From Anaerolineae bacterium (GTDB lineage: Bacteria; Chloroflexota; Anaerolineae; Aggregatilineales; Phototrophicaceae), in NCBI GenBank assembly GCA_030950085.1, contig JAUZRW010000042.1, positions 1-64,000 of the forward strand: a DNA stretch of 64,000 nucleotides, written 5' to 3'. The translations under genes and the position numbers were made by a program. A model generated the notes under the pieces. That model saw only the letters and a list, made by a program, of their open reading frames with translations, had not been told where the DNA came from and made no database searches. Positions 1 to 64,000 of the stretch are shown here, piece after piece. The first letter of the stretch is position 1; each line of letters opens with the position of its first letter.

Positions 1-55
1 TGCCATCAAAACCAAAGCGGATGCTGTCGGCAAAACCTTGTACGCGCTTGTTCAT
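1..55 (-). CDS. 5' end of a truncated gene leaving the window
   Basis: An ATG at 55 reading leftwards opens 18 codons (MNKRVQGFADSIRFGFDG) before the window edge. An in-frame TAA lies two codons upstream of this ATG, so translation in this frame can only start here. No convincing Shine-Dalgarno sequence is visible. The fragment is too short to assign a family. Confidence 0.35.
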   Translation of the reverse strand, partial: MNKRVQGFADSIRFGFDG

Positions 56-170
56 GATTTGTTATATGAATTTCTCAAGGCGGAGTTGCGTGACCCACGC
101 ATTCCTGCTCTTGATACCGCTTAGAAGCGAAAGTCCTATAACAATGATTTCCAAAGCTATTGTCGCGTGA

Positions 171-677
171 TTAATCGGTCTCTGGTCGATAAGGGACATC
201 TTCAATATTACCGATAAACACCGGCAAGTCTTTCTGACCCAACATCTGTCGGATAGCGAGTGCTTCTCCAATGTGATACCAATAGTGATAATTCAAGTGG
301 TTTAGCATTGTGCCGATACTTTCAGGATGCGGTTTACCATCCACTATATAATGCTCTTGCAATGTCGAAGTCGTCAGTGCATCGAGATACACATCCGATG
401 CTTCGGTGATTTTGTGCCATGCGTCCCACATTTCAGTAACAGGCGGATTACTCGCTGGTTTACCATAGCCGCATTGCAGCACATTTTCAGCGATTATTTT
501 GCCTTGTGCGCGGTCTAGCCAATACAATTGCTCATGCCATGCCAAATGCCCGACTATCCACGCAATCGTATTCATCGGGTCAAGTTTACGAGCGGCAGCT
601 TCAGCAGAGACATCTTTCAAGCCGCGATGCCATTCGCTACGAGTGAATCGTAATTGTTCAACCAAGGGGTGTGCCAT
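171..677 (-). CDS. DinB-family (four-helix, DinB-like) protein
   Basis: A 168-residue protein of the DinB/YfiT-like four-helix-bundle superfamily, many members of which bind a metal through three histidines and act as thiol-dependent transferases or have unknown roles. The helix with GHLAWHEQLYW and the later helix with HYWYHIGEAL carry the expected histidines. Length is typical. I place the start at the ATG at 677 (MAHPLVEQ) because CGGAGAAAA sits a few bases upstream; an ATG at 698 would add seven residues. Substrate is unknown. The gene stands alone; the upstream gap holds a palindromic repeat. Confidence 0.75.
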   Translation of the reverse strand: MAHPLVEQLRFTRSEWHRGLKDVSAEAAARKLDPMNTIAWIVGHLAWHEQLYWLDRAQGKIIAENVLQCGYGKPASNPPVTEMWDAWHKITEASDVYLDALTTSTLQEHYIVDGKPHPESIGTMLNHLNYHYWYHIGEALAIRQMLGQKDLPVFIGNIEDVPYRPETD

Positions 678-898
678 ATTCGTTTTCTCCGTAATCAATC
701 TGAATCATTCCCCTATTCTACCGCTAAATGATAGCGACTTATATCGCGGACGTGGAGAATCATATTCCTACAGTTCAAGGTGGGTTTTTGAAGAAATAGC
801 AATCTTGCTGTCCGAAGAAATATCAACACTGTAGCTTTCATCTATCGGATAGTTTCTGCTATTCTTATGATGATAGGACTTACGCAGTTGACTGTTAT

Positions 899-930
899 TT
901 TCGGGCGCAGCACGCTGTCGCCCCTACGAT
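899..930. repeat. Dispersed TAGGGGCG-type palindromic repeat
   Basis: The stretch reads CGGGCGCAGCACGCTGTCGC followed by CCCTACG, an imperfect palindrome with GGGCG/CGCCC arms and a CCCTAC flank. The same core recurs in many gaps of this window (for example near 7936, 11970, 12071, 29591, 54259, 56338). It lies in the 300-base gap before the endonuclease V gene, which otherwise shows no recognisable gene. Confidence 0.6.
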
Positions 931-997
931 TTCTAGCTTGAAGTGCGTAACGCCTAGATGATTTGAAAATGAGCGATTTGAAGACAGTGGACAGTCA

Positions 998-1672
998 ATG
1001 AAGATTCAACATTTGCATGATTGGGACTTAACACCGAAAGAGGCGATTGCCAAGCAAAAAGAACTCGCCTCACGTTTAATTGATGATACCCCATTAGATT
1101 TAAGCACGATTCGTCATGTAGCGGGAGTCGATGTTAGTGTGAAAAATGGCGAATCACAAGCGGCAGTCGTCGTTATCACCTATCCTGAACTAGAGCCTGT
1201 GGAAATTGTTCGTGCCAAGCAAGCGACTAGCTATCCTTATATTCCGGGCTTGCTGACGTTTCGTGAAGGTCCCGTACTAGAAGAGGCTTTTCGTAAATTG
1301 ACAATCGAGCCGGATGTTTTTGTATTTGATGGCATGGGGCAAATTCATCCGCGCCATATCGGAATCGCGGCTCATCTAGGACTGTGGCTCGATAAACCGA
1401 CCATTGGTTGTGGTAAAACACACTTCATCGGAGATTATGATGCACCCGACTTGAAAAAGGGGGATTATAGTGCCCTCACTTACAAGGGACAGCCGTTAGG
1501 GGTTGTCTTAAGGACTCGTGCTAAGGTCAAGCCTGTTTATATCTCAGTTGGGCATCGCGCCGATATTGATTCAGCGATAAAGCTCATCATGAGTGTCACG
1601 CCGAAATATCGTCTGCCGCGTCCTATTCGCCTTGCCCACAATGCCGCCGGAGAATTTAAGCAAGAAACATAG
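998..1672 (+). CDS. nfi: Endonuclease V (deoxyinosine 3'-endonuclease)
   Basis: A 224-residue endonuclease V, which nicks DNA at the second phosphodiester 3' to deoxyinosine and starts repair of deaminated adenine. Family motifs are present in order: VAGVDVSV with Asp45, YIPGLLTFREGP with Tyr81 and Glu90, FDGMGQIHPRHIGIAAHLG with Asp111 and His117, and the closing KPVYISVGH. Asp45, Glu90 and Asp111 match the Mg2+-binding catalytic triad of characterised members. Full length (about 220 residues is usual), so it should be active. It is monocistronic and ends next to a convergent small gene, with one base between the two stops. Confidence 0.93.
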   Translation: MKIQHLHDWDLTPKEAIAKQKELASRLIDDTPLDLSTIRHVAGVDVSVKNGESQAAVVVITYPELEPVEIVRAKQATSYPYIPGLLTFREGPVLEEAFRKLTIEPDVFVFDGMGQIHPRHIGIAAHLGLWLDKPTIGCGKTHFIGDYDAPDLKKGDYSALTYKGQPLGVVLRTRAKVKPVYISVGHRADIDSAIKLIMSVTPKYRLPRPIRLAHNAAGEFKQET

Positions 1673-1673
1673 G

Positions 1674-2045
1674 TTATATACCAACAGATGCTACTCGCCG
1701 AATCTGAGTCATGGCAGCGTTGACATTCGGTGCATGAGAGACCAAAACGGCTGGATTTTGCGCGTGCAGAACAATTTCTATTTGTTTGGCTGCTGGGTGG
1801 TTGATATTATCTGTGATAATCACGGCATGATGGATGAAGGGTGAAACTTGTAGCAATCTCGCATCTTCCACAAGCCATTCTGTCTTGGTCATATCACAAA
1901 TGAGATTGATTTTTTCTGATACGTGGCGTGCGTACTGCATCAACTGCCTATAGACATGATTATAGCCAGAGTAAGACCATTTACCTTCGATTCGGCACAG
2001 GACGGTGTGGTAGGTTTTATCGTACCACCTAATTTCAACGAGCAT
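1674..2045 (-). CDS. Conserved hypothetical protein, STAS/SpoIIAA-like fold possible
   Basis: A 123-residue soluble protein with no signal peptide or membrane segment. The alternating strand/helix pattern (VEIRWYDKTYHTVLC, YRQLMQYARHV, INLICDM, PFIHHAVIITDN, PAVLVSHAPNV) resembles small proteins that report on the current value of a cell state, such as STAS-like proteins, but no diagnostic motif is visible and I do not assign a function. GGGGATG precedes the ATG at 2045. It is convergent with endonuclease V and independent of it. Confidence 0.6.
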   Translation of the reverse strand: MLVEIRWYDKTYHTVLCRIEGKWSYSGYNHVYRQLMQYARHVSEKINLICDMTKTEWLVEDARLLQVSPFIHHAVIITDNINHPAAKQIEIVLHAQNPAVLVSHAPNVNAAMTQIRRVASVGI

Positions 2046-2246
2046 ATTCTACATCCCCAATCTTTTAAGCATAGTACGCTAACCCAGTGCAATATGTCAA
2101 GCAACATTACAATTTTGGTACATTTCATCTTAGTGCAAAATTTGGGGCGTGGTTTTAGGAGATTTATATTTTTAGAGATATAGGAAAGCTTATACGCTGC
2201 GAAACAAACGACCTCACAGGATTCCCCCTACGATATTCGAACTTCT

Positions 2247-2687
2247 TTAGCTGATAGGTGGCTCATTTAATACAAGCCAATACATGCCAATCTGCTGTAT
2301 CGCCTTCATAAATTCGCTGAAGTCAACTGGTTTTCGAATAAAACTATTGACATGAAAAGAATAACTACGAATGCGGTCTTGCTCCTCGTCGGATGTGGTC
2401 AACATCACGACGGGTATCAATTGGGTGCGCTCATCAGCACGGATACGACGCAGCACTTCGATACCATCTAATTTGGGCAGTTTTAAGTCTAACAAGATGA
2501 GTTGCGGTTGAATACTGGTATCGCGCTCTGTAAAGCGTCCCTCACCAAACAAAAAATGAACAGCTTCTTCGCCATCGCGCACAACTTCAATCTCATTGGC
2601 GAGACCATTTTTTGCCAAGGCGCGTCTAGTCAAGGTTTCATCATCGGGGTTATCTTCAACAAGTAAAATCATGGAATTTTTTGTCAT
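2247..2687 (-). CDS. Stand-alone response regulator receiver (Rcp1-like)
   Basis: A 146-residue CheY-like receiver. The acidic pocket EDNPDDE (residues 11-17), phospho-acceptor Asp67 in LILLDLKLPKLDG, switch Thr in VVMLTTSD and conserved Lys in FIRKPVD are all present. The extended loop after helix 2 (FGEGRFTERDTSIQP) is typical of Rcp1-type regulators paired with phytochrome-like kinases. It lies 134 bases downstream of the large histidine kinase on the same strand and is probably its phosphoryl acceptor. AAAGG directly abuts the ATG at 2687, so the exact start (2687 or Met6 at 2672) is uncertain. Confidence 0.88.
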   Translation of the reverse strand: MTKNSMILLVEDNPDDETLTRRALAKNGLANEIEVVRDGEEAVHFLFGEGRFTERDTSIQPQLILLDLKLPKLDGIEVLRRIRADERTQLIPVVMLTTSDEEQDRIRSYSFHVNSFIRKPVDFSEFMKAIQQIGMYWLVLNEPPIS

Positions 2688-2821
2688 CCTTTACTACAAC
2701 CTCTCTTGTTACTTCTATCTATTTTAGTGGCTAAAGGCGATAAATCAATGCAGGAGATTAGATGTAAAAACATATAGTGTTATGGAGTACATAGGCGGCT
2801 GCACAAATATCTAGCCCATCA

Positions 2822-5800
2822 TCACTTTATTGTGGGCAAAATATCCCCAACAGTGAAAAAGAATGTCGCCCCTTCATCCACTTTGGCATCACACCAAATA
2901 CGTCCCCCATGACGGTCAATTATTCGCTTGACAGTTGCCAGCCCAATACCCGTACCTTCAAATTCAGTCATACCATGTAGGCGTTGAAAGGCACTAAAGA
3001 GCTTATCTGCATATTTCATATCAAAGCCAATACCATTATCACTCACACGGTAAATGACGGTATTATCTTGTTTTCGGCAAGTAAATTCAATCAGTGCTTT
3101 ATCACGCATATTCGTAAATTTCCACGCATTAGCTAGTAAATTTTCCAGAAGAATCCGTAACATTCGGGCATCCCCTTCTGCCATTATCTCAGATTCAATC
3201 ACAACTTCGACCTCGCGTTGTGAGTAGTCTTGCTGCAAAGTATCAATAATCTCGGCTGCCATAGCCGATAAATTGACTTGCTGGTGCTTGAAGTCGCGCC
3301 GCGTCACACGCGAAAGAGTGAGCAAATCATCAATGAGGTGTCCCATTCTTTGACTAGCGGCACGAACCCGTTTTAGGAAGTGCTTACCGCCATCATCCAA
3401 GACATTATGATAATCTTCCATCAGGGCTTGACTGAAACCATCAATGCTGCGTAAAGGGGCGCGTAAATCATGCGAAACAGAATAAGCAAAAGATTCGAGT
3501 TCACGATTGACGGTTTGTAGTTGGCTAGTACGGGCATCAACGCGACGCTCTAACTCTGCGGCATTTTCTTGGGTTTGGGCATAGAGCTGAATATTTTCCA
3601 TATGTAAGCCGACTTCTATTGTTAGTTCGCTCAGAATCTCTAAATCTAAATCACTCAAACTATTAGCTCCCGCCTGATGGACAAACAATAAACCTATCAC
3701 AGTGTTATATTGCATGATAGGAGACCCAACAACACTGCGAGGGATATCGGCTATATCAGCAGGTGCGGCATATAAAGAATCTTTCGTGGAATCATAGCAA
3801 ATATAGGGTTTGGCGTTCTTGACAATCCAGCCCATAATGCCCCTCTTGATAGGCCACAGTTTATCATCTAATTCACGCCTAACTTTACTAATGAAGGCAC
3901 CAATCCTGATGACACTTGCCTCATAATCCACAAGGAAAATCGCTGCAAAATCATACTGGAATTCTTCGCTTAAAGTTTCGACAACTGTTTGCATAAAAAC
4001 CTTCAGATTATGCGCTGGCATAGCCCGTTGGGTGACACGGCGCAATGTGCCGAAGTAACGCTGACGACTGTTGATAAATTCATAGAGACGGGCATTGACA
4101 ACTGCGCTGGCAAGATGGTCAGCGATAAAGCGCATCACAGCACTATCATCACTGGAAAAAGCATCAAGTTGTGAACTTTGTACGGTGATTGCGCCCAAAC
4201 ATGCGCCGCGATTCATGAGTGGTAAAGCCATTTCAGACTGTGTATCGGGTAAATTAGGATTGGTATAATGCCCACTTTCTAGCTCAACATTCGATACAAT
4301 GATACTTTCGGCATTGCCGATGCAGCGCCCAATCATGGACTGATTATCAATCGCTAAGCGAAAACCAGACTCCAATAGTTTGCGTCCAGCATCGCCGCTC
4401 CCCGCTGCTAGCGTTGCAAACTGATGCTCCTTATCTGCTATAAAGAGACCAACGTAATAATAGTCAAAGCGTTGACAAACTAAATCAACACTATACTGCA
4501 TCAGTTCATCAGTATCTAAGACAGTCACAATGGACTTCGAGATATCGCCTGCAGTATGGAGTTGTGTTGCTTGATATTGTAATCGCTCCAACAATTTCAT
4601 TCGTTCACTCAAGTCATCTCCTGTACCAATGATGTACTGTTTCTCCTTTATCTGATAGCGGCGAGTGGAAAAAATGTGAGGCACATCGCCTTGGTCACGA
4701 GTGCTAATGTGTAAATAGGCACTACTACTGCCCCTTTTCAGCGTTTGTGCAAGCAGTACATCCAGACTGTCCCTATCAGACTCCATAACGATTGCCAACG
4801 CAGGCAATTGATAGAGGGTTTCGTTATCGTAGTCCAGCAAGTTTGCCAGATTTGCATTCCAACGTACTAATTCCCCATCTTCTGAAAACATAAAAAACAC
4901 ATTGGGGATACTTTCAATAATCGAATCCGACAAAGTTTTTTCAAGCTGGATTTCATTAATAAAGCGAATATTAGACAGCGCCAAGCCAACAGTTTGCCCA
5001 ATCGCCGCATAGGTCTGATAATCACTGGTTTCTTGTTGGATGTCATGTGCAAAGCCCAAATTAATGACCCCGAATACTTCATCGCCAAAGATAATAGGAA
5101 TAAAGATGATACGATCCAAGTCTGTCGCTGCGAGTTGGTGGCGGAGATTTAATGACAAACGCTCATCATCCAAAAAATCTTGAGTGATTGCCACTGTTCG
5201 ATAGTTAATAGCATAACCCGAAAGTGAACTTTCTAAGCGCAGTTGTAGCGGGGGAGTAAATGGAGCGTTAACCTCAAATACGCGATTGAGAATTTGTTTC
5301 TGTTCATCTAACAAATAAACGACAACCATCGGTGTATTCAATGAAGCAGTGAGCGTGTCTGCCATACTCTTAAATATACTATCTGTATCGTGCGCTTGAT
5401 GCAAGCGTTCTGCCAATTTATTGAGAGTCGATAAAAATTGAGATTTGCTTTGTAAACGGCGCTGTGAAAATCGCAGATTCTCTTCGGTTTGCTTACGAAC
5501 AATGACTTGGGCTAATATCGTGCTATAAGAGGCTAACAAATCAATTATGGCAGTATTCAAAGGTTCTTGAGAAATGAGATTATCGGCGGCTAACCAGCCT
5601 AATATTTTGCCGCCATCCCACAAGGTTATGATGACATTCCAACCGCTCCCTACCACTTGCCCGTTGTCCATCAATTCGACATCTTCCTTAACAAAAATGG
5701 TCTGCTTTGTTTCCAAACTTTCTTTGATGGTTGGCATTTCAGCTAGTGGATGAAATAAATGGTTTTCATTGCGGATATGACCCTTTGCATCTGTGCCATA

Positions 5801-6529
5801 GGTTCCGACAGCCGTCTGTGTGCCTTCATCAAGTAAAAACACACTCAGGCGGTCAAATCTTAACGTTCTAAGTCCCAAGGCAACCGCATTCCGCAATATC
5901 TCTTCAAGTGAATGGTAATTAGCTAGTTCAATGGTAACCTCGTGCAATGCGGCAATATTCTGTTCGCGTTGGAGACTGATTGCTTGCTTATGTTGTATAA
6001 CGTTTAAAAAGAAATACATCATGAGGGCAACCCCGATTGTTGCTGCTAAGATATTTAAGCTGAGGTAAATAGGGGTTAGGTCGATAAAACTAGCCGGTAG
6101 CACTTGATTGATTTGCGCGATAGCAATCAAAAGAATAGTGCTGATACTCAACACGAGGGCATAAAGCAGCCAACGCACATTGTATAGCAAGCCCACAACC
6201 AGCACAAAGACAATGTATGAGCCTATTAAGGGGTTTTCTAGCCCACCGAGTAACACATTGCTGATGGTGATATAAAGCCACAATGACCCTGAAATCCATG
6301 CGCGTGTGATGCGAAAATACTTGAGATGCACCAAGCCCCGTGCAGCCCCAAAAGCAATACACAAACTAATATCTAATATAACAGGCACGAGCCACTGATT
6401 GCTGATAAAAGCCATCGCCAGCGCATGTCCTAAAGCAAGTAACATGAAGATACGAATTGTGAGTAGCAGCAATGCCTTTTCATGCTGCATATCGCTTTGG
6501 TCGAGATGTTTAGTCAGTGTATTTATCAC
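2822..6529 (-). CDS. Multi-GAF/PAS sensor histidine kinase
   Basis: A 1235-residue kinase with a GTG start. The N-terminus has about six hydrophobic helices (residues 25-180), then GAF (about 190-345), GAF (about 365-530), PAS (about 540-650), two more GAF domains (about 665-820 and 830-985), a short coiled coil, HisKA with phospho-acceptor His1020 in YSVSHDLRAPL, and a C-terminal HATPase with N box ENLLANAWKF and G boxes DNGIGF and GTGIGLA. The HisKA type is that of bacteriophytochrome-like kinases that signal to Rcp1-type receivers, which fits the downstream gene at 2247. No chromophore cysteine was recognised in the GAF domains; the ligand is unknown. Upstream gap 6530-6837 holds a repeat and no gene. 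Confidence 0.9.
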   Translation of the reverse strand: MINTLTKHLDQSDMQHEKALLLLTIRIFMLLALGHALAMAFISNQWLVPVILDISLCIAFGAARGLVHLKYFRITRAWISGSLWLYITISNVLLGGLENPLIGSYIVFVLVVGLLYNVRWLLYALVLSISTILLIAIAQINQVLPASFIDLTPIYLSLNILAATIGVALMMYFFLNVIQHKQAISLQREQNIAALHEVTIELANYHSLEEILRNAVALGLRTLRFDRLSVFLLDEGTQTAVGTYGTDAKGHIRNENHLFHPLAEMPTIKESLETKQTIFVKEDVELMDNGQVVGSGWNVIITLWDGGKILGWLAADNLISQEPLNTAIIDLLASYSTILAQVIVRKQTEENLRFSQRRLQSKSQFLSTLNKLAERLHQAHDTDSIFKSMADTLTASLNTPMVVVYLLDEQKQILNRVFEVNAPFTPPLQLRLESSLSGYAINYRTVAITQDFLDDERLSLNLRHQLAATDLDRIIFIPIIFGDEVFGVINLGFAHDIQQETSDYQTYAAIGQTVGLALSNIRFINEIQLEKTLSDSIIESIPNVFFMFSEDGELVRWNANLANLLDYDNETLYQLPALAIVMESDRDSLDVLLAQTLKRGSSSAYLHISTRDQGDVPHIFSTRRYQIKEKQYIIGTGDDLSERMKLLERLQYQATQLHTAGDISKSIVTVLDTDELMQYSVDLVCQRFDYYYVGLFIADKEHQFATLAAGSGDAGRKLLESGFRLAIDNQSMIGRCIGNAESIIVSNVELESGHYTNPNLPDTQSEMALPLMNRGACLGAITVQSSQLDAFSSDDSAVMRFIADHLASAVVNARLYEFINSRQRYFGTLRRVTQRAMPAHNLKVFMQTVVETLSEEFQYDFAAIFLVDYEASVIRIGAFISKVRRELDDKLWPIKRGIMGWIVKNAKPYICYDSTKDSLYAAPADIADIPRSVVGSPIMQYNTVIGLLFVHQAGANSLSDLDLEILSELTIEVGLHMENIQLYAQTQENAAELERRVDARTSQLQTVNRELESFAYSVSHDLRAPLRSIDGFSQALMEDYHNVLDDGGKHFLKRVRAASQRMGHLIDDLLTLSRVTRRDFKHQQVNLSAMAAEIIDTLQQDYSQREVEVVIESEIMAEGDARMLRILLENLLANAWKFTNMRDKALIEFTCRKQDNTVIYRVSDNGIGFDMKYADKLFSAFQRLHGMTEFEGTGIGLATVKRIIDRHGGRIWCDAKVDEGATFFFTVGDILPTIK

Positions 6530-6592
6530 AACAGCGCCTTAAGTTGTTCAATAATTTTTCATTCAAATTAAATAATAGTGCAACAACATCGT

Positions 6593-6685
6593 AAAAAGCC
6601 CCTTTCGGGGTTTCACGCGCCTCACACAAAATTGCAAAGTGAGACCGATGTTAAAGGGTTATCAGAGATACTTTGTTAAACAAGA
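6593..6685 (+). repeat. Three-copy ~95-bp intergenic repeat, copy A
   Basis: Begins with AAAAAGCCCCTTTCGGGGTT, a GC stem with a TTTC loop that could act as a terminator, continues with CGCGCCTCACACAAAA and ends with ATCAGAGATACTTTGTTAAA CAAG. The same order of blocks occurs at 24205-24300 on this strand and at 8085-8179 on the other strand. It sits in the 308-base gap upstream of the kinase gene; the rest of that gap shows nothing recognisable. Confidence 0.75.
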
Positions 6686-6837
6686 CAAGCCAACTGGAAA
6701 GGCTAAAAGGAATAATACGTCTCAAATAGTCCCTTTTAGTGGACTTGGTAGCCAATAGCTATGTGGTTTTAGCCTCTAGTGTAAGGAGATACCTACCACC
6801 TATGAAAAACCATACATCTTGCCCCTACAAAATATGC

Positions 6838-7908
6838 CTATTTCCCAGAATTAGCGACAACTTCTGGTTCAATAATCGGCGCAATGGTATCACCTGCATG
6901 AATTATGCCGCCTTTGATAATAGTCGCACGTAAGCCGCCACGATGCAGCATGGCACTAATAATCGGATTGCCGTAACCACTAAATTCAGCTAACCCCTTG
7001 CACGGTTCACAAATTTCGACACCTTCTAGCAGCACGTCACCAATACGAAAACGCTTGCCAATCAGGTGACTCAATGGCACACCGACAGTTAGCAAATTGC
7101 GCCGTGTCTGTGCGGCTGTAATCGGGAAATCATACGCTTGCTGCACAGCATCCAAATCTTCTTGGGCAATGAGGGTGATATTCGTTGCTTCTTCATCATT
7201 GACAACCCCAAAATATCTATCACCACACAAACCCTGTCCGGCAACTGCTTCAACTTCGCTGAGGGTTTCAAGCGATTCGCCCTCTTTTGCTGCAATGTGG
7301 ATTTTTCGCAAAACACCCTGCCATATCGGGCGACGACGAACGGACTCTAAAACCGATTGTTCAGGATACCAGTATGCGCCCTCAAATGCCTCGACTTCTT
7401 TTTTCTTGGCACTCATTTCTTCAATTTTCACCCGAAAAACAGAGGTGCGTTTCAGTTCTTCTGGCACAGGTGGGCGATAATCGTCTCCGGCGGCGAGGTG
7501 CGGTGCATATTTATCCATCAATAATTGTAGTAAGCGTATCGCTTCAACTTCATCTGTCACAATTTCATTCTTGCCAAAAATAATAATGCCGCCATATTCC
7601 ACACTAAATTCCAGCGCGACTTCATCTGGCAACAAACGCCCCATCTCCATAATCATGAAACAGACGCGATTGTCGTTCTCAACATTAGCACGGGTGCGAC
7701 CTTTATCGGCGGTGTGCAAAATAATACTGTGAGTCACTTCATCATAGGCAAATATGTTTGTATTAACGAAAGGCTGCCCATTATAAACCGTCGCCAATGT
7801 GCCAACAGCCGCTTGATGCAAAAATTGTTTTATCCATGCGTCATCTTCGACTGCACGGTCACTGCGGCGCATCGTTGTGGGTGGCACATTCAAATATTCA
7901 CGAGCCAT
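6838..7908 (-). CDS. Flavin-binding PNPOx-like domain fused to a MOSC domain
   Basis: A 356-residue two-domain protein. Residues about 20-165 form a split-barrel pyridoxamine-5'-phosphate-oxidase-like domain of the nitroimidazole-resistance/FMN-binding type (VGTLATVYNGQPFVNT, HTADKGRTRANVENDNRVCF). Residues about 200-350 form a MOSC domain, the molybdenum cofactor sulfurase C-terminal fold also used by YiiM-like reductases, with the conserved Cys303 in EICEPCKGLAEF and a GDRYFG motif. MOSC proteins handle molybdenum cofactor or Mo-dependent reductions; the joining of a likely flavin domain suggests a redox role. A strong AAGGAGG lies 10 bases before the ATG. No molybdopterin genes are nearby. 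Confidence 0.82.
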   Translation of the reverse strand: MAREYLNVPPTTMRRSDRAVEDDAWIKQFLHQAAVGTLATVYNGQPFVNTNIFAYDEVTHSIILHTADKGRTRANVENDNRVCFMIMEMGRLLPDEVALEFSVEYGGIIIFGKNEIVTDEVEAIRLLQLLMDKYAPHLAAGDDYRPPVPEELKRTSVFRVKIEEMSAKKKEVEAFEGAYWYPEQSVLESVRRRPIWQGVLRKIHIAAKEGESLETLSEVEAVAGQGLCGDRYFGVVNDEEATNITLIAQEDLDAVQQAYDFPITAAQTRRNLLTVGVPLSHLIGKRFRIGDVLLEGVEICEPCKGLAEFSGYGNPIISAMLHRGGLRATIIKGGIIHAGDTIAPIIEPEVVANSGK

Positions 7909-7935
7909 CGCTTATCAATCCTCCTTGATATAGCC

Positions 7936-8013
7936 ATCGTAGGGGCGAACCCGTGTGTTCGCCCGTTGTGGTCAGTAGTGGGATGAGGATGACACATGGG
8001 TCATCCCCTACAC
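7936..8013. repeat. Two adjacent TAGGGGCG-type palindromes
   Basis: CGTAGGGGCGAACCCGTGTG followed by TTCGCCC forms a GGGCGAA/TTCGCCC hairpin; a second unit, GGATGACACATGGGTCATCC followed by CCTACA, forms GGATGAC/GTCATCC arms. Both share the TAGGGG (or CCCCTA) flank with the other dispersed palindromes of the window. They occupy part of the 371-base gap between the MOSC gene and the next membrane protein. Confidence 0.6.
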
Positions 8014-8084
8014 TGATATGATTTTTTCTACACCCCTCCACTGTCATCTTTTTGCAGTCATGGGCATAGTACCATTGTAGACCG

Positions 8085-8179
8085 TTACTTGTTTAACAAA
8101 CTATCTTTGTTGACCCTACAAACTCTATTTCACCCTGTCGTTTTGTGTGAGGCGCGATGAAACACCGAAAGGGGCGTTC
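8085..8179 (-). repeat. Three-copy ~95-bp intergenic repeat, copy B (inverted)
   Basis: Read on the minus strand this runs ACGCCCCTTTCGGTGTTTCA, then TCGCGCCTCACACAAAA, then TAGGGTCAACAAAGATAGTT TGTTAAACAAG. It is the inverted copy of 6593-6685 and matches 24205-24300 through the same blocks. It lies just upstream of a likely promoter at 8220. Confidence 0.75.
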
Positions 8180-8219
8180 GTAGAACTTGTCAGATTCTTG
8201 TCAGATTACAATACCCCGC

Positions 8220-8248
8220 TTGAATGGTCTTAGTCCTAACCGTATAAT
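8220..8248 (+). promoter_or_regulatory. Sigma70-type promoter for the membrane protein gene
   Basis: TTGAAT (8220-8225) and TATAAT (8243-8248) are separated by exactly 17 bases, followed 31 bases later by the ATG of the gene at 8280. Spacing and hexamers fit a housekeeping promoter well. Confidence 0.65.
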
Positions 8249-8279
8249 GAAGAGAAATTCAGACATTTAGGATTTGTTC

Positions 8280-9161
8280 ATGGCAGCAAAAACGCGATCT
8301 GCCCAGCGCAGTATCACTGATTTAACACAATATGGCAGTACAGTCGAACAATTACCGTATTGGGCGCGGAGTACGAATCCGATTGTGCGTCGCCATCTAG
8401 GATTATATTGGCGCACTGTTCCGCCCGAACTTCATCCGTTCTATGTGATGTTTGGGACATGGGTGGTCTTGCTAGCAATTGGAATCGTGCTACCGCCATT
8501 ATTTGGTTTCATCATGATTAGCTTCCTCGCCTCTGTCATGATTGTGCCGTTGGCGATGCTGCTCTATGGTCATGTATTGTTGAACGTCGCCATTGAATCA
8601 GCCCGTACTATGCAGCAAGAAATTTCCAATGATACATTTACGCTGTTACGCGCCACGCCGATGTCGTTGACACAGGTATTTTTGGGCAAGGTCGCGGCTG
8701 CGATGTGGCGGCGCATGGATGACATTATCATGTTAGCTCAAATTGCCATCGTCTTTAGTCCACCCCTGTTATTTACGATTTATTCTGACCTCTGGAAACT
8801 AGAGGGGGCTGGCTTGGTGATTGCTCCCCTAATGACCTTGGTAGCGACCCTCGTTGTGACCGTGCGTATCATCCTTGAACCTGTGATGATAGGGGTCTTA
8901 GCTGTTTTTATCGGGCTTGTGATTGAAGGGCGCAGTCGAGCGATTGCCTCTGCTGTTTTTATCGGTAGTTTCTACTTCATCTTATTAAATTTACTGGCTC
9001 GCTTACCCACTATACGCGGTTTTACCACTGCCGATGGCATCGAAATCCCACCCAATATTCCGTTAATCATTTTGATGGATCTTGTACTACCAATTGTGCT
9101 GCCATTGCTTATTATCTTCGGCTTATTGAAATTGTCAGAACGGATTGTAACGAGCGATTAA
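8280..9161 (+). CDS. Multi-pass membrane protein, ABC-2 permease-like
   Basis: A 293-residue integral membrane protein with about six hydrophobic segments (roughly 60-80, 88-112, 155-175, 190-215, 225-250, 265-285). The cytoplasmic loop ISNDTFTLLRATPMSLTQVF resembles the coupling region of ABC-2-type permeases, where the permease meets its ATPase, but no ATPase gene is adjacent, so transport of a particular substrate is not supported. I choose the ATG at 8280 because AGGA lies seven bases upstream; a TTG at 8274 is too close to that site. It is transcribed alone from the promoter at 8220. Confidence 0.7.
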   Translation: MAAKTRSAQRSITDLTQYGSTVEQLPYWARSTNPIVRRHLGLYWRTVPPELHPFYVMFGTWVVLLAIGIVLPPLFGFIMISFLASVMIVPLAMLLYGHVLLNVAIESARTMQQEISNDTFTLLRATPMSLTQVFLGKVAAAMWRRMDDIIMLAQIAIVFSPPLLFTIYSDLWKLEGAGLVIAPLMTLVATLVVTVRIILEPVMIGVLAVFIGLVIEGRSRAIASAVFIGSFYFILLNLLARLPTIRGFTTADGIEIPPNIPLIILMDLVLPIVLPLLIIFGLLKLSERIVTSD

Positions 9162-9251
9162 GCCAGTAACCGTCAGTAATCTGGAGTTTTGTTGAAGGAT
9201 TCTACCTCATTATGCTTGGGATTCAGCCCAAATCACACGAATTGCCAGTAT

Positions 9252-9279
9252 TTGCATTTTGAAGGACTCGTGTTAGAAT
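9252..9279 (+). promoter_or_regulatory. Sigma70-type promoter for the LPNTG protein gene
   Basis: TTGCAT (9252-9257) and TAGAAT (9274-9279) with a 16-base spacer lie 38 bases before the ATG at 9317, with GGGGGAG as ribosome binding site at 9304-9310. Confidence 0.5.
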
Positions 9280-9316
9280 CTCGCAGTCTTAGATAAAGGA
9301 CACGGGGGAGATATGT

Positions 9317-9883
9317 ATGTCCCGTACTGGATTACGAGATGCAAGATGGCTCATTATTGTTGGACTACTTTTTGTAGTCGGGAGCATCTTAGCACAGGAA
9401 GCTGAACCACAAACAACAATTAATATGTTGGGCTTCCAACGCGAAAACAATCAAATTGAATGGATTATTACGGTGGGCAATATCGGCGCTGTTGATGCGC
9501 GGAATGTGGTTATCACCGATAATTTGCCCTATAGCCTACAAATTGATAACGTACAAATCAATACGGGTACAGCGAACATCAACAACCAAACGGTGACAGT
9601 GGTACTGCCCCTTTTAGCACCCGGCGAAGTCGTGCAATTTAGTATTTTCAGCACTCGCTTAGTTGACGAAAGTGCTGTTAATACGGTTTGCATCACGGCT
9701 GATAATGTAGTTGACTTAATTTGTGTGCCGGCTATTGCTATCCAAGCCTTGCCCAACACGGGCGAACCCCCTTATTGGCGTAGACCAATGTTGCACTTGG
9801 GTCTGCTGACGATTTCTGTCAGCTTGTTGATGATTGGCTTGGGTTTATTTGGTTGGCAAATCCTCACAGTAGATGATGAGTAA
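9317..9883 (+). CDS. Exported DUF11-like protein with LPNTG tail
   Basis: A 188-residue secreted protein. A signal peptide covers residues 1-27. Residues 32-143 form one DUF11-like beta-sandwich unit (ITVGNIGAVDARNVVITDNL), a conserved-repeat domain of bacterial surface proteins. LPNTG (145-149) is followed by a short linker with two arginines and a membrane segment (about 158-180), then an acidic TVDDE tail. This looks like a sortase sorting signal, although the usual positive tail after the membrane segment is absent. Two ATGs overlap; 9317 is in frame. Function is probably structural or adhesive at the cell envelope. Confidence 0.72.
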   Translation: MSRTGLRDARWLIIVGLLFVVGSILAQEAEPQTTINMLGFQRENNQIEWIITVGNIGAVDARNVVITDNLPYSLQIDNVQINTGTANINNQTVTVVLPLLAPGEVVQFSIFSTRLVDESAVNTVCITADNVVDLICVPAIAIQALPNTGEPPYWRRPMLHLGLLTISVSLLMIGLGLFGWQILTVDDE

Positions 9884-9936
9884 CCCTTCGCAGTTTTATG
9901 AAATTGTGATGAAACGTTGTTCATTTTCCTCAAAAA

Positions 9937-11055
9937 TTAGCCAAAACGGGGTCCGACCTTCTGCTTATTGATGGCGCTATTGTGTAATTTAATCACATCT
10001 TCGACAACCATCTCACGAGCTTGGGCATGATGATAGGCATTTAAGTGGTTTTCATTGCCGACGCTGAACATATAATGGGTTCCCGGCACGACATGGATAT
10101 TTTTAGCCGGAAATTCCAGTTTACTGAGCAAATCCATCATCGAAACCAATCCAACCAAGGGGTCACGATGCCCTAACATCACTTGCATCAAATCAAAGTC
10201 ATGTGCGATTTCTGTATCTTTCAAGCGCCCCATCGCCATTAAGGTTGCCCCTGTAATACCACGCGGCGTATTATTATATTGCTTATCATGCAACGCTTTC
10301 ACTTCTGGACTAGCACCTGATGCTAATACATTCAAGACACTCGGTTTGATAAAACGCTCAAAAACTTCTAGTGCTGGGAGTTTTTGCAAGATGCCGATAC
10401 CCAATCCGAGCGTTGAGTAAAATGCACGGTGCGAGTCATCTTCTAGTAAGAGTGCTGGCGCAAGAGCAAAGCGCGTGACTTCACCAAAACTCCACAACAT
10501 AGGATTCAGGTAAAAGAGGGTTGCACCACCCATCGAATGCCCCACGAAGTTAATCACTTTCTGTTGTGCGCCGCCCGGTTGTCGCCGAATCTTGAGAAGG
10601 TCAACGAAGGCTTGTAAGGTTTTCATCGCTGCGGGGGGATTGCACCAATCTAAGGCAGGGCTTTGATTTTCAAACTGAGAATCACCGAAGCCATTATGGT
10701 CAATGCAAATTGACACTAATTGTCGATTGCTTGTTACGACCATGCTGGGTAATTGTTCCCAAATATGCAAATTCCCTGTCCAGCCATGCACCCAAACAAC
10801 ATAACCTTGTACATTGGCGATACGGTCAACCAACATCTCATCGGGCATCTCAAAATCTTCAGTCCATGTGATTTCCCAATGAAAATCCAGCAAGCCGCTT
10901 GCTTCTAAGAAGGCTTGACCATCACGGCGGTCAATATACCCTTTTTGCATCAAATCGCTGAGTTGATATTCAGCCCGATATGTGCCATCCATCATGCTTT
11001 TATTTCGCTGAGAATACCCCGACACCCAATTGAGATGGGGATTTAAGTGACTCAT
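9937..11055 (-). CDS. Alpha/beta hydrolase
   Basis: A 372-residue alpha/beta-hydrolase. The oxyanion region VVWVHGWTGNLHIWEQL, nucleophile elbow NFVGHSMGGATLF with the serine in GHSMGG, a candidate acid in LGHRDPLVG and the catalytic histidine in VVPGTHYMF are all present. An N-terminal extension of about 85 residues precedes the fold. No signal peptide, so it is cytoplasmic. The start is set at the ATG at 11055, seven bases after GCGGAA; a GTG at 11070 would overlap that site. Substrate unknown. Confidence 0.82.
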   Translation of the reverse strand: MSHLNPHLNWVSGYSQRNKSMMDGTYRAEYQLSDLMQKGYIDRRDGQAFLEASGLLDFHWEITWTEDFEMPDEMLVDRIANVQGYVVWVHGWTGNLHIWEQLPSMVVTSNRQLVSICIDHNGFGDSQFENQSPALDWCNPPAAMKTLQAFVDLLKIRRQPGGAQQKVINFVGHSMGGATLFYLNPMLWSFGEVTRFALAPALLLEDDSHRAFYSTLGLGIGILQKLPALEVFERFIKPSVLNVLASGASPEVKALHDKQYNNTPRGITGATLMAMGRLKDTEIAHDFDLMQVMLGHRDPLVGLVSMMDLLSKLEFPAKNIHVVPGTHYMFSVGNENHLNAYHHAQAREMVVEDVIKLHNSAINKQKVGPRFG

Positions 11056-11241
11056 ACTTTTTCCGCCCACAATTCAAACAATTATAACATTCTATTGTGC
11101 TTGATTTTACCGACGATGCCAATAATTTTCCAACAAATTGAATTTTTCGCATTCTTATCATGAATTTTAGCGACTCCTGCAACTATCTCTTGGGCTTATG
11201 CGCTATAATGAAGTGTGTCGTAAATGCTTGGAGAATGTCAT

Positions 11242-11817
11242 ATGAGACAAATGTTGGATGTTTTTAATCGAATTCGCAATTTTGACCCGCGCAAACTGAC
11301 ACCGATGCAAATTGTGGTGGGGATTGCGGCGGCTATCATTGCTATTTTTGTCGTGTGGCAAATCATAAAACTATTCTTGTCGTTGTTGCCTATTGCTATC
11401 GGCATACTAGGGATTTATCTGGCATATCGCTGGTTGAGCAGTAACGCTGAAGAGTTGCCAGAAGAAATGACAAAAAGTAAAAATGAAAGAATGGTGGATG
11501 AAGCGCTGGCGAATGTGAAAGCGGCTTCGTCTGGCACGGCGACTTCACCCACAGTAGAAGGTATTGCAAACACATCGGCACAAGTCGTAGACGAGGCAGC
11601 AGTCGATGAGGTTATTGCGCCAGCACAAGAAGAAGCGGAAGAGAATCTCGCTGTGAAGCAGATTATCAATCCAGAAACAGGCTTCAAAGAACCCGATATT
11701 TCGCGCTTAATTGAACGTGAGCAAGAAAAGCTCAAAGAAGCAGACCGTGTTAACGAAGATGTGATGTCGCAGATTGAAAAGCGGCGGCAGCGTTTGTTAG
11801 GCAAAGATGGCAAATAA
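11242..11817 (+). CDS. Small membrane-anchored hypothetical protein with charged tail
   Basis: A 191-residue protein of unknown function. Residues about 24-66 hold one long or two short hydrophobic helices (IVVGIAAAIIAIFVVWQIIK and LLPIAIGILGIYLAY), followed by a polar, acidic, alanine-rich region and a C-terminal charged helix (residues about 150-190, LIEREQEKLKEADR) that may form a coiled coil. The ATG at 11242 is preceded by GGAG at an eight-base spacing, so upstream in-frame codons from 11224 are not used. Confidence 0.7.
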   Translation: MRQMLDVFNRIRNFDPRKLTPMQIVVGIAAAIIAIFVVWQIIKLFLSLLPIAIGILGIYLAYRWLSSNAEELPEEMTKSKNERMVDEALANVKAASSGTATSPTVEGIANTSAQVVDEAAVDEVIAPAQEEAEENLAVKQIINPETGFKEPDISRLIEREQEKLKEADRVNEDVMSQIEKRRQRLLGKDGK

Positions 11818-11850
11818 TTTGACGACTATAGTGATTCATCTTTCAAGAAA

Positions 11851-11925
11851 AAAGCCTAACACAGAGAAACGGAGAATCAGAGACGCAGAGGTGTTTTTGA
11901 GCTGGAATCTTTGTGTCCCTGTACT
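11851..11925 (-). repeat. Dispersed GTAACGC/TTTGTGTCC repeat, partial copy
   Basis: Reads AAGCCTAACACAGAGAAACG GAGAATCAGAGACGCAGAGG and then GGAATCTTTGTGTCCCTG. The same ~100-base arrangement occurs at 20074, 31737 and 59104 and in part at 24425 and 29655. It lies in the 319-base gap 11818-12136, which contains only repeats. Confidence 0.6.
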
Positions 11926-11944
11926 TAAAATTGTCGTGAGTTCT

Positions 11945-12121
11945 AGTACACGACCAAAAAAGTTTTTATGTAGGGGCGCAAGGCATTGCGCCCGAAAAGC
12001 ACATAATCTATTCAAGAATTAAATTGGTCAAGTACTAGGTAGTACACGACCAAAAAAGTTTTTGAGGTTTCGTAGGGGCGACAGCGTGCTGCACCCAATC
12101 TTCAAGAATTAAATTGGTCAA
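11945..12121. repeat. Tandem pair of ~85-bp units each enclosing a TAGGGGCG palindrome
   Basis: Unit 1 (11945-12031) and unit 2 (12041-12121) both start AGTACACGACCAAAAAAGTT and both end TTCAAGAATTAAATTGGTCA A. Each carries a different TAGGGGCG-type palindrome in the middle (11970-11998 and 12071-12098). The shared outer borders with differing inner palindromes suggest that the palindrome is one module of a longer mobile unit. Confidence 0.75.
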
Positions 12122-12136
12122 ATAGTAGTGGACACT

Positions 12137-13132
12137 TCACAACGGGTCAAAGTGATTAAATAAACCTGTTAATGTCGTCGCGCCTGCATCAGTCATCAAC
12201 GAGATTGTCAATGCCCCCTGCCAGATACTTTGCTCTATCCCGTTACGAGTGTCGCTTGTTCGGACAAATAAGACTGTAGCGGATTGTATCAGCACAACGC
12301 TATCCCCTAAGCGGACTTCCACTGATATAGGCGAATCGGCAGCTAAGACATTGTATTCGCCTGTTTGCAAGGCGCGATAATTTTGGGCAGTAATGATCAC
12401 TGAGCCACTTTCAGCTTCGGCAAAAGCGCGTCGTGCAGTAAATCGCAAGGTGATAAAGCGCGTATCACCCTGAATACCCTTACTAAATTGCGGTTCAGAG
12501 TCGAGTTGTGTATAAATGCCACTCAGTTGAATCGAATATTCTTCTCGTGGCGTATAGGGCAGGCGATGAAATACCCCCCGTATGGTGACGGCTTGCCCAC
12601 TAGCATTGAGCAGTGTGACATCAAATTCCCCATTGATGCTACGCCGATTGATGAAATCGAGTGTGAGCGTCCCACTCACACGCTGGTTAAAGGGTGCGTA
12701 TCCACTGGCTTGGAAAGTTGCCCCAACAGGTGTCGGATTAAGGTCACTTTGGATACCAATTTGATGTGTTCCTGTGCCGATATTTCTCGCAAATTCTAGT
12801 AACAGCACACCTTCTCCACCCGATTCGACTTCTGCAATGAAACGAAGACCAACATTGCCCGATTCGTTGCTTCCTGCATGGCGCATCCCATTGACAGCTG
12901 CTCCATATTCAATTGGGATAGCATTATTTGTGCTGGTTGTAGCGGATATCGCTCCAATGACCGCAATCCGATAACCGCCGGGGACAAGCCCATAATTAAG
13001 CATATCATCGGGCGCGACACTCTCATTTGGAATGGGTGTTGCTATAACAGGTGCAGGAGGAGTTGATGTACACGCTGCAAGCAATACCGACAAAAATAAC
13101 AGACTACACCCAACGACAAACAAGCGCATCAC
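12137..13132 (-). CDS. Lipoprotein of unknown function
   Basis: A 331-residue exported lipoprotein. The signal peptide ends in the lipobox LLAAC with Cys21, followed by a Thr/Pro-rich linker (CTSTPPAPVIATPIPN) typical of Chloroflexota lipoproteins. The mature part (residues about 40-331) is all-beta in appearance, with two similar halves containing pairs such as GVLLLEFARNIGTGTHQIGI and GSVIITAQNYRALQTGEYNV, suggesting an internal duplication of a beta-sandwich domain. No enzymatic motif. Probably anchored on the outer face of the membrane. Confidence 0.78.
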   Translation of the reverse strand: MMRLFVVGCSLLFLSVLLAACTSTPPAPVIATPIPNESVAPDDMLNYGLVPGGYRIAVIGAISATTSTNNAIPIEYGAAVNGMRHAGSNESGNVGLRFIAEVESGGEGVLLLEFARNIGTGTHQIGIQSDLNPTPVGATFQASGYAPFNQRVSGTLTLDFINRRSINGEFDVTLLNASGQAVTIRGVFHRLPYTPREEYSIQLSGIYTQLDSEPQFSKGIQGDTRFITLRFTARRAFAEAESGSVIITAQNYRALQTGEYNVLAADSPISVEVRLGDSVVLIQSATVLFVRTSDTRNGIEQSIWQGALTISLMTDAGATTLTGLFNHFDPL

Positions 13133-13282
13133 ACATTATCCTCAGAACACAGCAATTTCTAAGTCATGTTACGCAAAAAAGCCGTCATTGCAATATGTAG
13201 CATAGGTTTTCCGTAGGGTAGGCGTATTCTCTGAGACAATTTGCAAGTTGCGTTCTATGGTACGGTATAACTAACGCAACGG

Positions 13283-13350
13283 ACGTGATATATCGCGTCC
13301 CTACAGGTCAAAGATGGTTATTTGTAGGGACAGCATACATGCTGTCTGCT
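13283..13350. repeat. Two TAGGGGCG/GTAGGGAC-type palindromes
   Basis: CGTGATATATCGCGTCCCTA CA and TGTAGGGACAGCATACATGC TGTC are two neighbouring imperfect palindromes (GATATATC core and GCATACATGC core) with the TAGGG/CCCTA flank. They lie in the leader of the LCP gene and could form hairpins in its mRNA. Confidence 0.5.
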
Positions 13351-13401
13351 ATAACACACAACATCATGCTAAGACAGAGTCTACTCAAAGGAAGAATACC
13401 C

Positions 13402-14703
13402 ATGCGCCGATGGTTTGTACTGCTATTATTATGTGTTTTCGTTTTTCCAGTGGTTGCCCAAGATGATGACAATGAAAATCCTATTCCGGATGCCATGCCA
13501 ATGGTGGATGAAGGCGATGCCGATATTATCAATATTTTGCTGATGGGCAGTGCAACCAATAATGGCGAATACAATCCCGGTTTGACCGATGTACTGATGC
13601 TGGTTTCTGTCAACCGTGATACAGAACGAGTCGCTGTTTTGTCGATTCCGCGAGATTACTATGCCTATATCCCCAACTTCAATATGCGTAAAATTAATCA
13701 AGCCTATTTTTATGCAGAAATGAATGATTTAGATGGCATAGACGTGATGCGCCAAACCATCGAATACAATTTTGGTATCGAGATAGATTATTATGCCCGT
13801 GTTGATTTCAATAGTTTTGGGGCTGTCATTGATAGCGTTGGCGGCATTGATGTTGCGGTTGATTGTGCAATAGAAGATTGGATGCTCATTTCGCCCGAGT
13901 TGGATAAGCAAGATGCTGATAATTGGGAAATGCACACGCTCTGGGCAGGGATGAATCAGTTGGATGGCGCGACGGCATTATGGTATGTTCGTAGTCGGCG
14001 CACAAGCAGCGACTTAGATAGAGGTCGGCGACAGCAAGATGTTTTGCGTGCCTTGTGGCGGCAAATTCGCAACGAGGGCTTGCTCGAAAATTTTTCTGAC
14101 TTATGGCAGCAATTCAACGAAATCGTAGAAACCGACATTCCACTATCGGAAGCAGTGTCATTCTTGCCGATGATGGCAAATCTTGAACCAGCATCGGTTG
14201 AATTTTATGCGATGGAACGTAACACGCATATGGTCAGTGGTTATACACCCGAAGAAGGGCGTTTTGTGTGGTATCCGCAACGCGAGGCAATGATTGACCT
14301 CATGCAGCAATTTGTGAATAGTAGTGGCACACGTCGCCTAACCAGTTCGTTGCCGACAGTGGCAGTCTATAATGGCAGTGGTATAGATGGCATGGCATTT
14401 GTCGCCGCCCAACGTTTAGAGCGTGAGGGTTTTCGCACAACAGTTATGTTCGATTATACCCAGCCGCGCAATTACAATCATGTCATTGACCATACCGGCT
14501 TAGAACGGCGCAATCCGGTTGGTGTCATTCAAGATGTCTTGAGTATCACCGATGAAGGCGTGGGCATTGAGCCTGACCCTAATCGAGATTTTGATTATGT
14601 GGTTTATGTCGGCAATGAGTATCAGTATTTCGCTTGCACTTATCCCGTAGACCAACCCGTTTATGCACCGGACGAAGAATCAGAAACCGCGTCAAGTGAC
14701 TAG
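13402..14703 (+). CDS. LytR-CpsA-Psr (LCP) family protein with LytR_C domain
   Basis: A 433-residue exported LCP protein. These enzymes transfer undecaprenyl-linked glycopolymers onto peptidoglycan or other envelope acceptors. The signal peptide or anchor covers residues 1-20 (MRRWFVLLLLCVFVFPVVAQ). The LCP core shows the Asp of NILLMGSA...TDVLMLVSVN, SIPRDYYAYIP, KINQAYFYA, GGIDVAVDC and the Arg cluster WYVRSRRTSSDLDRGRRQQD. A LytR_C domain follows at about residues 315-420 (VAVYNGSGIDGMAFVAAQRL). The ATG at 13402 follows AAAGGAAG; an upstream in-frame extension to 13285 would read through repeat DNA and is rejected. Confidence 0.88.
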   Translation: MRRWFVLLLLCVFVFPVVAQDDDNENPIPDAMPMVDEGDADIINILLMGSATNNGEYNPGLTDVLMLVSVNRDTERVAVLSIPRDYYAYIPNFNMRKINQAYFYAEMNDLDGIDVMRQTIEYNFGIEIDYYARVDFNSFGAVIDSVGGIDVAVDCAIEDWMLISPELDKQDADNWEMHTLWAGMNQLDGATALWYVRSRRTSSDLDRGRRQQDVLRALWRQIRNEGLLENFSDLWQQFNEIVETDIPLSEAVSFLPMMANLEPASVEFYAMERNTHMVSGYTPEEGRFVWYPQREAMIDLMQQFVNSSGTRRLTSSLPTVAVYNGSGIDGMAFVAAQRLEREGFRTTVMFDYTQPRNYNHVIDHTGLERRNPVGVIQDVLSITDEGVGIEPDPNRDFDYVVYVGNEYQYFACTYPVDQPVYAPDEESETASSD

Positions 14704-14781
14704 GTTAAAATCATTCTAAAAACCTCCGTTTAGAAACCCCTAGATTTACCTATGGGGAGGATAGGAGGGGATGTTTGTTCC

Positions 14782-16068
14782 TTAGCCCGTTGCTGAGACA
14801 AATGAATAGGCATAACCATCGCTCCTATGCTGTGGTTGACAATACTTGTAACTGATACCTTGAATAGTTCCTTGTGCGGTCTTGATGTTGAAACTACCGG
14901 AAGCACGGACAGCCACACGCCCGACATATGTTCCAGTTTTTTTGCCATTGGCAACAATTGCTTTAACCATATCTCCCGTCTGAAAACCTTTCACGCGCTT
15001 AAATTGCTTTGCCTTCGTGCGCGGAAAACCGTACTTATCAACCCGACACATTTGCCGTGAGCTGCGTCCACTTGCAGAGATGATGAGTGGGGACAAGCCT
15101 AGATGAACAAAGACATGCTGACCACTTTTGCCCACGCAAACGGCATCCAACCAGTGTTTTTTCGGATAATCTTGTTGGTTACGATTGAATTTCGTTTGTC
15201 CACCTGTGCCTGTTTCAATCGGCAAACCTGTCAGTTCCATTTGGCGAAACAAAGCCCAGCGTGTCGCATTCATCGCGGCGGCATCTTTGAGGGGCTTCTT
15301 CGCTTGGGTTTGAATGTTGGGATAGCCAAATTCGGCAGCAGTACGATTACCTTTTTGCTGATTACAATCCGCACAAGCAAGAGTTAGGTTACTAATACGA
15401 TTACTACCGCCTCTGGATTTAGGGCGAATGTGTTCAACTTGTAAGGGGGCATGAACTGCCCCACAATAAGCACATTTGTGTCCCCATTTTTCCAGCAGAT
15501 ACTCGCGTACTTCGTAACCTTGCAATGTCCCTTGCTGGTATTCAATGCCACTAATCTCAGGATTTTCCATCTTCTGCGTATCGAAACGGGTCAGTTCCAT
15601 TGCTAAATTCGTAATTGGAACAAAGCGATTTAACCGTTTGAGCCATGTCCAGATATTGCGAACGCGACTTTTCAAAGACGGTGCAAGCCAGCCTTTCGGT
15701 CTGCGACGGTTCAAAAAGCGCGGTTTACGATAGCGTGTTTTACGACTTCTACGCCCTCTTCTTAACTGCCGACGTTTCAACAGAGCATCTCGGATTTGCT
15801 GTCCCCGATGTGTCAATTCAGCGACCCAGATAGCACGCAAGCCGCGTTTGAAGTTGGCAACTATCGCTATCCCTGTCGTCTTAGAACCGGGGTCGATCTT
15901 GACCTGTACAGCTTGTGTGTCTCCGCCTTCGCGGTCTTTTAAGATAATCGTGAAGGGATATTTACGGAACACGGCGGCTTTGCCTTGTTTTAGCAAGTGT
16001 CGCGCTCGCGCTGGATGACAAGGCATCAAGGGCTGCTTGTTCTTGTCGATAACTAAAACTCGTTGCAT
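14782..16068 (-). CDS. iscB: IscB RNA-guided HNH/RuvC nuclease
   Basis: A 428-residue IscB, the OMEGA-system nuclease that is ancestral to Cas9. Domains in order: PLMP domain (residues 1-50, KNKQPLMPCHPARAR), RuvC-I with Asp59 (KIDPGSKTTGIA), an arginine-rich bridge helix (about 98-136), RuvC-II with Glu158 (LAMELTRFD), HNH domain (about 190-245) with zinc cysteines 199/202 and 232/235 and catalytic His213 in VEHIRPKSRGG, RuvC-III with His305 and Asp308 (KKHWLDAV), and a C-terminal TAM-interacting region. All catalytic residues are intact and the length is normal, so both DNA strands should be cut. A structured omega-RNA lies directly upstream. No CRISPR array, cas1/cas2 or tnpA is nearby. 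Confidence 0.92.
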   Translation of the reverse strand: MQRVLVIDKNKQPLMPCHPARARHLLKQGKAAVFRKYPFTIILKDREGGDTQAVQVKIDPGSKTTGIAIVANFKRGLRAIWVAELTHRGQQIRDALLKRRQLRRGRRSRKTRYRKPRFLNRRRPKGWLAPSLKSRVRNIWTWLKRLNRFVPITNLAMELTRFDTQKMENPEISGIEYQQGTLQGYEVREYLLEKWGHKCAYCGAVHAPLQVEHIRPKSRGGSNRISNLTLACADCNQQKGNRTAAEFGYPNIQTQAKKPLKDAAAMNATRWALFRQMELTGLPIETGTGGQTKFNRNQQDYPKKHWLDAVCVGKSGQHVFVHLGLSPLIISASGRSSRQMCRVDKYGFPRTKAKQFKRVKGFQTGDMVKAIVANGKKTGTYVGRVAVRASGSFNIKTAQGTIQGISYKYCQPQHRSDGYAYSFVSATG

Positions 16069-16374
16069 TGAAAGTTACCTTTCAGTTCTCTGCTTTCGCA
16101 GGTAATGGTCTCCTCGCCAATGTTATGAGACGGTTTGGTGTGAGCAACACTGTCCTAGACCCTCAGACTGTTTAATCACTCACCGCAGGGTTCGGGACTG
16201 GAGAAGCATCCCGAAGTGCCTATACATTCGTCTCTAACGGAGTTTCCCCTCCCTTTGATTCCCTCCCCATCGCAATGGGGAGGGCTAGGGTGGGGATACT
16301 GAGGCTGGTCAGCATGGCTTTTTCAAGCCCCCCGAATTTATTCGTGGGGTCGCTGACCTACAGTATGAAGGCTT
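16069..16374 (-). ncRNA. Omega-RNA (HEARO-type) guide RNA of IscB
   Basis: The 300 bases 5' of iscB fold as expected for an omega-RNA read on the minus strand. An outer stem GGTCAGC/GCTGACC (16352-16358 with 16307-16313) encloses two hairpins, one with a CCCAC.GAA-type stem (16330-16349) and one with GGCTT/AAGCC arms (16316-16329). Then follow a perfect 10-bp hairpin CCCTCCCCAT/ATGGGGAGGG (16261-16284), a hairpin TTCGGGA/TCCCGAA (16191-16215) and a small CTGC/GCAG hairpin near 16090-16101. The guide would be the bases immediately 5' of the outer stem, 16374 down to 16359. The 3' end near the iscB start is inferred. Confidence 0.75.
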
Positions 16375-16690
16375 GTTGACAAATTATAAGCGTGTCCCTC
16401 ATTGAACATGCAAAAAGAACACGCAAAAACACAAGGATTGCGTAGTGCCAGAAATAGTGGTGTGCTGGTGATAGCTGTTATTGTAGTGCCTTGCTGTGCA
16501 TCCGTCAATTGTAGGATGATAGTGGTTTTTAAGGGTTCATATAGGGTAAAAGAAAACACCAGCCTATACGGGAGTGGTATTGTAAGATTTTCTTGGGAAT
16601 TTCAGATAATGTTTAGGCTTTACTTGCCGTGTCCACGACCACATTTGAATGAGCGAATATTGCACAAGAATCAATTTCTCGTCTTCGCAT
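16375..16690. other. Gap without recognisable feature
   Basis: Between the presumed left edge of the IscB element and the end of the next receiver gene I see no gene, hairpin or known repeat. Short open frames here have no ribosome binding site and no family resemblance. If the iscB guide is derived from flanking DNA, the first bases of this gap belong to the old target site. Confidence 0.4.
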
Positions 16691-17065
16691 CTAAAGGGGT
16701 TTTTTCTTCCCAATACGCTGAATTGCATCAATTAAGTTGCGAGGTGTAATCGGGACAGGGAGGTAGTCGGCGGCACCCTTTTCTATTGCAGATGAGCGTA
16801 GATGCTTACGACCACCGAGCAATATCACGGGTGTTTCGGGAAACTCAGCATGAATGTTTGCCATCAGTTGGAAGCCATCAATCGGTATCATTGCATAATC
16901 AATCAAGACAATATCGGGTGTCATCTCTTGGACGAGGAAAAGGACTCGTGAGCAAACGGTTGTCGCGGCAACCATTCTGATATCATCTGCCTTATCCAAA
17001 ATGGCATGATAATACTGCATCATGTGTGAGTCATCGTCGGCGACAAGTACGCTAATTTTAGACAC
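16691..17065 (-). CDS. Stand-alone receiver domain with altered switch residues
   Basis: A 124-residue CheY-like receiver. The acidic pocket ADDD (residues 9-12) and acceptor Asp56 in IVLIDYAM are kept, but the switch Ser/Thr position reads VILLGG (glycine) and the conserved Lys position reads YLPVPI (valine). Loss of the Lys normally uncouples phosphorylation from the conformational switch. GTG start with GAGGAT nine bases upstream, 14 bases after the stop of the ChbG/YdjC gene, so the two are likely co-transcribed and coupled. Confidence 0.8.
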   Translation of the reverse strand: MSKISVLVADDDSHMMQYYHAILDKADDIRMVAATTVCSRVLFLVQEMTPDIVLIDYAMIPIDGFQLMANIHAEFPETPVILLGGRKHLRSSAIEKGAADYLPVPITPRNLIDAIQRIGKKKPL

Positions 17066-17079
17066 GACTATTATTATCC

Positions 17080-17913
17080 TCAGATTGCTTGATTCAAAAC
17101 GCCAGATATATTGATAACTTCGATTTCGTGACCCATCTGTGGGGCGAGTAGGTCAAACACTTTTTCCAGATAAACGACTTCACGATGACGGGCTGCTGGG
17201 CTATAACTGGCATCATGTGGAAAGTGAATATCTTCTGGTGCAGATGGATGCACGACGATTTCAACAATCCCCTCTAACTTGAGAATATCATGCTGCATGA
17301 AGCTATGCGGAAATTCCAGATAGGCTTTCACGACAGTTAGATAATCTGGGATGAAAAAGTTGTGGGGTGTTTCGGCTATTTTGGATCTTGTATCTAGTAA
17401 GGGGTGCATCGGCACAAGCGAGGAACGAAAATCATGATTACGAACCCATTGCACATCATATTCTTCGGCAAGATGGTAAATAATATCCCGAATCGCTGGA
17501 AAGACATGAAAGTGCATATGGGTTGTGATGTGTGTCGGCGTTTGCCCGGCTAATGCGATAAAACGTTCAATCTGGCTGCGAAATTCAACTTCAATGGCAT
17601 TTTGCATTTTTGTGGATAAAAAGAGTGCCTGTGCATATAGAAACAATTTATTGCGAAAACGCCCCGATGACCGTACAAGGTCAGATTTTTGTGCTATTTC
17701 TGATAATGGCTCACCTTCAGTCAGATTTAGATGTATTCCTGTTTCAAGATTAGGCAAACGTCCGAAGTAATCGAAGCTGTGTCCGACATGGGGGTAATTC
17801 ATCATGATACTCGCTGTCGATACCATGCCCTTATCAAAAAGTGAGCCGGCTGCATGGTCGATGCCCTGTGATAAACCACAATCATCGGCTGTTATAATGA
17901 GTTTGATTGCCAT
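17080..17913 (-). CDS. ChbG/HpnK (YdjC-like) carbohydrate deacetylase
   Basis: A 277-residue YdjC-fold protein. This family removes N-acetyl groups from sugars (chitooligosaccharides for ChbG, a hopanoid-linked sugar for HpnK). Motifs seen: ITADDCGLSQGID with the catalytic/metal Asp pair at residues 9-10, GIHLNLTEG, and the metal-binding THMHFHVFP. Length is normal. No sugar-specific neighbours allow the substrate to be named; a degenerate receiver follows in the same operon. No clear ribosome binding site precedes the ATG. Confidence 0.85.
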   Translation of the reverse strand: MAIKLIITADDCGLSQGIDHAAGSLFDKGMVSTASIMMNYPHVGHSFDYFGRLPNLETGIHLNLTEGEPLSEIAQKSDLVRSSGRFRNKLFLYAQALFLSTKMQNAIEVEFRSQIERFIALAGQTPTHITTHMHFHVFPAIRDIIYHLAEEYDVQWVRNHDFRSSLVPMHPLLDTRSKIAETPHNFFIPDYLTVVKAYLEFPHSFMQHDILKLEGIVEIVVHPSAPEDIHFPHDASYSPAARHREVVYLEKVFDLLAPQMGHEIEVINISGVLNQAI

Positions 17914-18046
17914 ATGGTTTGCTGTATACCCTCAATTAACTCATATTACGAATTTTTGATTTAACAAGCTCTCGCATTACAATAATGTTTAATCTAGTGA
18001 TGAGTCATCAGTTTACAGATACGCTAATTCCTGAGACTATCGTACC

Positions 18047-18077
18047 AAAAACTGTCAACTGAAAACTGTCAACTGAT
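18047..18077. repeat. Short CTGTCAACTGAAAA tandem repeat
   Basis: AACTGTCAACTGAAAACTGT CAACTG is a 14-base unit repeated twice, preceded by related CAGTTTACAG-like sequence near 18010. A diverged relative (TTGTCAGTTTACAGTTTTTA GCTGTCAG) lies near 29541. It is in the 183-base gap between the deacetylase and the next receiver gene. Confidence 0.5.
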
Positions 18078-18096
18078 AATAATACACAAAGGGAAC

Positions 18097-18486
18097 TTAA
18101 CGGTTACGATGTTCACGATACACACGCCGAATGAGTGCCACAAGTTTATCGGGTTGGATGGGCATCAGGACAAATTCGGCTGCACCACTCTTGATAGCTC
18201 GTTGCTCGGAGTCACTATAGGCTGAATAGAGTATCACAAGCGTATCTGGAAAGTGAGATATGATATATTTTGTCGCTTCATCGCCAGACATTCCGGGCAT
18301 CAAAACATCCATAAAGACGACATCAGGGTCATGTTGTTCTACCAATTGAATAGCGCCATCACCATCAAGGGCATAACCCGGACAAGCTAACCCCGGAGCC
18401 ATATCAATGATGCGCTGCCATAATTCGCACATTGCACGCTGGTCATTGACCACCAATACCCGCAATAATGGTAATGTAGATGACAT
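18097..18486 (-). CDS. Stand-alone receiver domain lacking the conserved lysine
   Basis: A 129-residue receiver with acceptor Asp60 in VVFMDVLMPGMSG and switch Ser88 in LYSAYSD. The acidic pair reads Asn14-Asp15 instead of two acids, and the conserved Lys is replaced by Met108 (FVLMPI). It resembles the receiver at 16691 in both length and the loss of the lysine, so the two may be divergent paralogues. GAGGAG lies nine bases before the ATG. No output domain; probable partner is a kinase elsewhere. Confidence 0.8.
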   Translation of the reverse strand: MSSTLPLLRVLVVNDQRAMCELWQRIIDMAPGLACPGYALDGDGAIQLVEQHDPDVVFMDVLMPGMSGDEATKYIISHFPDTLVILYSAYSDSEQRAIKSGAAEFVLMPIQPDKLVALIRRVYREHRNR

Positions 18487-18658
18487 TTCACGAAACTCCT
18501 CAGGTGGGCAAACAAAATCCTAACTTTATTGTACAAGCAAGCCACGTAGGATAGCAATAACAAAACGTTGCTACAAATTATATGTGCCGTAAGAGATTAA
18601 AAAGATTCCTGTGTGCATTATAAATAGACTATTTAAGATATACACAGGGGAAGTAACC

Positions 18659-20050
18659 ATGAAATATGATGCAATTGTTATTGGTGCAGGTCAAGCAGGT
18701 CCCTCATTAGCGGCGTTTTTAGCCTATGCAGGTCAAAAAGTTGCCATTGTTGAAGGCGGCAAAATCGGGGGGTCGTGTGTGAATTATGGTTGCACACCGA
18801 CGAAAACGATGCGTGCCAGTGCCAGAATCGCCTATCAAGCGAAACGGGCGGCTGAATATGGTATCCAAACAGGAGATGTCCAGATTGATTTTCAAGCAGT
18901 GATGAAACGCACGATGGGCATAGTTGCTAATTCGCGTGATGGATTATCCGGTTGGCTAGAAAGTGTCGAAAATTTGGATGTTTATCGTGCGTATGGCGAA
19001 TTTGCTGGCACAGACGATGGACTTCACCAAGTAAAAGTTGGCGATGATAGTCTTGAATCCGAAAAAGTGTACTTGAATGTCGGGACTCGTGCCTCTGCAC
19101 CGCCGATTGATGGTCTCAGCGATGTGGCATTTTTGGATAATGTCAATATTTGGGATTTGGATGCTTTACCGGAACATCTGCTGATTATCGGTGGCGGATA
19201 TATCGGAATTGAGCTGGGACAAATCTTTTGCCGCTTCGGGAGCAAGGTGTCGATTGTTGAATTTATGCCGCGAGTGGCAATCCGAGAAGATGAGGATGTC
19301 AGCGCCGAAATCGAGCGTATTCTGGGTAACGAAGGCGTGAAATTTTATACCAATCATGCCGCGAAAAAAGTGCAAAACCTCGCTGATGGGCAGGTTTCAC
19401 TGCTGCTAGAAGACCGCGAAACAGGGGAGTCTCATGAGTTGCAGGGGTCGCATGTGATGGTCGCTGCCGGACGCAAACCCAACACTGATTCACTCAATTT
19501 GCAAGCTGTCGGGCTAGAAACCGATAGGCGCGGATTCATTCAAACGAACGAAAAACTAGAAACGGCTGTAGCGGGCATCTATGCGCTCGGTGATATCAAT
19601 GGACGTGGCGCATTTACGCACACATCGTATCATGATTTCCAGATTGTCTATGATAATTGGAAAGGCGCAGACCGCAGTGCTGATGACCGTATTATGGCTT
19701 ACAGCATGTTCACAGACCCGCCGATGGGACGTGTTGGTATGAGTGAGCATGAGGCTCGTGAATCAGGTCGCAACATCCTCACCATGACACATTATGCCAA
19801 AGATGTGAGTCGTGCTAAAGAAGATGGCGAAACCAACGGTCTGGTAAAGATTGTGGTCGATGCCGACACAGAGCAGATTCTCGGCGCGTGTACTTTTATC
19901 ATGCAGGGCGATGATGTTATTCAGGTTGTGAGTAATTTCATGGCAACAGGGGCATCTTATAAAGTGATGCAACATGCCTTACCTGTTCACCCCACAATTT
20001 CCGAATTTTTCCCGACATGGTTATCGAAACTGGCACCTGTCGAAGATTAA
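18659..20050 (+). CDS. Mercuric-reductase-like pyridine nucleotide-disulfide oxidoreductase
   Basis: A 463-residue class I flavoprotein disulfide reductase. FAD-binding GAGQAG (residues 9-14), redox-active GGSCVNYGCTPTKT, NAD(P)-binding GGGYIGIELG, second FAD motif YALGDINGRGAFTHT, and C-terminal dimerisation domain ending in HALPVHPTISEFFPTW. It resembles MerA-like enzymes without the N-terminal HMA domain and without the vicinal C-terminal cysteines of true mercuric reductase, so Hg(II) reduction is unlikely; a different disulfide or quinone substrate is probable. ATG at 18659 follows AGGGGAAG. Monocistronic. Confidence 0.85.
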   Translation: MKYDAIVIGAGQAGPSLAAFLAYAGQKVAIVEGGKIGGSCVNYGCTPTKTMRASARIAYQAKRAAEYGIQTGDVQIDFQAVMKRTMGIVANSRDGLSGWLESVENLDVYRAYGEFAGTDDGLHQVKVGDDSLESEKVYLNVGTRASAPPIDGLSDVAFLDNVNIWDLDALPEHLLIIGGGYIGIELGQIFCRFGSKVSIVEFMPRVAIREDEDVSAEIERILGNEGVKFYTNHAAKKVQNLADGQVSLLLEDRETGESHELQGSHVMVAAGRKPNTDSLNLQAVGLETDRRGFIQTNEKLETAVAGIYALGDINGRGAFTHTSYHDFQIVYDNWKGADRSADDRIMAYSMFTDPPMGRVGMSEHEARESGRNILTMTHYAKDVSRAKEDGETNGLVKIVVDADTEQILGACTFIMQGDDVIQVVSNFMATGASYKVMQHALPVHPTISEFFPTWLSKLAPVED

Positions 20051-20073
20051 GATAGCGAGTCCGATAAGTGCCT

Positions 20074-20168
20074 AAAAAAAGCGTAACGCAAAGGGCAAAA
20101 GGGTGAAAGACGCAAAGAAGAGTTTGAACGGAATTTTTTATGTTCTTTGTGCCTTTGTGGTTCAAATT
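20074..20168 (+). repeat. Dispersed GTAACGCAAAG/TTTGTGGTTCA repeat, full copy
   Basis: Left part AAAAAGCGTAACGCAAAGGG with GTGAAAGACGCAAAGAAGAG, right part TTCTTTGTGCCTTTGTGGTT CA. Same order as the copy at 31737 and the inverted copy at 59104. It follows the flavoprotein gene. Confidence 0.65.
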
Positions 20169-20221
20169 CCCCTGAATTCATGGATAGGTGAACTGTTACG
20201 CACAAATTGAAACAATAAACT

Positions 20222-20256
20222 GCAACGGGCGAATACATGGGTTTCGCCCCTACGAG
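20222..20256. repeat. TAGGGGCG-type palindrome
   Basis: CAACGGGCGAATACATGGGT TTCGCCCCTACG has GGGCGAA/TTCGCCC arms and the CCCTAC flank of the dispersed palindrome family. It lies near the 3' end of the downstream cyclase gene and could help end transcription. Confidence 0.55.
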
Positions 20257-20278
20257 TATCAAGCTAATATCTGACTAT

Positions 20279-22147
20279 CTAATCGTCTAAATCAGCAACC
20301 AAATCAGACAAATCGCCAAACTCATCCAGAAAATCTGCCATTTCTGCTTTCAAATCTGCTAATTCAGGGTCAAGGATGACAGCTTTCTTGGTTTTGACAA
20401 CTTTATAGCATTTGATATGTTGGTATGCCTCTTTGGGGCGTGCTGGCTCAAGAATTTCTTCACATTCAAAATGGTCGCGCACTTGGTCATAGGTATATTC
20501 GCTGATAGCGACTTCTCCTGCGCCGGCTTGCTCTTGCAGATACTTACAAATATCCATCGCTTCGCCCAATGCAGAGAACTCTTTGCGGTCTTTACCGCCG
20601 ACATTGCCCAGCACGGCTGGTCCGGTATGGATGCCAATGCCAAAATGCACAATTTCGTTGCTCAGACCATCACTTTCCATGTTGAGGTGCATTCCGTTCA
20701 TATCATGCACAAGATGTAAAGCAGTTTGGACAGCACGAGCAGCATGGTCAGTTTGTGGGTTGAGTTGGGTATTGAACAAGCCCGTCACAGCATCGCCCAT
20801 ATACTTATCCACAATCCCTTCACCAAAGGTAATCGCATCACTGGCAAGGCTGAGATATTTATTGATGATACTCATCAACGCATCCGGTTCTAACTTTTCG
20901 CTAAAGGACGTAAAGCCACGAATATCAGCAAAGACGGCGGTGATTTCGCGCTCTTCACTGCCTACCGTATTAATATCGACCCCTTTGAGTGTATCCACTA
21001 AGGCAGGCGGCATATAACGGCGTGTCTCACGGATTTGCATTTCGCTCTTGCGTTGTTCCGTTAAATCTTCAATCACTAAAGCGACACCTTGCGTACCATT
21101 TTCGCCGCGTAAGGGGCTGGCAATCACCGCCCATGACCGTGAGGCATTATCAACTAGCAAGTCATCGTAATCTTTGCCGTGTTGTGTTTCCGTCGTGCGG
21201 ACAGTCTCTAGCATCGCATAGAAGCTATCGCCCATTGCTGGCAAGATATCCTTGAGCAACTGTCCCTCAATATCTTTTTGGTGCGTAATGCTTTCCGCCG
21301 TCTGATTGGCAACCAAAATTAAGCCATTTTCATCGACTGTGATAATGCCACTGGTGACTGAATCGAAGAGATTGCCCATGCGATTCTGAATTTCAGTGAC
21401 TTCTGCAAGGCGGTCACGCACGGACTCAAAGAGAGTCGCATTTTCGATAGCCACGACTGCTTGGTTAGCAAACGAAGTCAGTACACCTAATTCATGCTGT
21501 TTGAATAAGCCCGACATAATGCGGTTATCACAATAGACCACGCCAATCACTTGGTCATGCGACTTTAACGGCACAGCGAGGATGCTCCGTAATTTAAGAC
21601 CTGCCACACTCTCTTGTCTCTGATACCGTTCATCCATACTGGCGTTATCAGTGAGAATCGGTTCGCCACTATCAGCAACCATATTGACGATTGTGCGACT
21701 GACAATTACCCCCTCGCTGCTATCGAGAGAGGCAGCATCCATACCGCGTGCGACTTCTGGTTCGAGTATGCCCGTTTTGGGGTCTCTCAACATAATATAG
21801 CCGCGCTCTGCGCCCGTGAGTGAGATAACCGTATCCATCACCTGATTCAGCACATCATCCACATTTCGCTCGGAGTTGATGAGAGCCGACGTTTTGGCTA
21901 ATGCGCGCAATGAAACAAGTTCTTGTTGCGAATCTGCTACAGTGCGTGACAGTGTTTCTAAGCGTTTGCGGAGTGTGCGGAGGCTATCCATAGCACCTGT
22001 GGGCAGGTTGATACCCCGTTTACGCAAGGTATCACGTTGAATACGGAGCAAGCCCATAACATCGTTTAAGCGTTTTGACACATCGCGTAGTTGATTATCG
22101 TTGCTTTTAGCGCCAGATTCTGCATTGGGTTCTTGTTTGTCAACCAT
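20279..22147 (-). CDS. GAF-PAS class III nucleotidyl cyclase, metal-binding half (C1-like)
   Basis: A 622-residue cytoplasmic protein: coiled N-terminus (1-80), GAF (about 85-240), PAS (about 255-365), class III cyclase domain (about 395-590), acidic tail. The cyclase domain keeps both metal-binding aspartates, Asp408 (VFADIRGF) and Asp452 (KYMGDAV), but the transition-state pair is gone: Asn is replaced by Asp532 and Arg by Tyr536 (GEAMDICKYLQ). As a homodimer it should be inactive. Its start ATG at 22147 overlaps the stop of the preceding cyclase gene by eight bases, with GAGGTG as ribosome binding site; an upstream in-frame extension to 22231 is not needed. The partner gene keeps exactly the residues missing here. 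Confidence 0.9.
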   Translation of the reverse strand: MVDKQEPNAESGAKSNDNQLRDVSKRLNDVMGLLRIQRDTLRKRGINLPTGAMDSLRTLRKRLETLSRTVADSQQELVSLRALAKTSALINSERNVDDVLNQVMDTVISLTGAERGYIMLRDPKTGILEPEVARGMDAASLDSSEGVIVSRTIVNMVADSGEPILTDNASMDERYQRQESVAGLKLRSILAVPLKSHDQVIGVVYCDNRIMSGLFKQHELGVLTSFANQAVVAIENATLFESVRDRLAEVTEIQNRMGNLFDSVTSGIITVDENGLILVANQTAESITHQKDIEGQLLKDILPAMGDSFYAMLETVRTTETQHGKDYDDLLVDNASRSWAVIASPLRGENGTQGVALVIEDLTEQRKSEMQIRETRRYMPPALVDTLKGVDINTVGSEEREITAVFADIRGFTSFSEKLEPDALMSIINKYLSLASDAITFGEGIVDKYMGDAVTGLFNTQLNPQTDHAARAVQTALHLVHDMNGMHLNMESDGLSNEIVHFGIGIHTGPAVLGNVGGKDRKEFSALGEAMDICKYLQEQAGAGEVAISEYTYDQVRDHFECEEILEPARPKEAYQHIKCYKVVKTKKAVILDPELADLKAEMADFLDEFGDLSDLVADLDD

Positions 22148-23921
22148 TGTTTCTAAACACCTCATAGACCTGTGTGGCTTCTGATTTGCCCTTACCGAGA
22201 ATGGCGGGGCGTTCTTGAAAGCGATATGCACTTAAGTGTTCTTTTGTGTTGTTTTGGAATTGTTGCAATGTATCAATGCTGAGAATAATTTCGCCATATT
22301 TGGAATTTTCTTCCAAACGTTTCGATAAATTAATCGTATCGCCAATCGCTGTAAAATCGCGGCGATTCGGGCTACCGACATTGCCTAACGTCGCAACCCC
22401 CGTGTGCATCCCAATACGATAGAGAGGTTCATCAATATTCATATTGAGGTCAGTGTACATCTTTATAAAATTCTCGCGCATTCGTAGTGCCGCTTCCACT
22501 GCGAGGTAGGCATGGTCTTTCTGTGGATTCAATTGCGTATTCCAGATCGCCATAATCTCGTTACCCATGTATTTATCAATCACCCCTTGCGTATCATGGA
22601 TGCAACCTGTTACGACAGAAAGATAGGTATTGAGAATTTCCATAACTTCACGCGGGCGGACATTTTTCAATTTCTTCAAGGCATAGACTTCAACAAATAA
22701 GCAGGTGATTTCGCGTTTTTCGCCACCCCCCAATGATAATTGGCTGATATCGCCAATTTTATCGACTAATTCAGGCGGAAGATAGGTCTTCATAATGCGA
22801 AGTTGTTGCTCTCGTTCGCGCTTATCGGTAACATCATCTGCCACAACAGCGACTCCATCAGTCTGATTATCACTACCACGTAAGGGCGCGAGCTTAAAGG
22901 ATACGGCTCTGCTTGTGCCATCTTTGCGCGTCAGAATCGAATCAATCGTATCTTGGTCATCATGATGTTGGCGAATATGGGCAAGATGGTCTTTCAAATC
23001 AACCGCGATGCGTGGTAAGACATCCCGTAGCTGCTTACCTTCGACTTCTGTTGCCGGAACTTCAAGAATCGTTTCAGCAGCGCGATTAAAAGTCGTGATT
23101 TCATCTGCCGCATTGGTCGCAATCAAACCACTGCCAATCGAATCGAAGACATTATCCATCAATTGCTTAGTCTGCGTAATTTCATTTAATGCTCGTTGCA
23201 CTTCTTGGTACATCTGCGCGTTGGCTAGAGCAACAGCCGCCGTATTCGCAAAAGCCATCAAAGTATTTTTCTCGCGCTCCGTGAAGATACCCGCTTGCAA
23301 GCGATTATCGACATAAACTGCGCCGAGTGTCTCTTCTTTGAAGATAAGAGGAACACAGAGTACCGAACGCAAACTCAAATTAACAATACTGACATTGCCT
23401 TCAAAGCGGTCATCATTAGAGGCATTGTCTGTCAATATCGGCTCACGAGTTTCAATCACTTTTCGTAATACTGATTGGCTGATTTTGGGCGTAGTGCCAG
23501 ATTGTGCTTGACCCGGTTTGAGGGTGTTATCGCGGCTAAAACGAAAAATAAATTCATTTGTTGCTTCATCCAACGAAACGACATAGCCACGTTCGGCACG
23601 GGTGAGAGCAATCACCAAATCCATGGTTTCTTCAAGCACCTTTTGTACTTCTAAGGATGTCGTGATTTCAGCAGCCATATCTGCTAAAGCTCGTAACTGC
23701 CCTAATTCGGTTTGTTCTTCAACCAGTGCGGTTTCCAATTTGCCCAAATCAGAGCGCACAGCGGACAAAGCAGTTAAGACCATCGGCGGCAAGTTCAAGC
23801 CACGTTGTTCTAAAATTTTCTTCTGTGTTTTCAAAGATGCTGTCACTTGCTCAACCAGCGTTTTCGCTTGGCGTAACTCTTGGATTGTACCCGTGACAGG
23901 TGAAGTTGTAGGTTGTGACAT
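22140..23921 (-). CDS. GAF-PAS class III nucleotidyl cyclase, transition-state half (C2-like)
   Basis: A 593-residue protein with the same layout as its downstream neighbour: coiled N-terminus, GAF (about 80-240), PAS (about 255-365), class III cyclase (about 400-575). The two metal-binding aspartates are changed to Glu411 (CLFVEVYAL) and Asn454 (KYMGNEIM), while the purine-contacting Thr524 and the transition-state Asn531 and Arg535 (GDTINLSKRLE) are intact. This is the reverse of the defects in the next gene. Overlapping reading frames imply translational coupling and near-equal amounts, as suits a heterodimer. First gene of a two-gene operon. Confidence 0.9.
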   Translation of the reverse strand: MSQPTTSPVTGTIQELRQAKTLVEQVTASLKTQKKILEQRGLNLPPMVLTALSAVRSDLGKLETALVEEQTELGQLRALADMAAEITTSLEVQKVLEETMDLVIALTRAERGYVVSLDEATNEFIFRFSRDNTLKPGQAQSGTTPKISQSVLRKVIETREPILTDNASNDDRFEGNVSIVNLSLRSVLCVPLIFKEETLGAVYVDNRLQAGIFTEREKNTLMAFANTAAVALANAQMYQEVQRALNEITQTKQLMDNVFDSIGSGLIATNAADEITTFNRAAETILEVPATEVEGKQLRDVLPRIAVDLKDHLAHIRQHHDDQDTIDSILTRKDGTSRAVSFKLAPLRGSDNQTDGVAVVADDVTDKREREQQLRIMKTYLPPELVDKIGDISQLSLGGGEKREITCLFVEVYALKKLKNVRPREVMEILNTYLSVVTGCIHDTQGVIDKYMGNEIMAIWNTQLNPQKDHAYLAVEAALRMRENFIKMYTDLNMNIDEPLYRIGMHTGVATLGNVGSPNRRDFTAIGDTINLSKRLEENSKYGEIILSIDTLQQFQNNTKEHLSAYRFQERPAILGKGKSEATQVYEVFRNNG

Positions 23922-24204
23922 TGCATCAACACTCCGAGACGTTAACCATTTATCTCTTCATTATACCTATTTATAAAGTATCGCGTTATTCACCAACGTT
24001 AAGATATGCAAACAAAGACCGCGTATTGCGTTATCTTACACAAATCATAGCTCTAATTCCCTGTTTTGCCCATTCTGATTCTAAACAGAACATCCAGAAA
24101 ATGGTAGCATTTTGTTCTATAACGACATATGCGATGAATGTCTCAAACACTATGTTGGCAGTCTATGGCATTATAAAAGCAGAACTATCGTGTTTGATAC
24201 ACAG

Positions 24205-24300
24205 AAAAAGCCCTTTTCGGGGTTTCATCGCGCCTCACACAAAATAACAGAATACGATAGCACCTGTAGGGTTAACAGAGATACTTTGTTAGAACAAGTA
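24205..24300 (+). repeat. Three-copy ~95-bp intergenic repeat, copy C
   Basis: AAAAAGCCCTTTTCGGGGTT TCA, TCGCGCCTCACACAAAAT and TAGGGTTAACAGAGATACTT TGTTAGAACAAGTA occur in the same order as in copies at 6593 and 8085. In this copy the GC stem has one changed base. It lies in the 740-base gap 23922-24661 upstream of both the cyclase operon and the large protein gene; apart from repeats that gap holds nothing recognisable. Confidence 0.75.
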
Positions 24301-24424
24301 GGCACAGTCTGTCACTTGCTGAGAATAAACGGTTTATGCTAATTACAGGTGACATATTGAGAATACTATTGTAGAGTCCCATATGGTTTTAGTGAAAGCG
24401 TTTCACAGAACGATTTTGAATTAT

Positions 24425-24560
24425 AATTTTTGTGCCATTCGCGTGCCTTTGTGGTTCATCTTTTTTCTAAGTTTTTCCCGGATTCTACATATGTGGAGTC
24501 CGAAAAGTTTTTAGAATTCCGTCGTAAGGGCATAGCCGCGCTATGCCCCCACAAAACCGA
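24425..24560. repeat. Composite repeat region: partial TTTGTGGTTCA unit plus TAGGGGC-type palindrome
   Basis: GTGCCTTTGTGGTTCATCTT TTTTCTAA is the right part of the ~100-bp family, followed by GATTCTACATATGTGGAGTC C, a segment echoed at 31737 and 59203. Then AAGGGCATAGCCGCGCTATG CCCCC (24527-24551) is a palindrome with GGGCATAG/CTATGCCC arms. The modules appear joined in the same order at other loci. Confidence 0.55.
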
Positions 24561-24661
24561 AATTTTATTTCCAACTACTTTCTAGATTCTGCATATATCA
24601 ATAACAGTCATACATTATAGAGAAGCCAGCCGAGACATTCATATAGGGTAGGAAGCGCCCA

Positions 24662-27409
24662 ATGTCGGAAAACAATTTACAACATGTCATTATCGGGCAA
24701 GCAATCGTTGCTGACCGAGTTACTGAGGCACTATCTGTTCTAGCCTTATCAGATAACCTGAGCGAAGAGAGTGTCGCTGCATTGCAACAAGCTGTGACAC
24801 TGACACCGCTTGCTGCTAACGGACAACGTGAATCACAAACGGTTGCTTTGGCAATGCTGACAAATGGAAAAGTGGTGGGCGATGCTAGTCGAGTGTATGT
24901 GCTGGCGCGCAGTCACTATCAAAAAAATGACCAAACGCAGGCAATTTATCAATATATACGCATCCCTTGTGCTATCTTGGATGATTTGGATGGCGATATT
25001 CAACCGCTACTGCGCCTCATTGATGAGCCAATACAACCCTATGCCGTGACTCATGCCCCACTAGAGCCACTCCCTTTGCCGACTCCGGTAACAAGTTCCC
25101 TTGCTGATGAGGTGACATTACTCAATACAACCTTGAATATGCTTGCTGATGGCGATATACAGCGTTTATTAGCCTTGTTAGGGGCAGCTTTAGATGGCAG
25201 CGTGATTATCTGTGGTTTTCCGAGCGAGAATACGCAGCGACTCATCTTGATACGTGGGTTAGCCTTACTGCTGCCGAAGATTGCACGGTCACATTTAACA
25301 TTTTCCAGCAATGATTCGCTGCTTGATGGACGCTTGCCACGCATTGTATTCAGTGATGTTGAGGGGGTATCAAATACGCGACGTTTTGATTGGAATCATA
25401 GCGACATTGACGCATCTCTGCTTGATAATGCTTATATCGCACATTTACAGAGTCTCTGGAACGATGATATTCAAGCATTTGTAACGGCGATAAAATCCTT
25501 AAGCGCCTTAGCTACTACCATCATGCCCGGATATTTGCTAATGGATGGTTTACAAGCTGTCACAGAACGGCATCAATATGATTTAGCCGTCGTGCAGCGC
25601 GAACCCATTGCAGCCGAAAACATCATGACTATCCTCGATGGCAATACACCGCCACAAGATGCCTTACGAGTGCAATATCTGGAACAGTTGCTACAACGTG
25701 CCTTAGATGACCGCAATACAGAGGCCGCACAGCGCGTTGCTCAAGAGATGGATGCTGACGCTGATTTGGATGCCCATTTAGACAATATGTTGGCAGATGC
25801 TCTCATAACCCAACCGGATGCTGTCTATGTTTTTACCCGTACTCGTTTGGCAGAGGGAAACGATAGTCGATGGCTACAATGGCTTCATGATGCGGCACAG
25901 CAATCACTAGATGTGGCTATCGAAAGTGGCGATGCGGATACGCTCTCTAGCTGGTTGAACCTGATTTCACGTGAACCGAGCCGTTATGAATTAGCCGATA
26001 TTTTGCGTTTAGGTATCCTTGCTGCACGCAAACGCGCCCCTGATAGTCCCAAATTGATACAAGATTTATTAGTCATGTCTGTCAAGCGGCAACCAGACAC
26101 GCTATCAACGCTGCTTCATGACCCACAAGTGATGAGCCTCTTGCCAGAAGAGATGCTTAATGCCATTGAACGCTTTGATAGCAGCGCGATTGACAAGCTC
26201 TTCACCGAATCACGCGAATTGTTTTTGCTGGCAATTAAACGTGCGATTGACGAAGGGGAACTTTGCATCACAAACAGTATTATTCGCAATTTGTGGGATA
26301 TTTATACACAACCGCAGGCTATCACCCTCGCGCCTGATTTCCGCCCATTGGCATTGTTGCGGCGCATTGCAAAAAACACCGATATCTTGGTCAATGGGGC
26401 TTTGGAAACATTGCTCACATTGATTCTCGCTAATAGCCATGATGACCTCTTTTTCGAGATTACACCGCATTTAGCACGACAAGGTGTGCTATCCGGCGTG
26501 ATGGCAAGCAGTCTACAACAGAGTGGGCGTGAATTGCCTGAATTAATCACTATCATTAATCAATTGACAAGCCGTGAAATACTTGAGGCTCAAGATGCCG
26601 TATCAATTTATGCCGACTTATTGACCTACTTCGATTCACCGCAAGCTATGATGCCATTGGTCGAGCAAGTGGCACGGGTTTTGGTGCAGCATCCCGAAAC
26701 AACTGCGTCGATTAATATCATGTGGAAAATCGCAGAGTATTCCGGCGAAATGAAAAGTGAATCGATGATGAGAGTCGCTATGCGGCGCTTGCTTCATGAT
26801 ATCGAGCAGATGGTATCCCAAAATCAAGTGGTGGAGAACATTCAACGGCTGCGGCAGGCTATCATTTGGAGTGCAACAGGACGCACTATGCTGATTCGTT
26901 GGTGGCGACAACATACCCGTAGCTTGGGCTTAGGACAACTCCAGAAACTTGATAAGGCATTAGAGGGCAAACGCCCCCTAGAAGATTTACGCGCTGTCGT
27001 ACAAACCAGTGTCGCACTACGACGAGTCATCGGTCAGCGCACACTGGAAGAATTTGCAAGCGATATTCATGTTACTTTCACGATTTTGCAAGCCCTCTCC
27101 GAAAGTTTTGACCCCGATGGGAAAGTCAATATCCATATTGATAGTGCGACCATGCGCGGTGAGTTAGAGGCACGTGAGGATGAATTACCCACAGAAATGC
27201 GCCAAGTGCTGGCAACCAATCTTAAAGAGTTGGCACAGTTGATTACGACCTTATCAGATAACCGTAGCAAACCCTCTATTATTCGCAGAGATGAGGCGGT
27301 TGAGCGTCAACTTTCGACAGGAGAAGCCCAACCGCATAGTGCGATTGATGTCATGCGTTGGTTATCGGGCTATTTGGTTGGTGTGCAAAAAAATGATGAT
27401 ACAGATTGA
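24662..27409 (+). CDS. Large uncharacterised cytoplasmic protein (possible GAP1-like)
   Basis: A 915-residue protein without signal peptide or membrane segments. The first 130 residues (HVIIGQAIV, then YVLARSHYQKNDQTQAIYQY and LLRLIDEP) recall the N-terminal domain of GTPase-associated protein 1 (GAP1), in which an Arg-x-Tyr/Asp-rich motif precedes a variable lid; residues about 140-300 contain a P-loop-free alpha/beta segment (GSVIICGFPSENTQRLILIR). The remaining 600 residues look like an all-helical solenoid. The GAP1 resemblance is weak and by eye only. AGGAAG lies seven bases before the ATG. The gene is alone and ends one base before the convergent ABC-F gene. Confidence 0.6.
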   Translation: MSENNLQHVIIGQAIVADRVTEALSVLALSDNLSEESVAALQQAVTLTPLAANGQRESQTVALAMLTNGKVVGDASRVYVLARSHYQKNDQTQAIYQYIRIPCAILDDLDGDIQPLLRLIDEPIQPYAVTHAPLEPLPLPTPVTSSLADEVTLLNTTLNMLADGDIQRLLALLGAALDGSVIICGFPSENTQRLILIRGLALLLPKIARSHLTFSSNDSLLDGRLPRIVFSDVEGVSNTRRFDWNHSDIDASLLDNAYIAHLQSLWNDDIQAFVTAIKSLSALATTIMPGYLLMDGLQAVTERHQYDLAVVQREPIAAENIMTILDGNTPPQDALRVQYLEQLLQRALDDRNTEAAQRVAQEMDADADLDAHLDNMLADALITQPDAVYVFTRTRLAEGNDSRWLQWLHDAAQQSLDVAIESGDADTLSSWLNLISREPSRYELADILRLGILAARKRAPDSPKLIQDLLVMSVKRQPDTLSTLLHDPQVMSLLPEEMLNAIERFDSSAIDKLFTESRELFLLAIKRAIDEGELCITNSIIRNLWDIYTQPQAITLAPDFRPLALLRRIAKNTDILVNGALETLLTLILANSHDDLFFEITPHLARQGVLSGVMASSLQQSGRELPELITIINQLTSREILEAQDAVSIYADLLTYFDSPQAMMPLVEQVARVLVQHPETTASINIMWKIAEYSGEMKSESMMRVAMRRLLHDIEQMVSQNQVVENIQRLRQAIIWSATGRTMLIRWWRQHTRSLGLGQLQKLDKALEGKRPLEDLRAVVQTSVALRRVIGQRTLEEFASDIHVTFTILQALSESFDPDGKVNIHIDSATMRGELEAREDELPTEMRQVLATNLKELAQLITTLSDNRSKPSIIRRDEAVERQLSTGEAQPHSAIDVMRWLSGYLVGVQKNDDTD

Positions 27410-29407
27410 TTATGAAACTTTTGTAGCGACATCTTCCCACTCTACCATCAATTCTGATAAGCGCGTTTGTTGTTCTTTGTACTGCTTACTGAGTATCGCT
27501 ATCGTCTCGCCATTGCCGGATGCGCTGGCATGAGTGAGCAATGTTTCCAGTTCAGCAATTTCACCTTCTAGCGATGTAATTTGGGCTTCTAACTTCGCTA
27601 CAATTTTGGGGTCAACACTCGGTTTTTTGGGGTCTGCTTTGCTTTTTGTCCTCACAGATTCTTCAGCCTCTGCCCGTTCTAAGGCTAAGGTTTGCAGATA
27701 GTCTTGATATGTGCCTTTGAAAACGTGCAAGTGTTCATCGTGCAAATCCCATATCTGAGTCGCCAGCCTATCCACCAGATAGCGGTCATGGCTCACCAGC
27801 AAAATTGTCCCGTTGAAATTTTCCAAGACATTTTCCAAGACTTCTTGTGCTGGAATATCAAGGTGATTCGTCGGTTCGTCCAATAGCAAGAAGTTCGCGC
27901 CTTTCAGTGCCAAGATTGCGAGTGCCAAGCGCCCACGTTCGCCGCCGGAAAGAGCATTCACGGGCTTAAAGACATCATCACCACTGAAAAGATAGGGACC
28001 CAGATATTGTCGCCCTTCACTGATTTTCATATGCTTTTTATGGCGAATCAATTCTTCAACGACAGTGTTGCTATGGTCAAGTTCATCATGTGCCTGTGCA
28101 AAATAGCCAATTTGCAGATTCGCACCGAAATTGATATGTCCCTTAAGTGGTTTCATTTCTGCACGCAAGGTTTTGAGCAGCGTCGTTTTGCCTGTCCCGT
28201 TAGCGCCAATCAGTGCCGCAATATCGCCGCGATTCAAGTCCAAATCGTCCGATGTAAATAATGGTTCATTACGCTCATAGCCAATCGACAAATTGCGCCC
28301 ACGCAGCACAATATCACCACTGCGGTCTTCGGCATTGAGGCGTAATTTCATATTTTTCAGACGCTTAATTGGGCTTTTGAGAGCCTTCATATCGGCTCTT
28401 AATTCGCGCATCGTTTGTGGCGTGCGTTTGCGTTCAAATTTTTGCGTATATTGCGCCCATCCATGACGTTTGATATAGCGCAAAGCCTCAATACCGTGAT
28501 GGCCAACCGCTTCCACTTCACGGGTTATGCGGCGGAAACGTCCCATCGCATTGGGGTCTGCTAGGCTATATTTTTCGATAAACTTATATTCGCTCTGGAA
28601 GCGTTCCATCATCGCATCCCATTCCATCTGAGTGCGTTTACGCCGTTCACCACGTTGCTTGAGATAAGCAGTGTAATTGCCGCGAAATTCGTCTAATTGC
28701 GAACTTGTCATTTCCCAGATGCGATTAACCACTCTATCGAGGAAGTAGCGGTCATGGCTGACGATGAGCAGTGCGCCCTTCCATGTGTGTAGTGCGCCTT
28801 CTAGCCAGCGAATCGCCTCAATATCAAGATGATTCGTCGGTTCATCGAGAATCAATAAATCGGGTGATTCGAGGAGTAATTTTGCGAGTAATGCGCGAGT
28901 TTTCTGTCCACCACTGAGAATCGACAATCCCTTGTCCCAATCGTCTTTCTCAAAGCCCAAACCTTGTAGTGTGCGTTCGATGCGTCTATCGTAATCATAG
29001 AGACCATAAAGTTCGGCTTTTTCTTGCAACTCGCCATAATGTTGATATTCGTCATCCGTCGCGGTGCTATCTGCCATTTTGTTTTCAATGATGTGCATGG
29101 TAGCCTGCATTTTGAAAACACGGTCAAAGATAGTCAGCATTTCTTTGTAGAGGGTATTGCCTGTATCCGCAAAAGCTAAAACAGCTTCTTGGCGTAGATA
29201 GCCGATTTTCGCGCCGCGCATCAGGTTAACACTGCCACTGTAGGCATCCATCAAGCCGGCGAGGGTTTGTAGCAGCGTTGTTTTGCCAATACCGTTGGGT
29301 CCAACGAGTCCGATTTTGCTATCTTGTTCGATGCGTGCGTTTAAGTTCATAAAGACATCAAAGCCGCCATAGGCTTGGCTCAGATTGTCGATGGTCATGA
29401 TGCTCAT
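27410..29407 (-). CDS. ABC-F family ATPase
   Basis: A 665-residue soluble ATPase with two ABC domains and no membrane segments, characteristic of ABC-F proteins that act on ribosomes (translation rescue, antibiotic resistance or translational control). Walker A motifs GPNGIGKTT and GANGTGKTT, signatures LSGGQKTR and LSGGERGR, and Walker B LLILDEPTNHLD and LLLDEPTNHLD are intact. The inter-domain linker (about residues 240-330) is long and charged as in the family, and a C-terminal coiled coil (about 590-655) is like that of Uup. Start ATG at 29407 has GGAG eight bases upstream. Confidence 0.92.
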   Translation of the reverse strand: MSIMTIDNLSQAYGGFDVFMNLNARIEQDSKIGLVGPNGIGKTTLLQTLAGLMDAYSGSVNLMRGAKIGYLRQEAVLAFADTGNTLYKEMLTIFDRVFKMQATMHIIENKMADSTATDDEYQHYGELQEKAELYGLYDYDRRIERTLQGLGFEKDDWDKGLSILSGGQKTRALLAKLLLESPDLLILDEPTNHLDIEAIRWLEGALHTWKGALLIVSHDRYFLDRVVNRIWEMTSSQLDEFRGNYTAYLKQRGERRKRTQMEWDAMMERFQSEYKFIEKYSLADPNAMGRFRRITREVEAVGHHGIEALRYIKRHGWAQYTQKFERKRTPQTMRELRADMKALKSPIKRLKNMKLRLNAEDRSGDIVLRGRNLSIGYERNEPLFTSDDLDLNRGDIAALIGANGTGKTTLLKTLRAEMKPLKGHINFGANLQIGYFAQAHDELDHSNTVVEELIRHKKHMKISEGRQYLGPYLFSGDDVFKPVNALSGGERGRLALAILALKGANFLLLDEPTNHLDIPAQEVLENVLENFNGTILLVSHDRYLVDRLATQIWDLHDEHLHVFKGTYQDYLQTLALERAEAEESVRTKSKADPKKPSVDPKIVAKLEAQITSLEGEIAELETLLTHASASGNGETIAILSKQYKEQQTRLSELMVEWEDVATKVS

Positions 29408-29590
29408 TGTTATTGCTCCGTTGCGTGATAAAACGATTGTGGTTGTTGGTGATTGGAAATTGATTGATAGTCATCAGTTCTCGATTCTTGCTGATACCTT
29501 CTTGTTGTGTTAGCACATTGATTTGTCCTTTGATTTTTAGTTGTCAGTTTACAGTTTTTAGCTGTCAGAGAGTCAGCCTGTGTCGTTTTC

Positions 29591-29760
29591 CTGTAGGGGC
29601 GTGATGTATCGCGCCCGAAATGTGTCAGAAAAGACTACAACAATAGATTACTTTACGGTGTGCCTCTGCATCTCTGATTCTCAGTTTCTCTGTGTTACGC
29701 TTTTTTCTAAACAATTATCGGCCTCTGCATCTCGGATACTCTGCATTACGCTTTTTCCAA
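29591..29760. repeat. Repeat cluster: TAGGGGCG palindrome and two diverged GTAACGC units
   Basis: TGTAGGGGCGTGATGTATCG CGCCC (29592-29616) is a palindrome of the dispersed family. It is followed by GCCTCTGCATCTCTGATTCT CAG...CTGTGTTACGCTTTTTTCT (to 29711) and a shorter repeat of the same unit (29722-29758, CATTACGCTTTTTCC). They fill most of the 383-base gap 29408-29790, whose first part also has a diverged CAGTTTACAG repeat. Confidence 0.55.
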
Positions 29761-29790
29761 AATATAGCGTACCATACTATTTACTAGATG

Positions 29791-30402
29791 TTACACAGTT
29801 ACAGATAATTGCTCACCCGCTTCAATACGAAAATTGAGGCGATTCTGCATTGGTGCGAGTGGGCATGTCCACAGGGCATTGTAATAACACGATGGATGAT
29901 ACGCATAATTAAAATCCAGCACTAGTGCCGCGCCCTCACTGCCCAAATCAGCCCCTTTAATGGTGTCATAGAGATAACGTCCACCGCCATAAGAGGTATC
30001 GCTATTCGTTGTATCACGGAAAGGGATAAAAATACCGCCGCCGTAAGTCGCTATCCAGAATACACCTAATGACCCTTTCCCAAGTGGCAGTTCAAAGTCA
30101 ACTTGTCCGATTTGCCGCATTTTGATAGCGCCATCATGTCCGCCATCAAGGGCAAATTCAACTGGCTCGATATCTTGATTAACTGTGGCAAGCACTCGAT
30201 ACGCCGCATTGTAATCGTAGTAATTCAAACCCTTAAACATTGCTTTTTGTTGAGCATCTAAAGCCGATTGTGAATGACTCGCAAATAAATCATCACGGCT
30301 GGCACGGAACAAAGCAAAAGAATCCGCCACCGATGTGCCTGTTTCCCGAATGTGATTGTACATGGCAAAGACACGCCGCCGATAATCGAGTAAATCTAGC
30401 AT
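29791..30402 (-). CDS. DUF1684 family protein
   Basis: A 203-residue protein of the DUF1684 family. Family hallmarks are PFRDTTNSDTSYGGGRYL, LDFNYAYHPSCYYNALWTC PLAP and the closing RIEAGEQLSV. Function is not known; the fold is a cupin-like beta barrel in related structures. No signal peptide. AGGGG precedes the ATG. It is divergent from the rhomboid gene. Confidence 0.85.
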   Translation of the reverse strand: MLDLLDYRRRVFAMYNHIRETGTSVADSFALFRASRDDLFASHSQSALDAQQKAMFKGLNYYDYNAAYRVLATVNQDIEPVEFALDGGHDGAIKMRQIGQVDFELPLGKGSLGVFWIATYGGGIFIPFRDTTNSDTSYGGGRYLYDTIKGADLGSEGAALVLDFNYAYHPSCYYNALWTCPLAPMQNRLNFRIEAGEQLSVTV

Positions 30403-30494
30403 GATAAGCCCCTATCCTCTACAATTCCTGTGTAATTCCTATACAATATGCTGTACACTGAAAATCGACAACACATTGTTTGAAAGCATTTTCT

Positions 30495-31358
30495 ATGTCA
30501 GACCAAGAATCGCAACCCACGCCTGAAAACGACACAAAACGTCAAGGTCATCCTCTCACTGATATCGCAGAGCAAGCGCGGCAACAGCCTCAAAAAAAGG
30601 TCAAACAAACCGTTAATCTGCGCTTTCCTGAAACAGTTACCAAACCACGACTGACCTATATTCTGATAGGCATCAATATTTTCATCTGGTCGCTGCAATT
30701 TTTCGTGCCACGAGAGATTGTTGTCGCCTTATTCAATGGGGCATTTTTGGATGTCGATGCAGTGCTGAATCAACGCCAGATTTATCGTCTCTTTACGGCG
30801 ATGTTCTTGCACATTGAAATTTATCATATCTTGTTCAATTCGATGGCACTCTACTATATTGGGCAACATGTGGAACGCTTTTTTGGTCGTAGACGCTTTA
30901 TCATCATCTATTTGCTGGGTGGACTTGCTGGCAGCATTCTATCGCTCTATGTCGGGGCGAATGGTCTAGGAGCATCGGGCGCGGTGATGGCAATTTGGGG
31001 TGCTGAGGTCGTGTTCTGGTATCAACATCGACAAATGTTTGGCGCGATGGCTACCAAACGTCTACGCATGACAGCGATTATCATTATCTTTAATTTTGTC
31101 GTCGGTTTTGCGGCTAACGCTCAAGGGACAGCCAACATCGGTAATTTTGCCCATCTTGGTGGACTCATCGGTGGGTCAATATTGGCATGGCTCATCGGAC
31201 CCCGTTTCTTTGCGATGCGTGTTAAAGACCCCAAGCCACAACAAGTCCCGATTCGTATCGTGCAAGCTAATCCATTGGTACTACGAGTGCGCGAGATTCT
31301 ATTCTATGGTGCTGGATTAGCGGCGATGTTATTGCTTGCCATCGTGTTCGGCACGTAA
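30495..31358 (+). CDS. Rhomboid-family intramembrane serine protease
   Basis: A 287-residue membrane protease that cleaves transmembrane substrates. A polar cytoplasmic N-terminus (about 45 residues) is followed by six or seven membrane helices. The catalytic dyad is visible: serine in GASGAVMAIWG and histidine in NFAHLGGLIGG, together with HILFNSMALYYIG that supports the oxyanion site. I choose the ATG at 30495 over an in-frame TTG at 30480. The 3' end overlaps the convergent DUF2304 gene by 30 bases. Confidence 0.9.
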   Translation: MSDQESQPTPENDTKRQGHPLTDIAEQARQQPQKKVKQTVNLRFPETVTKPRLTYILIGINIFIWSLQFFVPREIVVALFNGAFLDVDAVLNQRQIYRLFTAMFLHIEIYHILFNSMALYYIGQHVERFFGRRRFIIIYLLGGLAGSILSLYVGANGLGASGAVMAIWGAEVVFWYQHRQMFGAMATKRLRMTAIIIIFNFVVGFAANAQGTANIGNFAHLGGLIGGSILAWLIGPRFFAMRVKDPKPQQVPIRIVQANPLVLRVREILFYGAGLAAMLLLAIVFGT

Positions 31359-31691
31359 GGTCTCGATATCATGGCGCAAGAGAGCGACTTCTTGGGCAAT
31401 CTCTTTGTTCTCTTGCGTCAGGCGCGTAATCACTGTCGAGAAGTAGAGCAGCAAAATGAGAAGAAACAGAGCCGCCATCAAAAAGAGTAAATTCGGCGGA
31501 TACACAATCCCCACTCGTGCCGATAGTACGTGCAATAAATCGCGCCATGCACTCACAATCAACATCACAAATGCTGTACCGAGCCACAAGAGCGAATACT
31601 CCTCGCGCAATTGCCGCCGCCGCACCAATTCCAACACCAATATTAAGGCGGCTATTGAGGCACTTATGGCAAATATCACTGACCGTTCCAT
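31329..31691 (-). CDS. DUF2304 membrane protein
   Basis: A 120-residue DUF2304 protein with three hydrophobic helices (about 5-25, 33-52, 68-92) and a C-terminal coiled coil (RLTQENKEIAQEVALLRHDI). Family members usually sit next to dolichol-phosphate-mannose-synthase-like glycosyltransferases, but none is adjacent here. Convergent overlap with the rhomboid gene means that the two transcripts are antisense to each other over 30 bases. Confidence 0.8.
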   Translation of the reverse strand: MERSVIFAISASIAALILVLELVRRRQLREEYSLLWLGTAFVMLIVSAWRDLLHVLSARVGIVYPPNLLFLMAALFLLILLLYFSTVITRLTQENKEIAQEVALLRHDIETLRAEHDGKQ

Positions 31692-31736
31692 CGTTCAAAC
31701 CCCTTGTTTAACAATTTGTGTTCTTACTTGTTAATG

Positions 31737-31855
31737 TCGAGTCCTAAAAGTCTTTAGAAAAAGCGTAACGCAAAGCTGCAAAGGGTGAAAGGCGCAAAGA
31801 AAAGATTTGAACTTGACTCTCTGTGTCCTCCGTGTTCTCTGTGGTTCATTTTTAG
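31737..31855 (+). repeat. Dispersed GTAACGCAAAG/TTTGTGGTTCA repeat, full copy
   Basis: GAGTCCTAAAAGTCTTTAGA is followed by AAAAGCGTAACGCAAAGCTG with GTGAAAGGCGCAAAGAAAAG and by CTGTGTCCTCCGTGTTCTCT GTGGTTCATTTTT. This is the clearest full copy in the window and shows the extra GAGTCC-AAAAG-TTTAGAA border also seen near 24497. Confidence 0.65.
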
Positions 31856-31891
31856 TGCCTCTCAGTTCATTTTTGCAGATTCGCATCCGCA

Positions 31892-32737
31892 TCATAGCAG
31901 TTTCTTGATGAAATAGCTGCTATGCCCCAACGGACGATTATTCAGTGTGCCATAGACTTCAAATCCGAGCGATTGGTAAAATGATAAGGATTGGAAATCA
32001 GCCGTATCAGTTTTGATGCCGATAGTGCCGCGCTGCTTACATTCTTCAAATAGCATCTGCATTGCCTCTTTGCCGAATCCCTGACTACGCACGGCATCGC
32101 TCATCCACAAAAAGCGTAAATCAAACCAATCCCAATAAAAATACCCCCATAAACCGCCATGCAGCAATCCGACAGCATCACGCAAAAATACGGCATACCG
32201 CGACATATTCAGTGGTACATGCAAGGCGATATCATCTATCAAGGCTTGATTTAGAAAGTTGAAATCAGCAGGGTTAGGTGGTGACTGAATCTCTAATTCG
32301 GTAGCAGTAGGCGCGAGATTATCTTTCCATAGGTAGTACATTGTATTGGCAAGTGGGTGTTCTGGTATTTCGCCAAACACTTGATAGCCTAATTTCTCGT
32401 AGAGGGGTTTTGCCTGAAAAGTCGTTGTGGCGAGATATGCCCGTTGGATACCCTGACGCGCCGCATAGCCTTCAATGGCTTGCATAATACGAGTCGCATG
32501 ACCAAGACCGCGTGCGCTATCTTTGACCCATACTGTATCAATAAACAGATAGCCCCAATCAAATTCGCCAATCGCACCCCCCATAATCTGACCCGAATCA
32601 TCACGTACAAGCACCAACACCTCATCATCGGACAGTTGCAACAATGACGAGACTTTTGCCACATTAAAAGCACTCAGCCCATCACGAATCACTTGCATAT
32701 CGGCTTGCGATGGGCTTATAGTCGCTTCTAATTTCAT
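31892..32737 (-). CDS. Tandem GNAT acetyltransferase
   Basis: A 281-residue protein with two GNAT folds. The first (residues about 1-140) has DTVWVKDSARGLGHATRIMQ as the acetyl-CoA-binding motif A; the second (about 150-281) has LWMSDAVRSQGFGKEAMQ. Both end with the FYQSLGFEVYG or LYEKLGYQVFG motif. Substrate unknown. The ATG at 32737 overlaps the TGA of the methionine aminopeptidase gene by one base (TGATG), which suggests translational coupling and could link it with N-terminal processing. Confidence 0.82.
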   Translation of the reverse strand: MKLEATISPSQADMQVIRDGLSAFNVAKVSSLLQLSDDEVLVLVRDDSGQIMGGAIGEFDWGYLFIDTVWVKDSARGLGHATRIMQAIEGYAARQGIQRAYLATTTFQAKPLYEKLGYQVFGEIPEHPLANTMYYLWKDNLAPTATELEIQSPPNPADFNFLNQALIDDIALHVPLNMSRYAVFLRDAVGLLHGGLWGYFYWDWFDLRFLWMSDAVRSQGFGKEAMQMLFEECKQRGTIGIKTDTADFQSLSFYQSLGFEVYGTLNNRPLGHSSYFIKKLL

Positions 32738-33492
32738 CAATGCCCACCCTCAACTTTGGTAATCAGAATCGGATTATCGCCTGCAATAATCACGGTATGC
32801 TCGTATTGTGCCGAGATACTCTTATCAGGTGTACGGAGTGTCCAGCCATCGAGGTCTGTGACGATATGCCCCCGTCCAAGATTTAAGAACGGTTCAATCG
32901 TAATCACCAGCCCTTCTTTAAGGCGCATCCTAGCGCGAGGATTAAAGTGATTCGGGACATTTGGCTTTTCGTGGATATGTCGCCCGACACCATGTCCACC
33001 GAGTTGACGAATGAGACGATAACCGCCTTTTTTGGCAACCGCTTGCACAGCCTTGCCAATTGCATTCAGGGGTTTATCGGTGCGTGCTTGTTGAATACCA
33101 GCATACAAAGCCTCTTTGGTAAAATCGCAGAGCCGCGCATATTGTGGTTCTATAGGTGGCACAAGCATACTAGCGCCTGTATCGCCCCAATAGCCTTCTA
33201 AAACAGCCGAGACATCAATATTCACAACATCGCCAGATTGGATGACACGCTTGCCGGGAATACCGTGTGCCGCTTCATCATTGATGCTGATGCACGTCCA
33301 ACCGGGATAATTATACGCTGTAATCGGTGCAGAAGTCGCATTATGCTTTTTCAGAAATTCAGCACCGATATTATCAAGTTGCTTGGTTGTCATACCGGGT
33401 TCGACATGCGCCAACATATGTTGCAATGTCAAACCGCAAATCTGCCCAATTCGCATTAATCCGTCAAGGTCTTTATTGTTGCGAACAATCAT
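32737..33492 (-). CDS. map: Type I methionine aminopeptidase
   Basis: A 251-residue type I methionine aminopeptidase that removes the initiator Met from nascent proteins. The five metal ligands are visible: Asp in NIDVSAVLEGYWGD (two), His in GGHGVGRHIHE, Glu in ITIEPFLNLG and Glu in QYEHTVII. The length is standard and no N-terminal extension is present. First gene of a two-gene unit with the tandem GNAT. Confidence 0.93.
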   Translation of the reverse strand: MIVRNNKDLDGLMRIGQICGLTLQHMLAHVEPGMTTKQLDNIGAEFLKKHNATSAPITAYNYPGWTCISINDEAAHGIPGKRVIQSGDVVNIDVSAVLEGYWGDTGASMLVPPIEPQYARLCDFTKEALYAGIQQARTDKPLNAIGKAVQAVAKKGGYRLIRQLGGHGVGRHIHEKPNVPNHFNPRARMRLKEGLVITIEPFLNLGRGHIVTDLDGWTLRTPDKSISAQYEHTVIIAGDNPILITKVEGGH

Positions 33493-33563
33493 GAGTCGTC
33501 CTTAATGTGTGGATTAGAATGCGACCTATTATAGCGAAAGAATGACTCTGCGCGAGGGAACTT

Positions 33564-34277
33564 TCAAGAAACATCTTTCCGTAAGATGCTATAAACATTC
33601 ATGCGATTGTCTGACCCATCTGCCCGATAGCTTGTCACTTCGCTTAAGCCCGTCGCCGCAATCAGGGCTGTATGTTCGGCATCATCGACATAATGACAAT
33701 AGCGCAAGGCACGTTCGCCGCGCCGCCAATCCAACAAATAATCGCCCTGCTCAACCGCAATATCATCAGACCAATTGACCAAACGCGCCCGAAAACGTTC
33801 GTATTCGTAAAAGCGCCAACTCGCAAAACAGAGGATGCCATTGGGTGCGACACGTTGCGCGAGTTGCTGCATAAAATCACGTCGTTTTTCTGTCCCCGGC
33901 ACATGATGGATGACTCCAAATAAGACCAGTAAGTCAAACGTGCCATCAGGGAGTGCTTGTGAGATGATATCCTGCTGTATGAGGGTGAGTGTCAATTGTG
34001 GTTTATCCGCAAGCGAGATTTTAGCAGCTTCAAGCAAAGCAGCATTGTTATCAATCCCGTGATAGCTGATATTTTCGCTGAATGACTCGGCGAGGAATAA
34101 CCCAAAGCGTCCATTGCCGCAACCCACATCTAAAACAGACAGTGGCGCTGTCAAATACTCACGCAGTGTCAGCCACCCCTGCCATGCCCTAACGCGAGTC
34201 TGGTCAAATTCTGTGGCTGTCGTCTGATAAAATTCACGATTGATGGCATTAAGCTGACGAATTGTAGACTCATCCAT
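33564..34277 (-). CDS. SAM-dependent methyltransferase
   Basis: A 237-residue class I methyltransferase. SAM-binding motif I is LDVGCGNGRFGLF, with acidic motif II YHGIDNNAALLE and post-I LIQQDI; the IHHVPGTEKRRDFMQQLAQ region resembles those of tRNA/small-molecule methyltransferases (UbiE/TrmN6-like). An insertion YEYERFRARLVNWSD is likely substrate-specific. The start ATG overlaps the stop of the TrpC-like gene by eight bases (ATGGATGA), so the two are coupled. Confidence 0.85.
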   Translation of the reverse strand: MDESTIRQLNAINREFYQTTATEFDQTRVRAWQGWLTLREYLTAPLSVLDVGCGNGRFGLFLAESFSENISYHGIDNNAALLEAAKISLADKPQLTLTLIQQDIISQALPDGTFDLLVLFGVIHHVPGTEKRRDFMQQLAQRVAPNGILCFASWRFYEYERFRARLVNWSDDIAVEQGDYLLDWRRGERALRYCHYVDDAEHTALIAATGLSEVTSYRADGSDNRMNVYSILRKDVS

Positions 34278-35073
34278 TGTGGTGGCGTTTCATGGCTGCT
34301 TCATCCATCAATTGCCGTAAAGCACGCGACTGCTTCCTGTGCTTGAGCACATTTTCGCTGACAATCAAGCCATCGACATCTGCTTTTAAGGCAACTTCAA
34401 CCTCATCAATAGATTGCAATGTGTGCATCAGCATGACTTTACTATGCAAGGGTAGGTCATCTCGAAGCGCGTTCAAATCGGCGACTGTGGTTTCGATATT
34501 GTTAGACAGATTATCGCCAAAGCACAAAACATGCGGACTCAACATTTTTGCAATTTTGAGTTCTGCCATATCATTCACTTGAATCAGGGTGAACATTTTC
34601 CAGCGTTGCGTCATAACCACCACGCGCCGTAAAACATCTTCTGGCAAGAGCGATGCAAATAAAACCAGCCCACTCGCATCTGCCGCCCGTGCCGCCATCA
34701 CCCCATATTCATCAAGCACATAATTCTGATAAATAATCGGTACTGTCTTTGTCCCGCGTGCGACTAGCAGCATATCATCCAAATCTTCGTGATAAATCGA
34801 ATGGTCAGTAAAGAATGATACGGCATCCGCACCGTGCGCGATACAATGCAAAGCACTTGTCACGGGGTCATAAACTTCGGTGCGTGTAATTTGTGCAATC
34901 AAGAAGATTCTGTCGCCATCTGTTGTGTAATTTAACAAACTACGAGGGCGCTTTTGCATCTGTGCAAGCGAAAGAATCGCCTCTGTCGGGGTGTGACGTT
35001 GGCGTTCTTTGACATGTTGGCGTTTGGTTGCCAAGATGATATCACGATTGAGATGGAGACTTCCAGTTGCCAT
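34270..35073 (-). CDS. TrpC-like (indole-3-glycerol phosphate synthase fold) protein without catalytic residues
   Basis: A 267-residue TIM barrel resembling indole-3-glycerol phosphate synthase in overall order of elements: the N-terminal helix, IAQITRTEVYDP (normally IAEIKRASPS), HGADAVSFFTDHSIYHEDLDD, PIIYQNYVLDEY (normally PVLRKDFIIDxYQ), GLVLFASLL, LIQVNDMAEL (normally LVEVHdexEL) and VDGLIVSENVLK. The catalytic Glu/Lys pair, the second Lys and the Glu of the active site are all replaced (Gln61, Thr63, Gln116, Gln165). So tryptophan synthesis is unlikely; either another reaction or a pseudoenzyme. Coupled to a downstream methyltransferase. Candidate -10 TATAAT at 35106-35111 on this strand. 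Confidence 0.72.
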   Translation of the reverse strand: MATGSLHLNRDIILATKRQHVKERQRHTPTEAILSLAQMQKRPRSLLNYTTDGDRIFLIAQITRTEVYDPVTSALHCIAHGADAVSFFTDHSIYHEDLDDMLLVARGTKTVPIIYQNYVLDEYGVMAARAADASGLVLFASLLPEDVLRRVVVMTQRWKMFTLIQVNDMAELKIAKMLSPHVLCFGDNLSNNIETTVADLNALRDDLPLHSKVMLMHTLQSIDEVEVALKADVDGLIVSENVLKHRKQSRALRQLMDEAAMKRHHNG

Positions 35074-35287
35074 GAGTGACTTTCTACTGATATAGACCTC
35101 TGATTATTATAGCAATTTTGACAGATTTTGTGAGTTTCTATCTGCCATCAACCGTCTATTGCACTATAACATTTCACAATGTATGCGTATTCTAAAGTAT
35201 TTTCCATAGAAATGTTGCAAAAAACTCATTATTATTACGACGAAACCTTCATAGACCAACCATTTTGAAAGGTCATCATTTGTTTAA

Positions 35288-35310
35288 GATGGCGTAGTCT
35301 ATGTTATAAT
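35288..35310 (+). promoter_or_regulatory. Candidate promoter of gatC
   Basis: TATAAT at 35305-35310 is a good -10 box 42 bases before the GTG start of gatC. The -35 region (TTTAAG/TTGTTT near 35281) is weak and its spacing uncertain. Confidence 0.4.
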
Positions 35311-35352
35311 AGGCAACAGTTGTCGTCATTACGGAAAAAAGGTTGATGTATA

Positions 35353-35655
35353 GTGGCATCACAATTAACAAACGATGATGTTCAAGACATTGCAGAACTC
35401 GCAAAATTAGATTTGAGTCCTGATGAAATTACGATGTATACTGAACAATTATCACAAATTCTAGGCTATTTTACACTGCTACAAGAAGTAGATACCTCAC
35501 AAATTGAATTGACAGACTCTATTTTACCATTACGGTCTGTGATGCGTGAGGATATGGTAGAAATGGCTTTAACACCCACCACAGCGATTGCCAATGCTGC
35601 GGATGCTGAGGCTAATCAATTTAAGGTGAGCGCCGTTCTCGGCGACGAGTCATAA
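35353..35655 (+). CDS. gatC: Asp/Glu-tRNA amidotransferase subunit C
   Basis: A 100-residue GatC, the small subunit that holds GatA and GatB together in the tRNA-dependent amidotransferase that makes Gln-tRNA(Gln) and/or Asn-tRNA(Asn). Family features: VQDIAELAKLDLSPDE, LSQILGYFTLLQEVDT and the closing ANQFKVSAVL. GTG start; the only nearby ATG is in a different frame and ends at once. gatA and gatB are not adjacent. Twenty bases downstream a receiver gene begins, probably on the same transcript. Confidence 0.88.
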   Translation: MASQLTNDDVQDIAELAKLDLSPDEITMYTEQLSQILGYFTLLQEVDTSQIELTDSILPLRSVMREDMVEMALTPTTAIANAADAEANQFKVSAVLGDES

Positions 35656-35674
35656 CAGGAAAAAGGGAAAAATT

Positions 35675-36529
35675 ATGACGAAGCATCGGCTCTTACTGAT
35701 TGAAGATGATTTCGATGTGGCAGAAATGCTCTTGATGTATTTTCAATCTATTGAATATGAAGTGCTTCATGCTGATACCGGAAAAGAAGGCATCGAACTC
35801 GCACGGACACGCTTTCCACATTTGATTTTGCTCGATGTCATGCTGCCGGATATGAATGGCTATGAAATTTGCTATCAACTACGAAAAATGTCACTCACCA
35901 AATATATCCCGACACTTTTTTTGACGCAACGTGACGAGCGCGCCGATAAGGTACACGGTTTAGAACTCGGTGCGGATGATTATATTACCAAACCATTCGA
36001 TATTGATGAATTGCGCCTACGAGTTGTGGGAGCAATTCGACGAGCTACTCGTGAAAATCTAAACGAACCGCGCACAAGCCTACCGACAGGGTCGCTCATT
36101 GATGAAGAACGTCAAAAACGCGGCAGCACCTATGGCGAAATGGTCTTTAAGTTACATGGCTTCGATGCTTACAGCGATGTCTATAGTTTTATGGCAGCCA
36201 GTGAAGCCCTCTATCATGCTGGCAAAACAATCCGCGATGTGTTGAGTGAGATAGGTCATAATGATGCCTTTGTCGGCATTACAAACAATGATTTTGTCTT
36301 GTTTGTTCGCACAGAAGATAGCGCAGAAGTCGAGAAGCGTGTGACTGAGCGCTACAATATGCAGGTGAAGACATTCTATTCTTATGCCGATGCCAATCAA
36401 GGGGGGATTGTCTTACGCAAGGGTGAAACCGACGAAAAATTCGTGCCAATGATGAGCCTCACCACAGGCGACCCACGACCTATCGCCAAAGAACCTAGCG
36501 AAGCCAGTCGTGACTCTTTTGAGTGGTGA
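35675..36529 (+). CDS. Receiver domain fused to a degenerate GGDEF-like domain
   Basis: A 284-residue protein. The receiver (residues 1-125) is canonical: acidic pair in LIEDDFD, acceptor Asp in LILLDVMLPDMNG, switch Thr in TLFLTQRD, and Lys in DYITKPFD. The C-terminal domain (about 140-265) has the layout of a GGDEF domain, with LPTGSLIDEERQKR at the place of LTGLxNRR, but the active site signature is replaced by GHNDAFVGITNNDFVLF, so c-di-GMP synthesis is unlikely. Such PleD-like remnants may bind nucleotides or a partner. Downstream of gatC by 20 bases. Confidence 0.8.
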   Translation: MTKHRLLLIEDDFDVAEMLLMYFQSIEYEVLHADTGKEGIELARTRFPHLILLDVMLPDMNGYEICYQLRKMSLTKYIPTLFLTQRDERADKVHGLELGADDYITKPFDIDELRLRVVGAIRRATRENLNEPRTSLPTGSLIDEERQKRGSTYGEMVFKLHGFDAYSDVYSFMAASEALYHAGKTIRDVLSEIGHNDAFVGITNNDFVLFVRTEDSAEVEKRVTERYNMQVKTFYSYADANQGGIVLRKGETDEKFVPMMSLTTGDPRPIAKEPSEASRDSFEW

Positions 36530-36743
36530 CAGAAACAGGCACAGTTAGGAAAGCCGCTAAACGGGTGCATTATCAATGGTTTGGCAAAATGGATTTAGCA
36601 CGCTAAACTCTTACAATAATTACGGTGTTTTGAGCGTAGGAGCAAGATGGTTCTTGCCCAATTGAGCGTGTACTACTTTTCCCAAATACGAAGATTAAAT
36701 CTCATTGCTCTCAAAAAAAAGAAAACATGCTATGATATGCACA

Positions 36744-36762
36744 GTGTCTCAATTTGAGATAC
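36744..36762 (+). promoter_or_regulatory. Imperfect palindrome overlapping a likely transcription start
   Basis: GTGTCTCAATTTGAGATAC is a palindrome with 7 of 8 arm positions matching. It starts eight bases after TATGAT (36731-36736), a possible -10 box, and lies upstream of the roadblock gene, so it could be an operator. The 287-base gap 36530-36816 holds no gene. Confidence 0.4.
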
Positions 36763-36816
36763 AATAAGGTACTAGACAATCATTCATCGACTCAACAGCA
36801 CGACAGAGAGGTTTCG

Positions 36817-37218
36817 ATGTCGCAGCAATTCCGTGAGGAAGCACTAACAGACGAACTAAAAAAACTCCATACGCTTGTCACTGGGGTAAAAGCAACCGTT
36901 ATCGTAAATATTGATGGCTTGTTGGTTGCCGCCTACCCATCCGGTGATGATGAGAACCCTCACCAAAACCCGACCAGCAGTCCGCAGGTAGCGGCGATGT
37001 CTGCTACGCTGATTGGTTTGGCAGAAAAAACACTAGGGCGTTTAGCACAAGGCTCATTAGAGCGCCTCTTGATGGAAGGCGAAGATGGTACGATGGTCGT
37101 TTACCCCAGTGGACGGGCTTCTGTCGCTGTATTGGTTGAAAAAGATGCCAATATGGGACAAGTTCTATATGCAACCAAACAGGCGGCTGGGGAGGTCGAG
37201 CGAATTTTGGGAGGGTAG
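36817..37218 (+). CDS. Roadblock/LC7 domain protein
   Basis: A 133-residue Roadblock/LC7 protein, a small fold used as dimeric co-regulator of Ras-like GTPases (MglA/MglB type). The core shows GVKATVIVNIDGLLVAAYPS, a variable loop rich in Asn/Pro, VAAMSATLIGLAEKTLG, LERLLMEGEDGTMVVYP and SVAVLVEKDANMGQVLY. The ATG at 36817 follows GAGAGG; the upstream in-frame ATG at 36754 lies in the promoter region. No small GTPase gene is adjacent. It is convergent with an FHA protein gene, 20 bases apart. Confidence 0.82.
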   Translation: MSQQFREEALTDELKKLHTLVTGVKATVIVNIDGLLVAAYPSGDDENPHQNPTSSPQVAAMSATLIGLAEKTLGRLAQGSLERLLMEGEDGTMVVYPSGRASVAVLVEKDANMGQVLYATKQAAGEVERILGG

Positions 37219-37238
37219 AACAATCTCCCATACTTCGT

Positions 37239-38033
37239 TTAATTCTTCCGTTGGAAATTGACTCGTAAGGTGAGGTTGCCAAAGCGTAATTCATCGCCAT
37301 CGCACAAGGGATGCGTACCGCCAGCTTTGACTTGTTCTCCATTGACGAATGTACCGTTACGGCTACTCAAATCTTTGACGAGTAAGGTCTTTTCTTGTCG
37401 CCTAATCAATGCGTGACGACGACTTAATCCTAAGCGATACGCGCCATGTGGTGTTAAATCAATTTCGGGTGTGTAATCCGTCACATTATCAGCACGTCCG
37501 ACAATTAAATCGCCACCGACCTCTAATATAATCGGTTGGTTGGATTCCACAATATCCAGACGCAACATCATATCATCATCAAAAGGAAGACCTTCGGCGT
37601 TGGCTTGTTCACGTTCGAGGCGCTCTTTTTCAGCTTTAATGGCTTCTTGCTGGAGGTTGCTAGTGGTGTTCCCTGCTTCAGAGAGGTCTATTTCATTTGT
37701 ACCCTCTGCGGCTTCCTCACTGTCTAGCACAGGCAAGGCATTGAGGGCAACTTGTGCATCTTGTTTTACATCTTTTGTCGTTCCGCCGACATCTTTGCTT
37801 ACTGTTGTTTCGGGGGCTTGCATATCCTCATTATCGCTACTTTGTGGCGGCATATTTGCAGATAAGTCATTCTTGCCTTCGAGATTGTCGCTCACAGTCT
37901 TAGTGTCCCCCTGTGCGATATGACTATTATTTGGCTCATTATTGTTAGATGAGTTAACATCCTGCGCTGGCATAGGCGCGTCTGAATTGTCTGATTGTGT
38001 GTTTTGGTCTTCGTTTTTATGAGTCATCAGCAT
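37239..38033 (-). CDS. FHA domain protein
   Basis: A 264-residue protein with a long disordered N-terminus (about 1-160, rich in Asn, Asp, Ser, Thr and Glu) and a C-terminal FHA domain (about 170-262) that binds phosphothreonine. FHA signature: LGLSRRHALIRR, LVKDLSSRNGTFVNGEQV, LCDGDELRFG. The Thr-rich N-terminal region may be the target of a Ser/Thr kinase such as the one at 46450. Start at 38033 or 38027, no clear ribosome binding site. Downstream the coding region meets the roadblock gene end-to-end. Confidence 0.82.
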   Translation of the reverse strand: MLMTHKNEDQNTQSDNSDAPMPAQDVNSSNNNEPNNSHIAQGDTKTVSDNLEGKNDLSANMPPQSSDNEDMQAPETTVSKDVGGTTKDVKQDAQVALNALPVLDSEEAAEGTNEIDLSEAGNTTSNLQQEAIKAEKERLEREQANAEGLPFDDDMMLRLDIVESNQPIILEVGGDLIVGRADNVTDYTPEIDLTPHGAYRLGLSRRHALIRRQEKTLLVKDLSSRNGTFVNGEQVKAGGTHPLCDGDELRFGNLTLRVNFQRKN

Positions 38034-38144
38034 ATCATAATGAGTGTGTATCGCTGTTATTCTATCATTTTCTGTTTACTAGAACAATGCGTTGCGACAT
38101 ATTCAAACCTTTAACCGCTCGATTGATGCAAGATGTTACATTTT

Positions 38145-39263
38145 CTAACCGCCGGGTTGCCCTACTGGTGCGATTCCAGTCGTGGGTGTTGCTGTCGGTT
38201 GATTAGGGTCGATTGTGCTATTCGGGTCAAGGGTTGCCACAAGTCCAGTCCCATTACACTGCGCCTGTACTTCATCACGCTTGATTTGCAGCGACGGTTG
38301 CTGCTGCATGGCTAAGGCGGCATCATATTGTTGCACTGCCCGACAGGGTTCACCACCGACGACAAAGGCATCGCCATAACCGATGTATTGTTCAAACAGC
38401 AATTGATTGGTATTCCGATAATTGGACGCAAAGGCGCGTACCTGATTCAATTGTTGGATAGCAGCCGCATAATTCACATCGAGAAAACCTTGGGCATCCA
38501 AGTAATATTGAGCCACCGTGCGTTCAAAGGCTAAATCTTGCACATCACCATAATTTTCTGCCCGATTCGTCAGTTGAATCGCTTCGGCAAGGCTACCGTC
38601 GCTGCGATATAAGAAAGTGGCACGATTGGTTAGCGATGTAAAGAGTAGCTGATTCACGGTTGCTGTTTCATAATCGGGGTCAATGGCAATGATGGCATCG
38701 AGTGAACGAATTGCTTCGACAGTATTGCCTTCAAACAAGTCATCTCGCGCTTCTTGAAGCAATCCTGCTAAATCATAAATGCTAGTCGGTGCCGCATTCT
38801 CGATAGGAATTTCGGCTGTTGCAGTGGGGAGTTCTGTCGGAAAACTCGTTGCAGTGGCTTCCAATGTTGCTGATGGCATCGGCGTTGCAGTGGCTAAACT
38901 ATTGAGATAGATTTGGGTCGCCTGTGCGATATACGGTTGGGCGCATAAGGGAATCGCACCTTGCTGCATCCAAGTATCATAACGGAGACCAACCAGTTCA
39001 ACCTGTTCACGGGCAATTTGAGTCGGCAAAATTTCGCACTCTCGCGCAATAAATTCTTGCTCACGGGCAACTGCTGTCTTTGCACCAGCATCCGCACCCT
39101 GACGGACTCCAGCTTCACCTGCCACTAGCACAATCGCAAACGATAAAAATATCCCAAAGATGCCGACAATACCCCATACAACACAACCAGGTTCATTATC
39201 TGCATAATCTTCTTCGCGCATTATATCGCTGCGATTTGGTTTTGTTTCTTCAGTTGATAGCAT
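38145..39263 (-). CDS. Single-pass membrane protein with TPR-like extracytoplasmic part
   Basis: A 372-residue protein. A polar N-terminus (about 25 residues) precedes one membrane helix (CVVWGIVGIFGIFLSFAIVL). Then follow a charged region with REQEFIARECE, a Thr/Ala/Pro-rich linker (about 130-165, TATPMPSATLEATATSF), and a region of helical pairs resembling TPRs (LLQEARDDLFEGNTVEAIRS, AIQLTNRAENYGDVQDLAFE, AIQQLNQVRAF). It ends in a Pro/Thr-rich tail. ATG at 39263 follows GCGAGAAG; the longer frame to 39299 is not supported. Function unknown. Confidence 0.7.
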   Translation of the reverse strand: MLSTEETKPNRSDIMREEDYADNEPGCVVWGIVGIFGIFLSFAIVLVAGEAGVRQGADAGAKTAVAREQEFIARECEILPTQIAREQVELVGLRYDTWMQQGAIPLCAQPYIAQATQIYLNSLATATPMPSATLEATATSFPTELPTATAEIPIENAAPTSIYDLAGLLQEARDDLFEGNTVEAIRSLDAIIAIDPDYETATVNQLLFTSLTNRATFLYRSDGSLAEAIQLTNRAENYGDVQDLAFERTVAQYYLDAQGFLDVNYAAAIQQLNQVRAFASNYRNTNQLLFEQYIGYGDAFVVGGEPCRAVQQYDAALAMQQQPSLQIKRDEVQAQCNGTGLVATLDPNSTIDPNQPTATPTTGIAPVGQPGG

Positions 39264-39345
39264 CGCTTCTCGCTTATATACTTGCAAAACGCGGCACATT
39301 ATATAAAAAACTGTTGCTATTGGATAGCGACGTTTGCCCTACGCT

Positions 39346-40092
39346 TCATAACACTTTATAGCATTTGATACGATACCAATATTTATGATGCAAAGCAAAA
39401 CCCAAATGGGCATACAAAGTCTGTGCTGGAGCGTTTTCCGCCACCACTTGTAAATAAGCTGATGATGCCCCTTGCGACAGCCCCCATGCCATCAAGCTAC
39501 TAACTAAGCCCTTGCCTAAGCCTTGCCGCCGTTGTGAGGCATCAACGACAATATCAAATAAGCCGACGAAATTGTCTTTGCGCACAGCCAGCCCAACAGC
39601 CGCATCACCCATCATGGAGCCAAAGCATGTATCGGACTCGATATTTTGCAGCATAGCATGTAATGTCGGGATATGGCGTGGCGCTGTATCGTTCATGCTT
39701 GTATAGGCAGCAAGCCATTTTTCCGTGAATTTTTCTGTGAATTGGAATCGGGTGTCGGTCATCGGGGGATGTTGCGCTAAATCACAAACCAAAACGTGCG
39801 TTTCGCTAAAATAGTCATAACCGTGTTGTGCCAGTGTCGCGTCTAATTCTGAGGGAAAAACAGCTTCATTCATGCGAAAGCGCATATCCAACTGACGCTT
39901 TGCATACAGATTTTCGCAATAGGCAATTTTCTCATCCAACGACAATGACGAGCCATCAAAGGGATTGACACTATTGGCGCGTCCAGTATACCCATTGCTA
40001 AAGCGCAGTAGCCAACCATCATAAAGTTGTGTTTCGAGTGCTGGCCAAGCCCGTAAAGAAATATGCTCCAAGTGACGAATTGCGTCTGCCAT
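39346..40092 (-). CDS. GNAT acetyltransferase
   Basis: A 248-residue acetyltransferase. The N-terminal part (WPALETQLYDGWLLRFSNGY TGRANSV) is typical of GNATs with an additional N-terminal domain; the C-terminal part has motif A DIVVDASQRRQGLGKGLVSS and motif B ASSAYLQVVAENAPAQTLYA. AAGGAA seven bases before the ATG at 40092. Substrate unknown. Confidence 0.85.
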   Translation of the reverse strand: MADAIRHLEHISLRAWPALETQLYDGWLLRFSNGYTGRANSVNPFDGSSLSLDEKIAYCENLYAKRQLDMRFRMNEAVFPSELDATLAQHGYDYFSETHVLVCDLAQHPPMTDTRFQFTEKFTEKWLAAYTSMNDTAPRHIPTLHAMLQNIESDTCFGSMMGDAAVGLAVRKDNFVGLFDIVVDASQRRQGLGKGLVSSLMAWGLSQGASSAYLQVVAENAPAQTLYAHLGFALHHKYWYRIKCYKVL

Positions 40093-40178
40093 GCGATGAT
40101 TCCTTTGTGTTCAGTCAACGCTATACACTATATCGCATTTTTGCAGAGCAGACAGAGATTCAAGTCCAAAAAAGGTTG

Positions 40179-40823
40179 TTACACAGTATTGATATGCCGA
40201 TAAACGAAGTACGAATAGGCGACCAATCCGAGACTCACAGTGACAGTTGTGATGATAATAACGATACCGACTGCTTGTAGCGGCAATATGAGCGATACAA
40301 GCATATTGGTAAGCCCCATACCGACAAACCAGCGTGCGCCGACGCGATGCGTTTTGCGCCAAACACGCTCATCTGCCAATGTCCATGGAGTGCGAATCCC
40401 TGTGAACCAAGTTGGGCGGAAGCGTCCCATTTCATTACCAATGACTGCTAGTAAGAGACTGACAGCGAACAGCAGCAATCGAATCAAGGCTTGTGGGTTA
40501 TCATATTGTGTCAGCATGATAATGTGTATCCCGACCATGAACATCACAAGTGCCAGCCGTACCCGTTCATAAGAGGGCGCGAATTTTTCATAGGAGTCAC
40601 GGCGTGGGTCAATCATTGGCACGATATAGGTGCTGGCAAATACCAAGATGGCAACCAGCGGCATAATAAATACAGCGATTGCTTTGGGTGCGGTATCATC
40701 AACCTCGCCGCTTAAGTTCCAATGTATCGGCAATTCATCCGGCAACGATGGATACAATATAAGACTTGTCACCAACATAATGCCAATGCAGACGGGCATC
40801 ACCCATTGATTATTCAGTTTCAT
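40179..40823 (-). CDS. SdpI-family membrane protein (DUF1648 plus SdpI)
   Basis: A 214-residue protein of the SdpI family, whose Bacillus founder gives immunity to the SdpC toxin and senses it. DUF1648 part at the N-terminus (LILYPSLPDELPIHWNLSGE VDD), six hydrophobic helices and the SdpI motif NEMGRFRPTWFTGIRTPWTL, with WRKTHRVGARWF. Start at ATG 40823 with GGGGAGG six bases upstream; the 3' end of the sdpR-like gene overlaps it by 14 bases. No SdpC-like toxin gene is visible. Confidence 0.85.
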   Translation of the reverse strand: MKLNNQWVMPVCIGIMLVTSLILYPSLPDELPIHWNLSGEVDDTAPKAIAVFIMPLVAILVFASTYIVPMIDPRRDSYEKFAPSYERVRLALVMFMVGIHIIMLTQYDNPQALIRLLLFAVSLLLAVIGNEMGRFRPTWFTGIRTPWTLADERVWRKTHRVGARWFVGMGLTNMLVSLILPLQAVGIVIIITTVTVSLGLVAYSYFVYRHINTV

Positions 40824-41097
40824 TGTCATCCTCCCCAATGTCGAAAAATTCCATGATTTGTTGTACTACCTCTTGAATAACCGATGTATTCAGCGAGTAG
40901 ATGATATTTTGTCCATCCCGTTCAGCGATAACCAATTCCGCATTTTTCAAGATATTCAGATGATGCGACACGCTCGGTTTAGTCATATTAAATGATTTGG
41001 CGATATCCCCTGCTGAGAGGGCTTTATCATTGAGCATTTGCAAGATTTCGCGCCGTGTCGGGTCTGCAAGTGCTTTGAATGTATTGTCCAGAGTCAT
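40810..41097 (-). CDS. ArsR/SdpR-type transcriptional repressor
   Basis: A 95-residue winged-helix repressor of the ArsR family, SdpR subtype. MTLDNTFKALADPTRREILQ, the HTH AGDIAKSFNMTKPSVSHHLN and the wing LVIAERDGQNIIYSLN are standard; no cysteine metal site is present, so it is not a metal sensor. It is the first gene of an operon with the SdpI-like gene (14-base overlap). A perfect palindrome 17 bases upstream of its start is a likely self-operator. Confidence 0.88.
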   Translation of the reverse strand: MTLDNTFKALADPTRREILQMLNDKALSAGDIAKSFNMTKPSVSHHLNILKNAELVIAERDGQNIIYSLNTSVIQEVVQQIMEFFDIGEDDNETE

Positions 41098-41113
41098 AGT
41101 GTCATTTCGATAT

Positions 41114-41129
41114 TTAGATAATTATCTAA
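41114..41129 (-). promoter_or_regulatory. Operator of the SdpR-SdpI operon
   Basis: TTAGATAATTATCTAA is a perfect 16-base palindrome ending 17 bases before the start codon of the repressor gene. Its position and symmetry fit autorepression by an ArsR-family dimer. It lies in the 353-base gap 41098-41450; I see nothing else in that gap. Confidence 0.75.
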
Positions 41130-41450
41130 CAGTCTAAGCAAATTATAGCATAATCCAAATCCAAGTCAATAAAAATATTGTAAATACGCCTTCTTCAACA
41201 TAGCATAGCATTATTTTATGTGCTTTAACCAGTGTAGACGGCTGTTTTCACTGCTCAGTACCAAAGAAGAAATATCGCATATATTGTTAACGCTTTGGGT
41301 CACTACACATGGATACTTCACTCAGAATAGTGTATTGTTACTTGTGCCAATCGACAATAAACGAGGATGGATACTCCAATTATGCCGAAACACCAAAGTT
41401 TGACGTGATGCAAACATTTCGCCCGATGTACGACATCGAGGAATATACCT

Positions 41451-42782
41451 GTGTCGCAACTTGCTAAAGACATCACCATTACCCTTATCGGTCGGATACT
41501 GTATATTGGGCTGGCACTGATAACAAATATCATAATTGCCCGGTATTTAGGTCCCACACTTCAGGGAACATATCAAGTAATTATATTGGTTATGAGTATC
41601 AGCAATTTGATTTTTGGATTGGGACTCAATAGTTCCAATATATTTATTGGGGCGCGTCATCCAGATAAATTGCCTTTTATGGTGGGGAATTCGTTACTGG
41701 CCTCTGTAATTCTTGGGCTGGTAGCGATATTAATTGTCGAGCTTTTAACGCTTTGGATACCTTTCTACCATTATTTGACCAACGTTGGTGTTCCTATCCG
41801 ATTAATGCAATTGGTTTTGTTCTTGCTTCCTGCGATGTTGCTTTGGAACTATTTGAAAGAAATCATACATGCCGTTGGATGGATACTAATTTACAATCTT
41901 CTTTCGCTAGCTCTAATCGTGACTCAACTTGTTTTGATTATCGTATTTTCCGCTTATCAGCAAGATGCGTTGCAGAATGTCATTTTTGCATGGGTAATCT
42001 CTTACATTTTCATTACCATCATAACGATATATTTTGCATTAAGGGCTGTCAATTTTCGGGTTGGGATTAGTCGGTCTATTTTTAATGAAAGTATCTCCTT
42101 TGCGTTGAAAAACCATATCGGTGTGGTGACACAGTTTTTGAATTACCGTGCAGATATTTTCATTATTGGCTTTTTCTACCCACCTGCTTATGTCGGATTT
42201 TATGGAATTGCGACACTTTATGCAGAACGCATGTGGGAAATACCAACGTCAATCCGAACAGCCTTGATGTTCCATGCGGCATCCGATGAAGAACATGCCG
42301 CCGTCATGACCGCCCGTGTTACCCGTGTTGTAGCATTTTTGATTGGAATTTCCTGTCTAATTTTGGCAATCGTGAGTTACCCATTCATTTCCTTTGCATA
42401 TAGCAAAGAATATCTGCCAGCTGTTCCAGCATTGCTTTACCTCTTACCCGGTGTCTGGTTTTTCAGTATCGGTAAACTACTGGCTGTCTATATAGCGACT
42501 GAAAATCATCCTGAGATTGGTTCAATAACGGGATTTATCGCATTAATTGCCACTATAATTCTGGATTTGCTGTTAATACCCTCAATGGGAATTAAGGGTG
42601 CCGCAATCGCTTCTAGCGTCTCTTATACACTATCTAGCGTCATTATCTTATTTGTCTTTGTACGAATGAGTGGCATTGCCATCACAGAAATTCTCGTCCT
42701 CAAGCGCAGGGATCTCATATTTCTCAATCGTATCTTTACAAGGTTTACGAATGCTTTACACCGAAAACCAGCGCCGAAATAA
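41451..42782 (+). CDS. Polysaccharide flippase (Wzx/MATE-MVF type)
   Basis: A 443-residue membrane protein with about twelve helices, of the polysaccharide biosynthesis/flippase family that moves lipid-linked oligosaccharides across the membrane. The opening ITLIGRILYIGLALITNIII ARYLGP and inner repeats (GLNSSNIFIGARHP, VTQFLNYRADIFIIGFFYPP) are typical. GTG start with GAGGAA upstream. First gene of a surface-glycan set with the glycosyltransferases at 42933 and 43874, all on the plus strand. Confidence 0.88.
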   Translation: MSQLAKDITITLIGRILYIGLALITNIIIARYLGPTLQGTYQVIILVMSISNLIFGLGLNSSNIFIGARHPDKLPFMVGNSLLASVILGLVAILIVELLTLWIPFYHYLTNVGVPIRLMQLVLFLLPAMLLWNYLKEIIHAVGWILIYNLLSLALIVTQLVLIIVFSAYQQDALQNVIFAWVISYIFITIITIYFALRAVNFRVGISRSIFNESISFALKNHIGVVTQFLNYRADIFIIGFFYPPAYVGFYGIATLYAERMWEIPTSIRTALMFHAASDEEHAAVMTARVTRVVAFLIGISCLILAIVSYPFISFAYSKEYLPAVPALLYLLPGVWFFSIGKLLAVYIATENHPEIGSITGFIALIATIILDLLLIPSMGIKGAAIASSVSYTLSSVIILFVFVRMSGIAITEILVLKRRDLIFLNRIFTRFTNALHRKPAPK

Positions 42783-42932
42783 CCGTACGTGTACCGTACT
42801 GTACATTTTTTGTAACTTTACACTCATTTTTCTATCTGGTACACTTCATCCCACTATCACGAACTCTAACAAATACAATTCATTGCTTTTTGACCACAAG
42901 AAAAATCGAATCGATATCAAGGTGAACTAAAT

Positions 42933-43829
42933 ATGGTCAATCAAGAACTCGTAGTTAGTGTGGGGTTGCCCATTTATAACGCAGGCGAACTTACCCGAAC
43001 AATTCTTGAGAGTTTGATTTCTCAAGAGTATTCCAATATCGAAATCATCATCTCAGATAATGCTTCGGAAGATCAAACGTGGTCAATTTGCCAGGAATAC
43101 GCCGCTCGTGATAATCGCATCCGCTTGTTCCAAAATTCAGAAAACATGGAGGCTATATACAATTTTCATCGGGTGTATGAATTATCTACCGGAAAATATT
43201 TCATGTGGGCGGCTCATGATGATTATTGGGATGTGAAATTTATCCAAAAATGTGTGGATAAGCTGGAAGCCAATCCAGAAGCAGTCATGGTCTATACCGA
43301 CCAAACACATATCAATGAAACAACACAGGAAAAGAAAATTGTTCATTTTTCTGCACTCAACCTAACACAACATGATAGACCACAGCGAATTAAGTCTCTT
43401 TTAACTTTCCGTCCACAACTTCATGCGATAATTTACGGTATGTACCGGCGAGAAATCATCAAGCCTTTTCTACCGTTTGCGCTGATTCCTTCTGCAGATT
43501 TATTCTTTTTGTTTCGGGTGATGTTGGAAGGAGTAGCAGTTAGCATTCCAGAAGTCTTATATGAGCGTCATGTGAAACCACCTCTTGATTTCAGAACACG
43601 CATGAAAACAGTCCGTCCAAATGAAAACTTGCCACCAAATTTTGTTATTGTTTTACAAACCTTTTTTGTACATCTAGACGTTATCAGGAATCTTTCAGAA
43701 ACTTTATGGGGCAAAATGAAAATAAGTCTTTCAGCAACACGCTATGTATTTTCAACTTATGGGGTTCACTTTTTTCCGCGCCCTTTGCAACCAATATTAC
43801 GATCGATAAAGCGTTCTTTGGTAGGTTGA
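42933..43829 (+). CDS. Family 2 glycosyltransferase
   Basis: A 298-residue GT2 enzyme. The GT-A nucleotide-binding part has SVGLPIYNAGELTRTILESL, ISDNASEDQTWSICQEYA and FMWAAHDDYWD carrying the metal-binding acidic motif. It has no membrane segments and probably adds a sugar to a lipid-linked acceptor on the inner face. 150 bases after the flippase gene. Confidence 0.88.
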   Translation: MVNQELVVSVGLPIYNAGELTRTILESLISQEYSNIEIIISDNASEDQTWSICQEYAARDNRIRLFQNSENMEAIYNFHRVYELSTGKYFMWAAHDDYWDVKFIQKCVDKLEANPEAVMVYTDQTHINETTQEKKIVHFSALNLTQHDRPQRIKSLLTFRPQLHAIIYGMYRREIIKPFLPFALIPSADLFFLFRVMLEGVAVSIPEVLYERHVKPPLDFRTRMKTVRPNENLPPNFVIVLQTFFVHLDVIRNLSETLWGKMKISLSATRYVFSTYGVHFFPRPLQPILRSIKRSLVG

Positions 43830-43873
43830 CAACTATGCTTTATTGTCAAAATAAATAGGCAAGTAACTACTTC

Positions 43874-44998
43874 ATGTCGAAACAAAACCGGATAGTACAT
43901 ATCACCACAGTACATAGACCTTTTGATGTCCGTATCTTCTATAAGGAACTGCAAACGCTGAGAAAAGCAGGGCATGGGGTTGTTCTGATTGCGGGATATG
44001 ATTCTGACAAAGTTGTTGATGGAATCCAGATACGGGCTATTCCCCGTATGAAAAACCCATATAGGCGTGTTGTCTCCGCGGGGTATTATGCCATGAAGCA
44101 AGCATTAGCTGAGGACGCTGATGTGTATCATATCCATGACCCTGAGTTATTGCTATGGGCACTGATACTGCGCTTACGAGGAAAAACAGTGATTTATGAT
44201 ATGCACGAAAATGTACCATTTGCTCTGCGGCATAAAGAATGGATACCTGTTTTTCTACGCCCCATGCTGTCAAATTTTTATCGACTGGTAGAAAGAGTAT
44301 TACTGCATGGTTTGCCAATTATATTTGCTGAAAAATCATACAAAGAAAATTATCTCTGGCATGGAGGTGCAGAAGAGACCATATTAAACCTGCCGATGAT
44401 TGATGAATTAATCACGGTAGATGAAGCGAAATTCAACACGCCCACCGTTGGCTATATCGGGGATGTTACCGCACAAAGAGGCTCATTAGTCACGCTAAAT
44501 GCCCTTAATATCCTCAAGGAACGAGGGACAACTGTCGAGTGGGAATGTATAGGGTCTATTTTAGAACAACACAAAGCCGAATTGACAAGCTATATCAACA
44601 CGCACAATTTGCAGGGTGTCCGATTACAGGGGCGTAAGATTCCAGCAGAATGGCATCCACGCATTGTCAAGTGTCACATCGGGTTAGCTGTTCTAGCGCC
44701 TGTTCCGAATCATATGAAATCTTACCCGACCAAATTGTTTGAATACATGGCTCTAGGACTCCCCATCATTGCATCAGGCTTTCCACTCTATAGTGAGATT
44801 GTTGAAGGTAATAGTTGTGGTCTAGTAGTGAAAAACCCCACTGACCCGGAAGAATTGGCGAATGCGATTGAATACTTAATTACTCATCCAGAAGAAGCTA
44901 AATTAATGGGCTTAAACGGACGTGAAACAGTTATACACAAATACCGATGGGATGTGGAAGCCCAAAAACTCCTTAATTACTACACACAATTTCAGTAA
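43874..44998 (+). CDS. Family 4 (GT-B) glycosyltransferase
   Basis: A 374-residue GT-B glycosyltransferase. The N-terminal domain starts RIVHITTVHRPFDVRIFYKE, with HIHDPELL; the C-terminal domain has the nucleotide-sugar motif KLFEYMALGLPIIASGFPLY and a downstream acidic residue (EIVEG). Third gene of the plus-strand glycan set. Its last seven bases overlap the end of a remnant glycosyltransferase frame on the other strand. Confidence 0.88.
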   Translation: MSKQNRIVHITTVHRPFDVRIFYKELQTLRKAGHGVVLIAGYDSDKVVDGIQIRAIPRMKNPYRRVVSAGYYAMKQALAEDADVYHIHDPELLLWALILRLRGKTVIYDMHENVPFALRHKEWIPVFLRPMLSNFYRLVERVLLHGLPIIFAEKSYKENYLWHGGAEETILNLPMIDELITVDEAKFNTPTVGYIGDVTAQRGSLVTLNALNILKERGTTVEWECIGSILEQHKAELTSYINTHNLQGVRLQGRKIPAEWHPRIVKCHIGLAVLAPVPNHMKSYPTKLFEYMALGLPIIASGFPLYSEIVEGNSCGLVVKNPTDPEELANAIEYLITHPEEAKLMGLNGRETVIHKYRWDVEAQKLLNYYTQFQ

Positions 44999-45176
44999 TT
45001 TGCGAGGCGAAATAGCTTATGAATCAAGAAAACGAGTTTATTATCGTAAAGATATTTGCTAGTCACAAAGCGAACATTGTGTTCGGTTTGGGCAAGAGCC
45101 GTACAAAGTGCCTTGTCGTAATACGCTGTTAAGTGGGCGGGGTCAAGTTGCCAGATATTCAAAATATGCCTTTCAT
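44992..45176 (-). pseudogene. Remnant of a GT-B glycosyltransferase gene
   Basis: ATG at 45176 begins MKGIF and hits TGA at once; one base frameshift later the frame continues NIWQLDPAHLTAYYDKALC and EHNVRFVTSKYLYD before stopping at 44992. This is the usual N-terminus of a GT-B glycosyltransferase (about 60 residues), with the remaining 300 residues missing. It lies directly downstream of the GT2 gene on the same strand and was probably the next gene in an older operon. Frameshift plus truncation mean that it cannot work. Confidence 0.55.
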
Positions 45177-45190
45177 CGTGCCTTTGCCAA

Positions 45191-46183
45191 CTAGAATGCA
45201 CCGGGTTTAATGACTTCGCGCCAAAAGCCAAGCCCCCATGCGATGTGCATGATAATAAAGGTTAGCAGTGTGCGCCATATAGAAACATCTTCGCTCTGCT
45301 TGCTAACTGCCCGTATCGCAAAAATCAGACCGAGCAGCAGATAAAGAAATAGCACCCCAACATAAATCCAGCGCAGAGGACGCGAAATTAGTGCTAGGAC
45401 AAGTCCACTCAATAGACCCACAACAAAGAGTGGCGCGACGGTCTGGCGCGGACGAAGTGACTCTGGGTATTGGCGCAGCATCTTAACCTTACCACGTCCA
45501 TAGCGATAATACTGGCGTGCCAATTGTGACCACGTTTGGCGACTGTAATATATAGACTTGATGGCTGGGTTATAATAAATCTTGCCGCTACTCTTCCGTA
45601 TGCGATAGTTCAACTCGTAATCTTCATTGGTGACAAGTTCCGTGTTGAATAAACCGATACGCTCAAAAACACGCGCTGACCATGCACCCAAATAGACTGT
45701 ATCTGTATATTGCGCCGTCGCACTGACATGAAAGGCAGCCGGCACAGCAAATGCCGAGTTTCCGGCTGTTGCGATAGCCTTGCCTATTGCGGTTATTCCG
45801 ACAGCATCCATGCCACCGCCCACATTATCAGCACCCGTTTCTTGCAAGGTCTTCACACATTGTCGGATATAATCAGCCTCTATAATCGTATGACCGTCAA
45901 TTCGCACAATATAGTCACCCTTTGCCAGTGGAATAATGTGATTCAAGCCGTATGATTGGATACGCTCTGGATTAGGCACAATCCGTACACGGTCTGCACC
46001 CGTCAGCGACTCGATGATTTCGACAGTGCGGTCATCACTCATACCATCCGCAATTAAAACTTCAATCTTATCGGCTGGATAATCTTGTTGCAGCACAGCC
46101 CCTAGACAGCGTTCAATAAAATGCTCTTCATTCCGAATCGGCATGACCACGCTAACAAGGGGTAGTTCATCTTGCGATGTCAC
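45191..46183 (-). CDS. Family 2 glycosyltransferase, ExoA-like, membrane-anchored
   Basis: A 330-residue GT2 of the ExoA type. GT-A domain: SVVMPIRNEEHFIERCLGAV, LIADGMSDDRTVEII, DYIVRIDGHTIIEADYI (acidic motif) and GAWSARVFERIGLFNTELVT NEDYELNYR. The C-terminus carries three or so hydrophobic segments (about 245-320) that anchor it. GTG start seven bases after GAGGTG. It is on the strand opposite to the neighbouring glycan genes. Confidence 0.87.
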   Translation of the reverse strand: MTSQDELPLVSVVMPIRNEEHFIERCLGAVLQQDYPADKIEVLIADGMSDDRTVEIIESLTGADRVRIVPNPERIQSYGLNHIIPLAKGDYIVRIDGHTIIEADYIRQCVKTLQETGADNVGGGMDAVGITAIGKAIATAGNSAFAVPAAFHVSATAQYTDTVYLGAWSARVFERIGLFNTELVTNEDYELNYRIRKSSGKIYYNPAIKSIYYSRQTWSQLARQYYRYGRGKVKMLRQYPESLRPRQTVAPLFVVGLLSGLVLALISRPLRWIYVGVLFLYLLLGLIFAIRAVSKQSEDVSIWRTLLTFIIMHIAWGLGFWREVIKPGAF

Positions 46184-46354
46184 CTAGCGTCACCTCATTA
46201 TCTGTGTTGTATCTTGTCAATAATAGATAATACTCCAAATGAGGCATAAAGGATACAAAGATTTGAATTTTGGCGACTTGATATTTTGGTGGTTCAAACG
46301 TGCGACATAGCCATTTGCTTTGTCATTTTTGGTTAATCTAAAACTTATACAAAA

Positions 46355-46377
46355 TTCTTACGTAATGGCTGTAAGAA
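46355..46377 (+). promoter_or_regulatory. Inverted repeat upstream of the kinase-STAND gene
   Basis: TTCTTAC and GTAAGAA are perfect 7-base arms around a nine-base loop (GTAATGGCT), 73 bases before the gene start. It could be an operator or leader hairpin. No other signal stands out in the gap 46184-46449. Confidence 0.35.
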
Positions 46378-46449
46378 GCTATCAGAGCAAATGCTCTAAT
46401 GCTCAGAGTTTTGAGGCACATTTTTAAATTGAAACGGATAATATCCAGC

Positions 46450-49400
46450 ATGAATACCACAACAACTTTAATCAATAATCGGTTTCAGGTTGCGCTAGAC
46501 GATAAATCCACCTTCATCGGGCAAGGGGGTGTGGGGGCAGTCTATCGTGGTGTCGACATAAGCAGCAAAGAAGCTGTTGCCGTCAAAATACTCAAGCGTG
46601 AACTCATCGCTAATGACCCCGAAATGGTGACGCGCTTTGAACTTGAAGGTCAAGCGTTGCGCCAGTTGAATCACCCCAATATTGTGAAGATGTTAGGCTC
46701 TGATGAAGTGGATGGCGTGCATTACCTCGTCATGGAATATGTCAAGGGTGGTTCGCTGCGAGATGTATTAGAAGAAGAAACAAAACTTTCGCTTCAACGG
46801 ACACTCTATATCGCGCTCGATATTGCCGATGCCCTGACTCGCGCTCATCGTTTGCGAATATTGCACCGTGATATCAAGCCAGATAATGTATTAATTGCCG
46901 AAGATGGCACACCGCGTCTGACTGATTTTGGTATGGCTCGTATGAAGAGTGAACCACAAATCACACAAGATGGTGCCATTGTGGGGACGTTAGCTTATAT
47001 TGCCCCCGAAGTTTTTCAGGGTACAGTGCCAGATGAACGCAGCGACATCTGGTCATTTGGTGTGATGTTGTGGGAAATGCTGCTGGGCAAACGTCCCTAT
47101 CATTATAGCCAGCCTGCCCAACTTATCAATGCGATTTTGACCGAACCCCTGCCCGATCTGGAAACATTGCATCCTGAACTGCCTACAGCCTTAGTCGATT
47201 TGATTTATCGGATGTTGTCTAAAGAACATGCAGCACGGATTCCAAGTGTGCGCTTAATCGGCGCAGAATTAGAAGCGATTATTCGTGGAGACCGCACAAC
47301 ATCGTTACAGGCTGTTGTCAACGTGGATGATTCTACAGGGCGTTTTGACTTAAATACAAGTGAATTTCCCAAAGTACCGACATCTAGCACCATAAAAGCA
47401 CCCCATAACCTCCCTCACCAACCGACACCCTTTATTGGGCGCGAACAAGAACTTGAAGATTTACAAAAACTCATCGACTCGAATGCCTACCTGATTACTC
47501 TCAATGGCGCGGGTGGAATCGGTAAAACGCGCATTGCGCTTGCCTTTGCTGAAAAACAATTGTCATTCTTCCATGATGGAGTCTATTTTGTGCCGTTTGC
47601 GCCGATAGAAGACCCTGAATACATCTTGCCCACGATTGCTGAATCCATTCAATTTACCTATGGCAGTAGCGATGGCAAGCAAGATTTACTGAACTATCTG
47701 CGCGAGAAGAAAATGCTGCTGATATTCGATAATTTTGAGCATTTGACTCGCGCATCTGGCATCGTTTCTGATATTGTGCAAAATGCCCCGAATGTGACTG
47801 TTCTCGTGACATCGCGTGAACGTCTGCGTTTACGAGGTGAGCAACTTTACGAAGTCGATGGCATGATTCTACCGACAAAAGAAGACGAAACAGTAGAGAG
47901 TTTATGTAAGCTACCCGCAGCGAAATTATTTGCCTTGAGTGCGCGGCGTGTGATGCCAAGTTTTGAATTGGATTCGCCAGAAACAGTGCATAATGTAGCA
48001 GAAGTGATTCGTCTTGTGGGGGGGATGCCATTAGGGATTGAACTCGCTGCTGCATGGCTAGAGGCGTTACCGCTAGATGAAGTGGTGCGTGAGATTGAAC
48101 GCAGTCTTGACTTCCTCGAAACTGATTTGCGTGATGTACCAGAACGTCATCGCAGTATTCGGGCTGTTTTCGATTATTCATGGAATCTGATGTCCGAAGA
48201 TGAGCAAGCTGTTTTTCTCAAGCTATCGGTTTTTCGCGGTGGCTTTGAACGCGAAGCGGGGCAAAAAGTCGCAGGGGCTTCATTACGAACACTGACTAAT
48301 CTCGTCAATAAATCGCTTTTAACCCGTGACCCTAGTGGTCGTTATCATGTGCAGAAGATGTTGCGCCAATATGCCGCAGAACGCTTTACTGACTCAAGCG
48401 AAGAGCAAGCGACACGTCTCGCGCACTGCCAATATTATGCCGCTTTTACGAGTAAATTTGCTGTGCCGTTTAACAGCCCCAAAGAAAATGCGGCTGTCGA
48501 AGCATTAGATGTCGAACAAGAAAATATTCGCCTTGCGTGGCATCATGCCCTGACAAATGGCGAATATCATATGCTGGATGTGATGCAAGAAACCCTGCAT
48601 TACTATTATCTAGCCCATAGTTGGCTACGTGAAAGTTATGACTTGTTTAAGGATATGGCAGATGCTATGCAAAAAGCAGGGCATCAAGATTCGACCTATT
48701 GGCGGGCGCGAATCCGACAAACATGGGCAGGAACACGCTTTGGCAAATACGAAGAAACCCTGCAAATCGCAAGTGAGGCGATTCAGTTTTTCGGTGGCGA
48801 CTCACGCTCGACAGAAGTTGCCCACGCGCTCAATCAAATCAGTTATGTCTATATGGTTCAGGGCGATTACGAGAAAGCCAAAGAATTTGCGCGGCAATCA
48901 ATCTCAGGCGTTGAGCGAACGGATGATATCGTGGCATATTACATGGGCATGGGTAATCTAGGTTATGCCCATTATCTTGGGAGTGAATATCAGCAAGCAC
49001 GCGAAATCTATGAACAACTCAATAGCAGTGATGTTTCTGAAAACTATTCGCCGTCGGGCATCGCCTATGGTAAGAATAATCTCGGCGAAATCTTGCGTGA
49101 AATGGGTCAATTGGGACAGGCGATGGACTTGTTCCATGAGGCTTACGACATTTTCAAAAGTACCAATCGTAAGCGTGGTATGGCTTTCACGACTCTTAAT
49201 TTGGGTGGCGCTTACTTTATGCAAGGCGAATATGCGAAGGCGAAAGAAAACTACGAAAGCGCCTATCAACTGTATCGGGAAGTCGGCGACCAATACGGGC
49301 TTGCCCATGCCTTGAGTAATCTCGGCAATGCCGCTATGTCCATCGGGCAACACGAAATTGCCACATCCAAATATGAAGAGGCTCTGAAAATTCGGCGGCA

Positions 49401-50031
49401 ATTAGGCGATAAGCGTGGTATTGGCGATTCGCTCAGTGATTTAGCCCGTATCCATGTCAACATGAAACAATTGGATAAGGCTGAGGCATTCATTGATGAA
49501 TCGCTACAGATTCGCATCGAAATTGGTGATAGAACAGGCTTAGGGCTTGCCCATGCCGGACGCGGTTTAGCAGAGTTGGTATTGGGTCGATTTGAGGAAG
49601 CGCGTGCTGACCTTGAAAAAGCAAAGGTCATTGGAGACGACATTGGACATCTGATTATTCGTGGACAATCTTATGCTGGTCTAGGGCAATTAGCGTGCAT
49701 CAATGGCGATTTTGATGAAGGCTTAAGCTACTTCAAGCAAGTTTTGGGCATGACTGATTTTGAGCATTTGCCATTGCCGATGGTCTTATTCTCGCTATCC
49801 GGTATTGCTGGAATTTACATCAAACAGGAAAAATACGAAGAAGCCATCACATTGCTCACGTTGGTTTTACGCTATCCGCCAAATTTCATCGCCATGATTG
49901 AAGACCGTGCCAGCGATATGCTCGACCAACTGAGGAAAAACTTAGGCGAAGCATTTGTCCAAACGACTCTTGAGCAAAGCAAATCACTGGTATTGAAAAA
50001 TGTCGTCGCTGATTTGCTGGCGCAGAAGTAA
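46450..50031 (+). CDS. Ser/Thr protein kinase-STAND NTPase-TPR fusion
   Basis: A 1193-residue cytoplasmic signalling protein. Residues about 10-275 are a Hanks-type kinase with IGQGGVGAVYRG (G-loop), VAVKIL (catalytic Lys), HRDIKPDN, DFG in LTDFGMAR and APE. Residues about 330-620 are a STAND/NB-ARC-like NTPase with Walker A LNGAGGIGKTRIA, Walker B LLIFDNFEHL and a winged helix (VFDYSWNLMSEDEQAVFLKL). From about 650 onward are TPRs (more than six, e.g. AYFMQGEYAKAKENYESAYQ) that probably sense a ligand or partner. The ATG at 46450 (MNTTTT) is preferred to an in-frame ATG at 46399. Such proteins are frequent in Chloroflexota and Actinobacteria as AfsR/AfsK-like regulators; here there is no DNA-binding domain. 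Confidence 0.88.
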   Translation: MNTTTTLINNRFQVALDDKSTFIGQGGVGAVYRGVDISSKEAVAVKILKRELIANDPEMVTRFELEGQALRQLNHPNIVKMLGSDEVDGVHYLVMEYVKGGSLRDVLEEETKLSLQRTLYIALDIADALTRAHRLRILHRDIKPDNVLIAEDGTPRLTDFGMARMKSEPQITQDGAIVGTLAYIAPEVFQGTVPDERSDIWSFGVMLWEMLLGKRPYHYSQPAQLINAILTEPLPDLETLHPELPTALVDLIYRMLSKEHAARIPSVRLIGAELEAIIRGDRTTSLQAVVNVDDSTGRFDLNTSEFPKVPTSSTIKAPHNLPHQPTPFIGREQELEDLQKLIDSNAYLITLNGAGGIGKTRIALAFAEKQLSFFHDGVYFVPFAPIEDPEYILPTIAESIQFTYGSSDGKQDLLNYLREKKMLLIFDNFEHLTRASGIVSDIVQNAPNVTVLVTSRERLRLRGEQLYEVDGMILPTKEDETVESLCKLPAAKLFALSARRVMPSFELDSPETVHNVAEVIRLVGGMPLGIELAAAWLEALPLDEVVREIERSLDFLETDLRDVPERHRSIRAVFDYSWNLMSEDEQAVFLKLSVFRGGFEREAGQKVAGASLRTLTNLVNKSLLTRDPSGRYHVQKMLRQYAAERFTDSSEEQATRLAHCQYYAAFTSKFAVPFNSPKENAAVEALDVEQENIRLAWHHALTNGEYHMLDVMQETLHYYYLAHSWLRESYDLFKDMADAMQKAGHQDSTYWRARIRQTWAGTRFGKYEETLQIASEAIQFFGGDSRSTEVAHALNQISYVYMVQGDYEKAKEFARQSISGVERTDDIVAYYMGMGNLGYAHYLGSEYQQAREIYEQLNSSDVSENYSPSGIAYGKNNLGEILREMGQLGQAMDLFHEAYDIFKSTNRKRGMAFTTLNLGGAYFMQGEYAKAKENYESAYQLYREVGDQYGLAHALSNLGNAAMSIGQHEIATSKYEEALKIRRQLGDKRGIGDSLSDLARIHVNMKQLDKAEAFIDESLQIRIEIGDRTGLGLAHAGRGLAELVLGRFEEARADLEKAKVIGDDIGHLIIRGQSYAGLGQLACINGDFDEGLSYFKQVLGMTDFEHLPLPMVLFSLSGIAGIYIKQEKYEEAITLLTLVLRYPPNFIAMIEDRASDMLDQLRKNLGEAFVQTTLEQSKSLVLKNVVADLLAQK

Positions 50032-50200
50032 AAAACTGAGGGCAGGTGTATAACCCATTCTATTCGTTAAAAATAAATTGCGATAGAATAATAGAATTAT
50101 GTGCTATAATCACCTTCTGGCAGTAACCTTGTCTGTAATCCTAAAAATAGACAAACCCTCTGCCATAATTTTTATTTCCTAACACCATAAGGAGATTTTC

Positions 50201-51529
50201 GTGAAAGCAAAATTCGCACTGTTAATTATCGTTTTTTTATCACTGACTACCCTTGTTTTGGCAGAAGATAATCCGACCAATGATTTGCGCCCTGATGCCC
50301 CCGAATTGGCGGCACGCGGTATGTATGATATTGGCGTTCGGACACTTGAATTGGTGAATCCTGACCAGATTGATATTGTTTCCTACACACCCGATGCTGA
50401 AACACCCCGTTATGACCGCCCGATTACGGTTGAAGTCTGGTATCCAGCAGTGATTCCAGAGGGTGTTGAACAGGTTGATTTGTATCAGAGTACATTGGGA
50501 CGACCTGCCATTGACCCTAGCCGCCCACTGATTCCTTTCACATGGACAGGCGCGGCGCTACGAGATGCAGAACCGGATAATAGCAATGCGCCCTACCCAT
50601 TGCTGATTGTCTCACATGGTTGGCCCGGTAATCGTTACCTGATGAGTCATCTAGCAGAGAATTTAGCGTCTAAGGGGTATGTTGTCGTATCTATTGACCA
50701 TCTGGATTCGCGCTATGACGACCCGACACTGCCGGCATTCCAAAGCACACTGCTCAATCGCCGCCTTGATATTCTGTTCGTACTCAATGAAATGGCAGCG
50801 ATGAGTACAGCAGATGACGGCTTCTTAGCAGGGTTGCTGGATGCTGATAATACCGGACTGATTGGTTATTCGATGGGCGGTTATGGCGCATTGAACACAA
50901 CTGGAGCCGGAGTTAGTGAAGCCGCAATGGGCTTTTTTGGACAGATTACCGGCGGCAGCGATGCGCTGTCAGTCAACCAAGCGGGTAGCGAAACCTACGC
51001 CGACTGGCGTGATGAGCGCATTAAAGCAGTGATGGCTTTCGCACCATGGGGCATGAACTTTGGCATCTGGGATGTTGAAGCGTTAGCGGCTGTGGATGTC
51101 CCTTACTTCCTCGTTGCAGGTAGCCAAGATGAAGTAGCAGGGTATGAAATTGGGACACGCGCCATCTTTGAAAATTTGGTCAATTCAGACCGTTACTTAC
51201 TGACCTTAATGGGGGCTGGTCACAATTCCGGTGCGCCTAATCCTGCACCTGTTGAAGCAGCAGATAACGCGGCTGAGTTTTCGCATTTTGCCGATTCGGT
51301 CTGGGATACGACACGCCAAAATAATATCGCAGAACATTTCGCTACTGCCTTCTTTGGCATCCAATTAAAAGATGAAGATTTAGGTGCTTATCTTGATTTG
51401 GTTGAAGTAGCAACAGACGGTGTGTATGCTGTTGATGATGATGGCAACTTTACTGAAGAAAATACCTATTGGATGGGCTTCGCGCCTGAAACAGCACGCG
51501 GCTTGACATTGCAACATCAAACACCCTAA
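50201..51529 (+). CDS. Exported alpha/beta hydrolase, PAF-acetylhydrolase/dienelactone hydrolase-like
   Basis: A 442-residue secreted hydrolase. A signal peptide covers residues 1-21 (FLSLTTLVLAEDN). The fold shows PLLIVSHGWPGNRYLMSHLA (oxyanion region), the nucleophile GYSMGGYGALN, the acidic residue in AGSQDEVAGYE and the histidine in LMGAGHNSG. The N-terminal sequence VEVWYPAVIPEG resembles platelet-activating-factor acetylhydrolase-type enzymes. GTG start with AAGGAG six bases upstream. Convergent with the STAND gene; a shared terminator lies between. Confidence 0.85.
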   Translation: MKAKFALLIIVFLSLTTLVLAEDNPTNDLRPDAPELAARGMYDIGVRTLELVNPDQIDIVSYTPDAETPRYDRPITVEVWYPAVIPEGVEQVDLYQSTLGRPAIDPSRPLIPFTWTGAALRDAEPDNSNAPYPLLIVSHGWPGNRYLMSHLAENLASKGYVVVSIDHLDSRYDDPTLPAFQSTLLNRRLDILFVLNEMAAMSTADDGFLAGLLDADNTGLIGYSMGGYGALNTTGAGVSEAAMGFFGQITGGSDALSVNQAGSETYADWRDERIKAVMAFAPWGMNFGIWDVEALAAVDVPYFLVAGSQDEVAGYEIGTRAIFENLVNSDRYLLTLMGAGHNSGAPNPAPVEAADNAAEFSHFADSVWDTTRQNNIAEHFATAFFGIQLKDEDLGAYLDLVEVATDGVYAVDDDGNFTEENTYWMGFAPETARGLTLQHQTP

Positions 51530-51541
51530 ATTGAACAAGCG

Positions 51542-51587
51542 TACCCTCTGTTGCATTAAGCTCTAACGAGAAACGTAACAGAGGGTA
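51542..51587. terminator. Bidirectional terminator between convergent genes
   Basis: TACCCTCTGTT (51542-51552) pairs perfectly with AACAGAGGGTA (51577-51587), an 11-bp stem with a 24-base loop, located between the 3' ends of the hydrolase and STAND genes. No strong T-run, so its efficiency is uncertain. Confidence 0.65.
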
Positions 51588-51594
51588 TTGTGCA

Positions 51595-54084
51595 TCAGCG
51601 TTCTAATAGCGCATAAGCATTCGCCGCATATTGTTGTGCTGTGCCGCTAATCGGCGCTTGTCTAATACCGCGTGCTTGCGCCTCTTGACGTTTAGCACTC
51701 ACCTCATCAACTAGCGTATTCACGTCGCGGTCATCAGATTCAAGCATCATTGCCTCTTCCAACAACAAATCACAAATATCCAGCAAGCGATGACTTTTCA
51801 GCATCAAGCGCACCAAATCGACAACACCGCTAACGATTTCTTCGCGCTTCTCACTCGTAAATGCCAGATGCAATGCTTGCCGATAACTCAATAAGGCATC
51901 CGGTAACTTAGCAGCATGAACTTGTGCCTGACCGAGATTGTTCAATTGTAACATTTCATCGTCTTTATCTTGGACTTCGCGGGCAATATGCAATGCTGAC
52001 TGATAATAACCAATTGCCTCACTCCACTGTTCAAGGTCGCTATAAGCACTACCCAATCCACCTAGAACACGCCCTTCATAGTCGCGCCTCATCTGTGCTT
52101 TGAACAATTCGCGTGCTTGTTCTAAATTGTGAATGGCATCATCCACATCATTGTTATCAAGGTGGGCATAACCCAATTTATATAGTGAAAGTGCTTCATT
52201 TTGTTTATCGCCAATCGTGCGCGAAATTCCTAGTGCCTTGTTGAATGCCTCAATCGCCGCGCTTATTTCACCCAAATCTTGACGCGCATCGCCCAAGGTG
52301 GTCTGCAATTGCAATTCAGTCGCTCTATCGCCACGCTCCCCTGCGAGTTGAATCCCGCGTGTGGCGTGCATGACGGCGGCTTGATGATTCCCTGTTTTAC
52401 TGAGCAAAGCCGCCAGCATATTCAAGGCATCGAGTGTCCCTTCTTGGTCGCTTTGTTCTTCGTAAGTTTCTAGCACTTCGTTATACGTCGCAATCGCTTC
52501 AGTATCTTTATCTTGCCCAACTTGTACTTTGCCAATCGCTTTTAATATTTGAATCGTGCGTGCTGCGTCGCCCTGAGATTTTGATTGCGCGAGAGCCTGC
52601 CGCAATTGGTCAACATCAATGCCAATGATGGCATCAGTTCGCAAAGCGGCACTATTCATCCCTTCTTCGACATCTAAATCATCGAGTGGGGCAGCAGCAA
52701 AAACGTCGTCATCTTCATCTTCCAGAATCTTGTCTTCTAAAACGCTTTCGCCGTCATCAAACTCATCGTCGTAATCATAGAAGTCGTCATCAGGACTCGC
52801 TTCAACCTCTACTATCGGGTCGGGACCATAAGCAGGAAACGCGGCTGTACTACCAGACCCCATATTACGCAGTGCCAATAGTTCATAGACATAGCCAGCA
52901 CTTTGTACAAAATCGTCAGCTTGAGTCAAGATTGTAACCAATTCATTCGCTGTTTCACGATTACCTTGCTCGGATGACCACATCGCCGCCGCAATAAAAT
53001 TATCCATCTCTTTAGCGAGATTAGCCTTGTTCACGTTGCCGGATGCTGCATTCTGTTTGGCATAGGCGAGGGTTGTCTCAAGGACTTTCTTTTGTAACCC
53101 TGCCAATTGATTTTTACCCTGTAATGCCGCTTGTGCGAATTCATAGACCCGTTGATGCAAACGATAATAGGCTTTGCCGTGACGCTCAAACTTTTCGACC
53201 AGATACAATTGCGACAAAATGGACATCGGTTGTAGAATCCCATTTTCGGGGACACCACTAATCGCACTCAGAAAATCGAGCGAGGCTTCGCCACGAAAAG
53301 TCGCGCCTAACATCAACACCAAGCCTTGCAGTGCATTATTCAACGCCCGATAAGTCAAACCAATCACTGATAAAGTTGCATCGCCTGTACTTTCAACAAC
53401 CTGTTTTAGATTATTGTAGTAATCAGAAGGCGTTTGTTTGGCAGCAACCATACTGCGTGCCGCCATCACAATTGGCAGCACCTTATAACCCAATTGCTTC
53501 GTCACAGCATAGATATCAATATCGTACTTATTATCTTGGATACCAGCTTTTTGTTTCAGCAATACTCCTGCACTCATATCATTGAGTGTGGGAACACGGA
53601 CAGTTTCCCATGAACCAGCTAACTCGGTATCACTAATCAGAATCAGGGGTCGATTATCGGCGGCTTTATCAATGAATTGTTGGGGTGCTAGTGCATCAGT
53701 CACATTATCTAGCACAATAAAGGGTTTTTGTGTCGTTAATGCCGTCGAGACTGCCCCAATCCGTGAAGCGGGTTGTTCATTCGTTGTAATATCATCTATG
53801 CTTAAGGCACGCCCTACTTGTACCAACAATTTTTGTAGAGGATGTGTGCCAGAGGCTAACCACAGCACGCCACCGGGTTGTTGTAAAAAAGCGGCTGCCA
53901 GTGCCGCAGCGAGGGCAGTTTTCCCATTACCAGAATCGCCATAAAGCAACACAGGGCGACGCGCTTGGATATGGGCATAAATTTCTTTCAACAAGTCATC
54001 ACGTCCGACAGGTCTGCCGGGGTGCATTAGCGGGAGCGCATTAACATCATGTGCAGGTGATTCATGGGCTGTAAATTCGGTCAT
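51595..54084 (-). CDS. STAND-type NTPase with acidic linker and TPRs
   Basis: A 829-residue protein. N-terminal NTPase: Walker A LLYGDSGNGKTALAAAL (about residue 48), Walker B PFIVLDNVTDAL, and a winged-helix-like region (LSVIGLTYRALNNALQGLVL MLG). A very acidic stretch follows at about 425-470 (DDDFYDYDDEFDDGESVL and EDEDDDVF), then at least six TPRs (e.g. AIATYNEVLETYEEQSD, AIEAFNKALGISRTIGD, AIGYYQSALHIAREVQD). ATG at 54084 preferred over TTG at 54087. Likely a ligand-gated signalling switch; the output is not apparent. Confidence 0.82.
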   Translation of the reverse strand: MTEFTAHESPAHDVNALPLMHPGRPVGRDDLLKEIYAHIQARRPVLLYGDSGNGKTALAAALAAAFLQQPGGVLWLASGTHPLQKLLVQVGRALSIDDITTNEQPASRIGAVSTALTTQKPFIVLDNVTDALAPQQFIDKAADNRPLILISDTELAGSWETVRVPTLNDMSAGVLLKQKAGIQDNKYDIDIYAVTKQLGYKVLPIVMAARSMVAAKQTPSDYYNNLKQVVESTGDATLSVIGLTYRALNNALQGLVLMLGATFRGEASLDFLSAISGVPENGILQPMSILSQLYLVEKFERHGKAYYRLHQRVYEFAQAALQGKNQLAGLQKKVLETTLAYAKQNAASGNVNKANLAKEMDNFIAAAMWSSEQGNRETANELVTILTQADDFVQSAGYVYELLALRNMGSGSTAAFPAYGPDPIVEVEASPDDDFYDYDDEFDDGESVLEDKILEDEDDDVFAAAPLDDLDVEEGMNSAALRTDAIIGIDVDQLRQALAQSKSQGDAARTIQILKAIGKVQVGQDKDTEAIATYNEVLETYEEQSDQEGTLDALNMLAALLSKTGNHQAAVMHATRGIQLAGERGDRATELQLQTTLGDARQDLGEISAAIEAFNKALGISRTIGDKQNEALSLYKLGYAHLDNNDVDDAIHNLEQARELFKAQMRRDYEGRVLGGLGSAYSDLEQWSEAIGYYQSALHIAREVQDKDDEMLQLNNLGQAQVHAAKLPDALLSYRQALHLAFTSEKREEIVSGVVDLVRLMLKSHRLLDICDLLLEEAMMLESDDRDVNTLVDEVSAKRQEAQARGIRQAPISGTAQQYAANAYALLER

Positions 54085-54258
54085 CAAGCTATCCCGTGTT
54101 TGTTATCTCGAATAAGTTTATCTTCATGTATATTGGGAATTATAGCATTGTCTTGCAAAATCGGGTAATTGTACAATCCTGTTAGGAATAATGGGGGATG
54201 CGCCTCATTTTCCATTTCTCCAACCATGGTAGAAGTTACACAATTCAGCACAAAAAAT

Positions 54259-54288
54259 TGTAGGGGCAATAGCGTGCTGCGCCCGAAA
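54259..54288. repeat. TAGGGGCG-type palindrome
   Basis: TGTAGGGGCAATAGCGTGCT GCGCCC has the TAGGGGC flank and GGGC/GCCC arms of the dispersed palindrome family. It sits between the STAND gene start and the permease gene end. Confidence 0.55.
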
Positions 54289-54335
54289 CTGCATAAGTTC
54301 TAATTGGATAGAGCTTATCGGCTGCCATACGTTTA

Positions 54336-55211
54336 TCATTTCAAGCCAGAGTGCATGAAGCTACGAATGAATTGTTTTTGGAAAATCAAGAAAATCAACA
54401 TCAACGGGAAAATGATAATAATCGTCGCAGCCGTGACCAAACTCCAGCGTGCGCCAATATCAGTTAGTTGCGTAAAACGTAACAAGCCCATCGTCAGTGG
54501 ACGCGATTTATCACTGGTGACAACAAGTGGCCACAATAACGAGTTCCAGTGGAAGCTAACACTGACCAGCCCGAATGCCACCAGTGTAGCACGACTCGGT
54601 GGTAAATAGACATACCGCAGCAAATGATACCAGCGACAGCCATCCATCAAGCCAGAATCAACCATATCACGCGGCACTTCTAAAAAGGCTTGCCGCAGCA
54701 AAAATGTCCCAAATGCCGAGCCAAAATAAGGCATGGCAATTGCTAGTGTGGTGTCATACAAACCCAGCACACGAATCGTCCTAAAGTTGGGGACGAGTAA
54801 AATCACTGTGGGAATCATCAACTGTGTCAGAACAAGATAAAATAAGACACGCTTGCCAAAAAATTCATAGTGGGCAAAGGCAAAAGCGGCTAAGGGCATC
54901 GTCATCAATTGAACCGCGAGTGTCAGCACGACATATTGAATCGTATTGGCATAATATGAATCGCTAATTTTGCCATCTTCGATTGTCGGGAAAAATGGTG
55001 CAAGGTCAATCGCTGTTTGATAACTTTCCAGTGTCAATCGGTCACTAAACCAAACATCATTATGACCCAGCGAGTCTTGTGGTGGACGAAACGAGACCAC
55101 TATCGCCCACACAATCGGTATCACCCACAGCAAACAAATAAGCCCTGTAGCGATATTCGCGCCGATTGTTCCCCAATGTCGTGATTTTTGTGGGATAAAA
55201 TTACTGGTCAT
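54336..55211 (-). CDS. Carbohydrate ABC transporter permease, MalG type
   Basis: A 291-residue permease with six membrane helices. The EAA-like loop that docks on the ATPase is VDSGLMDGCRWYHLLRYVYLPPSR, a typical, slightly degenerate form. Length is normal for MalG. The ATG at 55211 overlaps the preceding permease gene by 11 bases (ATGACCAGTAA). Last gene of the three-gene transporter operon; the ATPase must be encoded elsewhere. Confidence 0.87.
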   Translation of the reverse strand: MTSNFIPQKSRHWGTIGANIATGLICLLWVIPIVWAIVVSFRPPQDSLGHNDVWFSDRLTLESYQTAIDLAPFFPTIEDGKISDSYYANTIQYVVLTLAVQLMTMPLAAFAFAHYEFFGKRVLFYLVLTQLMIPTVILLVPNFRTIRVLGLYDTTLAIAMPYFGSAFGTFLLRQAFLEVPRDMVDSGLMDGCRWYHLLRYVYLPPSRATLVAFGLVSVSFHWNSLLWPLVVTSDKSRPLTMGLLRFTQLTDIGARWSLVTAATIIIIFPLMLIFLIFQKQFIRSFMHSGLK

Positions 55212-56154
55212 CCGAACGCTCCGATAGCAGGAAATTAACAATCGTAAACAACAGCAACAGCGTAATCATGACAACTGTTAGGGCATTGGCAAAACCATAA
55301 TTTTGCAGCACAAACCGTTGCTGATAAATCTCGTACAGCAGCAAATCGGCTTCTCCTGTGACAAGTTCGTTGGTGAGTATTAGCGCATGGTCAATATTTT
55401 GGAATGCCCCAATAATGGCAATTACCGTGATAAACAAGGTCGTTCGTCGCAACAAAGGCAAAGTAATCTTCATTATTTTGGTCAGCCAAGTCGCGCCATC
55501 TAAATCAGCCGCCTCAAAAATATCGTCGGGTAAACCTTGCAATCCTGCTAAGTAAAAAATCATGAAATAGCCCGCATTCTTCCAGATGGCTACTATCATC
55601 AAACCATAAAGTGCCAAATCACGATTGATAACCCAATTTTCTGCGCCGCGATACCCGAAAAAGCGCAAAGCTGCATTCCATAAACCGTATTCTGGGGTGA
55701 AGAAAAAGAGCCAAATCGTTGCCGCACTGACCATCGGTAACATGGTGGGATAAAACAAAGCCACTCGTGCCAATCCAATCCCTTGAACGGTGCGATTGAC
55801 CAGTAATGCAAACAAAAACGCCAGCAAGATACTCACCGGAACAGTGACGATGGTATAGCGAAGAGTATTGCCCATCACCTGATAAAATATCTCACCTTCT
55901 GTTGTAGATGGGTTGAACATCGCTCTAAAATAAGCAAAGCCAACATTATAGGGTCCACGAATACTGCGTGTTTCGCTTTCAATCCCCGGCAAATTGAGGT
56001 CAGTATCCCTTTGGCGTTCAGGTCGGTTGGGATGAAAATAAACCTGACTCTCGCGCAAAACCTGAAATGTCGGATACACCGTAAACAACAAAATAAAAAT
56101 CAGGGTCGGTAATATCAGTAAGTAGGGTAACGGATTAAATGACTTTTGTGTCAT
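55201..56154 (-). CDS. Carbohydrate ABC transporter permease, MalF/UgpA type
   Basis: A 317-residue permease with six helices. The EAA loop is EAADLDGATWLTKIMKITLP L, a good match to the consensus of sugar permeases. A long extracytoplasmic loop follows the first helix (about residues 30-80), as in MalF/UgpA. It pairs with the downstream permease to form the transmembrane pore. 226 bases separate it from the binding-protein gene, with repeats in between. Confidence 0.88.
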   Translation of the reverse strand: MTQKSFNPLPYLLILPTLIFILLFTVYPTFQVLRESQVYFHPNRPERQRDTDLNLPGIESETRSIRGPYNVGFAYFRAMFNPSTTEGEIFYQVMGNTLRYTIVTVPVSILLAFLFALLVNRTVQGIGLARVALFYPTMLPMVSAATIWLFFFTPEYGLWNAALRFFGYRGAENWVINRDLALYGLMIVAIWKNAGYFMIFYLAGLQGLPDDIFEAADLDGATWLTKIMKITLPLLRRTTLFITVIAIIGAFQNIDHALILTNELVTGEADLLLYEIYQQRFVLQNYGFANALTVVMITLLLLFTIVNFLLSERSDDQ

Positions 56155-56255
56155 GCGTTGATTCCTAAGAAAAAGTGCAGACAGTTTAGGTGATATAGAG
56201 GTGGGTCGCTATTCCCTCACGCATCAAAATAACACTTTTCAGCCTCATTTCGGCG

Positions 56256-56366
56256 AGATAGTCCAAGACTATCCCCTACGCTTGAACCCAATTTGTCATG
56301 TGTAGGGGAAGGTTTCAAACCTTCCCGTAGGTTCAAATAGGGTGCAGCACGCCACACCCCTACGTT
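56256..56366. repeat. Cluster of three TAGGGG-type palindromes
   Basis: Three hairpins in 110 bases: GATAGTCCAAGACTATCCCC TA (56257-56278), TGTAGGGGAAGGTTTCAAAC CTTCCCGTAGG (56300-56330) and GGGTGCAGCACGCCACACCC CTACG (56339-56364). All share the TAGGGG/CCCCTA border. They separate binding protein from permeases and may attenuate permease expression. Confidence 0.6.
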
Positions 56367-56380
56367 CCAAAATATCTCAC

Positions 56381-57646
56381 CTACTCGAAAATGCTCAAGA
56401 TAGATTCGGCTTCTGTTTGTGCTTGCTCCATAGCAGATGCGGCATCTGTTTCACCATTCAACACAGCGAGAATCTGCGCGTGGAGAATGTTACGGATGTC
56501 GCCCAAAGATTGTACTGAGAATTCGCGCACGGCAGAATCAATCGTGGCACGGGCTTCATCTACTTGTGGATTTTCTTCAGAAAAAGCTGTCCATGCGTCT
56601 AGTTCAAAACCACTTTCACGAGTATTGTAGTACCCGGCGTTGATGCTCCAATCGACAGTTCGTTCGGGGGCTGTGAGCCATTCCACGAAGTCCCAAGCAG
56701 CTTGTGCGGTAGCATCGTCAATATCGGCTGACATATACAGATTACCGCCACCTGTCACCGTGAATGACCCGCCATCTTGTCCCGGAATACCACTGACACC
56801 AAATTCAAAATCGGCATTGTCAATAATGGTTCGCAATGAGCCACTGCTATGTAAAATCATCGCTGCTGAACCATCCAAGAAGGCACCGGGCGCATCACCC
56901 CAATTGCTTTGAACGCCATCAGGAGTCGCGTCGTATTCTTCGTAGAGTGCAACCCAGAAATTAAGTGCTTCAACCACATCGTCATTATTGAAAAAGACTT
57001 CGGTATCGCTATCAGAAACGATGTTTTGTCCACTGCCAGCAGCAAAAGGTTGGAATAACCAGTAGGGCCAACTATTTGGAATCAGAATACCTTCGCGCTC
57101 ATCCGTTGTGAGAGCCTGTGCTGTGGTAGCGAGTTCTTCCCAATTTGTTGGGACATCTAATCCAGCGTCGGCTAAAAGGTCAGCATTGTAATACAGCAAG
57201 ACAGTTGACCGTTGGAACGGAACGCTATAGAGTTCCCCTGTGCCATCACCATCAAAATCATAATAGCTATTAGCGAGCCATGCCGCGACGAAATCCGATA
57301 GATAGTCTTCTGAGGCAAAGGCATCCAAAGATTGTATCACTTCGGCATTGCGGAGGTCGTAAATATCAGTTGCCAGCATAATGGCTAATGCCGGCACATC
57401 ACCCCCACCTTCGGCAACAGTCAGCAGACGATTCTTGACATCGCCATAGCCACCTTCAAATGACCAGACGATTTCTACGCCGTCATTTTCAGACATATAG
57501 GCTTCGGCATAACCATTCAGAATCTCCGTAATGGGGCTATCAACGGAAATCGGGAAATAAATTTCAACTGTCACCGTCTCTTGCGCGGAAATGATGTTAG
57601 CGCCAAGAAGTAGCAGAACCAGTACAACAAGTATTGAACGTTTCAT
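56381..57646 (-). CDS. ABC sugar transporter substrate-binding protein
   Basis: A 421-residue extracellular solute-binding protein family 1. A signal peptide covers residues 1-21 (MKRSILVVLVLLLLGANIIS then AQE), with no lipobox cysteine. The mature protein has the family signature of glycerol-3-phosphate/sugar binding proteins: FEGGYGDVKNRLLTVAEGG, VPFQRSTVLLYYNADLLADA GLDVPTNWEEL and MILHSSGSLRTIIDNADF. ATG at 57646 follows AAGGAT. Likely ligand is a glycerophosphodiester or oligosaccharide; cannot be settled by eye. Confidence 0.87.
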   Translation of the reverse strand: MKRSILVVLVLLLLGANIISAQETVTVEIYFPISVDSPITEILNGYAEAYMSENDGVEIVWSFEGGYGDVKNRLLTVAEGGGDVPALAIMLATDIYDLRNAEVIQSLDAFASEDYLSDFVAAWLANSYYDFDGDGTGELYSVPFQRSTVLLYYNADLLADAGLDVPTNWEELATTAQALTTDEREGILIPNSWPYWLFQPFAAGSGQNIVSDSDTEVFFNNDDVVEALNFWVALYEEYDATPDGVQSNWGDAPGAFLDGSAAMILHSSGSLRTIIDNADFEFGVSGIPGQDGGSFTVTGGGNLYMSADIDDATAQAAWDFVEWLTAPERTVDWSINAGYYNTRESGFELDAWTAFSEENPQVDEARATIDSAVREFSVQSLGDIRNILHAQILAVLNGETDAASAMEQAQTEAESILSIFE

Positions 57647-57894
57647 AAGTAAATCCTTCGTACATTCATTATTTTGTGCTTTTTGCATCGTCAATATTAG
57701 ACGATGGTGCATATTATAACGCAAAAGTGGCTAAAAAAACGGTTCAAAATAGTGTCATCCTATGAAATACACCCAAGCAACAGAGATTAACTTCAAATAT
57801 AGATAGTATGCAGGTACTATGGGAGAGTAACCCTGATGAACTTGATGGATTGTCAAAATTTATGTCTTCCAACCAACAGTGAAAGCGAAACACA

Positions 57895-59088
57895 TTGACT
57901 GAGAATAAAATCCCGATAGCGAAACCATTTTTAGGCGATGCCGAGGCTGACCTTGTACGCGAGGTGATTCGCAGTGGCTGGGTGACTCAGGGTCCGATGG
58001 TCAAGGCATTTGAGGGCGAATTTGCGGCAACTGTTGGCGCACAATATGCAACGGCAGTTTCTAATGCCACCACAGGCTTGCATCTTTCCTTGAAGGCAGT
58101 CGGAGTCAAAGTCGGTGATGAAGTGATTACGGTCAGTCATTCCTTCATTGCAACAGCGAATGCCATCCGTTATTGTGGCGCGATTCCGGTTTTCTGCGAT
58201 ATTGACCCCCGTACCTATAATATGGATATCAACAAGGTCGAGGCACTCATCAGCGAGAAAACTGCCGCTATTTTATGTGTGCATCAAGTCGGGATGCCCT
58301 GTGATTTAGAGGCACTCGTTGCGATGAGCCAAAAACACAAGATTCCATTGGTGGAAGATGCCGCCTGTGCCATCGGTAGTGAAGTGCATTTTCAGGGCAA
58401 ATGGGACAAAATAGGTGCGCCGCATGGTGATATCGCTGTCTTTAGTTTTCATCCGCGTAAGGTCATCACAACGGGCGATGGTGGCATGATTACAACGAAT
58501 AATCCCGATATCGACGAAAAATGCAAATTATGGCGACAACACAGCATGAGCGTTCGTGATACAGAGCGCCACAATGCCAAGCAAATTATTTTTGAGGAAT
58601 ATACCGAACTAGGTTACAATTATCGCATGACCGATATTCAAGCGGCTGTCGGGCGTGAACAACTGAAACGGCTACCCGAAATTATCGAACGACGGCGTGA
58701 ATTAGCAGACCGCTATCATGAATTGTTGGGCAATATAGGCGGTCTTATCTTGCCGCATGAACCGCAATACGCCCGTTCTAATTGGCAAAGTTATATTGTT
58801 CGTTTACCAGATGGTTTCGACCAACGAACCGTCATGCAGCAATTACTCGATGTGGGGATTAGCACCCGTCGCGCCATCATGAACAGTCATCGTGAGCCTG
58901 CCTACGAAATCGAAGATTGGCAATGTGCAGGTCAACGCTCAAGCTGTGATTGTGCGCCTCGTACCTGCCGCGAATTATCACATAGCGAGTTTATCCAAGA
59001 TAATGCGATTGCGATTCCCTTGTATGTCCCCATGAGTGATGACGAGCAAGACCGTGTCGTGGCTGCCTTGCGAAGTATCATTCAGTAG
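57895..59088 (+). CDS. DegT/DnrJ/EryC1/StrS aminotransferase
   Basis: A 397-residue PLP enzyme of the sugar aminotransferase family used for 3- or 4-amino sugars in surface glycans. Asp155 in VEDAACAIGS contacts the pyridine nitrogen and Lys189 in SFHPRKVITTGDGG forms the Schiff base. SNWQSYIV and GISTRRAIM are family motifs. A cluster of four cysteines (344, 351, 353, 358) in a C-terminal insertion may bind metal and marks a subfamily. TTG start; the next Met is too far downstream. Its sugar substrate is unknown. Confidence 0.88.
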   Translation: MTENKIPIAKPFLGDAEADLVREVIRSGWVTQGPMVKAFEGEFAATVGAQYATAVSNATTGLHLSLKAVGVKVGDEVITVSHSFIATANAIRYCGAIPVFCDIDPRTYNMDINKVEALISEKTAAILCVHQVGMPCDLEALVAMSQKHKIPLVEDAACAIGSEVHFQGKWDKIGAPHGDIAVFSFHPRKVITTGDGGMITTNNPDIDEKCKLWRQHSMSVRDTERHNAKQIIFEEYTELGYNYRMTDIQAAVGREQLKRLPEIIERRRELADRYHELLGNIGGLILPHEPQYARSNWQSYIVRLPDGFDQRTVMQQLLDVGISTRRAIMNSHREPAYEIEDWQCAGQRSSCDCAPRTCRELSHSEFIQDNAIAIPLYVPMSDDEQDRVVAALRSIIQ

Positions 59089-59103
59089 AGTCTGGAAAGC
59101 GGT

Positions 59104-59228
59104 AAAAAATGAACCACAAAGCCACAAAGGACACAAAGATTCCAGTTCAAAATGATGCTCTGCGGCTCTGATTCTCTGTTTCTCTGCGTTAAGCATTTTT
59201 CTGAATATTTACTAGAATCTACAATATG
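59104..59228 (-). repeat. Dispersed GTAACGC/TTTGTGGTTCA repeat, inverted full copy
   Basis: AAAAATGAACCACAAAGCCA and GGACACAAAGATTCCAGTTC, then GATTCTCTGTTTCTCTGCGT TAAGCATTTTTCTGAATA and TACTAGAATCTACA. On the minus strand this is the same order as at 31737. It lies between the aminotransferase and isomerase genes. Confidence 0.65.
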
Positions 59229-59262
59229 AACAGCACTGACAATCATAGGAGCAATTAACGGC

Positions 59263-60105
59263 ATGAAATTGGCGATACACGAAGCAATGTTGCCCGGACG
59301 GTCTTTGAAGGAACGCTATCAACAGGCTAAAAATCTAGGCTTTGATGGCATTGAATTATTTGCAGAGGGGCTAGATGAGCGCATCATGGATGTCGCTATG
59401 GCTCTTGATGCTGTTGATTTATCAGTGGCATCAGTGCATCTTGGTAAAATAGAAGGCTACTTGTCGCCCGATTCGCCGACTCGTGAGAAGGCGATTAGCA
59501 ATATGCGTCAGGCGATGGCAATGGCGGTTGATTTGAATGCTAACCATGTGGTTTTTGTCCCACAATGGGGTAATCTACTCACACCAGATATGACCCCCTA
59601 CCGTAGCTCAGAAGAACTTGCCAGCGAGTTACTGATTTGGCTCTTACGCACTGTCTCAGATTTAGCCTATGCCTTGGGATGTTTGCTGCATATTCAACCG
59701 CGCAATCGCTTTGAAACACAATTCCTGAATACCGTGCCGCAAGCCTCAAAATTTCTGGATGTGATTCAGATGAAGCGCGAAACAGGCAAAGTCGATAACC
59801 CCTTTATCAAGATTGCGCCCAATACATTTGATATGGCGCTCGAAGAAGATAATCTCATTGAGGCTCTCAAACAACACGGTCATCGACTCGGCTACCTGTA
59901 TTTGAGTGATAGTAATGGACGTTTACCGGGGCAAGGTTTACTCGATTTTGCGACGATTGCCTCTGCACTGAAAGAGACTAACTATGAGGGTTGGCTTTGC
60001 TTGCGTGTCAATCCACTCCCGAAAAACCCAGCCGATGAAGCCTATCCTCTGTTGGATGCCCTACCGGACACGATTGAGCTATTAGAAAAAGTTGGCTTAC
60101 ATTGA
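59263..60105 (+). CDS. Sugar-phosphate isomerase/epimerase-like TIM barrel
   Basis: A 280-residue protein of the xylose isomerase-like TIM barrel (AP endonuclease 2) superfamily. MKLAIHEAMLPG, LGFDGIELFAEGL, SVASVHLGKIEGYLS, NHVVFVPQWG, LLHIQPRNRFETQFLN, KIAPNTFDMALEEDN and LGYLYLSDSNGRLPGQGLLD FAT show barrel strands with metal-ligand positions (Glu at IELFAEG, His, Asp), some of which differ from the typical HxD motif. AGGAG precedes the ATG. It could act on a sugar made for surface glycans. Confidence 0.78.
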   Translation: MKLAIHEAMLPGRSLKERYQQAKNLGFDGIELFAEGLDERIMDVAMALDAVDLSVASVHLGKIEGYLSPDSPTREKAISNMRQAMAMAVDLNANHVVFVPQWGNLLTPDMTPYRSSEELASELLIWLLRTVSDLAYALGCLLHIQPRNRFETQFLNTVPQASKFLDVIQMKRETGKVDNPFIKIAPNTFDMALEEDNLIEALKQHGHRLGYLYLSDSNGRLPGQGLLDFATIASALKETNYEGWLCLRVNPLPKNPADEAYPLLDALPDTIELLEKVGLH

Positions 60106-60132
60106 TTGTAATTTTCCTTACCCAATATTCGC

Positions 60133-60390
60133 TTACAGTGCCTCGAAGCCCCCAGTTTCTTGTACATCCACGCGCACGCCTTCAATCATACGCGGAATGA
60201 CATCTTCTAGCGCGAGTTCTTCAAGCGGCACTTTCTTCTCAACCATCACAATCAATGCCGCTTCAGAGCTATTGTCATCACCCTCTTTAGCGAGACCAAT
60301 GCCGACACCGACAACATTCGGTTTTTCCATCAGAACTTGTGCATAGCGAGCTTGTACATCTGTCAGTTTATTGCGTGTTTCCTCATCCAT
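60133..60390 (-). CDS. Small conserved protein with NVVGVGIG motif
   Basis: An 85-residue protein. KPNVVGVGIGLAKEGDDNSS EAALIVMVEKKVPLEELAL is the module found at the N-terminus of trypsin-like/Nal1-type proteases and in stand-alone form, where it may act as a regulatory or binding unit. The alignment is by memory of the motif only. No catalytic serine domain follows; the protein is complete at this length. Confidence 0.6.
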   Translation of the reverse strand: MDEETRNKLTDVQARYAQVLMEKPNVVGVGIGLAKEGDDNSSEAALIVMVEKKVPLEELALEDVIPRMIEGVRVDVQETGGFEAL

Positions 60391-60577
60391 CAGGCGGTTT
60401 CCTATCTAGTTTTGACTACTCTGTAGACTCAAATGACCGTCGCAGTTTTTTTGTGTCCCATATGACTAGAAATTCCAATTTGTCATTGATGATAGCAGTA
60501 TATTCGATAGAATGAATATTGTCACTCATTAACGACAGTATGATTCGTTATCCAACACTACATTTGAAAGACAATTT

Positions 60578-61333
60578 ATGACAACTCTATTGGTAACAAA
60601 TGATGATGGTGTAAAGGCTGTCGGATTACTGGCATTGGCGCAGGCGATGGAACAATTTGGCACGGTTCAAGTCGCTGCCCCAGCGCGTAACCAGAGTGCG
60701 AGTGGGCATAAAAAAACACTCTTTAGTAACATTACTGTTTCCGATACTGAATTAGCAAATGGACAGCCAGCAACCTCTATTGATGGTTCTCCAGCAGATT
60801 GTATTGCCTTGTGTGCGATGGGCTTACGTCCATGGCCGCCGCGTTTAGTCGTATCGGGTATCAATCGGGGCTCAAATATGGGGCAAGATATTACCTACAG
60901 TGGGACAGTGACAGCCGCTTTAGAAGCGGTCATTCATGGTGTGCCTGCCCTAGCAATATCTTTATCTGACTCCAATGCAAGTGAAGTTGCCGATTATGCT
61001 GAAGCAGCCCGTGTTGCAGCTATTGTTGTGCGCTATATGCTAAATCAGGATATGCCGCCACTCACTATCCTCAATTTGAATATCCCGAAAGGTAAAATCA
61101 AAGGCATTCGCCTGACACGACAAGGTGTTCGTATCTATCGTGATGAAATTGAAATGGACGAAGACCGTCGAACAGTGCGGATTGTTGGCGAACCCCCGAC
61201 AGGTGTGGTGGATGAACTCGGTACAGATATTTGGGCAGTTCATAATGGTTATGCCAGCTTGACTCCCATTCATCTGGATATGACAGCGCATCGCTTTTTG
61301 GCAGATTTAGGCGCATGGGATATCGAGGTTTAA
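60578..61333 (+). CDS. surE: 5'/3'-nucleotidase SurE
   Basis: A 251-residue SurE, a survival protein that dephosphorylates nucleoside monophosphates and short polyphosphate. The metal site TNDDGV (Asp pair at residues 8-9), Ser/Asn region APARNQSASGH, DGSPADCI and GINRGSNMGQDITYSGTVTA A are all intact. GAAAG precedes the ATG. The next gene starts 28 bases later and is probably co-transcribed. Confidence 0.93.
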   Translation: MTTLLVTNDDGVKAVGLLALAQAMEQFGTVQVAAPARNQSASGHKKTLFSNITVSDTELANGQPATSIDGSPADCIALCAMGLRPWPPRLVVSGINRGSNMGQDITYSGTVTAALEAVIHGVPALAISLSDSNASEVADYAEAARVAAIVVRYMLNQDMPPLTILNLNIPKGKIKGIRLTRQGVRIYRDEIEMDEDRRTVRIVGEPPTGVVDELGTDIWAVHNGYASLTPIHLDMTAHRFLADLGAWDIEV

Positions 61334-61361
61334 GCGAATTTTAGAAGAAAGGTTCATAAAT

Positions 61362-62048
61362 ATGGATAAACGAACAGGTGATGATTCATCGCGCCTGATT
61401 GATTTAAGTCACACAATTGAAGTGGGTCTGATTACCTACAAAGGTTTACCAGCTCCGATTGTCTGTGATTATCTGAGCCGCGAAGACTCGCGTAAAGTGT
61501 ATGCAGCAGGCACAGAATTTCAGATTGCCAAGATAGAAATGGTCGCTAATACTGGAACGTACATCGACTGCCCCTTTCATCGCTATCCTGATGGCAAAGA
61601 TGTTTCCGACTATCCACTTGAGCGTTTTGTCGATATTGATGCCATCACTATTCGGGCGGATTATCGCAATGGATTAGCTGTAGATAAATCATTTTTTGAG
61701 GCAAAAGAATTGCATGGTCGGGCTGTACTTGTTCATACAGGTTGGGGAGATGCGTATTGGAATACAGCGCAGTATCACGAAAATCATCCCTTCCTCACAG
61801 AAGATGCTGCTGAATACCTCAAAGCAGTCGGCGTGAAGTTAGTCGGCATTGATTCACTCAATATTGACGATACGCGCACGAATACCCGCCCCGTTCATTC
61901 CATATTACTAGGGGCGGAGATTCTTATCGTGGAGCATCTGTGTCGTTTAGATGCTGTACCAGATGACGACTATACATTCAGTGCTGTGCCGCCCAAATTC
62001 AAAGGCGTTGGCACATTTCCCGTTCGTGCCTATGCCAACATCAAATGA
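61362..62048 (+). CDS. Cyclase-family metal-dependent hydrolase (kynurenine formamidase-like)
   Basis: A 228-residue cyclase-family protein, the fold of bacterial kynurenine formamidase. The metal signature usually HxGTHxDxPxH reads NTGTYIDCPFH here: the first and second His are replaced by Asn and Tyr, while Asp and the last His are kept. GRAVLVHTGWGDAYW and IVEHLCRLDAVP are otherwise typical. It may use a different metal coordination or substrate. AAAGG lies before the ATG; downstream of surE by 28 bases. Confidence 0.85.
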   Translation: MDKRTGDDSSRLIDLSHTIEVGLITYKGLPAPIVCDYLSREDSRKVYAAGTEFQIAKIEMVANTGTYIDCPFHRYPDGKDVSDYPLERFVDIDAITIRADYRNGLAVDKSFFEAKELHGRAVLVHTGWGDAYWNTAQYHENHPFLTEDAAEYLKAVGVKLVGIDSLNIDDTRTNTRPVHSILLGAEILIVEHLCRLDAVPDDDYTFSAVPPKFKGVGTFPVRAYANIK

Positions 62049-62063
62049 TGAGTCCTTGAGAAC

Positions 62064-63725
<1,662 letters not shown>

Positions 63726-63816
63726 TCAGATTGCTTTTATTATCAGAACAAATATAGTTCGTGTTGAGTGTCCTTTATCATGAATCAACCGTGCAATTAT
63801 CAACAATTACCGTTGT

Positions 63817-64000
63817 TTAGATTTCAATCGCTTGCCATTGATAGACAGCACCGTCTTTTTTGACATGCCCGATACCGGGAAATGGTAAGTGATAAAACAT
63901 CGCCAATAGGTTTTCAGTCGCACAGCGTTCTAGCATGTCAGCACGAGTTTTACTTGCCATCGTCCCATCGCTATCAAAGGCAAAGTGCCAATCGGTATGG
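63817..64000 (-). CDS. C-terminal part of an MBL-fold hydrolase
   Basis: The last 60 residues of a protein running out of the right edge: TDWHFAFDSDGTMASKTRAD followed by LERCATENLLAMFYHLPFPG IGHV and a YQWQAIEI end. The HxPFPGxGxV ending and the DSDxxxASxTR segment are characteristic of metallo-beta-lactamase-fold hydrolases. The catalytic HxHxDH motif would lie outside the window. Confidence 0.7.
   Translation of the reverse strand, partial: HTDWHFAFDSDGTMASKTRADMLERCATENLLAMFYHLPFPGIGHVKKDGAVYQWQAIEI

Follow-up and report, generated by a model that had tools for sequence, protein, structure and literature searches.

The window, a 64,000-nucleotide stretch of an Anaerolineae contig, contains two overlapping leftwards-transcribed genes, A and B, whose products probably form an obligate heterodimer, a class III nucleotide cyclase with one catalytic site and one dead pseudosite, a reading to which we assign a probability of about 0.86. 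The initial annotation of this DNA had proposed such a heterodimer as probable, and the proposal is supported by a mirror-image division of catalytic residues in 91 of 91 gene pairs, by the direction of residue change, by the short ATGA-type overlap of the genes in about half of the pairs, and by purifying selection on both cyclase domains.

The gene pair and its products

Both proteins have a coil–GAF–PAS–class III cyclase layout, with the coordinates of genes, domains and catalytic residues given in Table 1. This layout, noted in the initial annotation, is borne out by Pfam matches to GAF, PAS and Guanylate_cyc in A and B (PF00211 being above cut-off in both) and by AlphaFold2 models with long helices N-terminal of the GAF domains. 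The eight-base gene overlap is likewise confirmed (ATGGTTGA), and depends on the start of B being taken as the ATG at 22147. The models have mean pLDDT values of 78.9 (A) and 77.9 (B); their low pTM values (0.46 and 0.38, respectively) reflect the loose placement of domains. In Foldseek searches the cyclase domains of both models match the solved class III cyclases CyaB, CyaC and Cya2 with target-normalised TM-scores of approximately 0.77–0.88, and both the class III fold and the PF00211 family match are thus present in each protein.

The residue numbers reported earlier are exact in the translated sequences, with E411 and N454 replacing the metal-binding aspartates of A, where T524, N531 and R535 are retained, and with D408 and D452 retained in B, where D532 and Y536 replace the transition-state Asn and Arg. 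The named residues align (phmmer) to the catalytic positions of CyaC (1wc1), CyaB (3r5g) and Cya2 (2w01), so that the mapping of the substitutions to catalytic positions holds on sequence alignment to solved cyclases.

Table 1. Features of the A/B gene pair, in window coordinates; counts refer to orthologues.
Feature	Position	Strand	Remarks
Gene A	22140..23921	-	593 aa, coil-GAF-PAS-cyclase; C2-like (base + transition-state) half, lacks metal half
Gene B	20279..22147	-	622 aa from ATG 22147, coil-GAF-PAS-cyclase; C1-like (metal/phosphate) half, lacks transition-state residues
A/B overlap	22140..22147	-	8 bases: B ATG + A TGA
A N-terminal helices, aa 8-88	23658..23900	-	AlphaFold2 model
A GAF domain, aa 92-232	23226..23648	-	PF01590
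A PAS domain, aa 259-369	22815..23147	-	PF08448
A class III cyclase domain	22176..22718	-	PF00211
A Glu411, metal-Asp1 position	22689..22691	-	D 56, E 29, other 11 of 96
A Lys450, base-recognition Lys	22572..22574	-	96/96
A Asn454, metal-Asp2 position	22560..22562	-	Asp in 0/96
A Thr524, base-recognition position	22350..22352	-	T 92, S 4 of 96
A Asn531, transition-state Asn	22329..22331	-	96/96
A Arg535, transition-state Arg	22317..22319	-	96/96
B N-terminal helices, aa 9-90	21878..22123	-	AlphaFold2 model
B GAF domain, aa 96-234	21446..21862	-	PF01590
B PAS domain, aa 257-361	21065..21379	-	PF00989
B class III cyclase domain	20456..20950	-	PF00211
B Asp408, metal-Asp1	20924..20926	-	96/96
B Asp452, metal-Asp2	20792..20794	-	95/95
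B Asp532 at transition-state Asn position	20552..20554	-	Asn in 13/94
B Tyr536 at transition-state Arg position	20540..20542	-	Arg in 0/94

Elsewhere in the window, a 915-aa protein without a Pfam match is encoded upstream of the pair and is divergently transcribed (24662-27409, + strand). On the - strand are a gene for a 428-aa protein with RRXRR and HNH domains (14782-16068; PF14239, PF01844) that is IscB-like in outline, and genes for two single-domain response regulators (16691-17065 and 18097-18486) lying either side of a YdjC-like gene (17080-17913).

Complementary catalytic residues in A and B

The active site of class III cyclases lies at the dimer interface, with the metals bound by one chain and with base recognition and the transition-state Asn and Arg provided by the other. 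Because of this location, an A/B dimer would have one complete site and the A/A and B/B dimers none. In all 91 complete tandem pairs, which come from one order of the Anaerolineae (Chloroflexota), A lacks Asp2 and carries Asn and Arg, and B carries both aspartates and lacks Arg; the complementary losses first seen in a single pair are thus conserved as a pair among orthologues. The set of two metal aspartates, base-recognition pair and transition-state Asn/Arg is complete for A and B jointly in 91/91 pairs and for neither alone, and no single chain of a pair has the full set, Asp2 being absent from A in 96/96 proteins and Arg from B in 94/94. In the residue alignment the metal and transition-state halves sit on separate chains, as in the C1/C2- or alpha/beta-type heterodimeric cyclases, and A has adenylyl-type base-recognition residues, with Lys in 96/96 and Thr in 92/96 (Ser in the other four). 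Since the mirror-image loss is kept in every pair, A and B probably work only together. The 91/91 conservation and the alignment to solved cyclases rule out chance or misalignment as the source of the pattern. Complete sites are present in 61 of 62 single-copy relatives, the exception being a distant protein of 747 aa in which G replaces R. The genome that carries this pair has five further cyclase domains, and each of them is complete.

The lost positions vary in what replaces them. At the Asp2 position the 96 A proteins have N (53), T (26), S (14), or H, G or A (one each), and at the Asp1 position D, E, N, S, T, F, H and Y are all seen. Of the A proteins, 56/96 retain Asp at the Asp1 position, and of the B proteins 13/94 retain the transition-state Asn. 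The decay is therefore stepwise, and in some pairs Asp2 of A and Arg of B are the only residues lost.

The same division emerges from a blind test, in which columns at least 80% conserved in the single-copy relatives were scored as kept in only one paralogue. In the cyclase domain 25 of the 64 columns are of this one-paralogue type, versus 3 of 105 in the coil, GAF and PAS regions (Fisher p 1e-9), and the sensor regions of A and B are not in decay. Those kept by B alone include A407, D408, G411, F412, S416, E417, D452, A453 and G503, among others; those kept by A alone are R402 (Lys in this protein), M457, D528, N531, R535, Q544 (Glu in this protein) and E587. The B-only columns hold the metal and phosphate half and the A-only columns the transition-state half. 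A has mostly lost the phosphate-loop GF (G 0.05, F 0.35), and a newly conserved Glu (E455, 0.88) adjoins the lost Asp2, where it could in principle build an altered metal site.

We note that several residues are newly conserved in one paralogue, namely E455 (22557-22559) and T511 (22389-22391) in A, and E399 (20951-20953), S436 (20840-20842) and E545 (20513-20515) in B, all on the - strand. These residues may belong to the interface of the heterodimer or to the pseudosite.

The residue patterns also bear on two alternatives in which one chain is the enzyme and the other only its regulator. It is unlikely that B is an active homodimer without the canonical Asn and Arg, and A a dead pseudo-cyclase. 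Such a B has in its favor both metal aspartates, an intact DxxGF loop, and the retention of Asn (13/94) or the presence of Lys at the Arg position (8/94) in some members, and some class III enzymes do deviate at substrate-binding residues; but invariant Lys, Asn and Arg, and Thr or Ser, in 96/96 A proteins would be needless in a regulatory pseudoenzyme, and the Arg position of B, where L, F, Y, K, I, Q, W or S is found and 11 residue changes are counted over 30 rows, shows a pattern of relaxed constraint. The converse arrangement, with A an active homodimer whose metal site is remodelled through Glu411 and/or the new Glu455 and B the regulatory pseudo-cyclase, is highly improbable, as metal position 1 of A is variable and its phosphate-loop GF is lost, and the DD present in every copy of B with letters there would be superfluous in a pseudoenzyme, even though A retains the whole base and transition-state half and has gained E455 beside the lost Asp2.

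Origin, distribution and selection

In a tree built without the catalytic columns, A and B each form one clade (support 100/99 and 100/98) and are sisters at 100/100; single-copy genes of family f2 lie next outside (81/91), with other single-copy genes further out. The tree shows that a single duplication gave rise to A and B, and that the single-copy genes outside them have complete sites. That the f2 genes reverted later from A or B is rejected, as is their grouping with either clade (AU p 0.0002 with A, 0.0005 with B). In a larger tree, the Asp2 loss in A and the Arg loss in B are one change each, and these changes are read as losses, not gains, because the single-copy outgroups have a complete site. 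Within the clades, Asp1 of A changed 8 times and the Thr position of B 9 times, which fits relaxed positions. As the sisters A and B have Chloroflexota single-copy genes immediately outside them, the tree, built from bacterial sequences, argues for a duplication independent of those behind mammalian transmembrane adenylyl cyclase (tmAC) and soluble guanylate cyclase (sGC).

The tandem pair is present in nearly all of the 60 related genomes searched, and within the order 145 of 154 genomes have a match. Two copies are the rule in nearly every genome of each family, with the exception of f2, which has one copy in 9/9 genomes; other Anaerolineae orders and other Chloroflexota classes mostly have one copy or none. 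Among the best 80 of 485 loci in a scan of named genomes, nearly all are titled Anaerolineae or Chloroflexi, and the A–B pair, with A first, is found in all except those truncated by contig ends. Three loci stand apart: L213, titled Pleurocapsa minor, has a typical Chloroflexota pair and is probably a mislabelled or contaminated bin; at L089 (G047) the pair is split into several frames by assembly error or decay; and in one genome a third, more distant cyclase-like gene lies directly upstream of A–B (L205:2964-4820).

The genes are closely linked, with a 4-base ATGA-type overlap in 44/93 pairs, a 1-base overlap in 15/93, and 83/93 junctions within 60 bases. No conserved operon or effector was found beside the pair, the commonest neighboring family adjoining at most some 23 of 133 loci, and the most frequent neighbor families seem to come mostly from closely related genomes; the pair stays together though its neighbors change. 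A natural A–B fusion in a single chain was not seen. The distances of A and B co-vary (Mantel r 0.96), although linkage alone would give the same.

Both genes are under purifying selection, with median dN/dS of 0.115 (A) and 0.142 (B) in the cyclase domains and approximately 0.1 in all four regions, estimates that are rough because dS is about 1.1. These values and the intact reading frames rule out pseudogenes. That A and B are both catalytically dead sensors, as a non-enzymatic regulatory pair or as decaying genes, would agree with the lack of essential residues in each chain alone, but is very improbable given retained residues that are near-invariant, dN/dS of about 0.1 in both cyclase domains, and losses exactly complementary in 91/91 pairs, whereas in dead proteins neither half should be spared.

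Proposed mechanism and relation to known cyclases

The obligate heterodimer would have arisen by tandem duplication of a homodimeric GAF–PAS–cyclase gene, followed by loss of opposite active-site halves. At the A/B site, B would contribute the DxxGF loop that binds phosphate and both aspartates that bind the metals, and A the base-recognition Lys and Thr together with the transition-state Asn and Arg; the mirror site of the same dimer would have neither residue set and be a dead, possibly regulatory, pocket. Homodimers of A or B are predicted to be inactive, making output dependent on both chains, and the two distinct GAF–PAS sensors would gate that output, probably coupled via parallel coiled coils. 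The Lys and Thr of A, which we take to be CyaC-type base recognition, suggest ATP as substrate and cAMP as product. The genome has 14 matches to cNMP-binding domains, and these proteins could read cAMP. Dimerization, homodimer inactivity, the product and two-signal integration are all what we infer from sequence. A more ambitious version, in which this is an independently evolved bacterial split-site cyclase that keeps its pseudosite as an allosteric pocket, as with the forskolin site in animals, and joins two GAF–PAS sensors at one site, is tentative, and we rate it at a little under even odds.

The predicted organization is reminiscent of tmAC, in which C1 provides the metal aspartates and C2 the base recognition and the Asn and Arg, giving one active and one degenerate site; B would correspond to C1 and A to C2. 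In tmAC, however, a single membrane polypeptide contains both C1 and C2, whereas A and B are separate soluble bacterial proteins with GAF–PAS sensors. Alpha/beta sGC likewise has two separate homologous chains of sensor, coil and cyclase domains, although it is an animal enzyme with an NO/heme sensor that makes cGMP, whereas A and B lack H-NOX and A has the Lys and Thr typical of ATP recognition. The alpha chain of sGC has the metal pair D486 and D530 and sGC homodimers are inactive, an experimental precedent for inactive homodimers with such a residue division (PMC3591389). The chytrid rhodopsin guanylyl cyclases (including NeoR) are, as predicted for A/B, obligate heterodimers of two class III chains with two different sensors, but are fungal, with membrane rhodopsin sensors; RGC1 and RGC2 keep all catalytic residues, and the obligation thus lies elsewhere (PMC8815786).

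The closest solved cyclase domains are those of the bacterial enzymes CyaC, P. aeruginosa CyaB, Cya2 and Anabaena CyaB1/2, which have the same fold and a similar sensor architecture. The single-copy relatives described here are of the same kind as these bacterial GAF/PAS-type adenylyl cyclases, which, unlike A and B, carry the full residue set in each chain and homodimerize. Reviews describe the class III cyclases of bacteria as homodimers whose chains participate equally in two equal sites (PMC9552081), and assign split-site heterodimers to higher eukaryotes (PMC8815786). No published bacterial split-site or heterodimeric class III cyclase was found in the literature searched, where subscription papers are thinly covered and absence is not proof; the earlier remark that tandem bacterial cyclases with this division of labor were not recognized as described agrees with this.

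In a whole bacterial order this division of labor would thus have been invented separately, with intact single-copy relatives alongside, and these relatives make the route from homodimer to obligate heterodimer, by duplication and loss of opposite halves, testable by comparison. The pair is also a soluble two-gene system for asking why a pseudosite persists, and may offer synthetic biology a natural two-input cyclase.
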